From NCBI GenBank assembly GCA_016873775.1, contig VGWC01000007.1, positions 1 through 58,532 of the forward strand: 58,532 nucleotides of DNA, given 5' to 3'. A program made the position numbers and the translations under genes. Below the pieces are notes generated by a model. That model did no database searches, had not been told where the DNA came from, and saw only the letters and a program-made list of their open reading frames with translations. Positions 1 to 58,532 of this stretch are shown one piece after another (position 1 is the first letter of the stretch; every line of letters begins with the position of its first letter). The DNA comes from Ignavibacteria bacterium (GTDB lineage: Bacteria > Bacteroidota > Ignavibacteria > UBA10030 > F1-140-MAGs086).

Positions 1-78
1 TTTGCGCAGTGAGACGATAGAAATACATTCCGCTCGAAAGCGTGCTTGCATCAAACTGAACTTCGTTCGTTGTAAAAG
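1..78 (-). pseudogene. T9SS sorting-tail relic, cut by window edge
   Basis: Read on the minus strand, the first ~75 bases encode EVQFDASTLSSGMYFYR followed by LTAQ. This is the last beta-strand part of a type-A T9SS C-terminal sorting domain, which directs secreted proteins to the type IX translocon. Upstream the frame runs only into a T/A-rich low-complexity stretch, with no FPNPFNP segment and no gene body. It therefore looks like a detached tail rather than the end of a real gene. The true C-terminus lies beyond the window. Confidence 0.55.
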
Positions 79-248
79 AAAAAAACTTTTGAGAAAAAAA
101 AAGAGAATTATAATGAGAGAGAAAACTGTACTGGTGTACACAGTTCACAATTTATTGCCACGTTAAAAAAGTTGGAAAAAATGCGGGGAAAAAATTCTCA
201 AAGAACAATTTCATTTCGCATTTCTCGGAATTCAACAGAACTAAACGT

Positions 249-1022
249 TCAATCGCCAAAGAATCCGGCAAAAATTCCGAAGTTTAACGAAATTCCTTTT
301 CCGGAAATCGAACTGGGAAATCCGACAATTTTATTTTTTGCATCAAGTTTCCATTCGGGCGAAGTCATTCCTACATATCCCGCACCTACGCGCATTCCCA
401 ACCATTCTAATATTGCGTATTCAATGTTCAGTGAAATTTGATACGTATAAAATTCACCGTCTATTTGTTGCGAATATTTGTTTTCGCTGTACAATGAATC
501 TCCAAAATGCGTCCAAATATCATCCCATACTACTTTCGAATTATTCGTTCTCCACAATCGTAAATTCATTTCACCGCCTCCAAGTGTAACATCAAGCGCA
601 ATGTCGAATCGTGGCGCTATCGGTTGAACATATCCAACGAAAAAACCACCGTAACTAATATCAAGTTGAAATTCCCTCAGAAGATTTTCTGTTGTTACTG
701 TTCCGCTTGCACCCATTCCTCCCATACGAATATTCTTGAGAAACATAATATATCCGTATCCTTCGCCACCGTACATCAATATTCCTTTGTTAGAGAGTTG
801 CCCTGCTTTTCCTTTTGCAAGAAATATGTTCAAGTCTTTTGTATTCAAGAATAAATAACGAGGAGTAAAACCACCTGCGCCGCCTAATTTAAAACGATGC
901 GACGGTTTATCACGAACATCAAAAAAATTATCATCCGTGGTTATCGAATCATTTTGCGCAACGGAAAGAATTGTCAAGAGTAATGAAAATATTATTGTGA
1001 AGAAAAAAAATCGGTATTTCAT
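249..1022 (-). CDS. Secreted/outer-membrane protein of unknown function
   Basis: A 257-residue protein that I do not recognise. It starts with a clear signal peptide (residues 1-22: MKYR, a Phe/Leu/Ile-rich core, then SVAQ before the mature part). The mature part has many alternating Gly/aromatic stretches (around residues 75-150, for example GGEGYGYIMF) and ends in an aromatic-rich segment (FGIFAGFFGD), as in small outer-membrane beta-barrels. No catalytic motif is visible. It stands alone on the minus strand, between a T9SS-tail relic on its 3' side and another on its 5' side. An outer-membrane location is inferred from composition only. Confidence 0.7.
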   Translation of the reverse strand: MKYRFFFFTIIFSLLLTILSVAQNDSITTDDNFFDVRDKPSHRFKLGGAGGFTPRYLFLNTKDLNIFLAKGKAGQLSNKGILMYGGEGYGYIMFLKNIRMGGMGASGTVTTENLLREFQLDISYGGFFVGYVQPIAPRFDIALDVTLGGGEMNLRLWRTNNSKVVWDDIWTHFGDSLYSENKYSQQIDGEFYTYQISLNIEYAILEWLGMRVGAGYVGMTSPEWKLDAKNKIVGFPSSISGKGISLNFGIFAGFFGD

Positions 1023-1300
1023 AAAAGTAATGTTTGAACATAAAAAAAAAACGGTTCAAAATTAGAAAAAAGAATACAGAGCAACAACTTGCTTTTTTTT
1101 CTTCAGTTTTTTTTTAAGGTAGTGCAAAATTTCTTGTATTGTGAAACGATTGTTCATAGTCCTTTATACGCTCGGAAGTCTGTTGAACCGCCTGCGCTAT
1201 TCGGTGATTTTTGATTGCCGTGCAAAAAAATATTCAACTCAACTTCGATGTTGAAACGCAACACTGGAAGTAAAATTGATAACTCATTCAAACTTCCGAT

Positions 1301-1505
1301 GTTGTTGAAATTCCGAACGAATTTTCTCTGCTGCAAAATTATCCGAATCCGTTTAATCCGGCAACCGTAATTCGTTATTCGTTATTCGTTATTCGTGAAT
1401 AGTGTTGTATCGTTGAAAGTGTATGACGTTTTCTATCGCTTAAGCGTAACACAAAACGACATTGTACGATACAATGAAACAAAGAAGTTCGTTCTTTTGA
1501 AATAA
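1301..1505 (+). pseudogene. T9SS sorting-tail relic with internal deletion
   Basis: The frame from 1301 encodes [20 protein letters not shown], the hallmark start of a type-A T9SS sorting domain, then IRYSL, and stops at a TAG shortly after. A second frame then resumes with VSLKVYDV directly joined to FYRLSVTQ and ends with NETKKFVLLK and TAA at 1503. The middle of the domain (the LGREVATL...FDASGLSSGVY part) is missing, so this is both frameshifted and internally deleted. The ~270 bases before it (1023-1300) contain only scattered, stop-riddled remnants of the gene body. A terminator follows. Confidence 0.75.
1370..1396 (+). repeat. ATTCGTT heptamer microrepeat in a T9SS tail
   Basis: Three full ATTCGTT units plus a partial fourth lie exactly where the sorting domain encodes its I-R-Y-S-L segment. 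The intact sorting domain at 15314 has only two units. The expansion shifts the frame and brings in the stop codon that kills this copy. Confidence 0.8.
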
Positions 1506-1530
1506 CAATCTTCAATCCAGCATTTACAAT

Positions 1531-1571
1531 AAAAAGGCGATGTCGTTCGATATTGCCTTTTGTTTTTTTTT
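1531..1571 (+). terminator. Intrinsic terminator
   Basis: AAAAAGGC pairs with GCCTTTTG across a ~16-base loop and is followed by a long T run. It sits just after the dead T9SS tail, so it is probably the surviving terminator of that lost gene. Confidence 0.6.
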
Positions 1572-1741
1572 GCTATTCTCCATCGAAACTCGTACTTTTT
1601 CCCCGCAAATATGAGCGGTGAAATTCCACAAACTCTACTGCTTCGCGCGCGAGTCAATCTTTCAACTTTCAACATTGAGCATTATTTTTGCAAAATGATG
1701 TATTTTGCATTACAAATTTTACACACAATTATTTCTTGACA

Positions 1742-3058
1742 ATGGGTTTTTGGTCTGAGTTTCTTATCATTTTCGTTTTGATCTTGCTGAATGGTTTCTT
1801 TGCAGCATCAGAAATTGCTATTGTTTCTACTCGACGCACACGGATTAAAGATTTAATCGAAAAAGGGAAAACTCGCGCAAAAATAGTCGAGAAATTGCAA
1901 AGTAACCCCGATACGTTTCTTGCAACTGTGCAAATCGGAATTACTGTTGTCGGTTCGTTCGCTTCCGCTTTGGGAGGTACAGCCGCAATTCAATACTTAA
2001 AAGAACCTCTGCGACAACTGCAGATTCCGTTTATCTCAGAACATAGTGAGTTTATTGCAATAGTTATGGTCGTTACTCTCATTACGTACCTATCATTAAC
2101 AATTGGAGAATTGATTCCGAAATCGCTTGCACTTCGATACTCGGAAAAATTTTCATTACTCATTGCACCTTTCATACTCCTCCTTTCAAAAATTTTTTCT
2201 CCTGCGGTAAAAGTATTAGTTGGAACAAGTAATCTTTTTTTGAAACCATTTCACGACCAAACAACATTTTCCGAATCGAAAATTTCCGAAGAAGAATTTC
2301 GCATTATGCTCGACGAAGGAACAAAGAGCGGTATCATTGATAAAACCGAACACGAACTTATTTCGAGCATTTTTGAATTTACCGATACTACGGCAAAAGA
2401 AATTCTTGTTCCGCGCACAGATGTCATCGCAATCGAAATTACTTCCGAAAAAGAAAAATTGCTCCGTCTCGTTTCTGACGAAGGATATTCGCGGCTTCCT
2501 GTATTTCAGGAAAACCTCGATAATATTCTCGGCATTGTTTATGCAAAAGATTTGATTTCTCTCGCCGAGCATAAAGTCATTGTGCTGCATGATATCATTC
2601 GTCCGGCGTATTTTGTTCCGCAAACAAAAAAAATCAGCGAACTCTTGCGCGAAATGCAACAGCGAAAATTACATATTGCTATCGTGAACGATGAATATGG
2701 CGGCACTGCGGGAATTGTAACGATGGAAGATATTATCGAAGAAATCGTTGGCGAAATTCACGACGAGTACGATGACGAATTGAAAGAAATTGAAACAACT
2801 GCCGATGGTTCGTTTTTAGTGAACGGAAAAGTTTCCATCGGAGATTTTAATGAGCGTTTCGGAAGTTCCATTCCCGAAGAAGGGGAGTACGATACGATTA
2901 GCGGATTTATTCAAAAACTTGCCGGAAAAATTCCCGAAGTGAAAGAAGAAATCCGTTATGATAGCTGGACGTTTTCCGTAGTGAAAAAAAGCCAGAGAAA
3001 GATTCGGCAAATACAAGCGAGGAAAATTGCAAGTTCGGAGTTACAAGTTTCGAGTTAA
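1742..3058 (+). CDS. CNNM/CorC (HlyC)-type transporter-like membrane protein
   Basis: A 438-residue membrane protein with an N-terminal DUF21/CNNM transmembrane domain (about residues 1-190, hydrophobic from FLIIFVLILLNGFF), a CBS-domain pair (about 205-330; begins after DEGTKSGIID and ends with GTAGIVTMEDIIEEIVGE) and a C-terminal CorC_HlyC domain (about 345-425). The family is linked to Mg/Co or Na/Mg transport; the older name hemolysin C is misleading. An upstream in-frame ATG at 1688 would add 18 residues, but family members begin close to the first membrane segment, so 1742 is preferred. Its last codons (SSELQVSS) are written by inverted heptamer repeats that continue into the nadD array. 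Confidence 0.88.
   Translation: MGFWSEFLIIFVLILLNGFFAASEIAIVSTRRTRIKDLIEKGKTRAKIVEKLQSNPDTFLATVQIGITVVGSFASALGGTAAIQYLKEPLRQLQIPFISEHSEFIAIVMVVTLITYLSLTIGELIPKSLALRYSEKFSLLIAPFILLLSKIFSPAVKVLVGTSNLFLKPFHDQTTFSESKISEEEFRIMLDEGTKSGIIDKTEHELISSIFEFTDTTAKEILVPRTDVIAIEITSEKEKLLRLVSDEGYSRLPVFQENLDNILGIVYAKDLISLAEHKVIVLHDIIRPAYFVPQTKKISELLREMQQRKLHIAIVNDEYGGTAGIVTMEDIIEEIVGEIHDEYDDELKEIETTADGSFLVNGKVSIGDFNERFGSSIPEEGEYDTISGFIQKLAGKIPEVKEEIRYDSWTFSVVKKSQRKIRQIQARKIASSELQVSS
3029..3056 (-). repeat. Inverted heptamer array (4 units)
   Basis: Four 7-base units in exact register, GCAAGTT-CGGAGTT-ACAAGTT-TCGAGTT, are the reverse complement of the AACTCGC-type units that start at 3074. They encode the C-terminal residues of the CorC-type protein and end one base short of its stop codon. 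Together with the downstream array they could fold into a long imperfect hairpin across the corC/nadD junction. Confidence 0.85.
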
Positions 3059-3063
3059 TCGTT

Positions 3064-3759
3064 ATGGACAAACAACTCGCAACTCACAACTCGCAACTTG
3101 TAACTCACAACTCGCAACTCGCAACTCGCAACTCGCAACTTGCAACTCGCAACTCACAACTCGCAACTCGCAACTCGCAACTCACAACTCGTTTAGGAAT
3201 CTTCGGCGGCGCATTTAATCCTCCTCACGTTGGACATTTAATTGTTGCAGAAAATGTGCGAGAAAAATTGCAACTTGATAAAATTATTTTTGTTCCAACA
3301 GGAAATCCACCGCACAAATCGAATGAACAATTAATTGACGGAGCAATGCGTTTACAAATGGTGCAACTCGCAATCAAAGGAAATAAATTTTTCGACATCA
3401 GCGATGTTGAATTTTTGCGAAAAGATTTTTCGTACACCGTTGATACTCTCAAACTGTTTCAGCAAATGTATCCACAAACAGAATTATCTTTCATCATCGG
3501 CGCAGATAATTTTTTAGAACTCCACACATGGAAATCGCCGAAAGAAATTTTTTCTCTTGCATCCGTTGTGGTAATGAACAGAGAAGGTGTTGTGATGAAT
3601 AAAAATGAATTTTCTTCGCTCGTAAAATTGGTGAACGTTCCGAATATTGAAATATCATCGAGCGAAATCCGAAAGAAAATTGCGCTTGGAAAATCAGTGA
3701 AGTATCTGGTCTCGGAAAAAGTGGAGAAGTTTATCGTGAAAAATAAATTGTATAAATGA
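3064..3759 (+). CDS. nadD: Nicotinate-nucleotide adenylyltransferase
   Basis: NadD adenylates nicotinate mononucleotide in NAD synthesis. The family core begins at residue 43 (RLGIFGGAFNPPHVGH, with the GxFNPxHxGH nucleotide-binding motif) and ends with the ISSSEIR motif near residue 200. The core is ~189 residues, the usual length. Residues 1-42 are encoded by the heptamer array. No in-frame ATG, GTG or TTG lies between the array and the core, so the only visible start is ATG 3064, ahead of the array. Either the extension is translated, or an unusual start is used. It follows the CorC-type gene by 5 bases. CoaD at 32327 belongs to the same nucleotidyltransferase fold. Confidence 0.9.
   Translation: MDKQLATHNSQLVTHNSQLATRNSQLATRNSQLATRNSQLTTRLGIFGGAFNPPHVGHLIVAENVREKLQLDKIIFVPTGNPPHKSNEQLIDGAMRLQMVQLAIKGNKFFDISDVEFLRKDFSYTVDTLKLFQQMYPQTELSFIIGADNFLELHTWKSPKEIFSLASVVVMNREGVVMNKNEFSSLVKLVNVPNIEISSSEIRKKIALGKSVKYLVSEKVEKFIVKNKLYK
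3074..3192 (+). repeat. Heptamer array, 17 units of AACTCGC type
   Basis: Seventeen units of exactly 7 bases (119 bases), with variants AACTCGC, AACTCAC, AACTTGC, AACTTGT and AACTCGT. Three units (21 bases) make seven codons, so the array is translated as a 7-residue repeat of the type LATRNSQ. It resembles the heptameric STRR repeats known from filamentous cyanobacteria. Gain or loss of units not in multiples of three would shift the nadD frame. Confidence 0.95.
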
Positions 3760-3823
3760 AGGAAATACCAATGACAAGCAGCAACTTATCTTCAATCAAT
3801 GACAATCGCTACACTTATAAACT

Positions 3824-4267
3824 ATGCATAATTTCAAATTCCCAATTTCAATTTTATTTATTGCAACGGCAATTTCTTTTTCACAAACAATCGAAAAAGA
3901 GCAAACAAAAATTCATAACGTACTTATGCAACAAAGAACCGCATGGAATAACGGCGATATTGATGGCTATATGGAAGGATATTGGAAATCAGATAGTTTG
4001 GTATTTACAAGCGGAGGAAATGTTACGCGCGGATATGATTCGACGAAAGCGAAATACAAACGTAATTACGATACTAAAGATAAAATGGGAACACTCGAAT
4101 TTTCTGATTTGGAAATTTCCGTTCTCGAAGAAAACGTTGCGTGGGTGTTAGGAAAGTGGAAACTGAAACGTGCAAACGATGAACCGCATGGAATTTTTAC
4201 ACTCGTAATGAAAAAGTTTGATGGAGAGTGGAAAATTGTTCACGACCATACGTCCAGTAACAATTAG
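3824..4267 (+). CDS. Secreted NTF2-like (DUF4440/SnoaL-type) protein
   Basis: A 147-residue protein with a signal peptide (residues 1-21, ending near ISFSQ) and a single NTF2-like fold domain. The family pattern is visible: TAWNNGDIDGYMEGYW near the start, a central FTSGGNVTRGYD, and a C-terminal WKIVHDHTS. Members of this fold are often ketosteroid-isomerase-like or of unknown function; no substrate can be assigned. It lies 64 bases after nadD. The signal-peptide codons show weak 7-base periodicity (3831-3858), possibly another decayed heptamer array. Confidence 0.78.
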   Translation: MHNFKFPISILFIATAISFSQTIEKEQTKIHNVLMQQRTAWNNGDIDGYMEGYWKSDSLVFTSGGNVTRGYDSTKAKYKRNYDTKDKMGTLEFSDLEISVLEENVAWVLGKWKLKRANDEPHGIFTLVMKKFDGEWKIVHDHTSSNN

Positions 4268-4402
4268 AGCGATAAAAATAAATGTTGTCTAAAACGGATG
4301 AAGAGTTGGAGCAAAGAAAATTACTTGAAGAACGTTTTGTATTTTTTTACATATTTTTTTTCCTCACTTCATTCACTGGATAATTGTAATTGTTTGTAAA
4401 AT

Positions 4403-4451
4403 ATCTAAAACCAAAACCTAAAACATCAAATCTAAATTCAGAAATCGAAAA
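4403..4451 (+). repeat. Degenerate heptamer array ending in the trxB start codon
   Basis: Seven 7-base units in register: ATCTAAA, ACCAAAA, CCTAAAA, CATCAAA, TCTAAAT, TCAGAAA, TCGAAAA. The final A is the A of the trxB ATG. The array therefore makes up the whole immediate 5' untranslated region of trxB. The units are diverged, so recognition rests on periodicity and position rather than identity. Confidence 0.55.
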
Positions 4452-5389
4452 TGGAAAATTATTCAAACGTTATCATCATCGGCTCTGGTCCTGCGGGATT
4501 AACTGCCGCCTTATACACAGCAAGAGCAAATCTTTCTCCGCTCGTATTCGAAGGATTGCAACCTGGAGGTCAGCTTACTATTACGACTGAAGTAGAAAAT
4601 TATCCCGGTTACGAACACGGAATTATGGGACCGGAATTAATGAACATTATGCGAAAGCAAGCGCAGCGATTTGGTTCGCAAAATGAATTTAAGATTGTAA
4701 CAAACGTTGATTTCTCCGTGCGTCCATTTAAAATATGGTGCGACAACGAAATGTATTCAACTGATGCGGTTATCATTTCCACCGGCGCATCCGCGAAACT
4801 TCTGAATCTTCCTTCGGAACAAGAATTTATGGGATACGGTGTTTCTGCATGCGCAACGTGCGACGGTTTCTTTTTCAAGAATCAGGAAATTGCTGTTGTG
4901 GGCGGAGGAGATACTGCTTTGGAAGAGGCAAATTATCTTACGCGGTTTGCTTCAAAGGTTTCTGTTATTCATCGCCGCGACTCATTGCGCGCTTCCAAAG
5001 TAATGATTGAACGCGCAGAAAAAAATCCGAAAATTCATTTCATCTGGAATTCCGTCGTTGACGAAGTTCTGGGAATGGATAACAATGGAAAAAAATCTGT
5101 TACCGGACTTCGTTTAAAAAATATCATTACCAATGAATTTTCAAAACTTACCTGCGCAGGATTATTTATTGCTATTGGTCATCATCCAAACACGAAATTA
5201 TTTGAAGGACAAATTGAACTTGATTCGCACGGATATATTCTAACGAAAGGAAAATCTACGGCAACAAATATATCCGGGGTCTTTGCCGCAGGAGATGTTG
5301 CTGACCCTACGTATCGTCAAGCAGTTTCAGCCGCGGGAAGCGGTTGTATGGCGGCTATTGATGCAGAACGATGGTTAGAAAATTTGTAA
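4451..5389 (+). CDS. trxB: Thioredoxin-disulfide reductase
   Basis: A 312-residue flavoprotein that passes electrons from NADPH through FAD to thioredoxin. The FAD motif GSGPAG is at residues 11-16, the redox-active CATC at 134-137 and the NADPH motif GGGDTA at 151-156. The C-terminal FAD contact GVFAAGDVADPTYRQAVSAA is typical. Length matches the low-molecular-weight bacterial class. It is followed by an OmpA relic and then dnaK, so it appears to be transcribed alone or with the preceding secreted protein. Its start codon is the end of a heptamer array. Confidence 0.96.
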   Translation: MENYSNVIIIGSGPAGLTAALYTARANLSPLVFEGLQPGGQLTITTEVENYPGYEHGIMGPELMNIMRKQAQRFGSQNEFKIVTNVDFSVRPFKIWCDNEMYSTDAVIISTGASAKLLNLPSEQEFMGYGVSACATCDGFFFKNQEIAVVGGGDTALEEANYLTRFASKVSVIHRRDSLRASKVMIERAEKNPKIHFIWNSVVDEVLGMDNNGKKSVTGLRLKNIITNEFSKLTCAGLFIAIGHHPNTKLFEGQIELDSHGYILTKGKSTATNISGVFAAGDVADPTYRQAVSAAGSGCMAAIDAERWLENL

Positions 5390-5424
5390 AACGTGTGTTT
5401 AAAAAAAATGGTAGTTTTGGATTG

Positions 5425-5556
5425 TTGATAAATAATTTGTCAAATATTATTTCGCTTCAAGCAAAAAAGGTGGTACCCAATAACAATGAGGAAGGACGCA
5501 GTAAAAACCGAAGAGTCGAGATTTCTTTAACAGCGAATAAAGGAATGTTCGAATGA
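5425..5556 (+). pseudogene. OmpA-family C-terminal domain relic
   Basis: The frame encodes VVPNNNEEGRSKNRRVEISL, the end of the peptidoglycan-binding OmpA C-terminal domain (NxxxxGRxxNRRVEI). Nothing of the rest of that ~100-residue domain is present. An open frame can be traced back to an ATG at 5371 inside the end of trxB, but that part is unlike OmpA. I read it as the 3' remnant of a deleted OmpA-family gene rather than a 61-residue protein. The ~200 bases from 5557 to the dnaK start show no gene. Confidence 0.7.
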
Positions 5557-5758
5557 CAAAATTTCCCATCGGAATTATTTGAAATGCCAACGCTTCTTAC
5601 AATTTGACAACATTGCACATCTGTCAATCTTCAATGTAAAATGTCAAAAACTTGAATTTTCAACGAATTATACGTTTTTGGCTTTACGAGTAATTTGGCA
5701 TAATACTTGTAATAATAGAACCGATTTCAACCACAAATTTTAAGAAGAAAAAAACATT

Positions 5759-7684
5759 ATGGCATCAAATAAAATTATAGGAATTGATTTAGGAACAACC
5801 AACTCGTGCGTTTCCGTGATGGAAGGAAACGAGCCGGTTGTTATCGCGAATTCGGAAGGCGGAAGAACTACGCCATCTATCGTCGGATTTGCGAAGAACG
5901 GCGAGCGTCTTGTCGGTCAATCGGCAAAACGTCAGGCAGTTACGAATTCCAAGAACACAATTTTTTCAATCAAACGTTTTATGGGACGATTTATGGATGA
6001 AGTGAACGAGGAAATGAAACTCGTTCCGTATAAAGTCGTGAAGGGTGAAAACAATACTGCGCGCGTTTCCATTGACGACAAAATATATTCGCCGCCGGAA
6101 ATCAGCGCGATGATTCTCACGAAGATGAAACAAACTGCGGAAGATTATCTCGGCACAAAAATTTCCGAAGCGGTGATTACTGTTCCCGCATATTTCAACG
6201 ATGCTCAGCGACAAGCAACAAAAGAAGCAGGAGAAATTGCCGGTTTGAATGTGCGAAGAATTATCAACGAACCAACTGCGGCTGCGCTTGCGTACGGTTT
6301 GGATAAGAAACATAAAGATTCAAAAGTTGCTGTGTTCGATTTGGGCGGTGGAACGTTTGATATTTCCATACTTGAACTTGGCGATGGTGTGTTTGAAGTG
6401 AAATCCACCAACGGCGATACGCATCTTGGCGGAGATAATTTCGACCAGCGCATTCTTGAACATCTTGCCGATGAATTTAAAAAACAAGAAGGCGTTGATT
6501 TGCGCAAAGACCCGATGTCGTTGCAGCGTTTGCGTGAAGCGGCGGAAAAAGCGAAGATGGAACTTTCGCAATTGATGCAAACGGAAATCAATCTTCCGTT
6601 TATCACTGCAACTGCCGATGGACCAAAACATTTGAACATCAATTTAACGCGCGCAAAATTCGAGCAACTCTGCGATGATTTATTCAAACGTTGTATTGTT
6701 CCGGTAGAAAACGCACTACGCGATGCAAAACTTTCTCCACAACAAATTGATGAAGTAGTTCTTGTCGGTGGAATGACGCGCGTTCCCCGTGTTCAACAAC
6801 TCGTAAAAGATATTTTCGGTAAAGAAGGACACCGAGGCGTGAATCCCGATGAAGTTGTTGCGGTTGGCGCAGCAATTCAAGGCGGAGTTCTCACCGGTGA
6901 TGTTACCGATGTTCTTTTGCTCGATGTTACTCCGCTGACGCTTGGAATTGAAACAATGGGTAACGTGATGACACCGATGATAAAAGCGAATACAACAATT
7001 CCGACAAAGAAGAGCGAAGTATTTTCAACTGCTGCGGATAGTCAACCATCAGTGGAAATTCACGTTCTGCAAGGCGAGCGACCGATGGCAATTGATAACA
7101 GAACGCTCGGAAAATTTCATCTCGATGGAATTCCACCGGCACCGCGCGGTATTCCACAAATTGAAGTAACGTTCGATATTGATGCAAACGGAATGTTACA
7201 CGTTCTCGCAAAAGATAAAGCGACGAACAAAGAGCAATCCATTCGCATTACATCATCGAGCGGATTATCGAAAGAAGAAGTAGAAAAAATGAAACGCGAT
7301 GCTGAAGCACATGCAGCAGAAGACAAAAAGAAGAAAGAGGAGATCGAAACGCGCAATCAAGCGGATAATCTCGTGTTCCATACGCGAAAGCAAATAAAAG
7401 ATTTCGGCGACAAGTTGGATGCTGATACGAAAGCGAAACTTGAATCTGCGGCGAATTCGTTGGAAGAAGCCGTGAAGAGCGGAACGGAAAGCGACATCAA
7501 AGCAAAAATGGAATCGCTGAATAATCTGTGGAACGATGCTTCGACGAAAATGTACGAAGCGGCGAAAACTGCTGAAGCGCAACAACAAACTTCTTCGCAA
7601 TCTTCTTCATCCGATTCCGGAAAGAAAGATGGCAAGGCAGTGGAGAACGCTGAATTTGAAGTTGTGGATGAGAAAAAGAAATAA
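5759..7684 (+). CDS. dnaK: Chaperone protein DnaK (Hsp70)
   Basis: A 641-residue Hsp70 that binds unfolded polypeptides in an ATP-controlled cycle with DnaJ and GrpE. The ATPase domain opens with [18 protein letters not shown], has the phosphate loops [10 protein letters not shown] and GGMTRVP, and the linker [14 protein letters not shown]. The substrate domain and helical lid follow; the tail is a Gln/Ser-rich linker ending [10 protein letters not shown], close to the usual EEVD-like end of bacterial DnaK. No dnaJ or grpE gene and no CIRCE operator is visible nearby. It is monocistronic: an OmpA relic precedes it and a strong terminator follows. Confidence 0.98.
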
Positions 7685-7701
7685 TTCGAACTCAATATAT
7701 C

Positions 7702-7740
7702 ATAGGCATCTTGAGAAATTGAGATGCCTATTTCTTTATT
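7702..7740 (+). terminator. Intrinsic terminator of dnaK
   Basis: ATAGGCATCT pairs with AGATGCCTAT over a ten-base loop, followed by TTTCTTTATTTT. It starts 18 bases after the dnaK stop. The rest of the spacer up to 8003 is A/T-rich and shows no gene. Confidence 0.85.
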
Positions 7741-8003
7741 TTCACTCAATGATACACTTTTCTTTCCTGCCGTTACTATCTTTTCGTTTCAAAATGAGAA
7801 CGATAGAATATGAAATACTTCCTAAAAAAAAATCGTTTTCGTTTTTTCTTCTCTTACAAATCTTTCTCGCGTTCTCATTACAGCAATCATTATCATTTTT
7901 TATTTTATATCCGTGAGTAGCGATAGAGTGAAATACTGTTAATTCACACAAAACCGTATTTCGATTCTGCCAACTACTTTTTTCGTATTTTTCTCCGCAA
8001 AAA

Positions 8004-8954
8004 ATGTATCACACAAAAATCATCTCGAGCGAAAATCTCCATTTTTCGTACGGAGAACATATTGCTTTGCGCGGAATTTCTTTTTCCGTGAATGAAGCGG
8101 AAATATTCGGTTTGCTCGGTCCCAATGGAGGCGGGAAAAGTACAATATTTAAAATTCTCTCAACGACTCTTCATCATTCCAATGGAATTGTTTCGATATT
8201 TGGGAACAACATTCAAAACAATGAAAACGAAATCAGAAAACATATCGGCGTCGTGTTTCAATCGCCAAGTCTCGACGGGAAATTATCGGTTGAAGAAAAT
8301 ATGATTCATCAGGGACATTTGTACGGTTTACGTGGAACATATTTGAAGCAACGTATTGAAGAATTGCTTTCCCATTTTTCTCTTGCGGAACGCGCGAATA
8401 CGTTTGTTGAAAAACTTTCCGGCGGATTGCAACGACGAGTGGAAATTGCAAAAGCGTTGCTTCATTCTCCAAAGTTGTTGTTACTTGACGAACCAAGTAC
8501 GGGGCTTGACCCTGGCGCGCGCATTGCAATGTGGGAATTGCTTTACGAATTGCGTGAAAAGGAACGCATTACTATTGTATTGACAACACATCTTTTGGAA
8601 GAAGCAGAAAAATGCGATTGCTTGGGAATTCTTGACGAAGGAAATCTCGTTGCTGTTGGAACTCCTTTTGATTTGAAAAGAGAAATCGGCGGTGATGTTG
8701 TTTCCATTGGAGCGGAAAATGCGAGTGAACTTTTTTCAAAAATTCAAAACCGTTTCGGTAATAATGTAATGCTTATCGGTTCTATTATTCATATTGAACG
8801 AGAACGCGCACACGAATTTATTCCGCAACTTGTTTCTGAATTTCCGAACGAAATTACATCTATCACACTTTCCAAACCGTCGCTTGAAGACGTGTTTATT
8901 CATAAAACGGGAAAGAAGTTTAGCAATTCGCAATCAACAGTTAGTGTGTTGTAA
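8004..8954 (+). CDS. ABC transporter ATP-binding protein (ABC-2 type)
   Basis: A 316-residue ATPase with Walker A GPNGGGKST (39-47), signature LSGGLQRR (about 137-144), Walker B LLLLDEPSTGLDPG and the H-loop TTHLLEEAE, plus a C-terminal ~85-residue extension as in DrrA/CcmA/NodI-like exporters. The third residue of the usual NGAGKST is Gly here, a tolerated variant. It powers the permease encoded 79 bases downstream. With SCO1 and the DUF420 remnant following, this resembles ABC-SCO1-DUF420 clusters near cytochrome oxidase genes in this phylum; the transported substrate is unknown. The last codons (SNSQSTVS) show weak heptamer periodicity (8922-8942). Confidence 0.92.
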   Translation: MYHTKIISSENLHFSYGEHIALRGISFSVNEAEIFGLLGPNGGGKSTIFKILSTTLHHSNGIVSIFGNNIQNNENEIRKHIGVVFQSPSLDGKLSVEENMIHQGHLYGLRGTYLKQRIEELLSHFSLAERANTFVEKLSGGLQRRVEIAKALLHSPKLLLLDEPSTGLDPGARIAMWELLYELREKERITIVLTTHLLEEAEKCDCLGILDEGNLVAVGTPFDLKREIGGDVVSIGAENASELFSKIQNRFGNNVMLIGSIIHIERERAHEFIPQLVSEFPNEITSITLSKPSLEDVFIHKTGKKFSNSQSTVSVL

Positions 8955-8995
8955 AATGCGTGTGAAAATATTTGCAATTCTTGTTTTACACAACG

Positions 8996-9037
8996 GAAAT
9001 CACCACTCAGAAATTTAAAATCCAAAATTCTCAATGA
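8996..9037 (+). repeat. Degenerate heptamer array across the permease start
   Basis: Six 7-base units in register: GAAATCA, CCACTCA, GAAATTT, AAAATCC, AAAATTC, TCAATGA. The last unit contains the ATG of the permease. Similar in style to the arrays before trxB and purF; strongly diverged. Confidence 0.5.
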
Positions 9038-9807
9038 CTTTTTTTCTTCCTGTTTATACGTTAAGCAAACGTGAACTCATCCGATTCTTACGACAAAAGA
9101 GCAGAATCATCGGAGTTGTTGGTTCACCGTTGTTGTTTTGGTTGCTAATTGGTTCAGGAATTGGAACAACATTTAAAATTCCCGGCGCAAAAGAAACGGA
9201 AGGATATTTAGAATATTTTTTCCCAGGAACAGTGTTGCTTGTTGTACTTTTCACATCAATCTTTGCTTCCATCTCTACCATTGAAGACCGAAGAGAAGGA
9301 TTCTTGCAATCTGTTCTTGTTTCTCCCGCTCGACGTTCAAGTATTGTGTTGGGAAAAATTCTCGGCATAACAATTCTTGCAACACTCCAGGGAACGATGT
9401 TTATATTATTAGCACCGTTTGCGGGTGTCTCACTTACTTTCGGAACATTTATTTCGACAGTTCTTACTATTATTCTTATTTCGTTTGGACTTGCGGCGTT
9501 GGGATTTTTATTTGCGTGGCGGCTTGATTCGACACAAGGATTTCACGCAATAATGAATCTTGTATTTGTTCCTATGTGGATGCTTTCGGGTTCATTATTT
9601 CCAACAAGCGGCGCATCGTCGTGGATTGCGCTGATTATGCAATGCAATCCCCTATCGTATATGCTGGATATGTTGCGGCATATTTTATACTGGAATAATG
9701 ATATGAGGAAAATTAGTTTGAATCCATTCGGAATTTCATTCCTTGTTACGCATATCTTTGCGGCAACGATGTTTATTCTTTGTGTAATTTTAGCGAAAAA
9801 AAAATGA
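9034..9807 (+). CDS. ABC-2 type transporter permease
   Basis: A 257-residue integral membrane protein with six predicted hydrophobic segments (beginning at about residues 30, 63, 108, 138, 175 and 235) and the ABC-2 landmarks: a polar N-terminal helix with RELIRFLRQKSRIIG, and the STIEDRREGFLQSVLVSPA coupling region at about 85-103. It pairs with the ATPase encoded upstream. Its stop codon overlaps the ATG of the SCO1 gene by four bases (ATGA), so translation of the two is probably coupled. Confidence 0.9.
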   Translation: MTFFLPVYTLSKRELIRFLRQKSRIIGVVGSPLLFWLLIGSGIGTTFKIPGAKETEGYLEYFFPGTVLLVVLFTSIFASISTIEDRREGFLQSVLVSPARRSSIVLGKILGITILATLQGTMFILLAPFAGVSLTFGTFISTVLTIILISFGLAALGFLFAWRLDSTQGFHAIMNLVFVPMWMLSGSLFPTSGASSWIALIMQCNPLSYMLDMLRHILYWNNDMRKISLNPFGISFLVTHIFAATMFILCVILAKKK

Positions 9808-10442
9808 AACCACTTTCTTTATTCGAACGCGCGCTGTGGGGAATATTATCGCTTGTGATTTGCGGTGTTATTGTCCTTTGGGTTTGGAAAACGTACAAGA
9901 AAACAGAAACAAATGAGGCAAATGGTGTTTCGTTACGAATTCCTCTTTCCGATTTTTCGCTGATGAATCACTATGGAGAAAAAGTAACGCGCAACGATTT
10001 ACTCGGAAAAATTGTTGTCGCTGATTTTATTTTCACCAGTTGTGCGGGCGCATGTCCAATTATGACGACAAAGATGATAGAACTTTCAACAATGTTTAAA
10101 TACGAAAGAGAAATTCGTTTCGTTTCATTTTCCGTTGACCCGGAAACAGATTCCCCGGAAGTATTAAAACAGTATGCAAAAAATTTTGGTATCCGTGATT
10201 CTGTACAATGGATTTTTTTAACAGGAGAAAAAAAAGAAATTACAAGTTTGGTAAAAAATGACTTTAAACTTGCGTTGCTCGATTCCGGCGGAACGGAAGA
10301 AGAAACAATTATTCATAGTCAACATTTTGTATTATTAAATGAACGCGCAGAAATTGTTGGTTATTTCGATTCGGAAGATGAACAAAAAATGCGCGAACTG
10401 TATTTCAAGATTCGAAACATACTTCAGCAGAACAAACAATGA
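9804..10442 (+). CDS. SCO1/SenC family copper-chaperone/thioredoxin-fold protein
   Basis: A 212-residue membrane-anchored SCO protein that delivers copper to, or keeps reduced, the CuA site of cytochrome c oxidase. It has one N-terminal membrane helix (about 12-28), the copper-binding motif FTSCAGACP with Cys80 and Cys84, and the distal His171 (HSQHFVL). ATG 9804 is chosen because it overlaps the permease stop and precedes the membrane helix; a TTG at 9780 would add eight residues. It overlaps the DUF420 start by four bases. No oxidase subunit gene lies in the window. Confidence 0.93.
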   Translation: MKPLSLFERALWGILSLVICGVIVLWVWKTYKKTETNEANGVSLRIPLSDFSLMNHYGEKVTRNDLLGKIVVADFIFTSCAGACPIMTTKMIELSTMFKYEREIRFVSFSVDPETDSPEVLKQYAKNFGIRDSVQWIFLTGEKKEITSLVKNDFKLALLDSGGTEEETIIHSQHFVLLNERAEIVGYFDSEDEQKMRELYFKIRNILQQNKQ

Positions 10443-10638
10443 TTGATTTGCTTCCCACATTCAATGCTATTCTTAATTTCACAAGTTCAGTTTTTTTGTT
10501 TCTTGGAAGGGAAAAAATACGAGAAGAAAACAAAGCACAGCGTAAAACAATGATGCTTTCTGCGTTTTTACTTCCATACTGTTTTTCCTATCGTACATCA
10601 CCTATCATTCATTGCGTGGTTTGACAAAATTCTTGGGA
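10439..10638 (+). pseudogene. DUF420 membrane-protein gene, frameshifted and truncated
   Basis: The first frame gives MIDLLPTFNAILNF and later QRKTMMLSAFLL, the start of a DUF420 protein, a small membrane protein usually encoded beside SCO1 and oxidase genes. At about 10573 the frame is lost. In the frame shifted by one base, LFFLSYITYHSLRGLTKFLG continues the family pattern. Loss of a single T from an original CTTTCC would explain it. After FLGTG the DUF420 sequence ends and a T9SS tail begins. The ATGA overlap with SCO1 shows it was once the last gene of this operon. Confidence 0.8.
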
Positions 10639-10809
10639 ACAGGAGTCGTAACGTTGATTCACAGCAGTGAAATGGATGAAGGCAACTACGAAGTTGAATT
10701 CAATGCTTCAAACTTATCGAGCGGAGTGTATTTCTATCGTGTAACAGGCACGACGATTGATGATAGAAATCATTTCACTTCCGTAAAGAAGATGATGCTC
10801 AATAAGTAG
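10636..10809 (+). pseudogene. T9SS sorting tail fused to the DUF420 remnant
   Basis: VVTLIHSSEMDEGNYEVEF, then NASNLSSGVYFYRV, and a final SVKKMMLNK: the second half of a type-A T9SS sorting domain, in one frame with the shifted DUF420 part. The join lies in TTCTTGGGAACAGGAGTC, where DUF420 needs K-F-L-G-T-G and a sorting domain normally has I-L-G-x-E-V. Shared sequence of about ten bases there suggests recombination through microhomology. A strong terminator follows and is probably native to the tail donor. Confidence 0.85.
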
Positions 10810-10834
10810 CGTCGAAATTTTGTTTGACAAATTC

Positions 10835-10873
10835 AAGGTCGAGAAAAATTTCTTTTCTCGACCTTTTTTTTTT
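10835..10873 (+). terminator. Intrinsic terminator
   Basis: AAGGTCGAGAAAA pairs perfectly with TTTTCTCGACCTT over a five-base loop and runs into T8-T10. It ends the ABC-SCO1-DUF420/T9SS transcription unit. Confidence 0.92.
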
Positions 10874-10889
10874 CTCCATTTTGCTTTAA

Positions 10890-12311
<1,422 letters not shown>

Positions 12312-12318
12312 TTTTTTT

Positions 12319-12378
12319 CTCACGCGAAGACGCGAAGACGCTGAAAAACTTCTTTGCATCTTCGCGGCTTTGCGTGAG
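12319..12378. repeat. REP-like palindrome (CACGCGAAGACGCGAAG family)
   Basis: CTCACGCGAAGACGCGAAGA and, 20 bases on, CATCTTCGCGGCTTTGCGTGAG form a long imperfect hairpin. A related element lies at 15597. Elements of this type are scattered through many bacterial genomes. Here it sits between eno and the YggU gene and could act as an RNA hairpin in the transcript. Confidence 0.85.
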
Positions 12379-12388
12379 ATAAAACAAA

Positions 12389-12607
12389 ATGAAAATTTCC
12401 ATCACGGTAAAACCAAACGCGAAAACGAATGAAGTACTTCAGCAAGATGATGGAAGTTTTCTTGTAAAAGTAAATGCTCCTCCGAATGATGGCAAAGCAA
12501 ACGAAAAAGTGATTGAACTTCTTGCAAAACATTTTTCTGCAACAAAACGGAATGTGAATATTGTAAGCGGAATGACGAGTAGGAAAAAGATAATTGAAAT
12601 TATTTAG
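12389..12607 (+). CDS. DUF167 (YggU/MTH538-type) protein
   Basis: A 72-residue protein of the DUF167 family, function unknown. It shows the whole family pattern: ITVKPNAKTNEV at the start, a central KVNAPPNDGKANEKVIELLA and a final NIVSGMTSRKKIIEI (the GxxSRxK motif). The start is the only ATG before the conserved part and lies 10 bases after the palindrome. Located between eno and a phosphohexomutase gene. Confidence 0.9.
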   Translation: MKISITVKPNAKTNEVLQQDDGSFLVKVNAPPNDGKANEKVIELLAKHFSATKRNVNIVSGMTSRKKIIEII

Positions 12608-12666
12608 CCACGAATTTCACAAATTGACACTAAATTTTTTTTCGTGCAATTCGTGTAATTGGTGGC
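12607..12666. repeat. REP-like palindrome (GCCACGAATTTCAC family)
   Basis: GCCACGAATTTCACAAATT on the left and TTCGTGTAATTGGTGGC on the right form a second type of imperfect hairpin, with a T8 run in the centre. The family is recognisable as a common dispersed repeat. It starts at the last base of the YggU stop codon and ends 17 bases before the next start codon. Confidence 0.8.
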
Positions 12667-12683
12667 AAACAACAATACATACA

Positions 12684-14135
12684 ATGGCAAAATCAACAAC
12701 ACCAAAAACTAAAACAACAACGACCAAGAAAGCAACACAACCAGCAATCAAATTTGGAACAGATGGTTGGCGCGGCGTCATTGCAGAAGATTTTACGTTT
12801 GCAAACATCGAAAAAGTCGCGTTAGCAACGGCAGAATATTTTTCTTCGCATCCGAAAATCAATAACGGAATCGTGATTGGTTACGACGCGCGATTTCTTT
12901 CCAAAGAATTTGCGGAACGTTCTGCGCTCGTGATTGCAAATACCGGCATCAAAGTAAAACTCGCGGATAAAATTTCTTCCACGCCGATGGTTTCGCTGCT
13001 GACAAAATATTTTCGCGCTGCAGGTGGAATTGTTATTACTGCAAGTCATAATCCCGCGAAATACAACGGCTTCAAAATCAAAGGAGAATTTGGCGGACCT
13101 GCTCATCCCGAAATGATTGCGGAAGTGGAAAAACATTTAGCAAAAATTCTTTCATCGAAATCTGCAATCACTTATCCGAAATCTCTCAAACAACTTGTGG
13201 ACGAGCGGCTTATCGAATACATTGATATGTCGCATCTTTACATTGATGACATTGCGCGAAAACTCGATGTGGGAAAAATTTCTGATTCGGGAATTCGCAT
13301 TTTGCACGACGCAATGTACGGCGCGGGAATGCACATCTTGAATAAAATTGTTCCCGCAACGGAAATTCACGCGACGTTCAATCCATCGTTTGGAGGAACA
13401 CATCCCGAGCCGACGGAAAATAATTTGAGCGAGTTGAGTAAAAAAATTGCGAAGGAACATTTTCACATCGGCATTGCAACGGATGGTGATGCGGATAGAG
13501 TCGGCGCAATGGATGAGAACGGAAATTTTGTTGACTCGCATAAAATATTTTCGCTTCTGCTGAAATATTTTGTCGAAGAAAAAAAATGGAGCGGTGAAGT
13601 AGTGAAATCGCTTTCCGTTACGAATATGGTGGATAAGCAATGCGAAAAATATAAATTGAAACTTAACACGACTGCGGTTGGTTTCAAACACATTTGCAAA
13701 ATGATGACTGAGCGTGATGTGTTGATTGGCGGCGAAGAAAGCGGCGGACTTGCAGTGAAGGGACATTTGCCCGAGCGCGATGGTGTGTATGTCGGATTGC
13801 TTCTTGCTGAAATTATGGTAAAGCGGCAAAAGAAACTGCACGAACTTGTCGAAGAATTGGAAAACGAATTTGGAAAACATTGTTACAAACGCATTGACGC
13901 GCATGTTACGGATGAAGAAAAGAAATCAATTCTCGAACGATGTGAACGCAAACCAAAATTCCTCGGCGATGAAAAAGTGGAAATGATTGAAACGGTTGAT
14001 GGATATAAATTCCACGTAAAAAACGGTTGGGTTTTAGTTCGCGCATCGGGAACGGAACCACTGATTCGATTTTATGCAGAAGCCGATTCGATGGAGAGAG
14101 TGGAGAAGTCGTTGGATGCAATTAGAGGAAAGTGA
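12684..14135 (+). CDS. Phosphoglucomutase/phosphomannomutase family protein
   Basis: A 483-residue alpha-D-phosphohexomutase that moves phosphate between C6 and C1 of a hexose phosphate. KFGTDGWRGVIAEDF opens domain 1; the phosphoserine loop TASHNPAKYNGFK is at about residue 117, the metal site DGDADRVG at about 266, the sugar-binding GGEESGG at about 350, and the phosphate-binding RASGTEPLIRFYAEA near the end. A Thr/Lys-rich low-complexity leader (residues 1-25) precedes the core. The ATG at 12684 is chosen because the earlier in-frame ATG lies in the palindrome. Substrate preference (glucose or mannose) cannot be told from sequence. Confidence 0.92.
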   Translation: MAKSTTPKTKTTTTKKATQPAIKFGTDGWRGVIAEDFTFANIEKVALATAEYFSSHPKINNGIVIGYDARFLSKEFAERSALVIANTGIKVKLADKISSTPMVSLLTKYFRAAGGIVITASHNPAKYNGFKIKGEFGGPAHPEMIAEVEKHLAKILSSKSAITYPKSLKQLVDERLIEYIDMSHLYIDDIARKLDVGKISDSGIRILHDAMYGAGMHILNKIVPATEIHATFNPSFGGTHPEPTENNLSELSKKIAKEHFHIGIATDGDADRVGAMDENGNFVDSHKIFSLLLKYFVEEKKWSGEVVKSLSVTNMVDKQCEKYKLKLNTTAVGFKHICKMMTERDVLIGGEESGGLAVKGHLPERDGVYVGLLLAEIMVKRQKKLHELVEELENEFGKHCYKRIDAHVTDEEKKSILERCERKPKFLGDEKVEMIETVDGYKFHVKNGWVLVRASGTEPLIRFYAEADSMERVEKSLDAIRGK

Positions 14136-14175
14136 ATTTATTTTACATTTTATATTTTAGATTGAAAGTGTAATT

Positions 14176-14367
14176 ATGGAAACTACAAAATATGTTTACT
14201 GGCAAGATGAGTCAATGTGGCTCGGATATTTAGAAGAGTATCCCGATTATATGACACAGGGAGAAACGCTTGAGGAGTTGAAGGAAAATCTTCTTGATAT
14301 TTATAAAGATGTAACGAGTGGAGCAATTCCATTTGTTCGTAAAGTTGCTGAGTTAGAACTTGCGTGA
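14176..14367 (+). CDS. hicB: HicB-family antitoxin
   Basis: A 63-residue protein with the short HicB pattern: YVYWQDESMWLGYLEEYPDY, then MTQGETLEELKENLLDIYKD, then RKVAELELA. In this subfamily HicB is encoded first and neutralises the HicA mRNA interferase encoded just downstream. Here the partner is only a 27-codon remnant, so the antitoxin is an orphan. Such HicB proteins have an RNase-H-like fold that occludes the toxin. Confidence 0.85.
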   Translation: METTKYVYWQDESMWLGYLEEYPDYMTQGETLEELKENLLDIYKDVTSGAIPFVRKVAELELA

Positions 14368-14447
14368 AGAAGAAAGATGTACTCAAGAAAATCAATGAAA
14401 ATCTTGTGAAGCATATATTCAAAATGTTACAAAATACCTATGAATAA
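14364..14447 (+). pseudogene. hicA toxin remnant with internal deletion
   Basis: A GTG overlapping the hicB stop by four bases starts a 27-codon frame: VKKKDVLKK joined to INENLVKHIFKML. The first nine residues match the N-terminus of HicA (KRKDLLKK) and the rest match its C-terminus (EINExLAKHIIKML). The middle, including the catalytic histidine region (RHGGxHD), about 40 residues, is gone, with frame preserved. The remnant cannot be a working nuclease. Its end overlaps the start of the next gene by eight bases. Confidence 0.75.
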
Positions 14448-15525
14448 ATTATTACTTACAATCACATTATTTTTCTTTTCAACAACATTATTTTCTCAAA
14501 TCACAATCAATACTTCTGATATTGATACAGTGATTGGACATTCGCAAATGTTTAAGTTGCAAGATACTGTTGCGGTGAATCTTGGAACAAGCGGCGAAAA
14601 TAACGTGTGGGATTTTTCTTCAATGAATTTAACACGAACACAATCGCAAAACGTTATCAATAAAAATTCTACAACGTGGGGAAATACGTTTTCAAATTCT
14701 AATTACGCTTTGAAAGTAATCAACATTGAACAACACGACACGTCATACGAATTTTATCATCTTACTTCTTCTAATTTTCTCTACACAGGATTTGTAGATA
14801 AATATCAATCGAATTTTAATGTTGCAAAATATAATCCTGAATTTTCTCTCGTTAATTTTCCGCTTTCGTATAATCAATCGTGGAACTCTACTTCAAAAAT
14901 AAAAATCGCTCCGTATTACTATTCTACAAATCTTGATTCAGTTATTATCAATGCAAAAGTAAAATTTCAAACAGATAGTTGGGGAAAACTTGTTACAAGC
15001 GCGAGCATTGATTCGTTTGACGTTTTGCGTTTGCGACACGATGATACGCTCACTGTTGCCGGATATCGTTTTGGATTAGTGTTGTATCGTGATACGTTGC
15101 AAACTATCAATTATCTCTATCTCTCCAATAATATTGGAATTATTTGTGAAGTTGCAAGTTTTGACGGTGAAACAAACCCGAATTTTACTACAGCGGCTTC
15201 GTTCCGGTTGTATAATGGTGTTCCAGTTGGTGTAAAAGAAAATAGTCTGTCTAAACCGCAAAACTTTTCCCTCGAACAAAATTTCCCAAATCCGTTTAAT
15301 CCGAAAACAGTTATTCGTTATTCGTTATCGGTTAATAGTACCGTAACGATAAAGGTGTATGATATTTTGGGAAACGAAGTTGCGATGTTGATGAACAACA
15401 AAGAAAGGGAACCGGGAAAACATGAAGCGCAATTTGACGGGACAAATCTATCGTCGGGAATATATTTTTATCGCTTAACGACAAATAATTTTTCTGAAAC
15501 AAAGAAAATGATATTGCAGAAATAA
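14440..15525 (+). CDS. Secreted protein with T9SS sorting domain
   Basis: A 361-residue secreted protein. Residues 1-20 form a signal peptide (ending LFSQ). Residues ~21-265 form one beta-rich domain that I cannot assign, with many Asn/Ser/Thr and aromatic residues. Residues ~275-361 are an intact type-A T9SS sorting domain (FSLEQNFPNPFNPKTVIRYS, then YDILGNEVAML, SSGIYFYRL and final TKKMILQK), which sends the protein through the type IX system to the cell surface. One of only three intact copies of this tail in the window. A terminator follows. Confidence 0.85.
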   Translation: MNKLLLTITLFFFSTTLFSQITINTSDIDTVIGHSQMFKLQDTVAVNLGTSGENNVWDFSSMNLTRTQSQNVINKNSTTWGNTFSNSNYALKVINIEQHDTSYEFYHLTSSNFLYTGFVDKYQSNFNVAKYNPEFSLVNFPLSYNQSWNSTSKIKIAPYYYSTNLDSVIINAKVKFQTDSWGKLVTSASIDSFDVLRLRHDDTLTVAGYRFGLVLYRDTLQTINYLYLSNNIGIICEVASFDGETNPNFTTAASFRLYNGVPVGVKENSLSKPQNFSLEQNFPNPFNPKTVIRYSLSVNSTVTIKVYDILGNEVAMLMNNKEREPGKHEAQFDGTNLSSGIYFYRLTTNNFSETKKMILQK

Positions 15526-15561
15526 CATTCGCTATGCTATGAAGATGTCGAAAAAAAATTC

Positions 15562-15596
15562 AAAGTCAAGAATCGCTCTTGACTTTTTTATTTTTC
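15562..15596 (+). terminator. Intrinsic terminator
   Basis: AAAGTCAAG pairs with CTTGACTTT over a seven-base loop, then T6ATTTTT. It terminates the T9SS gene at 14440 and argues against the upstream in-frame ATG (15539) as start of the next gene, because that start would place the terminator inside the coding region. Confidence 0.85.
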
Positions 15597-15656
15597 TCTC
15601 GCGAAGCCGCAAAGACAACAAAGAATTTATTTTCAGAACTCTGCGACTTTGCGTGA
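15597..15656. repeat. REP-like palindrome abutting a start codon
   Basis: CTCGCGAAGCCGCAAAGACA and ACTCTGCGACTTTGCGTGA are diverged arms of the same family as 12319-12378. The right arm ends at the ATG chosen for the next gene, and the element is open in that gene's frame. Confidence 0.8.
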
Positions 15657-18600
15657 TGATGTTGCTTTTCGTTTCTGAACAAATTCTTTCGCAAACATAT
15701 TTCATTCCTTACCAACAAAATTTCGATTCTGTTACTCCTCCCGTATTGCCGAATAATTGGACAACGACGACGAACCGAAGACCAAACGGCGATTTCAAAA
15801 CAATTGCGAGCGCGCCACGTTCTTCTCCAAACGCAGTGATAGATTCAAATTCTATTATTGCGCAAAGTTTATTTTCTCCTCAATTGAATTTTACAGGAAA
15901 AATTGGGGACTCGCTCCTATTTTTTGAACGAAGAAACACTACGCATCATTCAGGAATTATTGTTGATGCAATTGTGAACAACGATACTACTTCGCCGATT
16001 ACAATTTCTGATACGCTCAGAAATGTTGTTGCAAATAGTTATATACGCCGTGCTTTTTCTCTTCCAAACGTTTTAAATAATCAATCGCAAGTTCAATTTC
16101 GTTGGAGAGTTCTTGGCGATAGCGGAACGAGCGCAGGATTTGTTCGCTTCGATGACATTGCAATTACTGCGAAAACACAGTTTGATGCAAGCGTTACGAA
16201 CATTGCATTTCTTCCTATGTTTCCGATTGTCGGAGATTCGATTCGAGTTATTGCGACAATAAAAAATGTCGGATTATTTTCGTTTCAGAATGATACAGTG
16301 AAATTTTATTTCGATGCGAACAAAGATTCTTCCGCTCAACAAAATGAATTGTTCGATACGAAAATAATTTCTTCGATTATTACTCCAAATGATTCTGCGT
16401 TCGCTGAAGGAATATTTCCAAACGCTCAATTTGGAAATCAGCGATTTATCGTTCAATCGAAATTGGCAAACGACGACGATAATTCAAACGACGAGTTTAT
16501 TGCTGAAATAGAAGTTGGGGTTCCGAAATATTCTCTTGTCGTGAATGAAATAATGTACAAACCGCTTTCTCCCGAACCGGAATGGCTCGAAATTGTCAAT
16601 GCTTCCAACGATTCTATCAATCTGAAACAATGGAAAATTTCTGATAAAAACATTGCAACGAAACACACGATTACAACAAAAGATTTTTGGTTGAAGAAAG
16701 ATTCATTTGTCGTTGTCGTAAAAGATTCGGAAAGTTTTTTTGAAATTCATCCGTTTGTTCTGTCGAAAGTATTTGTCGTGTCATCGTTTCCGAGTTTGAA
16801 TAACGATAGCGATGACGTTGTGCTGTTCGATAATAGAAATGCCGTGATGGACAGCGTACATTACAAATCAAGTTGGGGAGGAAGTTACAAATCGCTTGAG
16901 CGAATCTTTGCTGATAGTTCTTCTCTTAGTCAATCGAATTTCGGAAGTTGTATTGATACAGCGCGAAGTACGCCGGGGAAAATAAATTCGCTTACACCGA
17001 AAGAATTTGATATTGCTCTTGCGCGGATGTTTATTTCTCCGATAAATCCATTACCGAATTCTACTGTTTCACTCAATACTGTTGTAAAAAATATTGGATT
17101 GAACACTCTAACAAGTTTTACCATTCGATTTTACCGTGATGCAAATAGAGATTCAATTTCGCAAATCAATGAAGAAATATTCTCTGATGTTATTTCTCAA
17201 ACACTGAATTATCTCGATTCAATTACCTTTTCCAAAATGTACGATTCGATTACAACAGGAGAAAAATATTTTATCGTAAAAGCAGAAATAAATAACGACG
17301 GAAACTTACAAAACAATATCGCGTATGCAAATGTGACAACTTCTATTCTTCCACAAAGTGTTGTCGTGAATGAAATTATGTACGCTCCGAACGGTGATGA
17401 ACCTGAATGGGTTGAACTGTACAATAACACAGGCGATTCTCTTGATTTAAAGACTTGGAAAATTTCCGATAACAATATTGAGACAAAAGTTCCCATCACT
17501 TCGCTCACAACAATTCTTCCGCCCGATAGTTTTGTTGTCCTGACAAAAGATACAGTTGCGTTTAATTCGATTCACTCAACTATTCCATCTCTTCTCCTTC
17601 AAGTATCGCAACTTCCATCGTTCAATAATACCGGCGATGAAGTTGTTGTGTACGATGCAAGTGGCTCAACAATTGATTCTGTGCAATACAAACCAAGTTG
17701 GGGAGGAAACATTGAAGGGAAATCTTTGGAAAGAATATTTTTCGATTCACTTTCTAACGATTCAACAAATTGGGGAAGTTGCGAAATTGCTTCAACTCCG
17801 GGAGAAAGAAATTTCATTACTCCGTTAGATAACGATGTGAAAGTGAAAGGAATTTTTTCTTCACGAAATGAAAGTCAAATTACTATTTCTGCAATTGTTG
17901 AAAACATAGGATTGAATGTAGTAAATAATTTCGATGTGAAATTTTTTGATGATGGAAATAATGATTCACTTGCACAATCAAACGAGTTAATCGGAACAAA
18001 ATCAATTTCAAATACAAACCTGAATTACAAAGATTCAATAGAAGTTTCGTTTGATTGGAACACAAGATTTTCAGGAAGAAGAAATATAATTTGCATTTGT
18101 GATATAACTAACGATGAACGAAGAAGTAATGATACTCTCATTTCCTCAGTCGCATTTCCTTATGCTGAAAATTCAATTGTCGTCAATGAAATAATGTACG
18201 AGCCGCTTTCACACAAAGCAGAATACGTTGAACTTTACAATCGTAGCAACGATACTCTCGATATAATGAATTGGAATATTTCTTCCGCACGAGATACGAA
18301 TAGTTCACCGACGCAATTTAAATTATCGAACACAACATTGAACATTCTTCCGAAACATTATTTTGTTCTTGTAAGTGATTCATCGTTCATAACACAATTC
18401 CCGAATTTCGATACAGCGCTTGCAAAACTTCTCATCGTCAACAAATCAAGTTTGAATTTGAATAACGACGAAGACGATGTTGTGCTTCTCGATTTAACAA
18501 ACACAGCAATTGATAGCGTTCATTATTCATACAAATGGCACAATCCCGAATTGCTTTCTACGCAAGGACATTCGCTTGAACGCATCAATCCGAATGTTGC

Positions 18601-19009
18601 CGCAAATGACAAACGCAATTGGAGTTCTTCGACAAACAACGGAACGCCGGGAAAGGCGAACAGCATTTTTACTTCATCAAAACCAACGGCAACCTCGCTC
18701 TCATTTTCACCCAATCCGTTTTCTCCCGATGGCGATGGCTTTGAGGATTTTACGATTGTGAATTACAACATTCCGACAAACGTTGCATCAATTCGCATTC
18801 GCATGTTCGATGTGAAAGGAAGAATGCTACGCCAACTTTCTCACAACGAACCAAGCGGTGCGACGGGAGAAATTATTTGGGACGGAAAAGATGATGATGG
18901 AAAAACTGTTCGCATCGGAACGTATATTGTTTTTCTCGAAGCGTTGGATTCATTCGGCGGAAATGTGTATTCAACAAAAGCAGTTGTTGTCGTTGCAGCA
19001 AAAATGTAA
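15656..19009 (+). CDS. Large secreted protein, three lamin-tail modules, FlgD-like C-terminus
   Basis: About 1117 residues. The first ~15 residues (MMLLFVSEQILSQ) look like the end of a signal peptide; part of its basic N-terminus may be encoded by the palindrome. Three lamin-tail domains begin with VVNEIMYxP at nucleotides 16538, 17361 and 18178, evenly spaced by about 820 bases. Each is preceded by a CARDB-like Ig module (DVTN/ENIGLN-type strands). The C-terminus has SFSPNPFSPDGDGFEDFTIV and an Ig-like FlgD-type fold (WDGKDDDGKTVRIGTYIV), used instead of the FPNPFNP tail by many T9SS cargoes. Probably a surface-attached protein; the ligand is unknown. Confidence 0.85.
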   Translation: MMLLFVSEQILSQTYFIPYQQNFDSVTPPVLPNNWTTTTNRRPNGDFKTIASAPRSSPNAVIDSNSIIAQSLFSPQLNFTGKIGDSLLFFERRNTTHHSGIIVDAIVNNDTTSPITISDTLRNVVANSYIRRAFSLPNVLNNQSQVQFRWRVLGDSGTSAGFVRFDDIAITAKTQFDASVTNIAFLPMFPIVGDSIRVIATIKNVGLFSFQNDTVKFYFDANKDSSAQQNELFDTKIISSIITPNDSAFAEGIFPNAQFGNQRFIVQSKLANDDDNSNDEFIAEIEVGVPKYSLVVNEIMYKPLSPEPEWLEIVNASNDSINLKQWKISDKNIATKHTITTKDFWLKKDSFVVVVKDSESFFEIHPFVLSKVFVVSSFPSLNNDSDDVVLFDNRNAVMDSVHYKSSWGGSYKSLERIFADSSSLSQSNFGSCIDTARSTPGKINSLTPKEFDIALARMFISPINPLPNSTVSLNTVVKNIGLNTLTSFTIRFYRDANRDSISQINEEIFSDVISQTLNYLDSITFSKMYDSITTGEKYFIVKAEINNDGNLQNNIAYANVTTSILPQSVVVNEIMYAPNGDEPEWVELYNNTGDSLDLKTWKISDNNIETKVPITSLTTILPPDSFVVLTKDTVAFNSIHSTIPSLLLQVSQLPSFNNTGDEVVVYDASGSTIDSVQYKPSWGGNIEGKSLERIFFDSLSNDSTNWGSCEIASTPGERNFITPLDNDVKVKGIFSSRNESQITISAIVENIGLNVVNNFDVKFFDDGNNDSLAQSNELIGTKSISNTNLNYKDSIEVSFDWNTRFSGRRNIICICDITNDERRSNDTLISSVAFPYAENSIVVNEIMYEPLSHKAEYVELYNRSNDTLDIMNWNISSARDTNSSPTQFKLSNTTLNILPKHYFVLVSDSSFITQFPNFDTALAKLLIVNKSSLNLNNDEDDVVLLDLTNTAIDSVHYSYKWHNPELLSTQGHSLERINPNVAANDKRNWSSSTNNGTPGKANSIFTSSKPTATSLSFSPNPFSPDGDGFEDFTIVNYNIPTNVASIRIRMFDVKGRMLRQLSHNEPSGATGEIIWDGKDDDGKTVRIGTYIVFLEALDSFGGNVYSTKAVVVVAAKM

Positions 19010-19548
19010 TGGAAAAAGTTTTGTTTATATCAATGACGGAAAAAACTGCATATCGAATTTTATTGGGAGGAACAACGCTGTGGTGCATTGCAATTCTTTC
19101 ACCGCCGTTTCTTTTAACGCAAGATTTTTCAGTAATCGCGTTCGCAGTAAAAAAAATGTTCGCTCCCGTTTGTCATCAAATAAGCGAACGAAGCATATCC
19201 ATTGTTGATATTCCGCTTGCAGTGTGCGCGCGCTGTTCGGCAATGTATTTTTCCTTTTTTTTCGGAATATTGTTCTGGAAAAAATTATCCTCGCTTTCGT
19301 TGTTTTCGTTTCCCAACGTTTTCATAGTTCTTCTTCCTCTCGCACTCGATGTGCTGGTGAATATTTCCGGAATCAGCGAACAATATTCGTTCTTCCAAAC
19401 TTCACATCTCGTACGAAGAATCGTTACAGGAACGCTTGTTGGATTTTCATTCGGCGTTGCGTTTGTATCTGTTTTTATTAGCGCGACAAAAGAAATTATT
19501 TTTTTCAAACCTAACCTTCACATTGATTATGAATCCCAAACCAAGTAA
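19009..19548 (+). CDS. DUF2085 membrane protein
   Basis: A 179-residue integral membrane protein. The DUF2085 signature is clear: CHQISERSISI followed by PLAVCARCSAMYFSFFFG, with the Cys-His and paired-Cys residues kept, then three further hydrophobic segments. Function is unknown. Its ATG shares one base with the stop of the lamin-tail gene (TAATG), so the two are translationally coupled, and it overlaps the next membrane protein gene by 20 bases. Confidence 0.82.
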   Translation: MEKVLFISMTEKTAYRILLGGTTLWCIAILSPPFLLTQDFSVIAFAVKKMFAPVCHQISERSISIVDIPLAVCARCSAMYFSFFFGILFWKKLSSLSLFSFPNVFIVLLPLALDVLVNISGISEQYSFFQTSHLVRRIVTGTLVGFSFGVAFVSVFISATKEIIFFKPNLHIDYESQTK

Positions 19549-20065
19549 AATGTTGCCCGTGCTGTATGCAGGTGTTTTAACGGGAGTTATCTCGTCATTT
19601 CCGTTGTTAAGTTTTATCAATTGTTGTTGTTGCGCCGGAATTCTTGGAGGCGGCGTGATTGCAGTATTTTTTTACAAGCAACATTTTATTCCGGAAATGC
19701 CGCTGATGACTTCAGGCGATTGTTTGCAAGTTGGCGCGCTTTCGGGACTTGTCGGTGCATGTATTTCATTTCTCCTTTCCGGATTTTTCACTGCATTATT
19801 CGGAGAAATGATGCGCGAAATGATATTACGCTGGTTTAGCGACTCTCGCAATTTGTTTCCTCCCGATGCGTTTTATCAACTGGAAAATGCAATGCGTCAA
19901 ATGGAAATGGGATATTCATTCTGGAATTTAATTTTTTCACTTCTCCTATATCCTGTTTTTGGAATGTTCGGAGGATTTATCGGATGGGGAATTTTTAAGC
20001 CAAAAGTTGTGTATGTTCAGCAAGTTCAAAATCAACAAATTTCCAATCAATCGCCATCGCAGTGA
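19529..20065 (+). CDS. Membrane protein with CCCC motif, function unknown
   Basis: A 178-residue protein with four hydrophobic segments (near residues 8-30, 32-48, 70-95 and 130-155). The second begins with the striking run FINCCCCAGILGGG, a motif I have seen in small conserved membrane proteins of uncharacterised function. The C-terminus is polar and Gln/Asn-rich. ATG 19529 is preferred over an earlier in-frame TTG-type start because it leaves a 20-base overlap with the DUF2085 gene and begins just before the first membrane segment. Confidence 0.72.
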   Translation: MNPKPSKMLPVLYAGVLTGVISSFPLLSFINCCCCAGILGGGVIAVFFYKQHFIPEMPLMTSGDCLQVGALSGLVGACISFLLSGFFTALFGEMMREMILRWFSDSRNLFPPDAFYQLENAMRQMEMGYSFWNLIFSLLLYPVFGMFGGFIGWGIFKPKVVYVQQVQNQQISNQSPSQ

Positions 20066-20118
20066 AATGAACAAAAGCAACGGTAAAAAAATACTGCTCG
20101 ATAAATAATGTTCGCAAC

Positions 20119-22197
20119 GTGAAAAATATCTTTTCAAAAAATTCCACTTCCATGTTGCTGTTGTTAATTCTTGCTGCTGTCGAGAACATACTATCGGAAA
20201 ATAATTCCGTGAACAATGTGCTTTCTCATTCTGCGTACATAACAATATTCCCTTCCGAACAATCGCTTTCCATTGTTGATACGTTTGTTGTTGTAACTTC
20301 CGGTTCCGAAATTCCGCTTCGGCTTTCCCAAACGTTTGAAATTGATGCTGCAGAAATCAACGGAAGAAGAACCATTCCACTTCGCGAAGGAGCATTGTTG
20401 CAGATTCGCGATGTGCTTTCCGATACCAATACAATCGTCCTTCAGTATCACGGAAGAACGCCGTCGAACGAAATGACACATTGTTCCGATTCGTTTGCAG
20501 TGTTGCGCGAAGAAGACGTGTTACCGCAAGGTTTTCACGATTATCGTTTTGCAACAATAACGTTGCAGGTTCCGAATGATTGGGAGGCAATTGCTTCTGG
20601 GAAACTGATAGAAAAAAAAACGGAAAACGATTCGGTAATTTTTTGCTGGAAAACGGAAACGCTCGTTCCTTCGTTAGGATGGTTTGTTGCGGGAAAATAT
20701 TATGTTGCTACAACCTATGTTGATTCGATTCCGATAATGACGTATGTATCTTTTTCGGATACGGCGGTTGTGGAAAAATTACATTCACTTTCCAAAAATG
20801 TTTTGAAGGTATTTCAGGAAAAATTCAACACCTATCGCTTTCCGAAACTTGCGATCGTGGAAGTCGAAGATTTTGTTGCGGGGAAAAACGTTGCCGCCGC
20901 TGCATATCCTTCGTGTATTCTTGTTAAGAAACAAACGTTTGCGACGCAAGATACATTCAATTCTGCGATGGAAATTCTTCCACATGAAATAGCGCATCAA
21001 TGGTGGCCACTTTCTGTTTTTGTCAATGATGAAGACCTCGCCGTGCTTTCCGAAGGATTGTGCGAATTCTCTGCGCGTTTGTTCCACGAAACAAACGGCG
21101 ACAACAGTATGCGAGATGATTTGCAATATCATCCGTTATTGCGTTCGTTGATAGTGCGCGCACAACAACAGAACGAAGTTCCGTTGCAAAAGAAAGCGGA
21201 TTTGCGCACTATTCCGACGCAGTATTTGAAAGCGTATTATGTGCATACGATGCTGCGCATTGTCATCGGCGAAAAAAAATATGAAGAATTGCTTTCTGCA
21301 TTTGCAAAAAATTTTTGGATGAAAAAAATTTCGCTTGATGATTTTCAAACACTTGCGGAAGTTCTTTCTGAAAAAAACCTCGATTGGTTTTTTGAGCAAT
21401 GGGTAAAAAACACCGGCATTCCACGTTTGAAATTATACAATGTGAAAACGTTTTTTTCGGAACAACACTGGCGAACAAAAGGAAACGTGCGAGTTGTCGG
21501 TTATAAACAATTTACAACGCCGGTTTTTGTTGAAGCGCGGAGTGAACGGGATACCGTAGAGAAAAAAATTTTTTTAGGAAAACTTGAAAACGGAAAATAT
21601 ATAAACGATGTTTCATTCGAAATACGTACGAAGGAGAAACCGCGAGAAGTTATTCTCAACCCTCGCAGAGATATTTTGCTTTCTAAAAAGATGCCGCCGC
21701 GATTCAGCGATTTGCGTGAACCAGCAGATGGGATAATGATTATCGGCTCAAAAGCAAATACGGATTCGTTGTGGAAGTACGCGCGAAGAGATTCAGCGAC
21801 AATGGACAAAGGAGGATGGTGGATTACGATGAAAGTGGATTCTGCAGTTACTCTTTCCGATTTACAGCGCGCGCGTGTTTTTCTGTATGGAACGAAAAAA
21901 CAAAATTCCATCGCGGAGAAATTTGAAAAATATTTTCCCTTGCGTATAGTGAACGATTCTGCTATGTATCGGGATTCAATTTGGTTCGATACGACAAACA
22001 CACTTGGAGTTATGGAAATTGCAGACAATTCTTTTTCTGCAAACGGTTTAGTTTGTTGGATTGCGCCGATTGGAAACAATGTTCAGATGCAACTATTACC
22101 GTATCCTCATTCGTATGTTGTTTTCAGAGAAGGCATACGCGTTGCTGAAGGAACGTGGGAAATTGAAGATGAAGAATATGCAGTGAAAATACAATAA
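20119..22197 (+). CDS. M1-family metallopeptidase-like protein
   Basis: A 692-residue secreted or membrane-tethered M1-like peptidase. The zinc site is present: HEIAHQWW (HExxH) with the third ligand Glu in LSEGLCEF about 18 residues on. The exopeptidase GAMEN motif is not recognisable; AAAAYPS occupies that region, so the aminopeptidase specificity is doubtful. Start is GTG 20119 (VKNIFSKNSTSMLLLLILAA); an alternative ATG at 20152 begins inside the hydrophobic core. The C-terminal ~180 residues have no assigned domain. It follows the two membrane proteins after 53 bases. Confidence 0.85.
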   Translation: MKNIFSKNSTSMLLLLILAAVENILSENNSVNNVLSHSAYITIFPSEQSLSIVDTFVVVTSGSEIPLRLSQTFEIDAAEINGRRTIPLREGALLQIRDVLSDTNTIVLQYHGRTPSNEMTHCSDSFAVLREEDVLPQGFHDYRFATITLQVPNDWEAIASGKLIEKKTENDSVIFCWKTETLVPSLGWFVAGKYYVATTYVDSIPIMTYVSFSDTAVVEKLHSLSKNVLKVFQEKFNTYRFPKLAIVEVEDFVAGKNVAAAAYPSCILVKKQTFATQDTFNSAMEILPHEIAHQWWPLSVFVNDEDLAVLSEGLCEFSARLFHETNGDNSMRDDLQYHPLLRSLIVRAQQQNEVPLQKKADLRTIPTQYLKAYYVHTMLRIVIGEKKYEELLSAFAKNFWMKKISLDDFQTLAEVLSEKNLDWFFEQWVKNTGIPRLKLYNVKTFFSEQHWRTKGNVRVVGYKQFTTPVFVEARSERDTVEKKIFLGKLENGKYINDVSFEIRTKEKPREVILNPRRDILLSKKMPPRFSDLREPADGIMIIGSKANTDSLWKYARRDSATMDKGGWWITMKVDSAVTLSDLQRARVFLYGTKKQNSIAEKFEKYFPLRIVNDSAMYRDSIWFDTTNTLGVMEIADNSFSANGLVCWIAPIGNNVQMQLLPYPHSYVVFREGIRVAEGTWEIEDEEYAVKIQ

Positions 22198-22299
22198 CGA
22201 ACGAGAAAAATTCAAAAGTTTTCGATTTACGTTTGAAATCTAAAAAAGAATTTACTACATTTTCCCACGATTTGAAAAATTAATTAGGTTACGAACTTT

Positions 22300-24864
22300 A
22301 TGATTCCACTTCGCACATACACAGTTGTTCCATCCATTCCTTCACAGTTGGCACGGCTCAATGAACTTGCCTTCAACCTTTGGTGGTCGTGGAGTCATGA
22401 TGCAGTTGATTTGTTTTCGCGTCTTGACCCGGAACTGTGGGAAAAAAGTAATTTCAATCCGATAAAATTGCTTGGTTCAATCAAGCAGGAAAAGTTATTT
22501 GAGCGAATAAACGACGATGGATTTCTTTCCCAAATGAAACGTGTGCTGGAACAATTTGACGCGTATATGTCAAAAAAAACGTGGTTCGAGAAAAATTATT
22601 CCGATTGTCTTGATAAAAAAATTGCGTACTTCTCGATGGAGTTCGGAATTACTGATTGCCTTCCGATTTATTCCGGTGGTTTGGGAATTCTCGCTGGTGA
22701 CCATTTGAAATCCGCTTCCGATTTAGGTTTGCCTCTCGTTGGCGTTGGACTGTTGTATCAACTTGGATATTTTCATCAACGATTGAATAACGATGGTTAT
22801 CAACTGGAAGATTATCGGACGAATGATTTTTACAATATGCCGATTCGGCTGCAACGGACAGTTGACGGGAAGCCGTTAGTTATTGTCGTGCATTATCCAG
22901 CGCGAAAAGTATATGCCCAAGTTTGGATTGCACAAATAGGCCGTGTTCCATTGGTATTGCTTGATACAAACATTCCGCAAAATGCTCAACAGGACCAGGA
23001 TATTTGCGATAAATTGTACGGCGGCGACCAGGAAGAATTGCGTATTAAACAGGAAGTAATGCTTGGCATCGGCGGAATGTATGCATTGGAAGCATTAGGA
23101 ATTCACCCAACGGTGTATCATATGAACGAAGGACACGCAGCATTTCTAACGATGGAACATATTCGAAAATATGTTCAAACAGGACTTTCTCTTGAAGAAT
23201 CAATAGAGATAGTGCGCGCAGGCAATATATTTACTACACATACACCCGTTCCTGCTGGTATAGATAAATTTCCAAGTGATGTTTTACAAAAATATTTGAA
23301 ACATTATTGCGACGAGTTGGGAATTCCGTTTGAACAATTCCGCGCGATAGGATTGGAAAAACCGTGGGATACAAGCGATACGTTTTCGATGGCTGTGCTT
23401 GCGTTGCGTTTGTCGGTGTATAGTAACGGAGTGAGTAAGTTGCATGGGGAAGTATCGCAAAAAATGTGGACGCATGTTTACCCCGATATTCCCACGCAAG
23501 AAATTCCGATTCAGCATATTACGAACGGTGTGCATATAGATACGTGGCTTTCGCGAGATATGGCAGGATTATTTGACCGTTACATCGGAACACGGTGGAG
23601 AGAAAATCCTGCAGACCCGGAAATTTGGAAACGCATTGATACTATTCCCGATGGTGAACTTTGGCGTACACACGAACGGCGTCGAGAACGACTAATTGCT
23701 TATGCAAGAAAACGAATGAAAGAGCAATTAGAAAAACGCGGAGAAGCATTGAATGAAATTGAAATGGCATCATCCGTTCTGAATCCTGAAACACTTACGA
23801 TAGGATTTGCGCGGCGATTCGCAACATATAAACGCGGGAGTTTACTCTTCAGAGATATTGAACGATTAGTAAAAATTCTCTCGGAAAATGCGCATCCTGT
23901 GCAGATTATTTATGCAGGAAAAGCGCATCCAAAAGATGAACCGGGGAAAGATGTTATTCGGGAAATCATTCACAAAATTCGCGATGAACGCTTACACGAT
24001 AAAATAATCTTTCTTGAAGATTATGATTTCTCGCTTGCGCGTTATCTTGTTCGCGGGGTAGATATTTGGCTGAACACTCCTTTGCGTCCACGAGAAGCAA
24101 GCGGAACAAGCGGAATGAAAGCGGCAATTAATGGCGTACTCAATCTTTCTATTCTTGATGGTTGGTGGGATGAAGCGTATGTGCAAGGTAATGGTTGGGC
24201 AATTGGGAAAAAAGAAGTGTACGATTCCGAAGTGTTGCAGAACAAAGTCGAATCCGATGCTATTTATGATTTGTTGGAAAAAGAAATTGTTCCACTTTTC
24301 TATGACCGTAAGCGCGATTTTATTCCCCACGGTTGGATTGCAATGATGAAACAAGATTTAAAACAATTGTGTCCTGCATTCAATACACATCGAATGGTAA
24401 GCGATTATGCAAGAAACTATTATGTGCCAATGATTCAGCATAAAACTACACTGTCGGAAAATAATTACTCGCGCGGCAAATCGCTTGCAAAATGGAAACA
24501 TTCAGTGAAGCAGCATTGGGGAAAAATTAAACTTGAATCGTTGAAGACTAACGGACATGACCAATTGTTGGTGCATTCTGAATTAAATATCGTCGTAGAA
24601 ATGTTTTTGGATTCGATTCGTCCAGATGATGTAAGTGTTGAAGTGTTATATGGTTTGATAGATAAGAATCAACAAATTGTCGAGTGGGAAATATTGCAAC
24701 TTGCTCATCAAAGTGAACAGAAAAAAGGTCACCATATTTTTGCAGGAAATATTCCGTGTCGTACAAGCGGTTTGCACGGATTTCAGGTTCGCGTTTTACC
24801 GAAACACGATGATTCCAGTTCAAAATTTGAAACGGGATTAATATTTTGGCCACAGGGAGCATAA
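22300..24864 (+). CDS. glgP: Alpha-glucan (glycogen/maltodextrin) phosphorylase
   Basis: An 854-residue GT35 enzyme that releases glucose-1-phosphate from alpha-1,4-glucans. It belongs to the subfamily with an N-terminal DUF3417 domain (RLNELAFNLWWSWSHDAVDL). YFSMEFGITDCLPIYSGGLG, the central NEGHAAFL, and the pyridoxal-phosphate loop REASGTSGMKAAINGVLNLS with its Lys at about residue 607 are all present. It has its own transcription unit, 100 bases after the M1-like gene. A short hairpin at 24960-24986 follows. Confidence 0.96.
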   Translation: MIPLRTYTVVPSIPSQLARLNELAFNLWWSWSHDAVDLFSRLDPELWEKSNFNPIKLLGSIKQEKLFERINDDGFLSQMKRVLEQFDAYMSKKTWFEKNYSDCLDKKIAYFSMEFGITDCLPIYSGGLGILAGDHLKSASDLGLPLVGVGLLYQLGYFHQRLNNDGYQLEDYRTNDFYNMPIRLQRTVDGKPLVIVVHYPARKVYAQVWIAQIGRVPLVLLDTNIPQNAQQDQDICDKLYGGDQEELRIKQEVMLGIGGMYALEALGIHPTVYHMNEGHAAFLTMEHIRKYVQTGLSLEESIEIVRAGNIFTTHTPVPAGIDKFPSDVLQKYLKHYCDELGIPFEQFRAIGLEKPWDTSDTFSMAVLALRLSVYSNGVSKLHGEVSQKMWTHVYPDIPTQEIPIQHITNGVHIDTWLSRDMAGLFDRYIGTRWRENPADPEIWKRIDTIPDGELWRTHERRRERLIAYARKRMKEQLEKRGEALNEIEMASSVLNPETLTIGFARRFATYKRGSLLFRDIERLVKILSENAHPVQIIYAGKAHPKDEPGKDVIREIIHKIRDERLHDKIIFLEDYDFSLARYLVRGVDIWLNTPLRPREASGTSGMKAAINGVLNLSILDGWWDEAYVQGNGWAIGKKEVYDSEVLQNKVESDAIYDLLEKEIVPLFYDRKRDFIPHGWIAMMKQDLKQLCPAFNTHRMVSDYARNYYVPMIQHKTTLSENNYSRGKSLAKWKHSVKQHWGKIKLESLKTNGHDQLLVHSELNIVVEMFLDSIRPDDVSVEVLYGLIDKNQQIVEWEILQLAHQSEQKKGHHIFAGNIPCRTSGLHGFQVRVLPKHDDSSSKFETGLIFWPQGA

Positions 24865-25073
24865 TGCAAACAAATCGTTAAACGATTTATTCCTTTACTT
24901 AAAAATATTCCGTGGAAAAAGTGTTGGGTGCTTTCGTTTTTAATGAAAGTACAAAAAGTTTGAATAGGAATTTTTCCTGTTCAATTTCAATAACTAATTC
25001 ATAAACCATATACTTCTGATACAATTTTGAATGTGTTCGTTCCGTGTTATATGAAGCGTAATGCGAATGAACA

Positions 25074-25958
25074 TTATCGCTGTTTCATAGCGTAAATTTT
25101 TGAGGCTGTTGCAAGTGTAAAGAGCATAAAAAATAATCCCGCCAAAACATCCACCACGTAGTGATACCGCAAGTACACGGTACTGAAAATAAGTAACGCT
25201 CCTGCAATCATAATAATCCATCGTGTTTTGATGTGAAATTTTTTCGAAAGGAACATTACGATAAGTGTCAGTTGAGTATGTCCGCTCGGAAAAACATCGC
25301 GTTGTACATAATCAATCGGATGAGAAACGTTCGTTGGAATTGATTCTCCCGCGTTGATAATTTCTCTGCAAACATTGGTGAGAAACATTCCCGGAAGTTC
25401 AATATCGAGTTGCGAAAAATCGTGCAATGTAAATCGCGGACCAACTGCAGGGACAAGAAAATACCCGATGTATGAAAGGAAAAAACCATACACGATGCAA
25501 AACACCGCAAAGCGAAATTCTTCTTTCGGTTCTCTTCGATACAATTCCATTCCTAAAAGAAGAAAGAGAAAATAATAACTCGTGTATGCGAGTTGTAAAA
25601 TTTCCGTTAGAAAAGGAGAGGAAATTGTGTGCAACCATTGAGTTGGGTTTGTTCCAAACATCCACCAGTCCAACGCAATGAGGACATCATCAAAATCGTA
25701 TTGCCACAACGGATGAATCATTCCGTATGTTTCTTTAAAAACAAGAGGAACGAGTATTACAGGATACCATGCATAAATGAAGCGAAGAATTTTTAATTCG
25801 TTTTTTGAAAGAACAATAATTCCGAATGACGCAACGCAATTGATAAGAATAAAAAGAAATGCGTTCGGAATGGAAGGAAAGAAAAAACAGTTGAGAAGTG
25901 TGAGAAAAAAAAGAAAACAAACGGAAATGAAATCCGTTGGGGAAAGTGAACGCATCAA
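25074..25958 (-). CDS. PAP2-superfamily membrane phosphatase/phosphotransferase
   Basis: A 294-residue protein with at least six membrane segments and the PAP2 motifs in order: RDVFPSGHTQL (C2, SGH) and LRYHYVVDVLAGL (C3, with the R-x5-H-x3-D pattern). The more divergent N-terminal part and length fit the inositolphosphorylceramide-synthase/AUR1-like PAP2 branch, so a role in lipid phosphoryl transfer is likely. It is the last gene of the rsmA-mgtE-PAP2 operon, 9 bases after mgtE. Confidence 0.88.
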   Translation of the reverse strand: MMRSLSPTDFISVCFLFFLTLLNCFFFPSIPNAFLFILINCVASFGIIVLSKNELKILRFIYAWYPVILVPLVFKETYGMIHPLWQYDFDDVLIALDWWMFGTNPTQWLHTISSPFLTEILQLAYTSYYFLFLLLGMELYRREPKEEFRFAVFCIVYGFFLSYIGYFLVPAVGPRFTLHDFSQLDIELPGMFLTNVCREIINAGESIPTNVSHPIDYVQRDVFPSGHTQLTLIVMFLSKKFHIKTRWIIMIAGALLIFSTVYLRYHYVVDVLAGLFFMLFTLATASKIYAMKQR

Positions 25959-25967
25959 AATTTTTCT

Positions 25968-27407
25968 TTAAACTAATCTGAGAAGTAATGTTGAAAGCGT
26001 TAAGAAAATTGACACGCCGATAATATCTTGAAAGGTTGTTTCAAATGGTCCTGCTGTTGCGGCAGGGTCGAAGCCGAGTTTTTTTGAAAGAACAGGAATC
26101 AGCGTTCCCATCGTTGCTGCAGTTGACATCGAGAGAAACATTGAAGAACCAACAACAACACCAATCATCAAATGCTGCGACCAAATTCCTGCAACGAGCC
26201 CTAATACAACTCCGCACACAATCGCCATCGTCCACACTGCGCGCATTTCTTGCCACCATTTTTTTTTCCAATCTGCAACTGCGATGTGTCCCGTTGATAA
26301 TCCGCGCACCATGATGACTGCGGCTTGTAATCCTGTGTTTCCGGAAATTGCAGAAATTACCGGCATAAAACTTGCAAGTATAATAAGACGACTCAATGTT
26401 TGATTATACATTGAAATAACTATTCCCGTACAAAGAGAAAGAGCCATTGATGCAAGGAGAAACGGTAAGCGCATTTTTGCTATTTCGAGCGGAGATTTTT
26501 TTTCTATTTCCGCTGCGTCGCTTCCCGCCATTTTGTACATATCTTCCGACGCTTCCTCTTCCATAACATCGACAATGTCATCATGCGAAATTGTTCCAAC
26601 GAGCGTTCCATCTCCGGCAACAATCGGTAGAATAACTAAATCGTACTTCTTGAATAAACGCGCAACTTCCTCTTGGTCAAGAAAAACATTTGCCGTAATA
26701 ACATCACGGTTCATAACGTTCCGAACTTTTTTCTGCGGCGAGTGCAACAAAATATCTTTCAACCGTAAATCGCCGACGAGTTTTCCAGTTTCATCAACAA
26801 TGAAGACGTTGTAAATTTCTTTCATTGTTTTCGAAGCTTTCCGAACAGCCGCAATTGCTCGATTCACAGTGTCGTTTGCAAATACTGCTACAAATTCTTT
26901 TGCCATTAAACCACCTGCAGATGTCGGTTCATATTGCAACAACTCCTGAACTTCACTCTGCGTCGGTTTGTCGAGACTTTCCAGAACTTGCTCTGCAATT
27001 TGCGCAGGCATCTCCGAAACTAAATCCGTTGCATCATCGGAATCGAGTTTGTTGATAATACTTGACAAGCGATGTTTGCCAAGAATTTCATACAACGAAG
27101 CGCGCTGCGCTTCATCGAGCATCGTGATGACTTCGCCGCCGATTTCTGCATCGAGCAAGTTGAAAAGATATTCTCCTTCTTCGCTGCTTAAGCGATTGAT
27201 GAGATGTGCAATATCTGCAGGATATAAATCGTACAACAAATTTGCAAGAACCGAAACGGATTTCAATCGAATCAACTCGCTGAATTCTTGAATCAGTTCC
27301 TCATCCACTTCAATCAACATTGGCGGAGAAAGAATTTCAATCTTCTCCGTGTCTTCTTGCTCAGGTATGTCGTGATTGTTTTCTATCTCGTTGAATTGTT
27401 CTTCCAT
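25968..27407 (-). CDS. mgtE: Magnesium transporter MgtE
   Basis: A 479-residue Mg2+ channel. It has the cytoplasmic superhelical N domain (about 30-150; ADIAHLINRLSSEEGEYLFN), a CBS pair (about 150-280; ends GTISHDDIVDVMEEEASED), the plug helix, and five membrane segments with the family pore region PVISAISGNTGLQAAVIMVR and a DPAATAGPF motif in the last third. Mg2+ binding to the N/CBS domains closes the pore in characterised homologues. Start 7 bases after the rsmA stop implies co-transcription. Confidence 0.96.
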   Translation of the reverse strand: MEEQFNEIENNHDIPEQEDTEKIEILSPPMLIEVDEELIQEFSELIRLKSVSVLANLLYDLYPADIAHLINRLSSEEGEYLFNLLDAEIGGEVITMLDEAQRASLYEILGKHRLSSIINKLDSDDATDLVSEMPAQIAEQVLESLDKPTQSEVQELLQYEPTSAGGLMAKEFVAVFANDTVNRAIAAVRKASKTMKEIYNVFIVDETGKLVGDLRLKDILLHSPQKKVRNVMNRDVITANVFLDQEEVARLFKKYDLVILPIVAGDGTLVGTISHDDIVDVMEEEASEDMYKMAGSDAAEIEKKSPLEIAKMRLPFLLASMALSLCTGIVISMYNQTLSRLIILASFMPVISAISGNTGLQAAVIMVRGLSTGHIAVADWKKKWWQEMRAVWTMAIVCGVVLGLVAGIWSQHLMIGVVVGSSMFLSMSTAATMGTLIPVLSKKLGFDPAATAGPFETTFQDIIGVSIFLTLSTLLLRLV

Positions 27408-27413
27408 TGTTCT

Positions 27414-28244
27414 TTACGACAATGATGTGCGGTAATGTGTTGTAAAAAAATTAGTAATGTCGTTGCTTAACGCTATAAAATCTTCAATAGTTAATTCTTC
27501 GGGACGAACGTCGAGTTTGTATTTTGTTTGCAACAGATATTCGTTGATACGAGTTTCATCTGTTGGGAAATATTGTAATGCGTTGCGAAGAATTTTTCTT
27601 CTTTTTCCGAATGACGTGCGAACCGTTGCGCGAAAAATTTTTTCATCGAGAACTTTACTGTGCATTTTTTTGAAACGTAATTGCACAATTGCTGATGTTA
27701 CGTTCGGTTTCGGATAAAAACAATTCGGCGAAACATCGAATAACAACTCAACTTCAGTATAATGTTGAGTCAAGACAGAAAGAATCCCGTATTCTTTCGT
27801 TCTTGGCTTTGCTATGAGTCGTTTTGCAACATCACGTTGGAGCATCAATGTTGCGTCGCGAATGATTTCTTTTCTGTTTGGTTCATCAAAAAGTTTGAAC
27901 AAAATCGGACTTGTAATGTTGTATGGAATATTTCCAACAATACGAAGCGATGAAGAATACGTTCGAGAAATATTCTGTAAATCGCTTTCGAGAAAATCCT
28001 GATGAACAATTTCTGCTGAAGAAAACTTTTCCCGCAATTCATCGATAACGCGTTCGTCAATTTCATACGCCAGAAAATGCTTCACGCGGTTGAAAAAATA
28101 TTTAGTCAGAACTCCGTGTCCCGGACCAATTTCAATCAGAACATCGTTTTTGGTTGACGCAACAGCATCAACAATTTTTCTTGCAATATTTTCATCGCGA
28201 AGAAAATTTTGTCCTAAATATTTTTTGGGCGAAACAAATGGCAA
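27414..28244 (-). CDS. rsmA: 16S rRNA dimethyladenosine transferase
   Basis: RsmA (KsgA) dimethylates two adjacent adenines near the 3' end of 16S rRNA. The 276-residue protein has KYLGQNFL at the N-terminus, the SAM-binding EIGPGHGVLTKYF, acidic residues in AYEIDERVIDEL and the adenine-pocket motif NIPYNITSPIL. First gene of the minus-strand operon with mgtE and the PAP2 gene. The 100 bases upstream, up to the tRNA-Ala gene on the other strand, are A/T-rich and presumably contain divergent promoters. Confidence 0.96.
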   Translation of the reverse strand: MPFVSPKKYLGQNFLRDENIARKIVDAVASTKNDVLIEIGPGHGVLTKYFFNRVKHFLAYEIDERVIDELREKFSSAEIVHQDFLESDLQNISRTYSSSLRIVGNIPYNITSPILFKLFDEPNRKEIIRDATLMLQRDVAKRLIAKPRTKEYGILSVLTQHYTEVELLFDVSPNCFYPKPNVTSAIVQLRFKKMHSKVLDEKIFRATVRTSFGKRRKILRNALQYFPTDETRINEYLLQTKYKLDVRPEELTIEDFIALSNDITNFFTTHYRTSLS

Positions 28245-28345
28245 CGGTGAAAAATTTTTGTGATAATATAAGAAAGGAAGGAAGGAAAAACTTCATTTTG
28301 TTAACTCATCTTTTTACAATATCTTTTCGCGTAAAATTTTTTTGG

Positions 28346-28418
28346 GGGGCCGTAGCTCAGCTGGGAGAGCGTCTGAATGGCATTCAGAAGGTCGAGAGTT
28401 CGATCCTCTTCGGCTCCA
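28346..28418 (+). tRNA. tRNA-Ala (anticodon GGC)
   Basis: Cloverleaf by eye: acceptor GGGGCCG/CGGCTCC with discriminator A; D arm GCTC...GAGC; anticodon stem TCTGA/TCAGA with loop ATGGCAT, giving anticodon GGC; T arm GAGAG-TTCGATC-CTCTT. CCA is not encoded. Confidence 0.96.
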
Positions 28419-28576
28419 CAAAGTAAAAGTTGAGAGTTTTATCAACAAGATTCTTTCGAATAAACCTCTTCTTTGCTATATATACAATGTCAAAATAAAA
28501 AATGCAAAATATCAAATTGGAATTTTATATAATCGGAAAAAATAAGTTCCAATTTTTATCTTTAAATTAAATTTGA

Positions 28577-28606
28577 AATCCCGTGGAAATTCACACGGGA
28601 TTTTTT
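28577..28606 (+). terminator. Terminator hairpin 4 bases before pyrE
   Basis: AATCCCGTG pairs with CACGGGATT over an eight-base loop, followed by T6. It ends the tRNA-Ala transcript or acts as a leader attenuator for pyrE, whose ATG is at 28611. The T run leaves no space for a promoter between hairpin and gene, so read-through or initiation inside the hairpin would be required. Confidence 0.88.
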
Positions 28607-28610
28607 GTTT

Positions 28611-29240
28611 ATGCAACACGAAAAAAATATTGCTGAACTGTTATTGATGTTGAACGTTGTTTCGCTTCGCATTAATTCCCCGTTCACGTGGGCTTCGGGA
28701 ATCAAGTCACCGATTTATACCGATAACCGTTTGCTCATTTCTTTTCCGAACGAACGTAAAACGATTGTTGATGCGTTTATAGAAATGCTTGAGAATGAAA
28801 TTGGCGATGTATTTGGTTTTGCCGGAACGGCGACAGCGGGAATTCCCTGGGCATCATTTCTTGCGCAAAAACTTTTCAAGCCGATGTGTTTTGTTCGTTC
28901 TTCTGCAAAAGATCACGGCAAAGAAAATTTGATAGAGGGAAAAATTGAAACAGAGAAAAAATATATCGTTGTCGAAGATTTGATTTCAACAGGAGGAAGT
29001 TCAATCAATGCAATTAATGCGGTGCGAAACGCGGGTGGAATTGTAGAACATTGTATTGCAATTTTTTCCTACGGACTTCCGAAAGCAAAAGCAAATTTTG
29101 CAAATGCGAATTGTAAACTTCACACGCTTACCAATTTTTCTTCTCTGATAGAAACTGCTGTTACGATGAAATATATTTCTGAAACTGAAAAAGAAATTAT
29201 TTTAAAATGGAGAGAAAATCCAGAAAGTTGGAAATGCTAA
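28611..29240 (+). CDS. pyrE: Orotate phosphoribosyltransferase
   Basis: PyrE joins orotate and PRPP to make OMP in pyrimidine synthesis. The 209-residue protein has FTWASGIKSPIYTDNR, the flexible-loop Lys and the PRPP-binding motif VVEDLISTGGSS. ATG 28611 is used; a TTG two codons earlier lies in the terminator T run. It is followed by pyrF, the next enzyme in the pathway, after a dispersed palindrome. Confidence 0.95.
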   Translation: MQHEKNIAELLLMLNVVSLRINSPFTWASGIKSPIYTDNRLLISFPNERKTIVDAFIEMLENEIGDVFGFAGTATAGIPWASFLAQKLFKPMCFVRSSAKDHGKENLIEGKIETEKKYIVVEDLISTGGSSINAINAVRNAGGIVEHCIAIFSYGLPKAKANFANANCKLHTLTNFSSLIETAVTMKYISETEKEIILKWRENPESWKC

Positions 29241-29309
29241 TTGTCATCACGAGCGAAGCGAAGTAAACTCTAGAAAATTTCTTCGTCACTTCGTTCCTCG
29301 GTATGAGGT
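29241..29309. repeat. REP-like palindrome (GAGCGAAGCGAAG family)
   Basis: GTCATCACGAGCGAAGCGAAG and CTTCGTCACTTCGTTCCTCG with the same spacing and arms as the very common dispersed repeat CATTGCGAGCGAAGCGAAGC. It fills the whole pyrE-pyrF spacer and may fold in the mRNA. Confidence 0.85.
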
Positions 29310-29315
29310 AAACAA

Positions 29316-30029
29316 ATGAAAAAAATAATCAAACTCAAAAAATCAGTTATTCCCAGTTGCGATGTGAGTTCGCTTTCATCTCTGAAAACATTGGTGAAAG
29401 AAACAACGAACATTAAAGGTGTCGGCGCGTACAAAATTGGGTTTCAACTTGCGCTTGGGTTTGGTTTTCCAAAAGTGATTGAAGTGATTCGCAAATATTC
29501 TTCGCTGCCGATTATTTACGACCATCAGAAAGCGGGGAATGATATTCCGGAAATGGGAAAACGATTTGCAGAAGTGTGTTGCGATATTGAAGCCGTGATT
29601 TTATTTCCGTTCACAGGACCAACATCGGAACGAGAATGGATTCGCGCAGTGAAGAAACAAAAACTTGGATTGATCGTCGGTGGTGAAATGACGCACAAAA
29701 ACTTTTTGGAAAATGATGATGGATTTATTCGTTACGATGCGCCGAATGAAATTTATTCCATTGCAGCAGAGGAAGGGGTTTGCGATTTTGTTGTTCCCGG
29801 GAATAAACCGGAGAGAATTTCTTTTTACAAAACTCTAATTCAATCGAGAGGAATTATGCAGCCGATATTTTATTCTCCGGGATTTATTACGCAAGGAGGA
29901 AATGTTTCCGACGCAGTACAATCTGCGGGAGAATATTATCACGCAATTGTTGGTCGTGCGATTTATGAAGCAAAGGATATCGCACAAGCGACGGAAGAAA
30001 TTGTGAAGCAATTAGGAATTAAAAATTAG
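29316..30029 (+). CDS. pyrF: Orotidine 5'-phosphate decarboxylase
   Basis: PyrF decarboxylates OMP to UMP. The 237-residue protein follows the archaeal-type layout: conserved strand VIPSCDVSSLSSLK with the first Asp, the catalytic D-x-K-x-x-x-D array in IYDHQKAGNDIPEMG, and the phosphate loop HAIVGRAIYEAKD near the end. It lies directly after pyrE. Its last codons (QLGIKN, TAG) are written by the heptamer array that also carries the purF start. Confidence 0.88.
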   Translation: MKKIIKLKKSVIPSCDVSSLSSLKTLVKETTNIKGVGAYKIGFQLALGFGFPKVIEVIRKYSSLPIIYDHQKAGNDIPEMGKRFAEVCCDIEAVILFPFTGPTSEREWIRAVKKQKLGLIVGGEMTHKNFLENDDGFIRYDAPNEIYSIAAEEGVCDFVVPGNKPERISFYKTLIQSRGIMQPIFYSPGFITQGGNVSDAVQSAGEYYHAIVGRAIYEAKDIAQATEEIVKQLGIKN

Positions 30030-30049
30030 GAATTAGGAATTATGAATTT
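30008..30049 (+). repeat. Heptamer array spanning the pyrF stop and purF start
   Basis: Six units in register: GCAATTA, GGAATTA, AAAATTA, GGAATTA, GGAATTA, TGAATTT. The pyrF stop TAG lies across units 3 and 4, and the purF ATG is formed at the junction of units 5 and 6. Confidence 0.8.
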
Positions 30050-31628
30050 AGAAATACAAGACATAAATGACGAGTTATATCACAACTGCGGCATCGCTGC
30101 CGTCCAGTTGAAACACAAAGCAACGTCTTCTTCGAAAACGCTTTCGTACATTTATCGCTTGCTGCTCAATCAACAAAATCGCGGACAGTTAAGTACGGGA
30201 TTTACGATTTACAATTCCGAAAAAAAACAACTGCTCGATACGTACAAAGGCATCGGAAGCGTTGATGAAGTGTTTCAATCGCGCAATAAAGAGTTTGTAA
30301 AAGAATTGTACGAGCGATTTGTCGGGACGAAAGGAATCGGTCACGTGCGTTATTCAACATCGGGAAGTGAAGATAAAAACCTTGCACAACCATTTGAACG
30401 AATGCACGGTAATAAATGGAAATGGTTTTCGTTTTGCTGGAACGGTAATCTTGCAAACTATCGCGAACTCAAAACGCAATTGCTCAACGAACACGATTAT
30501 CATCTCATTCGCAACAACGATACGGAAATAATTTTGCATTTTCTTTCGCTGGAATTACGCGAGCGTAACACTTCTAATTTGCAAACTGTATTTTCCAATC
30601 TTGCACAGCAATTCGATGGATGTTTCAATATTGCATTTCTTAATGCGCATGGAGAGATGGTGATTGCGCGCGACCCACTCGGAATGCGTCCCGTTGTGTA
30701 TGGTGAAAATAACGATGCGTTCTTCGTTGCATCGGAAAGTAATGCGCTGGTGAATTGCGGCGTTACGAATTACAAACATCTTCCGCCGGGAAATTTAATT
30801 TATGTGAATGCAAATGGGGAACATCAAATTCTTCCGTTTGCAGAATCGAAAAAGAAAGCGCACTGTTTTTTTGAATGGGTGTATTTTGCGAATGCAAGTT
30901 CTGTCATCAATGAAAAATCCGTATACGTTACACGAGCAAATTTGGGGAAAGAACTTGCAAAGCGCGAATGGATTCACAAAGATAACAATGGAACGTTACG
31001 TGATGATGTCATTGTCGTTCCTGTTCCCGATACTGCAAAAGCAACCGCAGATGCAATGGCGTACGAATTGAAAATTCCCTCAACAGAAGGATTGCTTAGA
31101 AATCGTTTTGTCGGAAGAACGTTTATTGAAGGCGCAATTCGAGAGGAAAGAATTCGCAATAAATACACAGCGCTGCCGGAAGTTTTGAGAAATAAAATCG
31201 TCCTGCTTGTTGATGATAGTATTGTTCGTGGCGCAACAACAAAACAACTTGTAAAGTATTTGAAAGCGGAAGGTGGAGCAAAAGAAGTTCATGTGCGTGT
31301 TGCAGCTCCTCCGTTGCGTGGTCCGTGTTTTTATGGAATTGCGATGCCGACAGTGAATGAATTGCTTGTACCACAATACGAAGGAAAACCAACCGACGAA
31401 GAAATTTCCGAAGAAGTTTTATATCGCATCACTCAAGATTTAGGTGCAGATTCACTTGTATATCAAACGATTGATGGACTCGTGCGTAGTATTGGTTTTT
31501 CAGAAAATGAATTGTGTTTTGCCTGTATCAACGGAAAATATCCAACAGAAAGCGGAAAAAAATTATTTGAAGAAGCGTGGAAAGATTTTCGAAGCAGCGA
31601 GTTGATATTTTCTGAAAACAAATTATAA
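30042..31628 (+). CDS. purF: Amidophosphoribosyltransferase
   Basis: PurF makes phosphoribosylamine from PRPP and glutamine, the first step of purine synthesis. The 528-residue protein has an N-terminal glutaminase domain with nucleophile Cys16 (HNCGIAAVQ), so a 15-residue propeptide must be removed. It continues with NRGQLSTGF, GHVRYSTSG and GMRPVVYG, and has a C-terminal phosphoribosyltransferase domain with LVDDSIVRGATTK at about residue 389. The pyrE-pyrF-purF order joins pyrimidine and purine supply. Its start codon is part of a heptamer array. Confidence 0.93.
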   Translation: MNLEIQDINDELYHNCGIAAVQLKHKATSSSKTLSYIYRLLLNQQNRGQLSTGFTIYNSEKKQLLDTYKGIGSVDEVFQSRNKEFVKELYERFVGTKGIGHVRYSTSGSEDKNLAQPFERMHGNKWKWFSFCWNGNLANYRELKTQLLNEHDYHLIRNNDTEIILHFLSLELRERNTSNLQTVFSNLAQQFDGCFNIAFLNAHGEMVIARDPLGMRPVVYGENNDAFFVASESNALVNCGVTNYKHLPPGNLIYVNANGEHQILPFAESKKKAHCFFEWVYFANASSVINEKSVYVTRANLGKELAKREWIHKDNNGTLRDDVIVVPVPDTAKATADAMAYELKIPSTEGLLRNRFVGRTFIEGAIREERIRNKYTALPEVLRNKIVLLVDDSIVRGATTKQLVKYLKAEGGAKEVHVRVAAPPLRGPCFYGIAMPTVNELLVPQYEGKPTDEEISEEVLYRITQDLGADSLVYQTIDGLVRSIGFSENELCFACINGKYPTESGKKLFEEAWKDFRSSELIFSENKL

Positions 31629-31639
31629 TTCAAATGTTT

Positions 31640-31706
31640 ATCTCTGCGAAAATCAGCGCAATCTGCGGGAAACATTTCCCGCAAATTTCGCAGATGTACG
31701 CTGACA
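31640..31706. repeat. REP-like palindrome (CTGCGAAAATCAGCG family)
   Basis: Nested inverted repeat: TGCGGGA/TCCCGCA at the centre, flanked by TCAGCG/CGCTGA and ATCTCTGCGAAA/TTTCGCAGAT. A fourth family of dispersed palindromes, located in the purF-rsmD spacer, 11 bases after the purF stop. Confidence 0.85.
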
Positions 31707-31754
31707 AATTATTCGTAAAGTTTCATTAATCGCACAATGTTTTCAAATAAATAA

Positions 31755-32330
31755 ATGAGAATAATTTCCGGTGAATTAAAAGGTCGAACGCTTGTTTCCG
31801 CAAAAGGCGTTGATGTTCGTCCCGTAACGGATAGAGTGAAGCAAGTTATATTCGATGTGTTTCAAACGCGATTGAATTTGAAAAATGCAATTGTGCTCGA
31901 TGCGTTTTGCGGTACGGGAAGTTTGGGATTCGAAGCATTGAGCAGAGGAGCAAAACGCGTTGTATTTGTGGATGATTCTTCTGATTCCCTCGACGTGTTG
32001 CAAAAAAATGTTGCTAAACTTTGCGTAGAACGAAAATGCGATATCGTTCGTGGCGATGCATTGGAGTATTTCGAACGCTGTAAAGAAAATTTTCATCTCA
32101 TCTTTGCCGACCCGCCGTATGCGTTTGAACAAACAAACAAAATTCCGTTTCTTGTTTCCCAAAATAATTTATTGAAAACAAATTGTTTTCTCGTCATTGA
32201 ACATTCAAAACATCTTACGGATTGGAAATCACAACACTCAAATCACAAATCTCAAATCATCCTTACTAAATCATTCGGTAATACTATAGTAACATTTTTT
32301 CAAAACAGACAGAAAGAAACTGAACAATGA
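31755..32330 (+). CDS. rsmD: 16S rRNA (guanine-966-N2)-methyltransferase
   Basis: RsmD methylates G966 of 16S rRNA in the assembled small subunit. The 191-residue protein has [26 protein letters not shown], the SAM motif [18 protein letters not shown] and the catalytic ADPPYAF. Near residue 160 the loop [12 protein letters not shown] is encoded by a heptamer array. The gene overlaps coaD by four bases (ATGA), a common rsmD-coaD arrangement. Confidence 0.94.
32226..32260 (+). repeat. Heptamer array inside rsmD
   Basis: Five units in register, GAAATCA, CAACACT, CAAATCA, CAAATCT, CAAATCA, are translated in frame in the C-terminal third of RsmD. 35 bases is not a multiple of three, so flanking changes must keep the frame. 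Confidence 0.7.
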
Positions 32331-32827
32331 AACTTGCAATTTATCCTGGCACATTTGACCCGATTACGTTTGGACATATTGATGTTCTCGAACGCGCTGT
32401 AGAAATCTTTGATAACGTCATCATAGCCGTTTCGACACAATCGGGAAAGCGACCGCTATTTACTTTGGATGAGAGAATTGAAATGATTAGAGAAGTATTA
32501 AAAGGAACGTTCAATGTTGCAGTAGAAAGTTTCCACGGATTGTTAATGGATTATGCGCAGACGAAAGGTGCGGTTGCGGTTGTTCGCGGACTTCGTGCTA
32601 TTTCCGATTTCGAATACGAATTTCAAATGGCTTTGATGAACAGAAAACTGACAAACAATATCAGCACGGTTTTTTTAATGCCGCACGAAAAATATACGTA
32701 CTTAAATTCAACACTTGTTCGGGAGATTGCAATGTTGGGAGGTAATTGTTCTAACTTTGTTCCTGAGTTCGTGGAAAAAAGACTTCAAGAAAAAATTTCT
32801 GAATGTAAGCGTAGCGGAACGTACTGA
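32327..32827 (+). CDS. coaD: Phosphopantetheine adenylyltransferase
   Basis: CoaD catalyses the penultimate step of coenzyme A synthesis, transferring AMP to 4'-phosphopantetheine. The 166-residue protein has [20 protein letters not shown] (the TxGH nucleotide motif), [21 protein letters not shown] and the ISSTLVRE-like segment [15 protein letters not shown]. Overlaps rsmD by four bases. Downstream is a dead secreted-protein gene. Confidence 0.96.
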
Positions 32828-32919
32828 TTGAGAGTGAGTGTATATCTTTTTTCGGAGTTCGGATGTTGGGGAATATTGCTTGTGAAACTCTGAATATTTT
32901 TTTTACATTCACCACCGTA

Positions 32920-33815
32920 ATTCAATCGTTTTTTCAATACCGACGAAAACACACACGAGTTTTCGTCCTTAGCAGATAACTTCTCAAACAACAGATACTT
33001 CTACGTTTTCTATTTCGGGAACAGCATACAGCGACCTTGATAGTATTGCTGAAACTCCAGACGATTGGGTGAATTTTGAAAATTGGACAATGTTTCTGCT
33101 TGAATGGAATCAACTTTATCAATGTCGGAGGAATTTCTGACCCTTTGAATAATACTGTTTTATTCTCAGGAGTCAATAGTTTTTCTCGCTGGTCTTTTGG
33201 TCAAGTTGGACACAAATCCGGAGATACGACACGTTTCACGACGGTTCATCAGGAAAGTTTAAACGTTGTTGCAGTAAAGATAAAAAAAAAGGAAAGCCAA
33301 CTCCCGTTCCTTTGTAAGCGAATGTTCGAGATGCGGCGTTTAAACTGTTTGCAAAACCGGGAATGATTGTTGGAATTCCCATCACTGATAAAAAATCTTG
33401 AAAGTAAAAGGATATATCATTATCAGTAAAGGGACATCACTCATAAAGTTTATGCCGCAACCCGGATTTGCGCAAACGTTTTCAAGCGATTTATACAAAT
33501 GGAAATCGTTTGTTGGAACTCCGAATCTTATTCGTCAATATGCAGAGAGATTTTCACTCGAACAAAACTATCCCAATCCGTTTAATCCGTTAACGGTGAT
33601 TCGTTATTCGTTAATAGAAAATATGTTGTGAGTTTGAAAGTGTTTGATATTCTCGGAAGATAAGTTGTAACTTTTTTGAACAACGAACAACTTGATGAAG
33701 GCGAACACGAAATACAATTTGATGCAAGCAGACTCATGAGCGGAGTGTATCTCTATCGGTTGAATGTGAACAATGGCGAATATGTTCAAACGAAGAAATT
33801 GATTTTGATGAAGTA
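32920..33815 (+). pseudogene. Decayed secreted-protein gene with T9SS tail
   Basis: Fragments in different frames follow one another: TSTFSISGTAYSDLDSIAET (~33000), NGINFINVGGISDPLNNTVL and FSRWSFGQVGHKSGDT (~33110-33235), then after stop-filled sequence PQPGFAQTFSSDLYKWKSF and an [20 protein letters not shown] tail start (33545-33606). A frameshift near 33630 and a TAA inside LGR-VV (33661) interrupt the sorting domain, which resumes with NNEQLDEGEHEIQFDASRL and ends TKKLILMK at 33815. Clearly dead; a former T9SS cargo of unknown function. Confidence 0.85.
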
Positions 33816-33861
33816 AAACAATTTTCTAAATAGTTTGAAACAACTTTGAAAGTTGTTTTAC

Positions 33862-33901
33862 AACGCCGTGTGTATTCAAAATATGCACGGCGTTTTTTTT
33901 A
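33862..33901 (+). terminator. Intrinsic terminator (tandem with a second hairpin)
   Basis: AACGCCGTG pairs with CACGGCGTT, then T8. A smaller hairpin, AAACAACTT/AAGTTGTTT, lies just upstream at 33838-33858. They end the dead T9SS gene and precede the LD-carboxypeptidase gene. Confidence 0.88.
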
Positions 33902-33930
33902 TATTTGCCACAAGAAAAACTGATTTTATT

Positions 33931-34872
33931 ATGAATACATGCAAACCACCAAAACTCTACCACGGCGACGTCATAGGTATTGTTGCCACTTCAAGCACTC
34001 CTCGTTCACAAGAAGCGGTAGAAAAAGGAATTTCCTATTTGGAAAAACTTGGTTATCGCATCGAAGTTTCAAAAAATATATTTTCCCGTTACGGATATTT
34101 GGCGGGAACGGATGATGCGCGGGCAAATGAACTCAACGCAATGTTTGCAAACAAGTTTGTCAAAGCCATTTTTATTGCTCGCGGCGGCTATGGTTTGCAT
34201 CGCATTCTTTCAAGAATAAATTATACATACATAAAACGTAATCCGAAAATTGTTGTTGGTTTCAGCGATGTTACTGCATTGCAATTAGCATTGTGGAAAA
34301 AATGCAACCTCGTTTCGCTTTCTGCGCCGCTTGTTGTCGAGTTTGAAGAAAAACTCAAAGGAAAGACAGAAGATATATTTTGGAGATTGCTTACTTCAAC
34401 AAAAGTATCTGGAATACGGTACGATGTGCGATGCGAAGGAAACAACAAAAAATATCAACGGGTTAATACAAATGTTCGGGGAATATTGCTCGGAGGAAAT
34501 CTAACCTTGCTTTCTACGCTTTGCGGGACGACATTTTTTCCATCATTTACGAACAGTATTTTTTTTATGGAAGATGTTGACGAATCACCGTATCGCATTG
34601 ACAGAATGTTGCAGCATTTAAAACTTGCAAACGTCTTTCGCCGTGCAAATGGAATCGTGTTGGGCGATTTCTCTTCCTGCGAAAAGAACGAGAAGGATTC
34701 GCTTTCAATTGCACAAGTGGTTCACGATGTTTTCACAGATATACGCGCACGTGTATTTTCTGGTTTGCAATACGGACACATCCAAGAAATAAAACCGATA
34801 CCTCTCGGTACTATTGCACAAATCAATGCAAGGAAAAATACCTTGCAACTTGTTGAAAGCGTTGTGCAGTAG
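33931..34872 (+). CDS. LD-carboxypeptidase (peptidase family S66)
   Basis: A 313-residue serine peptidase of family S66 that trims D-alanine from tetrapeptide stems during peptidoglycan recycling; MccF-type microcin immunity proteins share the fold. Seen: IGIVATSSTPRSQEAVEKG at the start, FIARGGYGLHRIL, the nucleophile Ser in VGFSDVTALQLA, GNLTLLSTLCGT and the final FSGLQYGHIQEIKPIPLG with the catalytic His. ATG 33931 is chosen because upstream in-frame sequence is the terminator hairpin. Confidence 0.9.
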   Translation: MNTCKPPKLYHGDVIGIVATSSTPRSQEAVEKGISYLEKLGYRIEVSKNIFSRYGYLAGTDDARANELNAMFANKFVKAIFIARGGYGLHRILSRINYTYIKRNPKIVVGFSDVTALQLALWKKCNLVSLSAPLVVEFEEKLKGKTEDIFWRLLTSTKVSGIRYDVRCEGNNKKYQRVNTNVRGILLGGNLTLLSTLCGTTFFPSFTNSIFFMEDVDESPYRIDRMLQHLKLANVFRRANGIVLGDFSSCEKNEKDSLSIAQVVHDVFTDIRARVFSGLQYGHIQEIKPIPLGTIAQINARKNTLQLVESVVQ

Positions 34873-34887
34873 TTTTTAGCAACAACG

Positions 34888-35184
34888 TTACAGAGAAAAA
34901 GAAATAATGTGTTTTTCCGATTCCGTAAGTTCTTCGCAAACTTTGTCAATTGCACTGTATTCGTGCAGATGTTTCTCGCGAAATTGTTTATATGCTTCTT
35001 CGGAATCCCAAATATCAACGGTAACAAAATAACGATGATGTTCCTTCTGTGCGAGGAGCATCGTTTTTTGGTATCCCTTTTCTCGCGAAAAAAAATGCGC
35101 CCACGTTCCGTTCGAATCATACTTGCGCTTAAATTCTTTTTCTTTCCCTCGTGCTACGCAAAATTCCCAAATGATGAAATACAT
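34888..35184 (-). CDS. ABM-domain (antibiotic biosynthesis monooxygenase-like) protein
   Basis: A 98-residue dimeric alpha/beta-barrel-type protein: IIWEFCVARGKEKEFKRKY, then FVTVDIWDSEEAYKQFREKH. The fold covers heme-degrading and quinol monooxygenases as well as proteins of unknown role, so no reaction is claimed. Last gene of a minus-strand operon with the Mrp-type and NifU-like genes (8-base gap). Confidence 0.75.
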   Translation of the reverse strand: MYFIIWEFCVARGKEKEFKRKYDSNGTWAHFFSREKGYQKTMLLAQKEHHRYFVTVDIWDSEEAYKQFREKHLHEYSAIDKVCEELTESEKHIISFSL

Positions 35185-35192
35185 AATTGTTG

Positions 35193-35465
35193 TTATTGTG
35201 TGCAGGTAATATTGATATTCGTATTTCTTTCATGCACTTGTTCCACACGTTGAATCTCGGGAACTTCGTGCATAAGAATCCGTTCAATTCCCGCACGAAG
35301 CGTCATTCGCGAAAGCGGACATATTTCACACGTCCCGAGGAGCCGTACTTCCAACACACCGACATCTTCGTGGTATTGTACAATTTCAACATCACCGTTA
35401 TCTACTTGTAAATATGGGCGTACAATGGAAAGCGCACTTTCAATGCGCAACGAAATTTCATTCAT
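35193..35465 (-). CDS. NifU-like C-terminal domain protein
   Basis: A 90-residue stand-alone NifU C-terminal (Nfu) domain that holds and transfers Fe-S clusters. RPYLQVDNGDVEIVQY and GTCEICPLSRMTL show the conserved GGDxE-like strand (here NGDVE) and the CxxC cluster ligand motif. Co-transcribed with the Mrp-type ATPase, 12 bases downstream, forming an Fe-S delivery pair. Confidence 0.92.
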   Translation of the reverse strand: MNEISLRIESALSIVRPYLQVDNGDVEIVQYHEDVGVLEVRLLGTCEICPLSRMTLRAGIERILMHEVPEIQRVEQVHERNTNINITCTQ

Positions 35466-35477
35466 CGTTCGGAAAAA

Positions 35478-36593
35478 TTAATTGCTCTCCAACTGAATAT
35501 CGACGGTTGAAGCAGAATCATCTTTGGAAAGATGTTGAATACTGATTTGTGCCGCCATATTTCTTGCAACGGTTAAGAACGCTTGCGCCTGTTCGGATTC
35601 GGGTTCTTTCAAAACAATAGGAACTCCCTCATCCCCCCCAATGCGTGTTCCCGTAGAGATGGGAATTTCTCCAAGAAATGGAACGCCGAGTTGTTTGCTG
35701 GCAGTATTTCCTCCGCCATAATCAAAAATATTTTCGCGGTTTCCACAATGCGAACAAATATAGTAACTCATATTTTCCACAATGCCAATCGTAGGAACGT
35801 TCACTTTTTCAAACATTGCAAATCCTTTGCGAACGTCCGCAAGAGAAATTTCCTGCGGCGTTGTTACAATCACCGCACCCGTAAGCGGTAATGTTTGCGC
35901 AAGTGTCAGTTGAATATCTCCTGTTCCCGGCGGCAAGTCGAAAATCAGATAATCAAGTTCTCCCCATTCAACATCAGTGATGAATTGTTTCAACGCGCCG
36001 CTTGCCATAGGTCCTCGCCAAACAATTGCTTGCATCGGGTCAACAAGAAATCCGATGGACATAATTTTTACATTATATTTTTCGACGGGAAAAATTTTCT
36101 GCTGAAAAATTTGCGGACGTCCATTCGAAATTCCCATCATCAGCGGAATACTTGGTCCATAAATATCCGCATCAAGTAAACCGACTTTTGCGCCTTCGGT
36201 TGCAAGTGCAACAGCAAGATTGGCGGCAACCGTAGATTTTCCAACCCCTCCTTTTCCGCTTGCGACCGCGATGGTATTTTTTACTTGTTGCAATATCGGT
36301 AATTGCGGACGAACACTCGTACGAACCTGCGCCGTCATTTCTATTACTATTTTTTCCAGCAATGGAAATGTTTTGCGGAGTTCCGTTTCCGCTTGCATTT
36401 TCAGTTCATCGCGAACGGGACAAGCGGGCGTTGTTAACTCGATAGTGAACGATACGTCGCGATTGGTAATCTGAATATTTTTAACGAAGCCAAGTGTTAC
36501 AATATCTTTGTGTAAATCCGGGTCGCGAACGGAGCGAAGCGACTGGAGAATCTGTTCTTCTGAAATTGAATTTGTTGTTGTAAAAAATCCCAT
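35478..36593 (-). CDS. Mrp/NBP35-family Fe-S carrier ATPase
   Basis: A 371-residue P-loop ATPase (ApbC/Mrp) that carries Fe-S clusters to target proteins. An N-terminal MIP18/DUF59 domain (about 8-85; SVRDPDLHKDIVTLGFVKNI) precedes the deviant Walker A GKGGVGKST at about 114-122, then DADIYGPSIP, FDLPPGTGD and the cluster-binding CSHC (YYICSHCGN). First gene of the operon with the NifU-like and ABM proteins. The minus-strand promoter should lie in 36594-36700. Confidence 0.95.
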   Translation of the reverse strand: MGFFTTTNSISEEQILQSLRSVRDPDLHKDIVTLGFVKNIQITNRDVSFTIELTTPACPVRDELKMQAETELRKTFPLLEKIVIEMTAQVRTSVRPQLPILQQVKNTIAVASGKGGVGKSTVAANLAVALATEGAKVGLLDADIYGPSIPLMMGISNGRPQIFQQKIFPVEKYNVKIMSIGFLVDPMQAIVWRGPMASGALKQFITDVEWGELDYLIFDLPPGTGDIQLTLAQTLPLTGAVIVTTPQEISLADVRKGFAMFEKVNVPTIGIVENMSYYICSHCGNRENIFDYGGGNTASKQLGVPFLGEIPISTGTRIGGDEGVPIVLKEPESEQAQAFLTVARNMAAQISIQHLSKDDSASTVDIQLESN

Positions 36594-36707
36594 TGTATTG
36601 TTGATGAAAAAAAATTGCGAGAAAAATTACATAAAAGAGAATGGAGAAAAAAGTAAATGGAAAATTACGGATGCAGAAATATTCTTCTCGGGGATGTTAT
36701 ATTCATA

Positions 36708-36782
36708 ATGGGACTCAGTAATAAATGCAAATGCTATCCGGAACTGTGCAAATACAGTCTGCACAGTTGCAAATGCTGGTAA
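36708..36782 (+). CDS. Possible Cys-rich 24-residue peptide
   Basis: ATG 36708 opens a short frame encoding CKCYPELCKYSLHSCKCW after six polar residues, TAA at 36780. Five cysteines are arranged C-x-C-x4-C-x6-C-x-C, nearly symmetrical. The DNA also contains the near-palindrome CTGTGCAAATACAGTCTGCACAG and a direct repeat TGCAAATGCT, so the cysteine pattern may simply follow from repeated DNA. No recognisable Shine-Dalgarno or partner gene. It could be a small metal-binding peptide, or chance. Confidence 0.3.
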   Translation: MGLSNKCKCYPELCKYSLHSCKCW

Positions 36783-36886
36783 TGTTTCAAAAGAGTTGAT
36801 AAAGGGAAAATAGAGAATTAAAAAGAGAATTTTTTTCCACTATCATCAATGAGCCCGCAACGGCAAAAAAATCCAAATACATTGGG

Positions 36887-36926
36887 CTTGAACGAAAAAT
36901 CATTGATAATTCTTTTTTCGTTCAAG
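36887..36926. repeat. Perfect 13-bp inverted repeat
   Basis: CTTGAACGAAAAA and TTTTTCGTTCAAG, 14 bases apart, in a gene-free stretch. It could be a hairpin in RNA from either strand or an operator-like dyad. The flanks (36783-36886 and 36927-37040) contain nothing I can assign. Confidence 0.7.
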
Positions 36927-37044
36927 CAAATGTACCATAGTACAAACGATGAGGAACCATAAAATTGAAGGGAAAATGAATTTTTTAAAAGGATAACAAT
37001 CGGATTCAAATAAGAAGAAGCGTTTTGTATAAGCGCTCGCGGAT

Positions 37045-37098
37045 GAGATACAATTCGATGAAAATGGATTCACATGTCTCGTGAATTTCTATCGTTAA
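37045..37098 (+). pseudogene. Faint T9SS sorting-tail relic
   Basis: The frame EIQFDENGFTCLVNFYR followed by TAA matches the EVQFDASGLTSGVYFYR segment of the sorting domain at about two residues in three. No FPNPFNP part or C-terminal TKK segment can be found, so this is a very decayed scrap. The rest of 36930-37286 has no gene I can support. Confidence 0.45.
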
Positions 37099-37286
37099 TA
37101 ATAAACTAGTGGCTTTGAAAACCTTGAAGGTTTCTCTGATTTCTTTGGTTTTCGCTTTATCTTTCTCTATATTTTGCCCGAAAAATTTTCTCACGATGTT
37201 GTCCTTCTTTTTTAAACAATCCGATTATTTCCAAACACAACACAAGAACACGGTAAAGAAAGAACCAACAACTCAAATGTTTAATC

Positions 37287-37328
37287 ATGTCCCACTGTTT
37301 TCCATAGCGGAGTGGGACATTTTTTTTC
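37287..37328 (+). terminator. Terminator hairpin 16 bases before a start codon
   Basis: ATGTCCCACT pairs perfectly with AGTGGGACAT, followed by T8. No gene lies between 36783 and this hairpin that would need terminating. It sits directly ahead of the GTG start of the Nif3-like gene, as at pyrE. Confidence 0.88.
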
Positions 37329-37343
37329 CCTTGAAAAACTTCG

Positions 37344-38453
37344 GTGAACGTTGGAACAATAGCGAAAATCCTTGAAGCGTGGGCTCCGAAAGAACTTGCG
37401 TGGGAAAAAGATAACGTAGGTTTGCAAGTAGGAAATGCAATGGATAGCGTCGAAAAAATTCTTGTAGCGCTCGATGTTACAGAACACGTCATTGCGGAAG
37501 CGGCAAACAACAATGTTCAATTGATTGTTTCGCATCATCCGCTACTTTTTCGACCGTTACAATCTGTAACATCGAATGACCGAGTCGGAAATCTTGTTCG
37601 GCAGTTGATTCAAAAAAATATTGCCGTGTATTCTGCGCATACGAATTTGGATTTTACAGCACGCGGCGTAAGTTTTGCGCTTGCAGAAGAACTGGAACTC
37701 GAGAACGTTCAGTTTCTCGTTCCGCTTGCTCCGATGCAAAAAAAAATTGTTGTGTTTGTCCCGAAAGAAAATGTAGAAGCCGTTGCAACGGCGATGGGAA
37801 ATGCCGGCGCTGGTCAAATAGGGAATTATGAATGGTGTTCGTTTCGTGGAGAAGGAACGGGAACATTCCGAGGGAATGAATATTCAAAACCATTTTTCGG
37901 AACTGCGGAACAATATGAAACGGTCAATGAAGTCCGATTGGAAATGGTCGTTCCGAAATGGAAACTTTCTTCCGTTCTCGATGCAATGAAAGAGGCGCAC
38001 CCGTACGAAGAAGTTGCCTTCGATGTGTATCCGTTGGAAAATGGTGCAACCACGTGCGGAATGGGTGCGATAGGAATGTTGCATCGGGAAGTATCCGAAG
38101 AAGATTTTCTTCGTTTCGTAAAAAGAAAACTGCAATGTTCGGCATTAAAATTTTCGAAAGGGAAAACAGGAAAAATTTTTCGCGTTGCTGTATGCGGAGG
38201 AAGTGGCGCAGAGTTTCTTTCGTCGGCAATAGCGAAAAACGCTGATGCATACGTTACGGCAGATATCGCCTATCATCCGTTTCACGATGCGGAGGGGAAA
38301 CTTCTTCTGATAGATGCGGGGCATTATGAAACAGAACGAGTCATTCTTTCGCGCATTGCGGAAACGATATCGCGCTCATCGGTACGAATGTCGCAGAGCG
38401 TTGAAGTTCTAATCACCGAATCAACAACGAGCGCAATTCATTGGATATACTAA
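37344..38453 (+). CDS. Nif3-like dinuclear metal-centre protein (YqfO type)
   Basis: A 369-residue NIF3-family protein; members bind two metal ions in a hexameric ring and some act as GTP cyclohydrolase I-like enzymes, but the role here is unknown. N-terminal lobe: ILEAWAPKELAWEKDNVGLQ, LIVSHHPLLFRP and YSAHTNLDFTARGVSFALA. Central insert of about 100 residues (CutA/PII-like, HPYEEVAFDVYPLEN). C-terminal lobe: TADIAYHPFHDAEGKLLLID and GHYETERVIL with the remaining metal ligands. The start is GTG. Followed after 27 bases by the zinc-ribbon gene, a frequent partner. Confidence 0.92.
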   Translation: MNVGTIAKILEAWAPKELAWEKDNVGLQVGNAMDSVEKILVALDVTEHVIAEAANNNVQLIVSHHPLLFRPLQSVTSNDRVGNLVRQLIQKNIAVYSAHTNLDFTARGVSFALAEELELENVQFLVPLAPMQKKIVVFVPKENVEAVATAMGNAGAGQIGNYEWCSFRGEGTGTFRGNEYSKPFFGTAEQYETVNEVRLEMVVPKWKLSSVLDAMKEAHPYEEVAFDVYPLENGATTCGMGAIGMLHREVSEEDFLRFVKRKLQCSALKFSKGKTGKIFRVAVCGGSGAEFLSSAIAKNADAYVTADIAYHPFHDAEGKLLLIDAGHYETERVILSRIAETISRSSVRMSQSVEVLITESTTSAIHWIY

Positions 38454-38480
38454 GTTTTACTCACAATACAAGAAAAATGC

Positions 38481-39230
38481 ATGAGAAATAAATTACGAAA
38501 TATATACGCTGTTCAGCAGATAGATTTGCGGCTTGACGAACTGCATGAATTAAAAGGCGATTTACCTCAGGAAGCCGCGCGATTGCGCACGGAAATTTTA
38601 CAGCGCGAACATAAAATCGAAGAGATGCTGACATCCGTAAGACATAATATGATACTTCGAAATGATACGGATGTTGCAATTACGGAATTAAAAGAAAAGG
38701 TAGAAAAATACCGCACGCAACAAATCCAAGTGAAAACGAACAAACAATACGATGCGTTGACGAAAGAAATTGAAACGTCTCAACTTCTCATTGCCAAACT
38801 TGAAAAGGAATTTACCGACTTGGAAGCGAAAGCAAATATGGCGAAAATAGACAGTGAAAAGTTGGCAAAGGAACTTCCCGACTTGCAAAAAGAATTTAAG
38901 GCAGTCGAAAAAGAACTCAAAGAAGTTTCGGCAGAAAACAGCGAAGAAGAGCAATCGTTGCTATCTGGAAAAAAAGTTTTGCTTGATGAGTTGGATGACG
39001 ACGACGTTATCATCTACGAAAGAATCCGCAAAGCAAAAAACAGACGTGCTGTTGTGCCGGTATTAGTTCGTGAAGAAGGAAAAACCAAAAAGGTTCGCGA
39101 ATCAACATGCGGCGGTTGCTATCACCGGGTTCCTCCAGAACGAATGGCGGATATCCGAAAACTTGATAGGATGTACACCTGTGAGCATTGCGCAAGAATT
39201 CTTGTTCCGGAAGAAGTAACTGCGGTATAA
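38481..39230 (+). CDS. C4 zinc-ribbon coiled-coil protein
   Basis: A 249-residue protein with a long antiparallel coiled coil (about 1-185, starting YAVQQIDLRLDELHELKGDL) and a C-terminal zinc ribbon with CGGC and CEHC (about 208-240). Family members are linked to RNA or nucleic-acid binding and in some bacteria to translation or type III secretion; here the function is not known. Commonly encoded beside Nif3-like genes, as here. The RNase P RNA gene begins 27 bases after its stop. Confidence 0.85.
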   Translation: MRNKLRNIYAVQQIDLRLDELHELKGDLPQEAARLRTEILQREHKIEEMLTSVRHNMILRNDTDVAITELKEKVEKYRTQQIQVKTNKQYDALTKEIETSQLLIAKLEKEFTDLEAKANMAKIDSEKLAKELPDLQKEFKAVEKELKEVSAENSEEEQSLLSGKKVLLDELDDDDVIIYERIRKAKNRRAVVPVLVREEGKTKKVRESTCGGCYHRVPPERMADIRKLDRMYTCEHCARILVPEEVTAV

Positions 39231-39254
39231 CGAAGAGTTGTTGAAAATGAATTG

Positions 39255-39670
39255 AATGCGCGTTGAAGCAATCGCCCCGAATGCATTCGGGGAGGAAAGT
39301 CCGAACTTCGAACGGCAAAGCATCCCGATGCTTTCGGGAACGCTCCAGATAATGCTGTGGCGGTGGAAAGTGTAACAGAAAATATACAGTCCGCCGTTGG
39401 CGGATAACGGTGAAAAGGCGAGGTAAGTGCTCACCATTTCGGGAAGTAATTTTCGGAATTGACAAACCCTGCTTGAAGCAAGATCGCGTAAGAGAAAATC
39501 AAAAAAACCGAATGGAAAAATTCTTTGAATCTTTCTTTTGTTTTTTTTTCATCAGTTGCCCGCTGATGTTCTCCTGTACTGTGGAAATTTTCTCGGGTAG
39601 ATCGCATTAGAGAAATGATTGCTTACCGAAGAAATTCGGGAATACAGAATTCGGCTTACCAACGCGCATT
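39255..39670 (+). ncRNA. rnpB: RNase P RNA (bacterial type A)
   Basis: The catalytic RNA of RNase P, which removes 5' leaders from tRNA precursors. Ends are set by the P1 helix AATGCGCGTT/AACGCGCATT. In order: GGAGGAAAGTCCGAAC, the ACAGAAAATATACAG core, GGTGAAAAGGCGAGGTAAG with GCTCACC, GACAAACCCTGCTTGAAGCA, then TAGATCGCATTAGAGAAATG and ACAGAATTCGGCTTACC at the 3' side. A T-rich variable region (39490-39580) separates the two halves. T9 immediately after P1 is the terminator. About 416 nucleotides. Confidence 0.95.
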
Positions 39671-39726
39671 TTTTTTTTACAAACATTTCTCAAACCGCCA
39701 ATGTTTGCATTGTTGAAAAAAAATTG

Positions 39727-39948
39727 CGACACTAAAAGTTTATCGTGTCCCTTTTCAAAAAATACTTGAAGGTTTTCAATCCGGTTATGACAAATTCTTT
39801 TATGAACATTGTATAATACATACGTATTTCTTGAACAACGATTTCCAACATACACACGAATGCAATTGACAGAGATGCGAGGATAACCTATGACATGGGA
39901 AATTTTTTTGGATGCTAAACAAATCCGCAACTGCGTTTTTCCAATCAT
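39727..39948 (-). pseudogene. Probable HNH endonuclease relic
   Basis: Reverse-strand reading gives GYPRISVNCIRVYVGNRC followed by VHKRICHNRIENLQVFFEKG and HDKL. This parallels phage- and intron-type HNH homing nucleases (gYpxixvNgkrvyvHR ... DNRxENLqvf ... H). The first His and the HH pair are replaced, so it would be inactive. No start codon of its own is evident and the 3' end runs toward rnpB. It fills an otherwise gene-free 300-base spacer between rnpB and recJ. Confidence 0.45.
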
Positions 39949-39966
39949 ACCTTTACAACAAAACCA

Positions 39967-41724
39967 TTGAATCAGCAACGTGAATACCGATGGGTTCTTG
40001 CTTCTGAACCCGATGCAGCCATTATCAAGAGATTGATGGATGAAATACATATTAGCGATACGATAGCAACGTTATTATATCATCGCGGAATTACAACATA
40101 CGACGAAGCCAAAAAATATTTTCGTCCATCGTTTGCAGATTTACACAATCCGTTTCTGATGGATGGAATGGAACGCGCAGTTCAGCGTGTTTTAACTGCA
40201 TTAGAACAGAAAGAAATAATTTTCGTCTTCGGCGATTACGATGTAGATGGAACGAACGCCACTTCCATGCTGTATCTGTTCCTTAAAAAACTTGGTGCCA
40301 ATGTTCTGTATTCTGTTCCGAACCGCGTACTCGATGGATACGGAATTTCCATTGCAGGAATACAAAAAGCCAAAGAACTCGGAACGTCGCTCTTTATTTC
40401 TGTTGATTGCGGAATTACTGCCATCGAGCAGATTGATTTTACAAACTCTCTTGGCATTGATGTCATTGTTTGCGACCATCACGAACCCGGAGAAACTCTT
40501 CCCAATGCATACGCAGTACTTGACCCATTAAAGCCAACGTGCAATTATCCGTTTAAATATCTTTGCGGATGCGGCGTTGCCTTTAAATTTATGCAAGGAA
40601 TATTGCAGCGAAAACTTATGGATATGTTCGAAGTTGAATCTACACTTCGCGAGTATCTCGATTTTGTTGTACTTGCAACCTCTGCGGATATTGTTCCGAT
40701 AACCGGTGAAAACCGAACGCTTCTTAAAATCGGTCTTGAACAATTTAACCGTTCTCCTCGCATTGGAATTCGCACACTAATCTCCAACGCAGGTTTGAAA
40801 CTCGGAAGAATTTCCGTGGGACAAATTGTGTTTGTTCTTGCTCCTCGTATCAACGCTGTTGGACGAATGGGAGATGCACATCGCGCTATTCATTTACTCA
40901 CCTGCGAGGATGAACAGCAAGCATCGGAACTTGCCGCAGTGTTGGAAAAAGAAAATGTTGCACGGCGAAAAATTGATGAGGAAACTTTTCTCGAAGCGCA
41001 AACCGTTGCAGAATCGTTTTTGCAAAGTAATAACCCTGCAGTTCTCGTTCTTCATCAGGAGCATTGGCATCCGGGGGTAATCGGAATTGTTGCTTCGCGC
41101 ATAGTCGAAAAGTATTACAAACCAACAATTATGCTTACGTCCGTTGACGGAAAAGTAAAAGGTTCCGCGCGCAGTGTGGATGGTTTTGATATATATACTG
41201 CGCTGACGCAAGTCGAAGACCGATTGCTTTCGTTCGGAGGACATAAGTACGCCGCGGGAGTTTTACTGGAAACGCACCGCATAGATGATTTCCGCGAAGC
41301 GCTATCAAAAACCGTGAATGAATTGATGACCGAAGAACACAGAACGCCGGGAATAAAAATCGAGCGTACGATTTCTCTTTCAGAACTGAATCCGAAATTC
41401 TTCCGTATTCTTGACCAATTTTCTCCGTACGGTCCTCAAAATATGCGTCCAACATTACTTGCAAAAAATGTTACCGTGTACGGAACTCCGCGTATTGTCG
41501 GAAAAGGTCATCTTCGTTTAAAATTAAAAGAATCCTCAAACGGAATCAGTTTGTATTTCGATGCAATTGGATTCGGTCTGGGCGACCGCATTGAACAACT
41601 TTCGCACAATACAAATATTGATATTGTTTTTTCGCTTGATGAATATGAAGGAAGCAGTTACCATTCTAACGGTGGTGAGTTTATTCCACAACTTCGTGTA
41701 AAAGATTTTCGTTTGAGTGCGTGA
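39967..41724 (+). CDS. recJ: Single-stranded-DNA exonuclease RecJ
   Basis: A 585-residue 5'-3' ssDNA exonuclease acting in recombination and mismatch repair. DHH motifs: FGDYDVDGTNATSMLYLF, SVDCGITA, CDHHEPGETLP; then DHHA1 with the GHKYAAGVLLE motif (about residue 425) and a C-terminal OB-fold. Start is TTG 39967, directly before the conserved REYRW; no in-frame ATG or GTG exists between an upstream stop at 39916 and this codon. YebC follows after 93 bases. Confidence 0.93.
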   Translation: MNQQREYRWVLASEPDAAIIKRLMDEIHISDTIATLLYHRGITTYDEAKKYFRPSFADLHNPFLMDGMERAVQRVLTALEQKEIIFVFGDYDVDGTNATSMLYLFLKKLGANVLYSVPNRVLDGYGISIAGIQKAKELGTSLFISVDCGITAIEQIDFTNSLGIDVIVCDHHEPGETLPNAYAVLDPLKPTCNYPFKYLCGCGVAFKFMQGILQRKLMDMFEVESTLREYLDFVVLATSADIVPITGENRTLLKIGLEQFNRSPRIGIRTLISNAGLKLGRISVGQIVFVLAPRINAVGRMGDAHRAIHLLTCEDEQQASELAAVLEKENVARRKIDEETFLEAQTVAESFLQSNNPAVLVLHQEHWHPGVIGIVASRIVEKYYKPTIMLTSVDGKVKGSARSVDGFDIYTALTQVEDRLLSFGGHKYAAGVLLETHRIDDFREALSKTVNELMTEEHRTPGIKIERTISLSELNPKFFRILDQFSPYGPQNMRPTLLAKNVTVYGTPRIVGKGHLRLKLKESSNGISLYFDAIGFGLGDRIEQLSHNTNIDIVFSLDEYEGSSYHSNGGEFIPQLRVKDFRLSA

Positions 41725-41817
41725 GAACTGAAGAATATATGATGATAACCATAGGAAGATACGAGATTTTTGAAGTTCATTTATTTACATTTTTATGTTA
41801 ACTATTTATTTGTAACT

Positions 41818-42567
41818 ATGTCAGGTCATTCAAAATGGGCAACAATTAAGCGCAAAAAAGCCGCTATTGATGCCGCACGTGGACGTGTTTTTACTCAGAT
41901 AGTAAAAGAAATAACTATTGCTGCGCGCGTCGGAGGTGGAAATCCGGATGGAAATCCACGGCTTCGTCTTGCGATTGACAAAGCGAAAAGCGTTAATATG
42001 CCGCAAGATAATATCAAGCGCGGTATTATGAAAGGAACGGGTGAATTGCCCGGCGTTTCGTACGAAGACGTTCTCTACGAAGCATACGGAGCCGCAGGTG
42101 TTGCGTTGCTCATTGAATGTGTTACTGATAATAAAAACAGAACGGTTTCAGAAATTCGGCATCTTCTTGAACGGAACGGTGGAAAACTTGCAACATCGGG
42201 AGCCGTCGAATGGTTGTTCCATCGAAAAGGCGTGATGCATGTTGCAAAAACAATATGTGGCGAAGACGATTTGCTCGCTATTGTTCTTGATGCTGGCGCC
42301 GATGATATGAAAACGGAGGATGAGTTTTATCAAGTTATTACCACGCCTGAAAATTTTGAAACGGTAAAAAACGCACTCTCAAAAAAGGGAATCGAAACGG
42401 AATCTGCGGAACTGGCGCGCATACCGGAAAATACCGTGAAAGTTGAAGGAAAAGATGCAAATGCTGTGCTTCGTCTTATCGAATCACTCGAAGAACATGA
42501 AGACGTTCAGAACATTTCCGCAAATTTTGACATTGATGAGAAAACAATGGCGGAGTATAACGGATAA
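41818..42567 (+). CDS. YebC/PmpR (TACO1) family protein
   Basis: A 249-residue protein of the YebC family: MSGHSKWATIKRKKAAIDAA at the start (the near-invariant N-terminus, which fixes ATG 41818), NPRLRLAIDKAKSVNMPQDN, ECVTDNKNRTVSEIR and a final LRLIESLEEHEDVQNI. Members were described as DNA-binding regulators; recent work links YebC-type proteins to translation of difficult sequences such as polyproline stretches. Full length. Downstream starts the graveyard of 42.6-45.4 kb. Confidence 0.94.
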   Translation: MSGHSKWATIKRKKAAIDAARGRVFTQIVKEITIAARVGGGNPDGNPRLRLAIDKAKSVNMPQDNIKRGIMKGTGELPGVSYEDVLYEAYGAAGVALLIECVTDNKNRTVSEIRHLLERNGGKLATSGAVEWLFHRKGVMHVAKTICGEDDLLAIVLDAGADDMKTEDEFYQVITTPENFETVKNALSKKGIETESAELARIPENTVKVEGKDANAVLRLIESLEEHEDVQNISANFDIDEKTMAEYNG

Positions 42568-42667
42568 GTAGTCGTCCCTTAAAAACAGCGACAAGCATTG
42601 AATCTAAAGTTGCAGGGAGAATAGTCATACTTCACCAAAACCTTGTGTGCCATTCATAAATAGAACG

Positions 42668-43325
42668 ATGTTATCCAAAGAAAAACACACCCACAAATAG
42701 GCTTCTCACGACGTTTGAAGAACAACTGAATCATCAGCATCCGCTCTACATTTTATCCCATCGCGTGGAATGGCAACGCTTTGATGTTGCGTTCAGAAAA
42801 CATTACAGCGAGACGATGGGTGAGCCAGCGAAACCTATTCGGCGGATGGTGGGATTGCTCATCTTAAAACATTTGCGGAACTTAAGCGACGAGAGCGTGG
42901 TGGAACAATGGGTGGAAAATATTTATTACCAATTTTTCTGCGGGGAACACTATGTGGCACAACAACCGCCGTGTGTTCCGATAGAGTTATTCGAGTTTCG
43001 CAAACGCATTGGTGAAGAAGGAATCGAATTGATTTTTCAAGAGAGCATTCGCATCAATTGTAACGATGCTCAAGATGATGAAGGAACAACGAATACGAAC
43101 GTGCAATAGAAAAATATTACCTTTCCCACGGACAGTAAATTGCACAGAAAAATTATTGAGAAATGCAAAGGGATTGCGGAGAAAGAAGGCATTGAGTTGC
43201 ATAAAACATACACACGCACGGTGAAAAAACTTACGCGTGCGTTACGCTTTCGTCATCACCCGAACCAGTATGCGAAGGCACGCAAGTCAGGCAGGAAACT
43301 CAAAACCATTTCCGGAAAACTTGAT
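42668..43325 (+). pseudogene. IS5/IS1182-like transposase relic
   Basis: A DDE transposase remnant (PF05598/DUF772 type). The frame gives TTFEEQLNHQHPLYILSHRV, then GEPAKPIRRMVGLLILKHLR, NLSDESVVEQW and later NITFPTDSKLHRKIIEKC and YTRTVKKLTRALRFRHHPNQ. A frameshift sits at the start codon (around 42670) and a TAG at 43107 replaces a sense codon in the same frame. Homology stops after RKLKTISGKL; the catalytic C-terminal half is absent. No terminal inverted repeats could be defined. Confidence 0.85.
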
Positions 43326-43733
43326 ACACTCAGAACCAATCCGTTGCAAATAAAAGGCACCGTTCCATTACTTTCTGTCAATTTTCTGAAGCCAAGTTTG
43401 AAGATCAAACCGGATATCGAACCGCAGAGTGAATATGATTTTCCACAAGCATTTTTCCTGTTGCAAAATTTTCCAAATCCATTTAATCCAACGACAACCA
43501 TTCAGTATAAACTTGCAAATGAATCGCAAGTAACAATGACAGTGTTCAATTTACTCGGTGAAGAAGTAGCAACGCTGATGAACAACGAAGAATATCCCGA
43601 AGGAACATATTCCATTGATTTCGACGCAGCGGGTTTGTCGTCGGGAATTTATTTTTATCGTCTCACTGCTATTCCACTTGATGACGAAGGATTACCCGTT
43701 CATCTTGTCAAGAAGATGGTGGTGGTTAAGTAG
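43326..43733 (+). pseudogene. T9SS cargo end fused to the transposase relic
   Basis: In one open frame with the transposase fragment (from a possible TTG at 43140), the sequence changes to a secreted-protein end: a linker, then FFLLQNFPNPFNPTTTIQYK, FNLLGEEVATLMNNEEYPEG, SSGIYFYRLTAI and final VKKMVVVK at 43731. This sorting domain is intact residue by residue, but its gene body has been replaced by transposase sequence. The chimeric frame is 197 codons. Whether it is expressed cannot be judged. Confidence 0.85.
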
Positions 43734-43766
43734 GATTGTCATCTATATATTTTTAGTATGAATTAA

Positions 43767-43810
43767 GAAAGCGGCTTTCAACTTATGAAAACCGCTTTTA
43801 CTGTTTTTAA
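43767..43810. terminator. Bidirectional terminator
   Basis: AAAGCGGCTTT pairs with AAAACCGCTTT (one mismatch), followed by TACTGTTTTT on the plus strand; the minus strand has T-rich flanks too. It lies between the convergent T9SS remnants ending at 43733 (+) and 43816 (-). Confidence 0.7.
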
Positions 43811-43815
43811 GTTTG

Positions 43816-44440
43816 TCATTTCACGAGTAATAATTTTTTCATCGCTTGAAAATTCCCCGCTTTCATTTTATAAAAATACACTCCGCTTGCTATGCGCGAA
43901 GCATCGAATCGCACAATTTTATATCCCGCTTGTTCAAATCCATTTACCAACACGAAAACTTCTCTCCCTAATAAATCGTAAATTTTAAGAGTAACAAATT
44001 CATCGTGAGGTAATTCATATTTAATCAATGTTACCGGATTGAAAGGATTGGGAAAATTTTGCTTTAACGAAAATTCTTTCGGAAGCAATGATTGCGCAGA
44101 GATATTTTTCTTCGGAAATGTTCGCATTTCAACCTTCAATGCTTTTTTCCCTGTTCCGCCATACGTTTCGGTTCCAGTTATTAGTCGTAATATTTGCTCT
44201 GCGATTTGCGTTCGTTCATCATTGGGATATTGCATGAACATAGAATTGTACGTTTGTTCTGCAATGTCAAAATATTCTAAACTACACACTTCAAGTAAAA
44301 GTTTTGAAAGGAGAGTTGATATTCTCGTGTCTGTATCAAGTTCCATCGTTAACGCATTTTCGTACGTGTTCATTGCAGAAAATGCATCTTCCCATCGCTC
44401 AAAAAATCCGAAGCAAGCAAAATCGGCGACTTTAGTGAAA
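43816..44440 (-). pseudogene. 5'-truncated secreted protein with T9SS tail
   Basis: An open frame from about 44440 down to 43816 encodes VADFACFGFFERWEDAFSAM, a tetratricopeptide-like stretch (YFDIAEQTYNSMFMQYPND), then FSLKQNFPNPFNPVTLIKYE, YDLLGREVFVL, ASGVYFYKM and final MKKLLLVK. The sorting domain is intact, but the frame runs into a stop upstream with no start or signal peptide. The first ATG (44373) is internal. It is the 3' end of a lost large secreted protein. Confidence 0.75.
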
Positions 44441-44841
44441 TTTTATGTGGGGTAAAAATCCAAACTGTTATGTGTAGTATTTTTCGTCTTTATTACCACG
44501 GAGACCAAAACCTGCAGGAGCAAAAAGACTTGTAGAAAAAAGATGGAATTTTTCGTGTTTTTGTTACTTAATGGCAGTTACTCACTTTGCTTTGAAAAAA
44601 ACTTGTTGGTAGAAAGCAATACACACAAAAAACCTAACCTATCTGTTTGAATTTGGCAAATGTTCACAATATCTATCTGTGAATATCAGTTCAATCCGTG
44701 TCATCTGTGTTCTATTACTCTAAATGAATGAAACACTGTTGAAAAATAAAAATGCAGAACTGCAAAATGCAAATAGAGAAGCGCAATGAAAAATGAAGAG
44801 CCGCAGACAGTAATGAGAAGGGAATATATTTTTAGTTTTCC
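44441..44841. other. Gene-free stretch with a REP half-element
   Basis: About 400 bases with no supported gene. At 44672-44716 a stretch ATCTGTGAATATCAGTTCAA, then CCGTGTCATCTGTGTTC, resembles one arm of a common dispersed palindrome. On the minus strand around 44500-44530, APAGFGLRGNKDEKYY can be read, possibly more debris of the truncated secreted protein, but stops follow. Confidence 0.4.
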
Positions 44842-44870
44842 TTGACAAACTTAAAAGGAAACTTTATATT
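44842..44870 (+). promoter_or_regulatory. Near-consensus sigma-70-type promoter
   Basis: TTGACA (44842-44847), 17 bases, TATATT (44865-44870). Best promoter match in the window. Transcription would start at about 44877, giving a leader of ~165 bases before the 74-residue gene at 45044. Confidence 0.7.
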
Positions 44871-44876
44871 GAACAC

Positions 44877-45043
44877 GAATTTTTTTTATGAAGAACAACG
44901 CGTACGGGCAACGCGATGTGACTTACTGAAGAATGAGATTCACCGGGGAACAACGGTTGCCTCACACTCTGAACCTTACTCTCCACCAGAGAGCCACACC
45001 TGCGCATGCCACTTTCAGCGCGAACTATACTTTTTCCGTAAAT
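44877..45043 (+). other. Transcribed leader or small RNA candidate
   Basis: Between the promoter and the next gene lie ~165 bases of higher G+C than their surroundings, with short self-complementary elements (ACGCGTACGGGCAACGCG, CTCTCCACCAGAGAG, GCGC...GCGC). One frame reads MKNNAYGQRDVTY, a TGA, then RMRFTGEQRLPHTLNLTLHQ; this resembles no family I know. It is not SRP RNA, tmRNA or RNase P. It may be an untranslated leader or a structured RNA. Confidence 0.35.
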
Positions 45044-45268
45044 ATGAAGTACGCCCAAATAGAAAAGAAATACAAAAACAAATGGGTTCTCTTTGAATGC
45101 ACAAAAACAACCGAAGATTTTCAAATACTTGATGCGAATGTAATTGCTTCCGCGAAAACGAAAGAGGAATTGTATGAGCCAAGGAAAAAATTGACGGGAA
45201 ATACTACTTCTCTTATCGCAATTGAATACTTTGGAGAAATTCCCGAAGACAACGTATTAGTAATGTGA
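45044..45268 (+). CDS. Small conserved protein paired with an aspartic protease
   Basis: A 74-residue protein beginning KYAQIEKKYKNKWVLFE and ending EYFGEIPEDNVLVM. I recognise the pattern of short proteins (K-Y-x-E-I-E-K-K-Y-x-x-x-W-V ... G-x-I-P-E-D) often encoded just before a clan AA (retropepsin-like) aspartic protease, but the function is unknown. Its stop overlaps the GTG of a protease remnant by four bases, which supports that pairing. Driven by the promoter at 44842. A longer upstream start in the same frame runs through the leader and is unlikely. Confidence 0.6.
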   Translation: MKYAQIEKKYKNKWVLFECTKTTEDFQILDANVIASAKTKEELYEPRKKLTGNTTSLIAIEYFGEIPEDNVLVM

Positions 45269-45363
45269 AACACTACACACTCAATGTTTTACTCGGAATG
45301 GATTTTCTTACGATGTATGATATTTCACTTGCTTTGAAAAGCGGGACGATAGTAGTGAAATGA
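45265..45363 (+). pseudogene. Retropepsin-like aspartic protease remnant
   Basis: GTG 45265 opens a 32-codon frame, VKHYTLNV followed by LLGMDFLTMYDISLALKSG and TIVVK. LLGMDFL...DIS is the C-terminal psi-loop region of clan AA proteases. The D-T-G active-site segment and the body (about 80 residues) are missing, with the first codons kept. Same pattern of loss as in hicA. Not functional as a protease. Confidence 0.55.
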
Positions 45364-45466
45364 TTATATGATGATAATTGACAACTAAAAAAAGTTTACA
45401 AGTTTTTTTATTAACACCGTAGAACAAGTTTCCAACTTGTTTTACACAATTACGAAAGCAAACTAT

Positions 45467-47311
45467 ATGAAAAAAAATAGATACTCAACATTTATTTGTT
45501 TGATATTTTCCTTTTTGTTTTTAGAAATCGCCGCTTTAAATGCACAGGTGATAAGCGTTTCTCCGCCTCAAAATGCGTTGAACGTGCAACCAAACGCTAC
45601 GATACAGGTTACGTTTGCGCAAGCGATGAATACCACAACATTTAACGACACTTCCTCGTTTTTGGTGTACGGACAAACAAGCGGAAGGTACCGCGGAAGT
45701 TTTTCGTTTTCATCTGCGTTCTCAAAAACTGTCATTCCCGCGAACGCGGGAAACCACAACGATGTGGGAAAAATGGATTCCCACTTGCGTGGGAATGACT
45801 ATACAAAGATATTCAACAACATTGTAACATTTACTCCCAATACCCCTTTTAAAAAAGGCGACATTATTACGGTAAATGTAACCAACAAAATAAAAAATGC
45901 AAACGATGTTGCTATTACACCGTTGCTGTGGCAATTTACAGTTGTTGTAAATATTTCGGATGGAACATTTTCGACTAACGTTGATTATGCAACAGGAAAT
46001 TTACCATCTTCAGTTTCTGTGAGCGATATAGATGGCGATGGTGATGGTGATATTGTAATTGCAAATGGGATTTCAAATACAGTTTCTGTCCTGAAGAATA
46101 ATGGTGATGGCACGTATGCGGCAAAAGTTGATTATATAACAGGAGATAATCCATATTCAGTTTCTCTGAGCGATATAGACGGCGATGGTGATGGCGATAT
46201 TGTTACTGCAAATTACTGGTCAAATACAGTTTCTGTATTGAAGAATAATGGGAATGGAACATTTATGGCGAAAGTTGATTATGCAACAGAAAGTTATCCA
46301 TCTTCAGTTTTTGTGAGCGATATAGATGGCGATGGTGATGGCGATATTGTAACTGCAAATTACTATTCATATACGGTTTCTGTGTTGAAGAATAATGGGG
46401 ATGGAACGTTTGCGCCTAAAGTTGATTATACAACAGGAACTGAGCCACGTTCAGTTTCTCTGAGCGATATAGATGGCGATGGTGATGGCGATATTGTAAC
46501 GGCAAATCTTGATGCAAATACAGTTTCTGTTCTGAAGAATAATGGAGATGGAACGTTTGCGTTTAAAGTTGATTATGCGACAGGAACTGAGCCACGTTCA
46601 GTTTCTCTGAGCGATATAGATGGCGATGGTGATGGCGATATTGTAACAGCAAATTTTAATGCAAATACAGTTTCTGTTTTGAAGAATAATGGGAATGGAA
46701 TGTATGCGGCGAAATTTGATTATGCAACAGGAGGTAATCCATATTCAGTTTATGTGAGCGATATAGATGGCGATGGTGATGGCGATATTGCCGTTGCAAA
46801 TTGGGGTTCAAATTCAGTTTCTGTGTTGAAGAATAATGGGAATGGAACGTACGCGACGAAAATTGATTATACAACTGGAGTTGGTCCAATTTCAGTTTAT
46901 GTGAGCGATATAGATGGCGATGGTGGTGGCGATATTGTAACTGCAAATTACTGGTCAAATACAGTTTCTGTATTGAAGAATAATAATACCACCTCCACCA
47001 TCTCCGCGGGGGAAGTAAATATTCCTAAAGAATTTTCATTAAGTCAAAATTATCCCAATCCGTTCAATCCGACAACAACGATTCGATTTGAAATTCCCGT
47101 AGGGGCAATTCATGAATTGCCCTTACAAACAACGTTGAAAATCTACAACGTTCTCGGTCAAGAAGTTGCAACGCTTTTGAATAATGAAACGATGGACGAA
47201 GGAGAACACGAAGTTCAGTTTGATGCAAGTGGATTAACAAGCGGCTTGTATTTCTATAGCTTACGCGCCGGAACATTCTTGGAAACGAAGAAAATGATAC
47301 TGCTGAAATAA
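45467..47311 (+). CDS. Secreted VCBS/FG-GAP propeller protein with T9SS tail
   Basis: 614 residues. Signal peptide 1-27 (FSFLFLEIAALNAQ). A Big_5/SbsA Ig-like domain (about 30-165; ISVSPPQNALNVQPNATIQV, ending WQFTVVV) is interrupted by an in-frame palindrome. Residues ~165-508 form seven VCBS repeats of exactly 49 residues, each with the Ca-binding loop DIDGDGDGDIV, fitting a seven-bladed beta-propeller. Residues ~525-614 are a type-A T9SS sorting domain ([20 protein letters not shown]) carrying a second in-frame palindrome. ATG 45467 is chosen for the signal peptide; an ATG ten codons earlier has none. Likely a surface adhesin. Confidence 0.9.
   Translation: MKKNRYSTFICLIFSFLFLEIAALNAQVISVSPPQNALNVQPNATIQVTFAQAMNTTTFNDTSSFLVYGQTSGRYRGSFSFSSAFSKTVIPANAGNHNDVGKMDSHLRGNDYTKIFNNIVTFTPNTPFKKGDIITVNVTNKIKNANDVAITPLLWQFTVVVNISDGTFSTNVDYATGNLPSSVSVSDIDGDGDGDIVIANGISNTVSVLKNNGDGTYAAKVDYITGDNPYSVSLSDIDGDGDGDIVTANYWSNTVSVLKNNGNGTFMAKVDYATESYPSSVFVSDIDGDGDGDIVTANYYSYTVSVLKNNGDGTFAPKVDYTTGTEPRSVSLSDIDGDGDGDIVTANLDANTVSVLKNNGDGTFAFKVDYATGTEPRSVSLSDIDGDGDGDIVTANFNANTVSVLKNNGNGMYAAKFDYATGGNPYSVYVSDIDGDGDGDIAVANWGSNSVSVLKNNGNGTYATKIDYTTGVGPISVYVSDIDGDGGGDIVTANYWSNTVSVLKNNNTTSTISAGEVNIPKEFSLSQNYPNPFNPTTTIRFEIPVGAIHELPLQTTLKIYNVLGQEVATLLNNETMDEGEHEVQFDASGLTSGLYFYSLRAGTFLETKKMILLK
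45731..45799. repeat. REP-like palindrome translated inside a secreted protein
   Basis: GTCATTCCCGCGAACGCGGG at one end and CCCACTTGCGTGGGAATGAC at the other: the widespread CATTCCCGCG-type dispersed palindrome. At 69 bases (23 codons) it is read in frame as TVIPANAGNHNDVGKMDSHL plus RGN inside the Ig-like domain. Confidence 0.92.
45961..46989 (+). repeat. Seven tandem 147-bp VCBS repeats
   Basis: The segment CGATATAGA(T/C)GGCGATGG recurs at 46024, 46171, 46318, 46465, 46612, 46759 and 46906, always exactly 147 bases (49 codons) apart. DNA identity between units is high, so the array expanded recently or is homogenised by recombination. The last unit has GGTGGTGGC instead of GGTGATGGC, changing one loop Asp to Gly. 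Confidence 0.97.
47099..47126. repeat. 28-bp palindrome inside a T9SS tail
   Basis: GTAGGGGCAATTC-AT-GAATTGCCCTTAC, read in frame as VGAIHELPL between FEIP and TTLKIY of the sorting domain. The same sequence occurs at the same site of another T9SS tail (52884-52911). Confidence 0.92.
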
Positions 47312-47343
47312 TTTATCAATTCAAATAAAATATCTACAAAACA

Positions 47344-47380
47344 AAAAAAAACTGTTTCATTGACGAAACAGTTTTTTTTT
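47344..47380. terminator. Bidirectional terminator
   Basis: A8CTGTTTC pairs perfectly with GAAACAGT8 over six bases; T-rich on either strand. It separates the propeller gene (+) from the convergent aminotransferase gene (-). Confidence 0.92.
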
Positions 47381-47392
47381 AGACTCAAGCGA

Positions 47393-48559
47393 TTACAATT
47401 TTTCCACCGTCGCATTAAATCGTTTAATTGCTTCTTCGATATTAGCAACCGACGTTGCATACGAAAACCGCAAATAACCTTCTCCTGCTTTTCCAAATGC
47501 AGTTCCCGGCAAACAGGCAATTCCCGCTTCATTCATCAAAATATCAGCAAGCGTTTTAGAATCTTTTCCTGTTTTTTTGATATTCGGAAAAACGTAAAAT
47601 GCACCAAGCGGTTTATGGCAACTTACACCGGGAATTGAATTTAATCCGTCAACAATCGTATCACGGCGGCGATGAAATTCCTTCACCATAGCATCAACTT
47701 CAGCTTGCGGACCTCGTAAAGCAAGCGCGCCTGCAACTTGCGCAAATGCCGTTGCGTGTGATGTGCAGTTGATTTGCATTTTTGCAATAAGTTTTGCATA
47801 CTCTTTGGGCATCACTCCGTATCCTAATCTCCACCCGGTCATAGCGTATGTTTTTGAGAATCCGTTCACAAGAATTGTTCGTTCTTTCATTCCCGGAAGC
47901 GTCGCAATACTTTTGTGAACAAATCCATCATAAATAATTCTGTCGTAAATTTCGTCGCTCATCACCATCAAGTCGTGCTTTTTTGCAAGATTGGCTACGC
48001 CTTCAATATCGCCTTCAGTCATAATTCCTCCCGTTGGATTTTGCGGAGTATTGATGATAATCATTTTCGTTTTCTTTGTAACTAACGATTCTACTTCTTT
48101 CAAATCAAAACGAAAACCGTTTTCTTCGCGCAATACGTACGGAACAGATTTTCCTCCGACAAAATTGATAAGCGATTCGTAAATGGGATACGCAGGATTC
48201 GGATAAATAACTTCGTCGCCTTCGTTGATACTTGCGTTGATAACGAAATTAAATATCGGTTTTGCTCCCGGAGTAATAACAACTTCGTCAGCGTCAACAG
48301 GAATGTTTCTAGTTGATGAAATGTGTTCGGCAATAGCAAGACGTAAATCCGCTAATCCGGCAGATGGAAGATAGTGCGTAAAACCATCATCGAGTGCTTT
48401 CTTCGCCGCATTTTTAATAAATTGTGGCGTATCAAAATCCGGTTCACCAATTTCGAGGTGAACAATTTTTTTTCCTTGTGCTTCGAGAGCGCGCGCTTTA
48501 GCAAGTACTTCAAACGCACCTTCAGTACCAAGTTGTGAAACACGATTTGCTATATGCAT
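47393..48559 (-). CDS. Class I/II PLP-dependent aminotransferase (AspAT-like)
   Basis: A 388-residue fold-type I aminotransferase, probably aspartate- or other amino-acid-specific (subgroup I-gamma). VHLEIGEPDFDTP, the cofactor contacts NTPQNPTGGIMT and SDEIYDRIIYDG, the PLP lysine in NGFSKTYAMTGWRLGY (about residue 231), and the carboxylate-binding Arg in GYLRFSYA are visible. Exact substrate cannot be decided. The gene lies downstream of tRNA-Val/tRNA-Gly on the same strand but is separated by a terminator. Confidence 0.93.
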   Translation of the reverse strand: MHIANRVSQLGTEGAFEVLAKARALEAQGKKIVHLEIGEPDFDTPQFIKNAAKKALDDGFTHYLPSAGLADLRLAIAEHISSTRNIPVDADEVVITPGAKPIFNFVINASINEGDEVIYPNPAYPIYESLINFVGGKSVPYVLREENGFRFDLKEVESLVTKKTKMIIINTPQNPTGGIMTEGDIEGVANLAKKHDLMVMSDEIYDRIIYDGFVHKSIATLPGMKERTILVNGFSKTYAMTGWRLGYGVMPKEYAKLIAKMQINCTSHATAFAQVAGALALRGPQAEVDAMVKEFHRRRDTIVDGLNSIPGVSCHKPLGAFYVFPNIKKTGKDSKTLADILMNEAGIACLPGTAFGKAGEGYLRFSYATSVANIEEAIKRFNATVEKL

Positions 48560-48594
48560 AAATATCCTTGAATGTAATTTTTAAATACAAGAAA

Positions 48595-48633
48595 ACGGTC
48601 AATAGTATATTGAACGAAAAAACTATTGACCGT
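48595..48633 (-). terminator. Intrinsic terminator of the tRNA operon
   Basis: On the minus strand ACGGTCAATAGT pairs perfectly with ACTATTGACCGT, followed by TTTTCTT. It follows the two tRNA genes and precedes the aminotransferase gene by 35 bases. Confidence 0.85.
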
Positions 48634-48668
48634 CATAAAAAAACATGTTTATTCTAATTTGAGAAAAG

Positions 48669-48743
48669 TGGACGCTGCGGGGATCGAACCTGCGACCTCC
48701 GCCTTGTAAGGGCGGCGCTCTGAACCAGCTGAGCTAAGCGTCC
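48669..48743 (-). tRNA. tRNA-Val (anticodon TAC)
   Basis: Minus strand: acceptor GGACGCT/AGCGTCC with discriminator A; D arm GCTC...GAGC; anticodon stem CCGCC/GGCGG with loop CTTACAA, anticodon TAC; T arm with GGTTCGATCC. CCA not encoded. Confidence 0.96.
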
Positions 48744-48781
48744 CAAAAAATATGCGTTCACTTTCACTATGAAATTATACG

Positions 48782-48853
48782 AGCGGGAGACGAGGATCGA
48801 ACTCGCGACGTCCAGCTTGGGAAGCTGACATTCTACCGCTGAATTACTCCCGC
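48782..48853 (-). tRNA. tRNA-Gly (anticodon CCC)
   Basis: Minus strand: acceptor GCGGGAG/CTCCCGC with discriminator T; short D loop AATTCAGCGGTAGAAT; anticodon loop TTCCCAA, anticodon CCC; T arm GCGAG-TTCGATC-CTCGT. First gene of the two-tRNA unit. Confidence 0.95.
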
Positions 48854-48896
48854 AAGTTTTGTTGTGCGAACATTATTTCTTGAAAAACGCGGGCAA

Positions 48897-48925
48897 AATA
48901 TAACAAATGAGTTTGTCGTGAACAA
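48897..48925 (-). promoter_or_regulatory. Probable promoter of the tRNA-Gly/tRNA-Val unit
   Basis: Minus strand TTGTTC, 17 bases, TATATT; the -10 box matches at five of six, the -35 at three. It lies 44 bases upstream of the tRNA-Gly 5' end. Confidence 0.5.
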
Positions 48926-48934
48926 TTCAGATTG

Positions 48935-50140
48935 TTAGTTTTTGTTCTGTGGAATTTCTTTCTTGACCGGAAAATATTCGTATTCAAATTTTCGCACGAG
49001 AAATGGCATCGCCGAATTTTTTTTATAATACAATTGTTCTGCAACAAACCCTTCTTTGTTATACGAATAGGAATTTTTCCACGCTACTCTCCCATTTTTT
49101 TCTAAAAAAATTTCTTCGGTTTTTCTTCCCTTTTTGTCATACACACGTCGTATTCCTTCGCTGAACATTCGTTCCGTTGTGTATTTTCCAAATTCAATTT
49201 CATTTCCTCTGCCGTCGTATTTATAGAGAGACTTTGCAAGCACTTTTCCATCTGCATCATACCAAACATCATCTGTTAATACTCCGCGTTCGGAATACCG
49301 GTACGAAATTTTTTTGCGTAAGGCGCCGGTGAAATCATATTGAACTTTCTCCCTTTGCTTTCCGTATTTGTTGTATTGAAAAACGAGATTATACACTTCG
49401 TTCCCCGCAATGAGTACGTTTATCGCTATTCTATTATTCGACGAATTGTACCGAAATGTTTTTACAAAATCTATTCGCTGTTTGATGCCTTCTTCGTCAT
49501 CAATAACAATGGAGTCGCCGATATTCAACGTTGAAACAGAAATGCTATCATAGTCTATGCGCTCTGTTTTTTCTTCTACCTTCAATCTTTTTTCGTTGTA
49601 AAAAAATCTTGTTCTCGCATACACTCCGCCATACGGTAAATCGCGCACTCGTTCTTCGCGCACAATTGTATCAAGCGATGTGATAATTCGGGGAAAAAAA
49701 GGTTGCTCCTTTTGTATTTCTTCTTCAACAAAGTTCAAACTATCGTGATGAAATAATTGAGCAGAATCTGTGCTATCATAGTATGCCGTATAGTGAACTT
49801 TTTCAAGCAATATTGTTGCGCTATCAAACATGAACATTTCGATGGAAGAAATAACATCGTTGTCGAGGTACGTAATGCGTTCCAACACATTCCCTAATGA
49901 ATCGAAACGTGATGTTTCGATTTTCCTTCCATATTCTTCTTGCACGCCAAACTTTAACGAATATTGCCAAACATTCAGCGATTGGATATGCAATGTATCC
50001 TTCGTTTCGGGTACCGTTCCGCGCGCAGTTCTTGTTTTCTGTTGTGAAGAAAATCCTATGAAAAGAAAACTAATGAAGAGAAAACAAAGAATGAAAATTT
50101 TGGGGTTACTGCAGAAACATTTTTCAGTTAAAATATTCAT
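48935..50140 (-). CDS. Exported YD/RHS-like repeat protein
   Basis: A 401-residue protein with an N-terminal hydrophobic segment (FILCFLFISFLFIGFSSQQ, about 14-34), probably a signal peptide or anchor. The rest consists of irregular strands of the form Y-D-x-x-G-x-x-x-x-x-x-x-Y (for example YKYDGRGNEIEFGKY and YDFTGALRKKISYRY), like RHS/YD or YwqK-type repeats. No enzymatic motif. ATG 50140 overlaps the upstream paralogue by 17 bases; an earlier start ten codons upstream lies deeper inside that gene. Function unknown. Confidence 0.75.
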   Translation of the reverse strand: MNILTEKCFCSNPKIFILCFLFISFLFIGFSSQQKTRTARGTVPETKDTLHIQSLNVWQYSLKFGVQEEYGRKIETSRFDSLGNVLERITYLDNDVISSIEMFMFDSATILLEKVHYTAYYDSTDSAQLFHHDSLNFVEEEIQKEQPFFPRIITSLDTIVREERVRDLPYGGVYARTRFFYNEKRLKVEEKTERIDYDSISVSTLNIGDSIVIDDEEGIKQRIDFVKTFRYNSSNNRIAINVLIAGNEVYNLVFQYNKYGKQREKVQYDFTGALRKKISYRYSERGVLTDDVWYDADGKVLAKSLYKYDGRGNEIEFGKYTTERMFSEGIRRVYDKKGRKTEEIFLEKNGRVAWKNSYSYNKEGFVAEQLYYKKNSAMPFLVRKFEYEYFPVKKEIPQNKN

Positions 50141-50861
50141 ACGAATATACCCATTGCTTTTTTGGTTCATCTAATAAATCGTACCATACTTCACTGAGTT
50201 CGTTTCCCTGTTTGTCGAATCGAGTAATGTGCGCTCCATTCATAGTATATTCCTGCTCTTCCATTTTGTTGCCATTGGCAAAATATTTATACAACATTTT
50301 CGTGCGAATTTTTCCCGAAGATGTATATTCGATTTGTTCTACGACATTTCCCTGTTCATCGTATTTGAATATCCATTTGTTTCCCAACGAATCTTTCGGG
50401 TCGCTGAATTCGATTTCTTTTTTATTTTTTGTTATGTATTCCGGTTTTTCTCCGTGCCATTGCTGTGTCGAATAATTTCTATTCCCAAAGTTTTTGATTT
50501 TCCAAAGCGTTCCAGACGACGCTCCTTTGTCGTACACAACCGCCATTGTTCTCACATCGGAACTGATGTATTGCTGCGATTCTGGCGGTTTAATTGCCGG
50601 AAGGGTATTTCCTTTTTTATCGTATTGAAATGATTTGACAACTTTTCCCGTTCCGACACTTCTTCCAAAAACATACGTGTATTCACGCACGATCATTGAT
50701 TTTAATAGTGCCGATGCAGATTTTGAACTTTCCTCTGTTGGGTTTTGAGGCAACGTACCTGTAGTTTCCGTTTGGTTATTACAACTCCATAAAAACAGTG
50801 AAACAAGCAACGTGAGCAATATGCACTCTTTGTACCCTGTGATTCCTTGTAAATTGTACAT
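50124..50861 (-). CDS. Probable lipoprotein with YD-like repeats
   Basis: A 245-residue protein. LLTLLVSLFLWSC at 15-27 is a lipoprotein signal with Cys27 as likely lipidation site. The C-terminal half carries strands such as FKYDEQGNVVEQIEY, YKYFANGNKMEEQEY and FDKQGNELSEVWY, the same repeat style as the gene that overlaps its 3' end. The two look like a duplicated pair. Function unknown; possibly a surface or periplasmic scaffold. Confidence 0.72.
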   Translation of the reverse strand: MYNLQGITGYKECILLTLLVSLFLWSCNNQTETTGTLPQNPTEESSKSASALLKSMIVREYTYVFGRSVGTGKVVKSFQYDKKGNTLPAIKPPESQQYISSDVRTMAVVYDKGASSGTLWKIKNFGNRNYSTQQWHGEKPEYITKNKKEIEFSDPKDSLGNKWIFKYDEQGNVVEQIEYTSSGKIRTKMLYKYFANGNKMEEQEYTMNGAHITRFDKQGNELSEVWYDLLDEPKKQWVYSYEYFN

Positions 50862-51033
50862 CGTAGCAAAAAGTTAGTAGAAATTTTTTTTGTATTATTA
50901 AAAATTCGGGCGTAACTTAAAAAAAAAAATATTGATGGAAAAAAGAATTGCAGAAAAAAATGAAACTTTTAAAATGTATCTTTCTCCACATTTTATTATA
51001 CCATTATACTTTATTGAACAAGAAAGATTTTTT

Positions 51034-52611
51034 ATGAAAATTCCATACTTCGTTTCATTGTTGGTCTTGTATTTTTGGGCGCCGAACATTGTTCATTCGG
51101 ATGAATTGCCCGAATGGGTTACGAAGCATGGAAAAAGCGTTACATATCCGGAACGCTTGTATCTCACCGGCTTTTCTTTAAAAAAATATGCCGATGCAGA
51201 TGAGCAAAATGATGCGTTCACGAAAGTCAAAGAAGACGCGAAACGCATTCTTACGGAAAAAGTCCGCGTTTCCATCCGTAGTAAAGTTTCTTCACTTGTA
51301 GAAGAATCGAACAATAAACTGGTCCAGTTTTTTAGCACAGCAACACAAACGACAACGTCGTTAGAACTGCAAGAACTCGATGTTCTCACCTTCAACGATG
51401 AAAATGAAGAAACATACTATGCATTAGCATTTGCAAAGAAAGAAAAACTCTCTGCATTGTATAATTCAAAAATCTCTCATGCGCGAAAACAATTGAGTGA
51501 ACATCGTACTTCTGCGAATTCGTACGTGAGCGCGCATCAATACTCGAAAGCGCTCGAAGAATATCTTCTGTGTTTTCCGTTGTTTCGTGAAATTGAAGAA
51601 TGGCAAATCGTACTGAATGTGTGCGGAACAGAATTTTCTATCATTGAGCAGGAAATTTCCAACGATGAACTCACGAGTTCGCATGTTCGAAATGAAATCA
51701 ATAAACTCGTGCAAAAGCCAATAACTTCTCTCGACGATGCTGCGTGGTATCTTGCGTATTGTCTGAAAATGAACAACGAAGAAAAACAAATTACAACCGT
51801 TGTTGCGCCGCCAACGTTTCAACATACCAAAATGGGAAGCGCATTTTCCCGTTACTTTAAAACTATATTCGAACACCAAATTGTGGAAGTTGCAAAATGG
51901 AACGTTGTTCAACAAGTTGCACAGTATCAGCCGAAAACAAAAAACGTTGCAAAAGAATTTTCAGAAGCCTCGGGAGCGGAGTATATCGTATCGGGAACAT
52001 ATTGGGAACAACAATCGAACATCAAAATAATTCTTTCGCTTACGAAAATTTCTGATAGTAAAATTGTCGGCAGCGCAGAAGTTGATGTTGAAAAAAATAT
52101 CTTGGATACGACAAAGGTACGTTTGAAACCAGAAAATTTTCAGAGCGCATTTAACGACCAAAAGATATTTGATAACAATGAAATCATTGATGGCGGGCTT
52201 TCCGTTGAACTTTGGACAAACAAAGGAAATGAGAATTTGCTGTTTACGGAAAACGAACGAATGAATTTATACGTGCGAGTCAATATGCCGTGCTATCTTC
52301 GGTTTATTTATCATTTGGCAAACGGACAACGAGCATTAATGCAAAACGATTATTACATTGACGAATCAAAAGTAAATTTTACAGTAACGATGCCCGATAC
52401 ATTTTATTGTGCGCCGCCGTTTGGAGTAGAAGTTCTGCAAATTATTGCGCGAACGGAAACGTTTGAAAAAATTGCAACCGAAACAATGGATGGCTATCAG
52501 ATTTTGAAAGATGACCTGAAAAAATTTATCGGAGTAACTCGCGGTTTCAAAAAAAATAAACCATCATTGATGCAAACAGAAGCCCGAATTCAAATTATGA
52601 CGATGAAATAA
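51034..52611 (+). CDS. Exported LPP20/FlgO/DUF4384-like protein
   Basis: A 525-residue protein with a signal peptide (MKIPYFVSLLVLYFWAP, cleaved before HSDELPEW). N-terminal third resembles LPP20-type lipoprotein domains (PERLYLTGFS, AKRILTEKVRVSIRS). The middle (KNVAKEFSEASGAEYIVSGT, then a strand-rich part) resembles FlgO/CsgG-type domains. The C-terminal part (GLSVELWTNKGNENLLFTEN, YLRFIYHLANGQRALM) fits DUF4384. Such combinations occur in envelope-stress or outer-membrane-assembly proteins, but no role can be assigned. An earlier in-frame start at 50932 would bury the signal peptide. Confidence 0.72.
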   Translation: MKIPYFVSLLVLYFWAPNIVHSDELPEWVTKHGKSVTYPERLYLTGFSLKKYADADEQNDAFTKVKEDAKRILTEKVRVSIRSKVSSLVEESNNKLVQFFSTATQTTTSLELQELDVLTFNDENEETYYALAFAKKEKLSALYNSKISHARKQLSEHRTSANSYVSAHQYSKALEEYLLCFPLFREIEEWQIVLNVCGTEFSIIEQEISNDELTSSHVRNEINKLVQKPITSLDDAAWYLAYCLKMNNEEKQITTVVAPPTFQHTKMGSAFSRYFKTIFEHQIVEVAKWNVVQQVAQYQPKTKNVAKEFSEASGAEYIVSGTYWEQQSNIKIILSLTKISDSKIVGSAEVDVEKNILDTTKVRLKPENFQSAFNDQKIFDNNEIIDGGLSVELWTNKGNENLLFTENERMNLYVRVNMPCYLRFIYHLANGQRALMQNDYYIDESKVNFTVTMPDTFYCAPPFGVEVLQIIARTETFEKIATETMDGYQILKDDLKKFIGVTRGFKKNKPSLMQTEARIQIMTMK

Positions 52612-52650
52612 AAAACCTTCAAGGTTTTGGATACATTGAAGGCTTTTATT
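52612..52650. terminator. Bidirectional terminator
   Basis: AACCTTCAA and TTGAAGGC flank a 13-base loop, with A5 on the left and CTTTTATTATT on the right. It lies between convergent genes ending at 52611 (+) and 52675 (-). Confidence 0.65.
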
Positions 52651-52674
52651 ATTGACGAAAACAAAATTTCCGTG

Positions 52675-55386
52675 CTACTTCATCAGCACGAGTTTCTTCG
52701 TTTCTGTGTATCGCAACTTACTCGCATCGGCGAGTTGAGTTACGCTTATCCGATAGAAATACACGCCGCTGGGCAATTCACGTGCATCAAACTCTACTTC
52801 GTGCATTCCTGCTTCCATTACTTTGTTACTCAATAACTCCGATACCTCTCTTCCTAACATATCATATATTTTCAACGTTGTTTGTAAGGGCAATTCATGA
52901 ATTGCCCCTACGGGAATTTCAAATCGAATCGTTGTCGTCGGATTAAACGGATTGGGATAGTTTTGCTCCAAGCCAAATTTGTTCGAAATATTTTTATCAT
53001 CATTCACGCTAACAATATCGTTCGTTGTCAACACCAACGGGATAAGTATTTCCGGATTCGTTGCGTCGTTGGAAAGAACAATTAATACTCCCCGATATGT
53101 TTCATCATCTTCCAAATCCGTTGCATCGAACGTTAGTGTAACACGTTTGAATCCTGGTCCGTCAATCGAATCAATCACAATATTGTGCGAAAGCCATGGA
53201 ACATCGCCAAACGGGTCAAATCCTAATGAGGTGTGTCCCGTGTTCGGAATAATATCAAAAGAAGAAGGAGGATTTCCTCCCAAACTATCTGCCCAATAAT
53301 ATGCGCTTCCGACCAAATTCATATTGCCGTCATCATTTCCTAAAACATTAAGGTTGAGAGAAAACGAAACAGAACTGTCGCTTTCAACTTGTGCCGCACC
53401 GGGGAAGATTGCCGGATTTCCTCCGCCTATATTATCGAAAACGATAACAGAATTGGGGGGAATTCCGAAATTTGTTATTGGCGGAATAACGACGAACACA
53501 TCATACTCTGCGCCGATATCTCCCTGATAAATTCCAATGCCAACTGTGCCTGTTTCCGGATTTTGGTCTGTATCAAACGCATACGCAATAGTTAAACTAT
53601 CCGCATCAATCGGGTAATAGAATTTCATACTCATGAAAATAGAATTATCGTTTTGTTCGCCGTAGATTGCTCGAATATCCGGATGAATGGATAAACCGAT
53701 TACATCACCAAGCGAATCCTCAGCAAGTTCATCGGTACGAACAGCATTTGTATTCTGCATTGATTGATGTAGGTGTTGAGAAAAAAAAGAACGTTGCAAC
53801 GATTCTTTCAGTTGTTTTCCAAAATTATTTCTGTCGAACTTGTTGAGAACAGTATGTTTGGTATTTCGGGAAGATGGAACACCATTCACATCATCAATAG
53901 TGAAATACAGTTTTCCAGTTCCTGTATTGGCAATATCCAAAAACTCTGTTGCAAGAGAATCCACATCCAATAACACGACGATGCTGTCTCTATTAACAGA
54001 AATAAAAGCATTTTCCGAACGCAGCGGAATTGTTTTTTGAACAAAACTCTGTTCGGGAATTTGCACTTCGATGGTATCCGTAAAATATCCAAGTCGGGAA
54101 ACAATAAGCGTATGAACTCCAGCATTTGTTTTCAACAAAAAATTCCCGGCAACCGAATACGTTGTTTTATGCGCTTCAACAAAATGCACACTCGCATCGG
54201 AAAGCGTATCTCCCGAAGTTTCGTCAACAACCGTTCCGAGAATTCCTCCCCACGCAACCGTATCGAAGGAAAACACATATAATCCGCTTTGAATATCGGA
54301 CACGACAAAATTTCCCGAAGGAAAATGCGGATACACTCCCCAATCGCCAACAAATTCATTGCCTGGTTGCGGATAGGTATCATAGTAACCGACCTCAACA
54401 GGTTCAGCAGGATTGGAAATATCAAGCACTTTTACTCCTTCTGCATAATGAGAAAGATACGCATACGTGCCGTTAACGTGAACGTTATGAGCAATTTGTG
54501 TAACGTCGCCAATGTATTCGGAAGTTAGGAACGTGAACTCATCGTTCGTTGTATCCGTATCGTACAACACTTCAATATTCCAAGTTTTCATCGTTGCTCC
54601 GGTAATTTCATCTGTTGTGTAGAGGTATTTATTATCCATTGAAACGGAAGCATTGTGAGAAAATCCGTTGGGATAAGTTATTGCGCGAAGGAGTCTGGGA
54701 TGCGCGGGGTCAGAAATTTTCCAAATGTCAACGTGTCCGCTTTGATATATGTTACTTGCAAATAATAATCCGTTGCGAATGTATGTATCGTGAGCATATC
54801 GCTGTGCCATTGTTGCAACGGAAGTTGGATTTTCAGGATTTCCTAAAGATAAAATGCGAATGCCGCCTTGTTCTCCGATCGTTCCTGCAGTTGAAGTTCC
54901 TCCCTGAATGTATAAATATGGAGTTGTCGTATCAATGGAAACCGTATGCGCGCGCGCATTGGAAGAGGTAACTCCGGGCCACCGATAGTTCTGTACTAAA
55001 TGAGCCGAATCGGGTAAGTATTGTAAGTCAATAATTTGTAATCCACTGAGTGAATTTGGCTGCGTGTGTTCGCTGACAACATAAGCATAGTGCGAATATG
55101 TTTTTATTTCACGCCATATAGTTCCGCTTGCAGTTGGTCCAGGAATCATATCAACTTCTGTTGGTTGCTGCGGATTCGTGATATCAATGATGGAAGTACC
55201 TTGATTATGTCCGAGAAGAACATACTCTTTTCCATTAGGAGACGTCCATCCCCAAATGTTGGAATAGACGTTGTAATCGTCTTTGTGGGAAAGCAATGTA
55301 ATGTTGTTATTGATTCCCGGTTCGTATTGCGCGAACGTTGTATTTGTTAAAAATACAATGCATAAAAGTGAAAGAAGATATTTCAT
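52675..55386 (-). CDS. Choice-of-anchor B family surface protein with T9SS tail
   Basis: A 903-residue secreted protein. Signal peptide 1-19 (FLTNTTFAQ). Residues ~20-375 carry LVIVD-type repeats typical of choice-of-anchor B proteins (GHNQGTSIIDITNPQQPTEV, GVKVLDISNPAEPVEVGYYD), likely a beta-propeller. A carboxypeptidase-regulatory-like beta-sandwich follows (~385-450; GILGTVVDETSGDTLSDASV), then an unassigned beta-rich region, and a type-A T9SS tail ([18 protein letters not shown] to ETKKLVLMK) with an in-frame palindrome. The third intact T9SS cargo in the window. Confidence 0.9.
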   Translation of the reverse strand: MKYLLSLLCIVFLTNTTFAQYEPGINNNITLLSHKDDYNVYSNIWGWTSPNGKEYVLLGHNQGTSIIDITNPQQPTEVDMIPGPTASGTIWREIKTYSHYAYVVSEHTQPNSLSGLQIIDLQYLPDSAHLVQNYRWPGVTSSNARAHTVSIDTTTPYLYIQGGTSTAGTIGEQGGIRILSLGNPENPTSVATMAQRYAHDTYIRNGLLFASNIYQSGHVDIWKISDPAHPRLLRAITYPNGFSHNASVSMDNKYLYTTDEITGATMKTWNIEVLYDTDTTNDEFTFLTSEYIGDVTQIAHNVHVNGTYAYLSHYAEGVKVLDISNPAEPVEVGYYDTYPQPGNEFVGDWGVYPHFPSGNFVVSDIQSGLYVFSFDTVAWGGILGTVVDETSGDTLSDASVHFVEAHKTTYSVAGNFLLKTNAGVHTLIVSRLGYFTDTIEVQIPEQSFVQKTIPLRSENAFISVNRDSIVVLLDVDSLATEFLDIANTGTGKLYFTIDDVNGVPSSRNTKHTVLNKFDRNNFGKQLKESLQRSFFSQHLHQSMQNTNAVRTDELAEDSLGDVIGLSIHPDIRAIYGEQNDNSIFMSMKFYYPIDADSLTIAYAFDTDQNPETGTVGIGIYQGDIGAEYDVFVVIPPITNFGIPPNSVIVFDNIGGGNPAIFPGAAQVESDSSVSFSLNLNVLGNDDGNMNLVGSAYYWADSLGGNPPSSFDIIPNTGHTSLGFDPFGDVPWLSHNIVIDSIDGPGFKRVTLTFDATDLEDDETYRGVLIVLSNDATNPEILIPLVLTTNDIVSVNDDKNISNKFGLEQNYPNPFNPTTTIRFEIPVGAIHELPLQTTLKIYDMLGREVSELLSNKVMEAGMHEVEFDARELPSGVYFYRISVTQLADASKLRYTETKKLVLMK
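52884..52911. repeat. 28-bp palindrome inside a T9SS tail (second copy)
   Basis: In coding orientation GTAGGGGCAATTC-AT-GAATTGCCCTTAC, identical to 47099-47126 and at the identical codon position, again read as VGAIHELPL. Confidence 0.92.
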
Positions 55387-55458
55387 ACAACTATTGTGTT
55401 TCGTTTGTAGTGTAAATGACTGAATAAAAAAACTTCTGTGGTTGATACGTTTAGATGA

Positions 55459-57132
55459 TTATTCTTCTTCGTACGGTAATTTTGGTTCGACAAAAATTAC
55501 TTTTTCGCGTTCGATATAGACTGTTCCTTCTTTTACTCCTTTCGGTTTGCGCACATATTTTCGTTCGCAATACGCAACGGGAACATTGGTTGCTTTTCGC
55601 ATTTTGCTATAATACGCAGCAATACTTGCAGTTTCAAGAATTGTTTCTTTCGGTATTTGTACATTTTTATTTTTCACTCGTAAAACGACGTGACTTCCTC
55701 CCCCGCCGCGCGCATGGAACCATAGATCGTTCGGTTGCGAATGATGCAACGTAAGTTCATCATTGTTAGCGCTGTTTTTTCCCGCCCAAACTTCGTAACC
55801 ACCGCTCACGGTGAAAACACGAAATGGAATTCTTGTCTCTTCCTTTTCCGATGGTTTTGAAATTCCTAAATCTTTCAATTCGCTTTCTCTTGTTTTCATA
55901 AAATCATTCAGCGCATCAACAGTACGTATTTCCGTAATTGCAGCAAGTATTTTTTCAACTGCGTTCTTTTGCATATCGAACGTAGATTTTCTTTTTCCCA
56001 TTTCTTCGAACGCTCTTTTTGTTTGTTTCACTTTTTCAAAGTATCGTTCTGCGTTTTCAACCGGTGATAATTTTTCTTCAAGTGGAATAACAATCGTTAT
56101 TCCTGAATTTTCAAAATCCGATAACGTTATCTCTTTCATTCCCCTGTGAAGCAGGGAAAGATTTGCAAGCAATAATTCCGCACGATACTGATATTCTTTG
56201 ACTTTTGAATTTTCAGAAAGTTGCTTTTGTATCGCAAGCAATGAACGGGAAATTTTTGCTTCTTTGCTTTTCAATGAAGAATGAAGCGAATGTTGGAGTT
56301 CTAAAAAACGCGCTTCAATTCGTTTCAAAGAAATGTATGCGTGTATTCCTTCGCTGATAGTAAGATATTTTTTTTCATCATACGATGAATAGATATTTAA
56401 CGGAATGATGGAAAAATCTTTGATGTTGTTGTTTTGAAAATAAATACGTGAACGTGGATTTTGACATTCGTTGAGAACGTCCATATAAGCGTTGTAGAGA
56501 ATATGGCGTTCTTCATGTGTAATATCACGAACAAAAATTTCTTCCGAAAGACGCGAACGAAAACAGAGTTCTCTCACCAACAACGAACCGAGTGAAGAAA
56601 ATGTTTTTTTTAATACAGTAAAAAGTGAAACGGAATCGTATGATTGCAATTGCAGTTCAAACTCTGCCAAAGAAATGATGCTTGGTGCATGGTGTTTGTT
56701 TTCCAAAAGAAATTGTTTTCCTGTTTGTTCGTCTTCTGTGAAGAATACATCGCACACAAAACTGTTTTCATCAAGAAGAAACACATTGGCTTTCGCGCCA
56801 ACCATTGCGCACCATAGTTGTTTTCCCGATGAAAGTGTTATGACAAAAATTCTATCTTCCTTATGCAGAAAACATCGTTTCAACTGTTCTCCTTGTATTT
56901 CAGGAAAAACGTCAACCGTGTTTTTTTTTGCGCGAAAAAATTTTCCTCTCGAATAGATATGATTGTTCTTTGCTGAACAATTTACAACAAGTGAACGCTC
57001 AATGGTATTTTTAGAAAACGTAATAACAAGTTCGTTTTTATGCTGCGTAAAAATTTCCTCGACAGTGGATTCGGTACATTCTGCATCAAGTTCCTTCGAA
57101 AGTTGCAATAGTGTAAAATAATGATTCAACAA
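55459..57132 (-). CDS. NFACT/RqcH-family protein
   Basis: A 557-residue NFACT protein. In bacteria RqcH binds stalled 50S subunits and directs C-terminal alanine tailing of incomplete chains; older names refer to fibronectin binding. Seen: the N-terminal NFACT-N domain (opens YFTLLQLSKELDAE), a coiled-coil middle (about 285-400) and the C-terminal NFACT-R RNA-binding domain with DLWFHARGGGGSHVVLR and YVRKPKGVKEGTVYI. Starts 14 bases after the outer-membrane protein gene. The RqcH D-R pair cannot be placed with certainty by eye, so the tailing activity is inferred from family. Confidence 0.88.
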   Translation of the reverse strand: MLNHYFTLLQLSKELDAECTESTVEEIFTQHKNELVITFSKNTIERSLVVNCSAKNNHIYSRGKFFRAKKNTVDVFPEIQGEQLKRCFLHKEDRIFVITLSSGKQLWCAMVGAKANVFLLDENSFVCDVFFTEDEQTGKQFLLENKHHAPSIISLAEFELQLQSYDSVSLFTVLKKTFSSLGSLLVRELCFRSRLSEEIFVRDITHEERHILYNAYMDVLNECQNPRSRIYFQNNNIKDFSIIPLNIYSSYDEKKYLTISEGIHAYISLKRIEARFLELQHSLHSSLKSKEAKISRSLLAIQKQLSENSKVKEYQYRAELLLANLSLLHRGMKEITLSDFENSGITIVIPLEEKLSPVENAERYFEKVKQTKRAFEEMGKRKSTFDMQKNAVEKILAAITEIRTVDALNDFMKTRESELKDLGISKPSEKEETRIPFRVFTVSGGYEVWAGKNSANNDELTLHHSQPNDLWFHARGGGGSHVVLRVKNKNVQIPKETILETASIAAYYSKMRKATNVPVAYCERKYVRKPKGVKEGTVYIEREKVIFVEPKLPYEEE

Positions 57133-57146
57133 ATCAGTTCAATCCT

Positions 57147-58475
57147 TTACGAACCGCGATTGATGGGATACGAAAACGTAATGCGCGATTCGACACGCTT
57201 CTGCGGCTGATACATTCCATTCTTGTCTCTTGCAAACGTCCACGTGTACACCAACGCAACCGTCATAAACGGGTACGGTTTATACCCAAATGACGCATAC
57301 AACAGTGAACGTTCATCGAGATTAAAAATATCCTCGAAATTTTCCACGAATTTTTTATCGTATCCCGCGTCAACAATAACAACGGGAATAATCGCTCCGG
57401 AAGAAGTTTCAAAATGCAAAAATCCGCTTTTCGGAATATCATCAAACTGTTGATATGCCCCGCGAATTTGCAGCGTTCCTAATATCCCGATTATCATATC
57501 GCCGAAAATTCCCGGACCTGGAGAATGCAATGTATCAAGACGATGAATTCGTTCAAATCGGTCAATTTCATAAAACGAATCAAAATAATTCGGAAGAAAT
57601 TTATCGCCGGGAAATCTGCGTTCTATCTTTGCAAAAATATCGAAGATGCCAAGTCCGTGAAATTCTGATTCGATTCCTATTGCAGCGCCCTTTCCGTATG
57701 AAAGAATTTCTGCATAATCAAAATAAAATGTTGTCTTCACTGAAGACGAATTCAGAATCGGAAAACCAACATCCAAACCGAATATGCCGAGACTTCCTTG
57801 TCCGTTGAAATTTGAATCAACAACAGCATCGTCGCGAAAATCGGTTGCGATGGTTGCACCAACTTCCATTTCACCAAGAATTGGAATTTCGCTCGCAGAT
57901 GTTAGTTTCAATGGCTTTGTATAACCGCGAATACCAAAAACCCCTGCTTGAGCAAAGTCTCCGTATACGGATTCAAATCCATAGTTTCCAAAATTCATAT
58001 CGAACTCGAGTCCGTTGCGACGGTCATCGTAACTTGGGCTGTTGCGGTACAAATACATAATAAATCCGTGACCAAGTCTTGTATAATCAAGAATACCGAC
58101 ACGTGCGTAAATATCATCGCCTTTTTGTCCCCAACGAAGATAGCGAATGAAACGCATTTTACTGAATTCTCCATTGCGAATTTTTCCTTCTTTATTAATT
58201 CGAAAGTTCACATCCAAACCAACGCCGAATTTTCCGAATGCAAATTCGGGAGTAAGATTGATAAGATAATACGGTTCGCCGTCAATCCACGTCATCCCAA
58301 CGCTCCCGGAAAGTTCTTCGGGATGTTGTTTATGTCCAATCTGTCCAAATGCCCAACGTGAGAATTTTATGTTTTGCACTGAACGCGAAAGTGAAAATAT
58401 CTGTGCATCAGTCTTCTCGAAAGGAAAACATGATAACAAAACAATAAGAAGGAGAAAAGTAATTTTGTATTTCAT
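57147..58475 (-). CDS. Putative outer-membrane beta-barrel protein
   Basis: A 442-residue protein with a signal peptide (KYKITFLLLIVLLSC, then TDAQ). The mature part has alternating amphipathic strands rich in Gly, Tyr, Phe and Asp (GFIMYLYRNSPSYDDRRNG, GFESVYGDFAQAGVFGIRGY) and ends in SRITFSYPINRGS. It looks like a large outer-membrane barrel of Bacteroidota type. The mature N-terminus FSRWAFGQIGHK is strikingly like a fragment of the dead gene near 33181. ATG 58475 is chosen for the signal peptide; an upstream in-frame start at 58529 would mask it. Confidence 0.75.
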   Translation of the reverse strand: MKYKITFLLLIVLLSCFPFEKTDAQIFSLSRSVQNIKFSRWAFGQIGHKQHPEELSGSVGMTWIDGEPYYLINLTPEFAFGKFGVGLDVNFRINKEGKIRNGEFSKMRFIRYLRWGQKGDDIYARVGILDYTRLGHGFIMYLYRNSPSYDDRRNGLEFDMNFGNYGFESVYGDFAQAGVFGIRGYTKPLKLTSASEIPILGEMEVGATIATDFRDDAVVDSNFNGQGSLGIFGLDVGFPILNSSSVKTTFYFDYAEILSYGKGAAIGIESEFHGLGIFDIFAKIERRFPGDKFLPNYFDSFYEIDRFERIHRLDTLHSPGPGIFGDMIIGILGTLQIRGAYQQFDDIPKSGFLHFETSSGAIIPVVIVDAGYDKKFVENFEDIFNLDERSLLYASFGYKPYPFMTVALVYTWTFARDKNGMYQPQKRVESRITFSYPINRGS

Positions 58476-58532
58476 ACTAAATGTGTTTTTAAAATCGGGA
58501 GTAAATTTACAATTTTTTTTTATTTCCATTTT

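Follow-up and report, generated by a model that had tools for sequence, protein, structure and literature searches.

How does a core enzyme come to begin with a peptide written by a tandem repeat whose unit is seven bases long? The question is raised by nadD in the window analysed here, a stretch of 58,532 nucleotides of contig VGWC01000007.1 from an Ignavibacteria bacterium (genome G000). The gene, a single-copy core gene in this genome, is an open reading frame of 231 amino acids at 3064-3759 on the plus strand, delimited by its ORF, its profile matches and a scan for start codons, and residues 1-43 form a repeat-encoded N-terminal extension. Tandem-repeat analysis of the array at 3073-3191 (plus strand) gave a period of 7, 17.0 copies and 87% matches. 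The 17 heptamers, CAACTYR, comprise CAACTCG (11 copies), CAACTCA (three), CAACTTG (two) and TAACTCA (one), with a longest perfect run of 4 of the 17 units. A tandem repeat of 7 nucleotides encodes a peptide of 7-residue period in every frame; in the frame used here the array is read as (QLATRNS)n.

The enzyme core occupies 3193-3759 on the plus strand, is 82% identical to that of a relative of the same genus (G001), and is homologous to solved NadD from residue 42. Its identity is secured by scores above the curated cut-offs of TIGR00482 (186.6 bits, cut-off 112.45) and NF000840 (214.5, cut-off 150), and these profile matches cover the protein only from residue 41-46 onward, with the extension outside them. 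The sole standard in-frame start is the ATG at 3064, 43 codons 5' of the first core codon, TTA 3193. No ATG, GTG, TTG, CTG or ATT occurs in frame between that ATG and the core, and 5' of it, before an upstream stop, there is one other candidate, a CTG 76 codons away. The earlier note had claimed that a 17-unit heptamer array codes for the N-terminus of NadD, with the only in-frame start before the array and the core directly after it, and both observations held at the positions given above. AlphaFold returned a mediocre model from a three-sequence alignment (mean pLDDT 71.8). The extension is drawn in it as a single helix, residues 2-38, with pLDDT mostly 80-90, which on so small an alignment may be an artefact of the repeat.

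The array is one half of a larger structure. Upstream of nadD lies a gene of the CNNM/CBS/CorC_HlyC family (1742-3058, plus strand), recognised by the Pfam domains CNNM, CBS and CorC_HlyC and by orthologues beside nadD in G001 and in a relative of the same family (G002). It is termed gldE-like here, its score against TIGR03520 GldE being 286 bits, below the cut-off of 376. Its last codons are formed by four degenerate units on the minus strand (AACTCGA, AACTTGT, AACTCCG and AACTTGC) at 3027-3056, identified as an inverted repeat and by a family pattern match at 3030-3056. These 30 nucleotides are 87% complementary to 3088-3117. The loop between the arms, 3057-3072 on the plus strand, is defined by the sequence and by RNA folding and contains the nadD ATG (3064-3066) and the last part of the stop codon of the gldE-like gene. 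Together the two arms make up a palindromic element that spans the gene junction, with the nadD array as its overgrown right arm.

Relatives have a simpler junction. In G001 (Ignavibacteriales MAG CROMO_A_84, JAGXRH010000170.1) the NadD N-terminus is MGKLSITRLGIF, and in G002 it is MKIGIFGG; the gldE-like and nadD genes of G002 overlap by ATGA. Among the relatives read, which comprised the forward-strand loci and, from the reverse strand, that of G002, nadD starts 2-9 codons 5' of the core. The earlier note had proposed a comparison of orthologues for the extension; it is absent from both G001 and G002, and among the genomes read it is specific to G000. The G001 locus (L094 3050-3478) has two short genes at the place where G000 has the heptamer element, separating the gldE-like gene from nadD. 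By eye, we take this pair to resemble a HicBA toxin-antitoxin, the second gene being seemingly broken by an in-frame stop.

The element is not confined to nadD. Pattern searches found AACTYRN arrays at about 35 places in the genome, often as inverted pairs, in a catalogue built from such searches and from fetched genome stretches and thus incomplete. Over the whole genome the heptamer pattern had 59 matches and a control pattern read backwards had 0, so the nadD array is not a chance occurrence. Most of the places found are inside ORFs or at their ends. About 15, recognised by translating the surrounding ORFs and then naming them, lie in frame within conserved genes. These include UvrA, PolA (two), IleRS (two), UvrC, ValRS, MetH (two places), a GH57 glucanotransferase, an exopolyphosphatase-like protein, a PurL-like ORF and a dehydrogenase E1 alpha subunit; two secreted proteins with T9SS-type tails also carry internal elements. 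TrpB, a GlmU-like uridylyltransferase and several more have elements at their ends. The insertion at IleRS site 1 is missing from five aligned relatives, that of UvrA has 45 residues compared with 5 in a solved homologue, and the PolA element is an insertion relative to Taq polymerase. Alignment to relatives or solved homologues likewise confirmed the UvrC and ValRS elements as insertions. Arms range from 3 units to the 17 of nadD, whose array is longer than any other found. A second candidate unit family, AAAYCAC, was set aside with two places only in this genome. The inserts of UvrC (L046 1477-1645) and GH57 (L047 1418-1545) are composites of several heptamer classes, with AATGGAG, CACCTTC, CAGTAGT and AAACCAC beside AACTCGC, such that different heptamers accumulate at one site.

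Beyond this genome the distribution is patchy. At least three AACTYGN units were detected in 3 of 60 relatives (G000, G001 and G035), and at least four AAYTCGN units in 13 of 395 genomes drawn from across the phylum, belonging to scattered families. The arrays of G001 and G035 are also inside long ORFs, for example those of AcrB-type, radical SAM, MetH and Mur ligase proteins and of T9SS-type tails. In the tails of several G000 and G035 proteins (L049, L055, L061, L063), GAGTTNN heptamers occur at the same tail position (SYELRVTSF) with tail length apparently unchanged, as if native sequence had been replaced. The window itself contains other repeats. CGTTATT heptamers (1366-1396, 4.4 copies) lie in what is left of a T9SS-type C-terminal tail, which runs into a stop, so that a repeat seems to have shortened the tail. 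AAATCAC-type heptamers (32226-32259) are in frame in a Cons_hypoth95 (RsmD-type methyltransferase) gene at 31755-32330, an ATTTGAG/ATGTGAG array (10912-10943) sits just upstream of an enolase-looking gene, and an AATTAGG array (5.6 copies) is found at 30010-30048. A longer repeat, with 147-nucleotide units (45958-46984, 6.8 copies, 84% matches) in a 640-codon open frame, encodes 49-residue repeats with an FG-GAP-like look.

Stop codons indicate how the elements are read. In 22 elements there are 0 stops in the coding frame and 23 and 30 in the other two. ORFs are open by definition, so internal elements with conserved flanks weigh most in this count, and among the 13 of these no stop falls in the coding frame, versus 42 in the others. 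The variable seventh base of the unit is more telling. A T there makes TAA only at codon position 1 of the sense strand, and T is found at 0 of 17 such positions, compared with 11 of 28 at other codon positions (p=0.003), 25 of 39 in antisense units (p 3e-6) and 28 of 49 in intergenic units (p 2e-5), with the proviso that units within an array are partly dependent on one another. The pattern of stops argues that the elements of the family are translated, and the NadD extension almost certainly is. In the nadD array C occupies 15 of 16 seventh-base positions, which fits either a recent expansion of C-type units or avoidance of stops in every frame.

It is probable, in our judgement, that NadD owes its first residues to one copy of a dispersed palindromic repeat of 7-base units, which is translated and tolerated and is not a selected switch. 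The element, with AACTYRN units in two inverted arms, lies at the junction, its left arm serving as the end of the gldE-like gene and its right arm as the start of nadD, and the right arm would then have grown to 17 units by tandem duplication. Purifying selection would keep the in-frame length and the absence of stops, the peptide itself probably being near neutral. Arms may arise and change at the DNA level, most likely by replication slippage and by template switching between arms, and unit gains or losses that change the frame would probably be rare, harmful mutations, the mutation rate being presumably low. Against this reading, the length and nearly uniform seventh base of the nadD array could reflect recent active slippage.

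How the arms change can be followed at two other sites. At IleRS site 2 of G001 the loop is nearly the same (GTTTGGGAAA), the two arms being built from a different heptamer (GTTGGAG / CACAAAY), and the UvrC site of G001 has GAATTAC-type units. Such joint change of both arms, seen at these two sites, suits template switching between the arms of a hairpin, a process documented in yeast genes and reported to homogenise inverted repeats (PMC8604942). Replacement of the arms independently of each other, or transposition, is the rival account of these sites. A more tentative proposal is that heptamer palindromes embedded in coding sequence have their arms rewritten together by hairpin-templated copying while the frame is held, the nadD array being a recent run-away copy; core enzymes would then keep acquiring and rewriting peptides of 7-residue period. 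Two other ideas on growth and origin were rejected. Growth in in-frame steps of three units left no autocorrelation at lag 3 and a weak one at lag 6 (p 0.07), and the T9SS-tail coding sequence considered as a seed of the heptamer (AGTTAYCAGTTACC) had its pattern in 5 of 60 relatives only, with neither G000 nor G001 among them.

The alternative that survives best is a selfish element moved by a transposase, for example of the Y1/RAYT type, with only in-frame, stop-free copies persisting. A dispersed family with one unit consensus and with empty sites in relatives would be expected of such an element, and the genome has four Y1 transposase genes (Y1_Tnp, PF01797), of which one is roughly 1 kb away from an array (on C105). 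However, the copies have no constant ends, their arms vary over the 3-17 units given above, sites are replaced by other heptamers and no target duplication was recognised, which leaves transposition a possible but doubtful source.

Maintenance of the element for regulation in cis, with a hairpin at the nadD ATG coupling translation and a ribosome on the gldE-like gene melting the left arm, is improbable. The gldE-like stop codon ends 5 nucleotides before the nadD ATG, the predicted RNA fold at the junction, which places the ATG in its loop region, is better than that of shuffled sequences (z -4.1), and the overlapping ATGA of G002 can be read as ancestral coupling. Against this, G001 and G002 lack the hairpin, and most copies of the family sit inside genes. 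Nor does the family as a whole show a sign of selection for an mRNA hairpin: sense-strand arms have 30 A.C mismatches versus 16 G.U, an excess attributable to stop avoidance. A terminator scan detected no terminator-like site at the junction, and promoter-like sites there were not above those in shuffled sequence. A local effect of the fold on translation of nadD is possible.

Less probable still is a contingency locus, as the earlier note had proposed, in which slippage of the array would turn NadD synthesis on and off, or adjust it, and would be retained for this effect. Contingency loci that carry simple repeats within the coding sequence typically have pure repeats, in dispensable and often surface-related genes, with observed variants. 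The nadD array resembles them in having a unit length that is not a multiple of three behind the start codon, is the longest of its family among those found, and has a single stop over its three frames together, as would follow from frequent shifts in unit number. In contrast to such loci it is degenerate and lies in a core gene; with four unit variants and no perfect run beyond 4 of 17 it is not a pure array prone to slippage. The claim that a 7-base unit shifts the frame holds for ATG 3064, where gain or loss of one unit breaks the frame to the core, but this account is incomplete: by frame arithmetic, TTG 3027-3029 on the plus strand comes into frame with the core at -1 unit or +2 units (241 and 248 amino acids), so that an OFF state reached by losing one unit would be leaky. 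A switch at nadD is also unlikely because a dozen further core genes or more carry the same arrays in frame, where OFF would be equally harmful, and the orthologous MetH element differs by 3 nucleotides between two species, its length nearly unchanged. Selected phase variation of nadD is, on the sequences compared, not supported. The least credible reading makes the array an untranslated leader, with a non-standard start codon inside it or behind it. It has in its favour that core homology starts right behind the array, but the earlier note's suggestion of a start inside the array fails for want of any of the five codons in frame there or elsewhere between ATG 3064 and the core, and stops are avoided in the coding frame across the family.

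Heptamer repeats are known from several other bacteria. The heptanucleotide repeats of cyanobacteria (STRRs) also form dispersed tandem arrays of a degenerate 7-nucleotide unit; they are mainly intergenic, whereas the arrays described here are largely within coding sequence. In the cyanobacterial P6b the stem arms belong to one of two heptamer classes that have switched repeatedly, comparable to IleRS site 2, although P6b lies in an intron and the heptamers of G000 are largely inside translated sequence. TAACTGA repeats of Beggiatoaceae and Bacteroidetes are mainly upstream of start codons and chiefly intergenic (PMC4679880), GGGAATC repeats of Xanthomonas are chiefly intergenic with inverted pairs noted (PMC4692102), and GGACCGG repeats of Geobacter occur also within genes (PMC2700814). 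In the portions of these three papers drawn on here, the repeats are likewise dispersed, degenerate and patchy over lineages; their units are different, and palindromes placed in frame within a group of core enzymes are not among the features described in those portions.

Beside the cyanobacterial repeats, the closest likeness is to the Rickettsia palindromic elements, about 100-150 bp long, which are in frame in many conserved protein genes and tolerated there (PMC2229807, PMC10969869). Palindromic elements in frame within conserved protein genes are also present here, as are empty sites in relatives (NadD, IleRS site 1). The Rickettsia families have a defined sequence, whereas the arms of the present elements, in another phylum, are tandem 7-base units that vary in number and in class, and fixed ends were not found. 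Homology is unlikely given this variable-length heptamer build. The nadD element may be said to work like the Rickettsia elements and to be built like the heptamer repeats of cyanobacteria, Beggiatoaceae, Xanthomonas and Geobacter. Coding palindromes are also present as inverted repeats within protein genes of Nematomorpha mitochondria (PMC6649704); these and the inverted repeats of yeast genes are neither heptamer arrays nor bacterial. The papers searched contained no description of this repeat in Ignavibacteriales or of the combination of features found here.

Heptamer repeats in bacteria have mostly been described between genes; here they are in some of the most conserved genes of the lineage. 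With a unit that is not a multiple of three, each copy records the balance of repeat mutation against the reading frame, and the family is a natural experiment on the origin of repeats, their homogenisation and their tolerance in proteins. The case is also a warning that a repeat able to shift the frame of an essential gene is not necessarily a switch.
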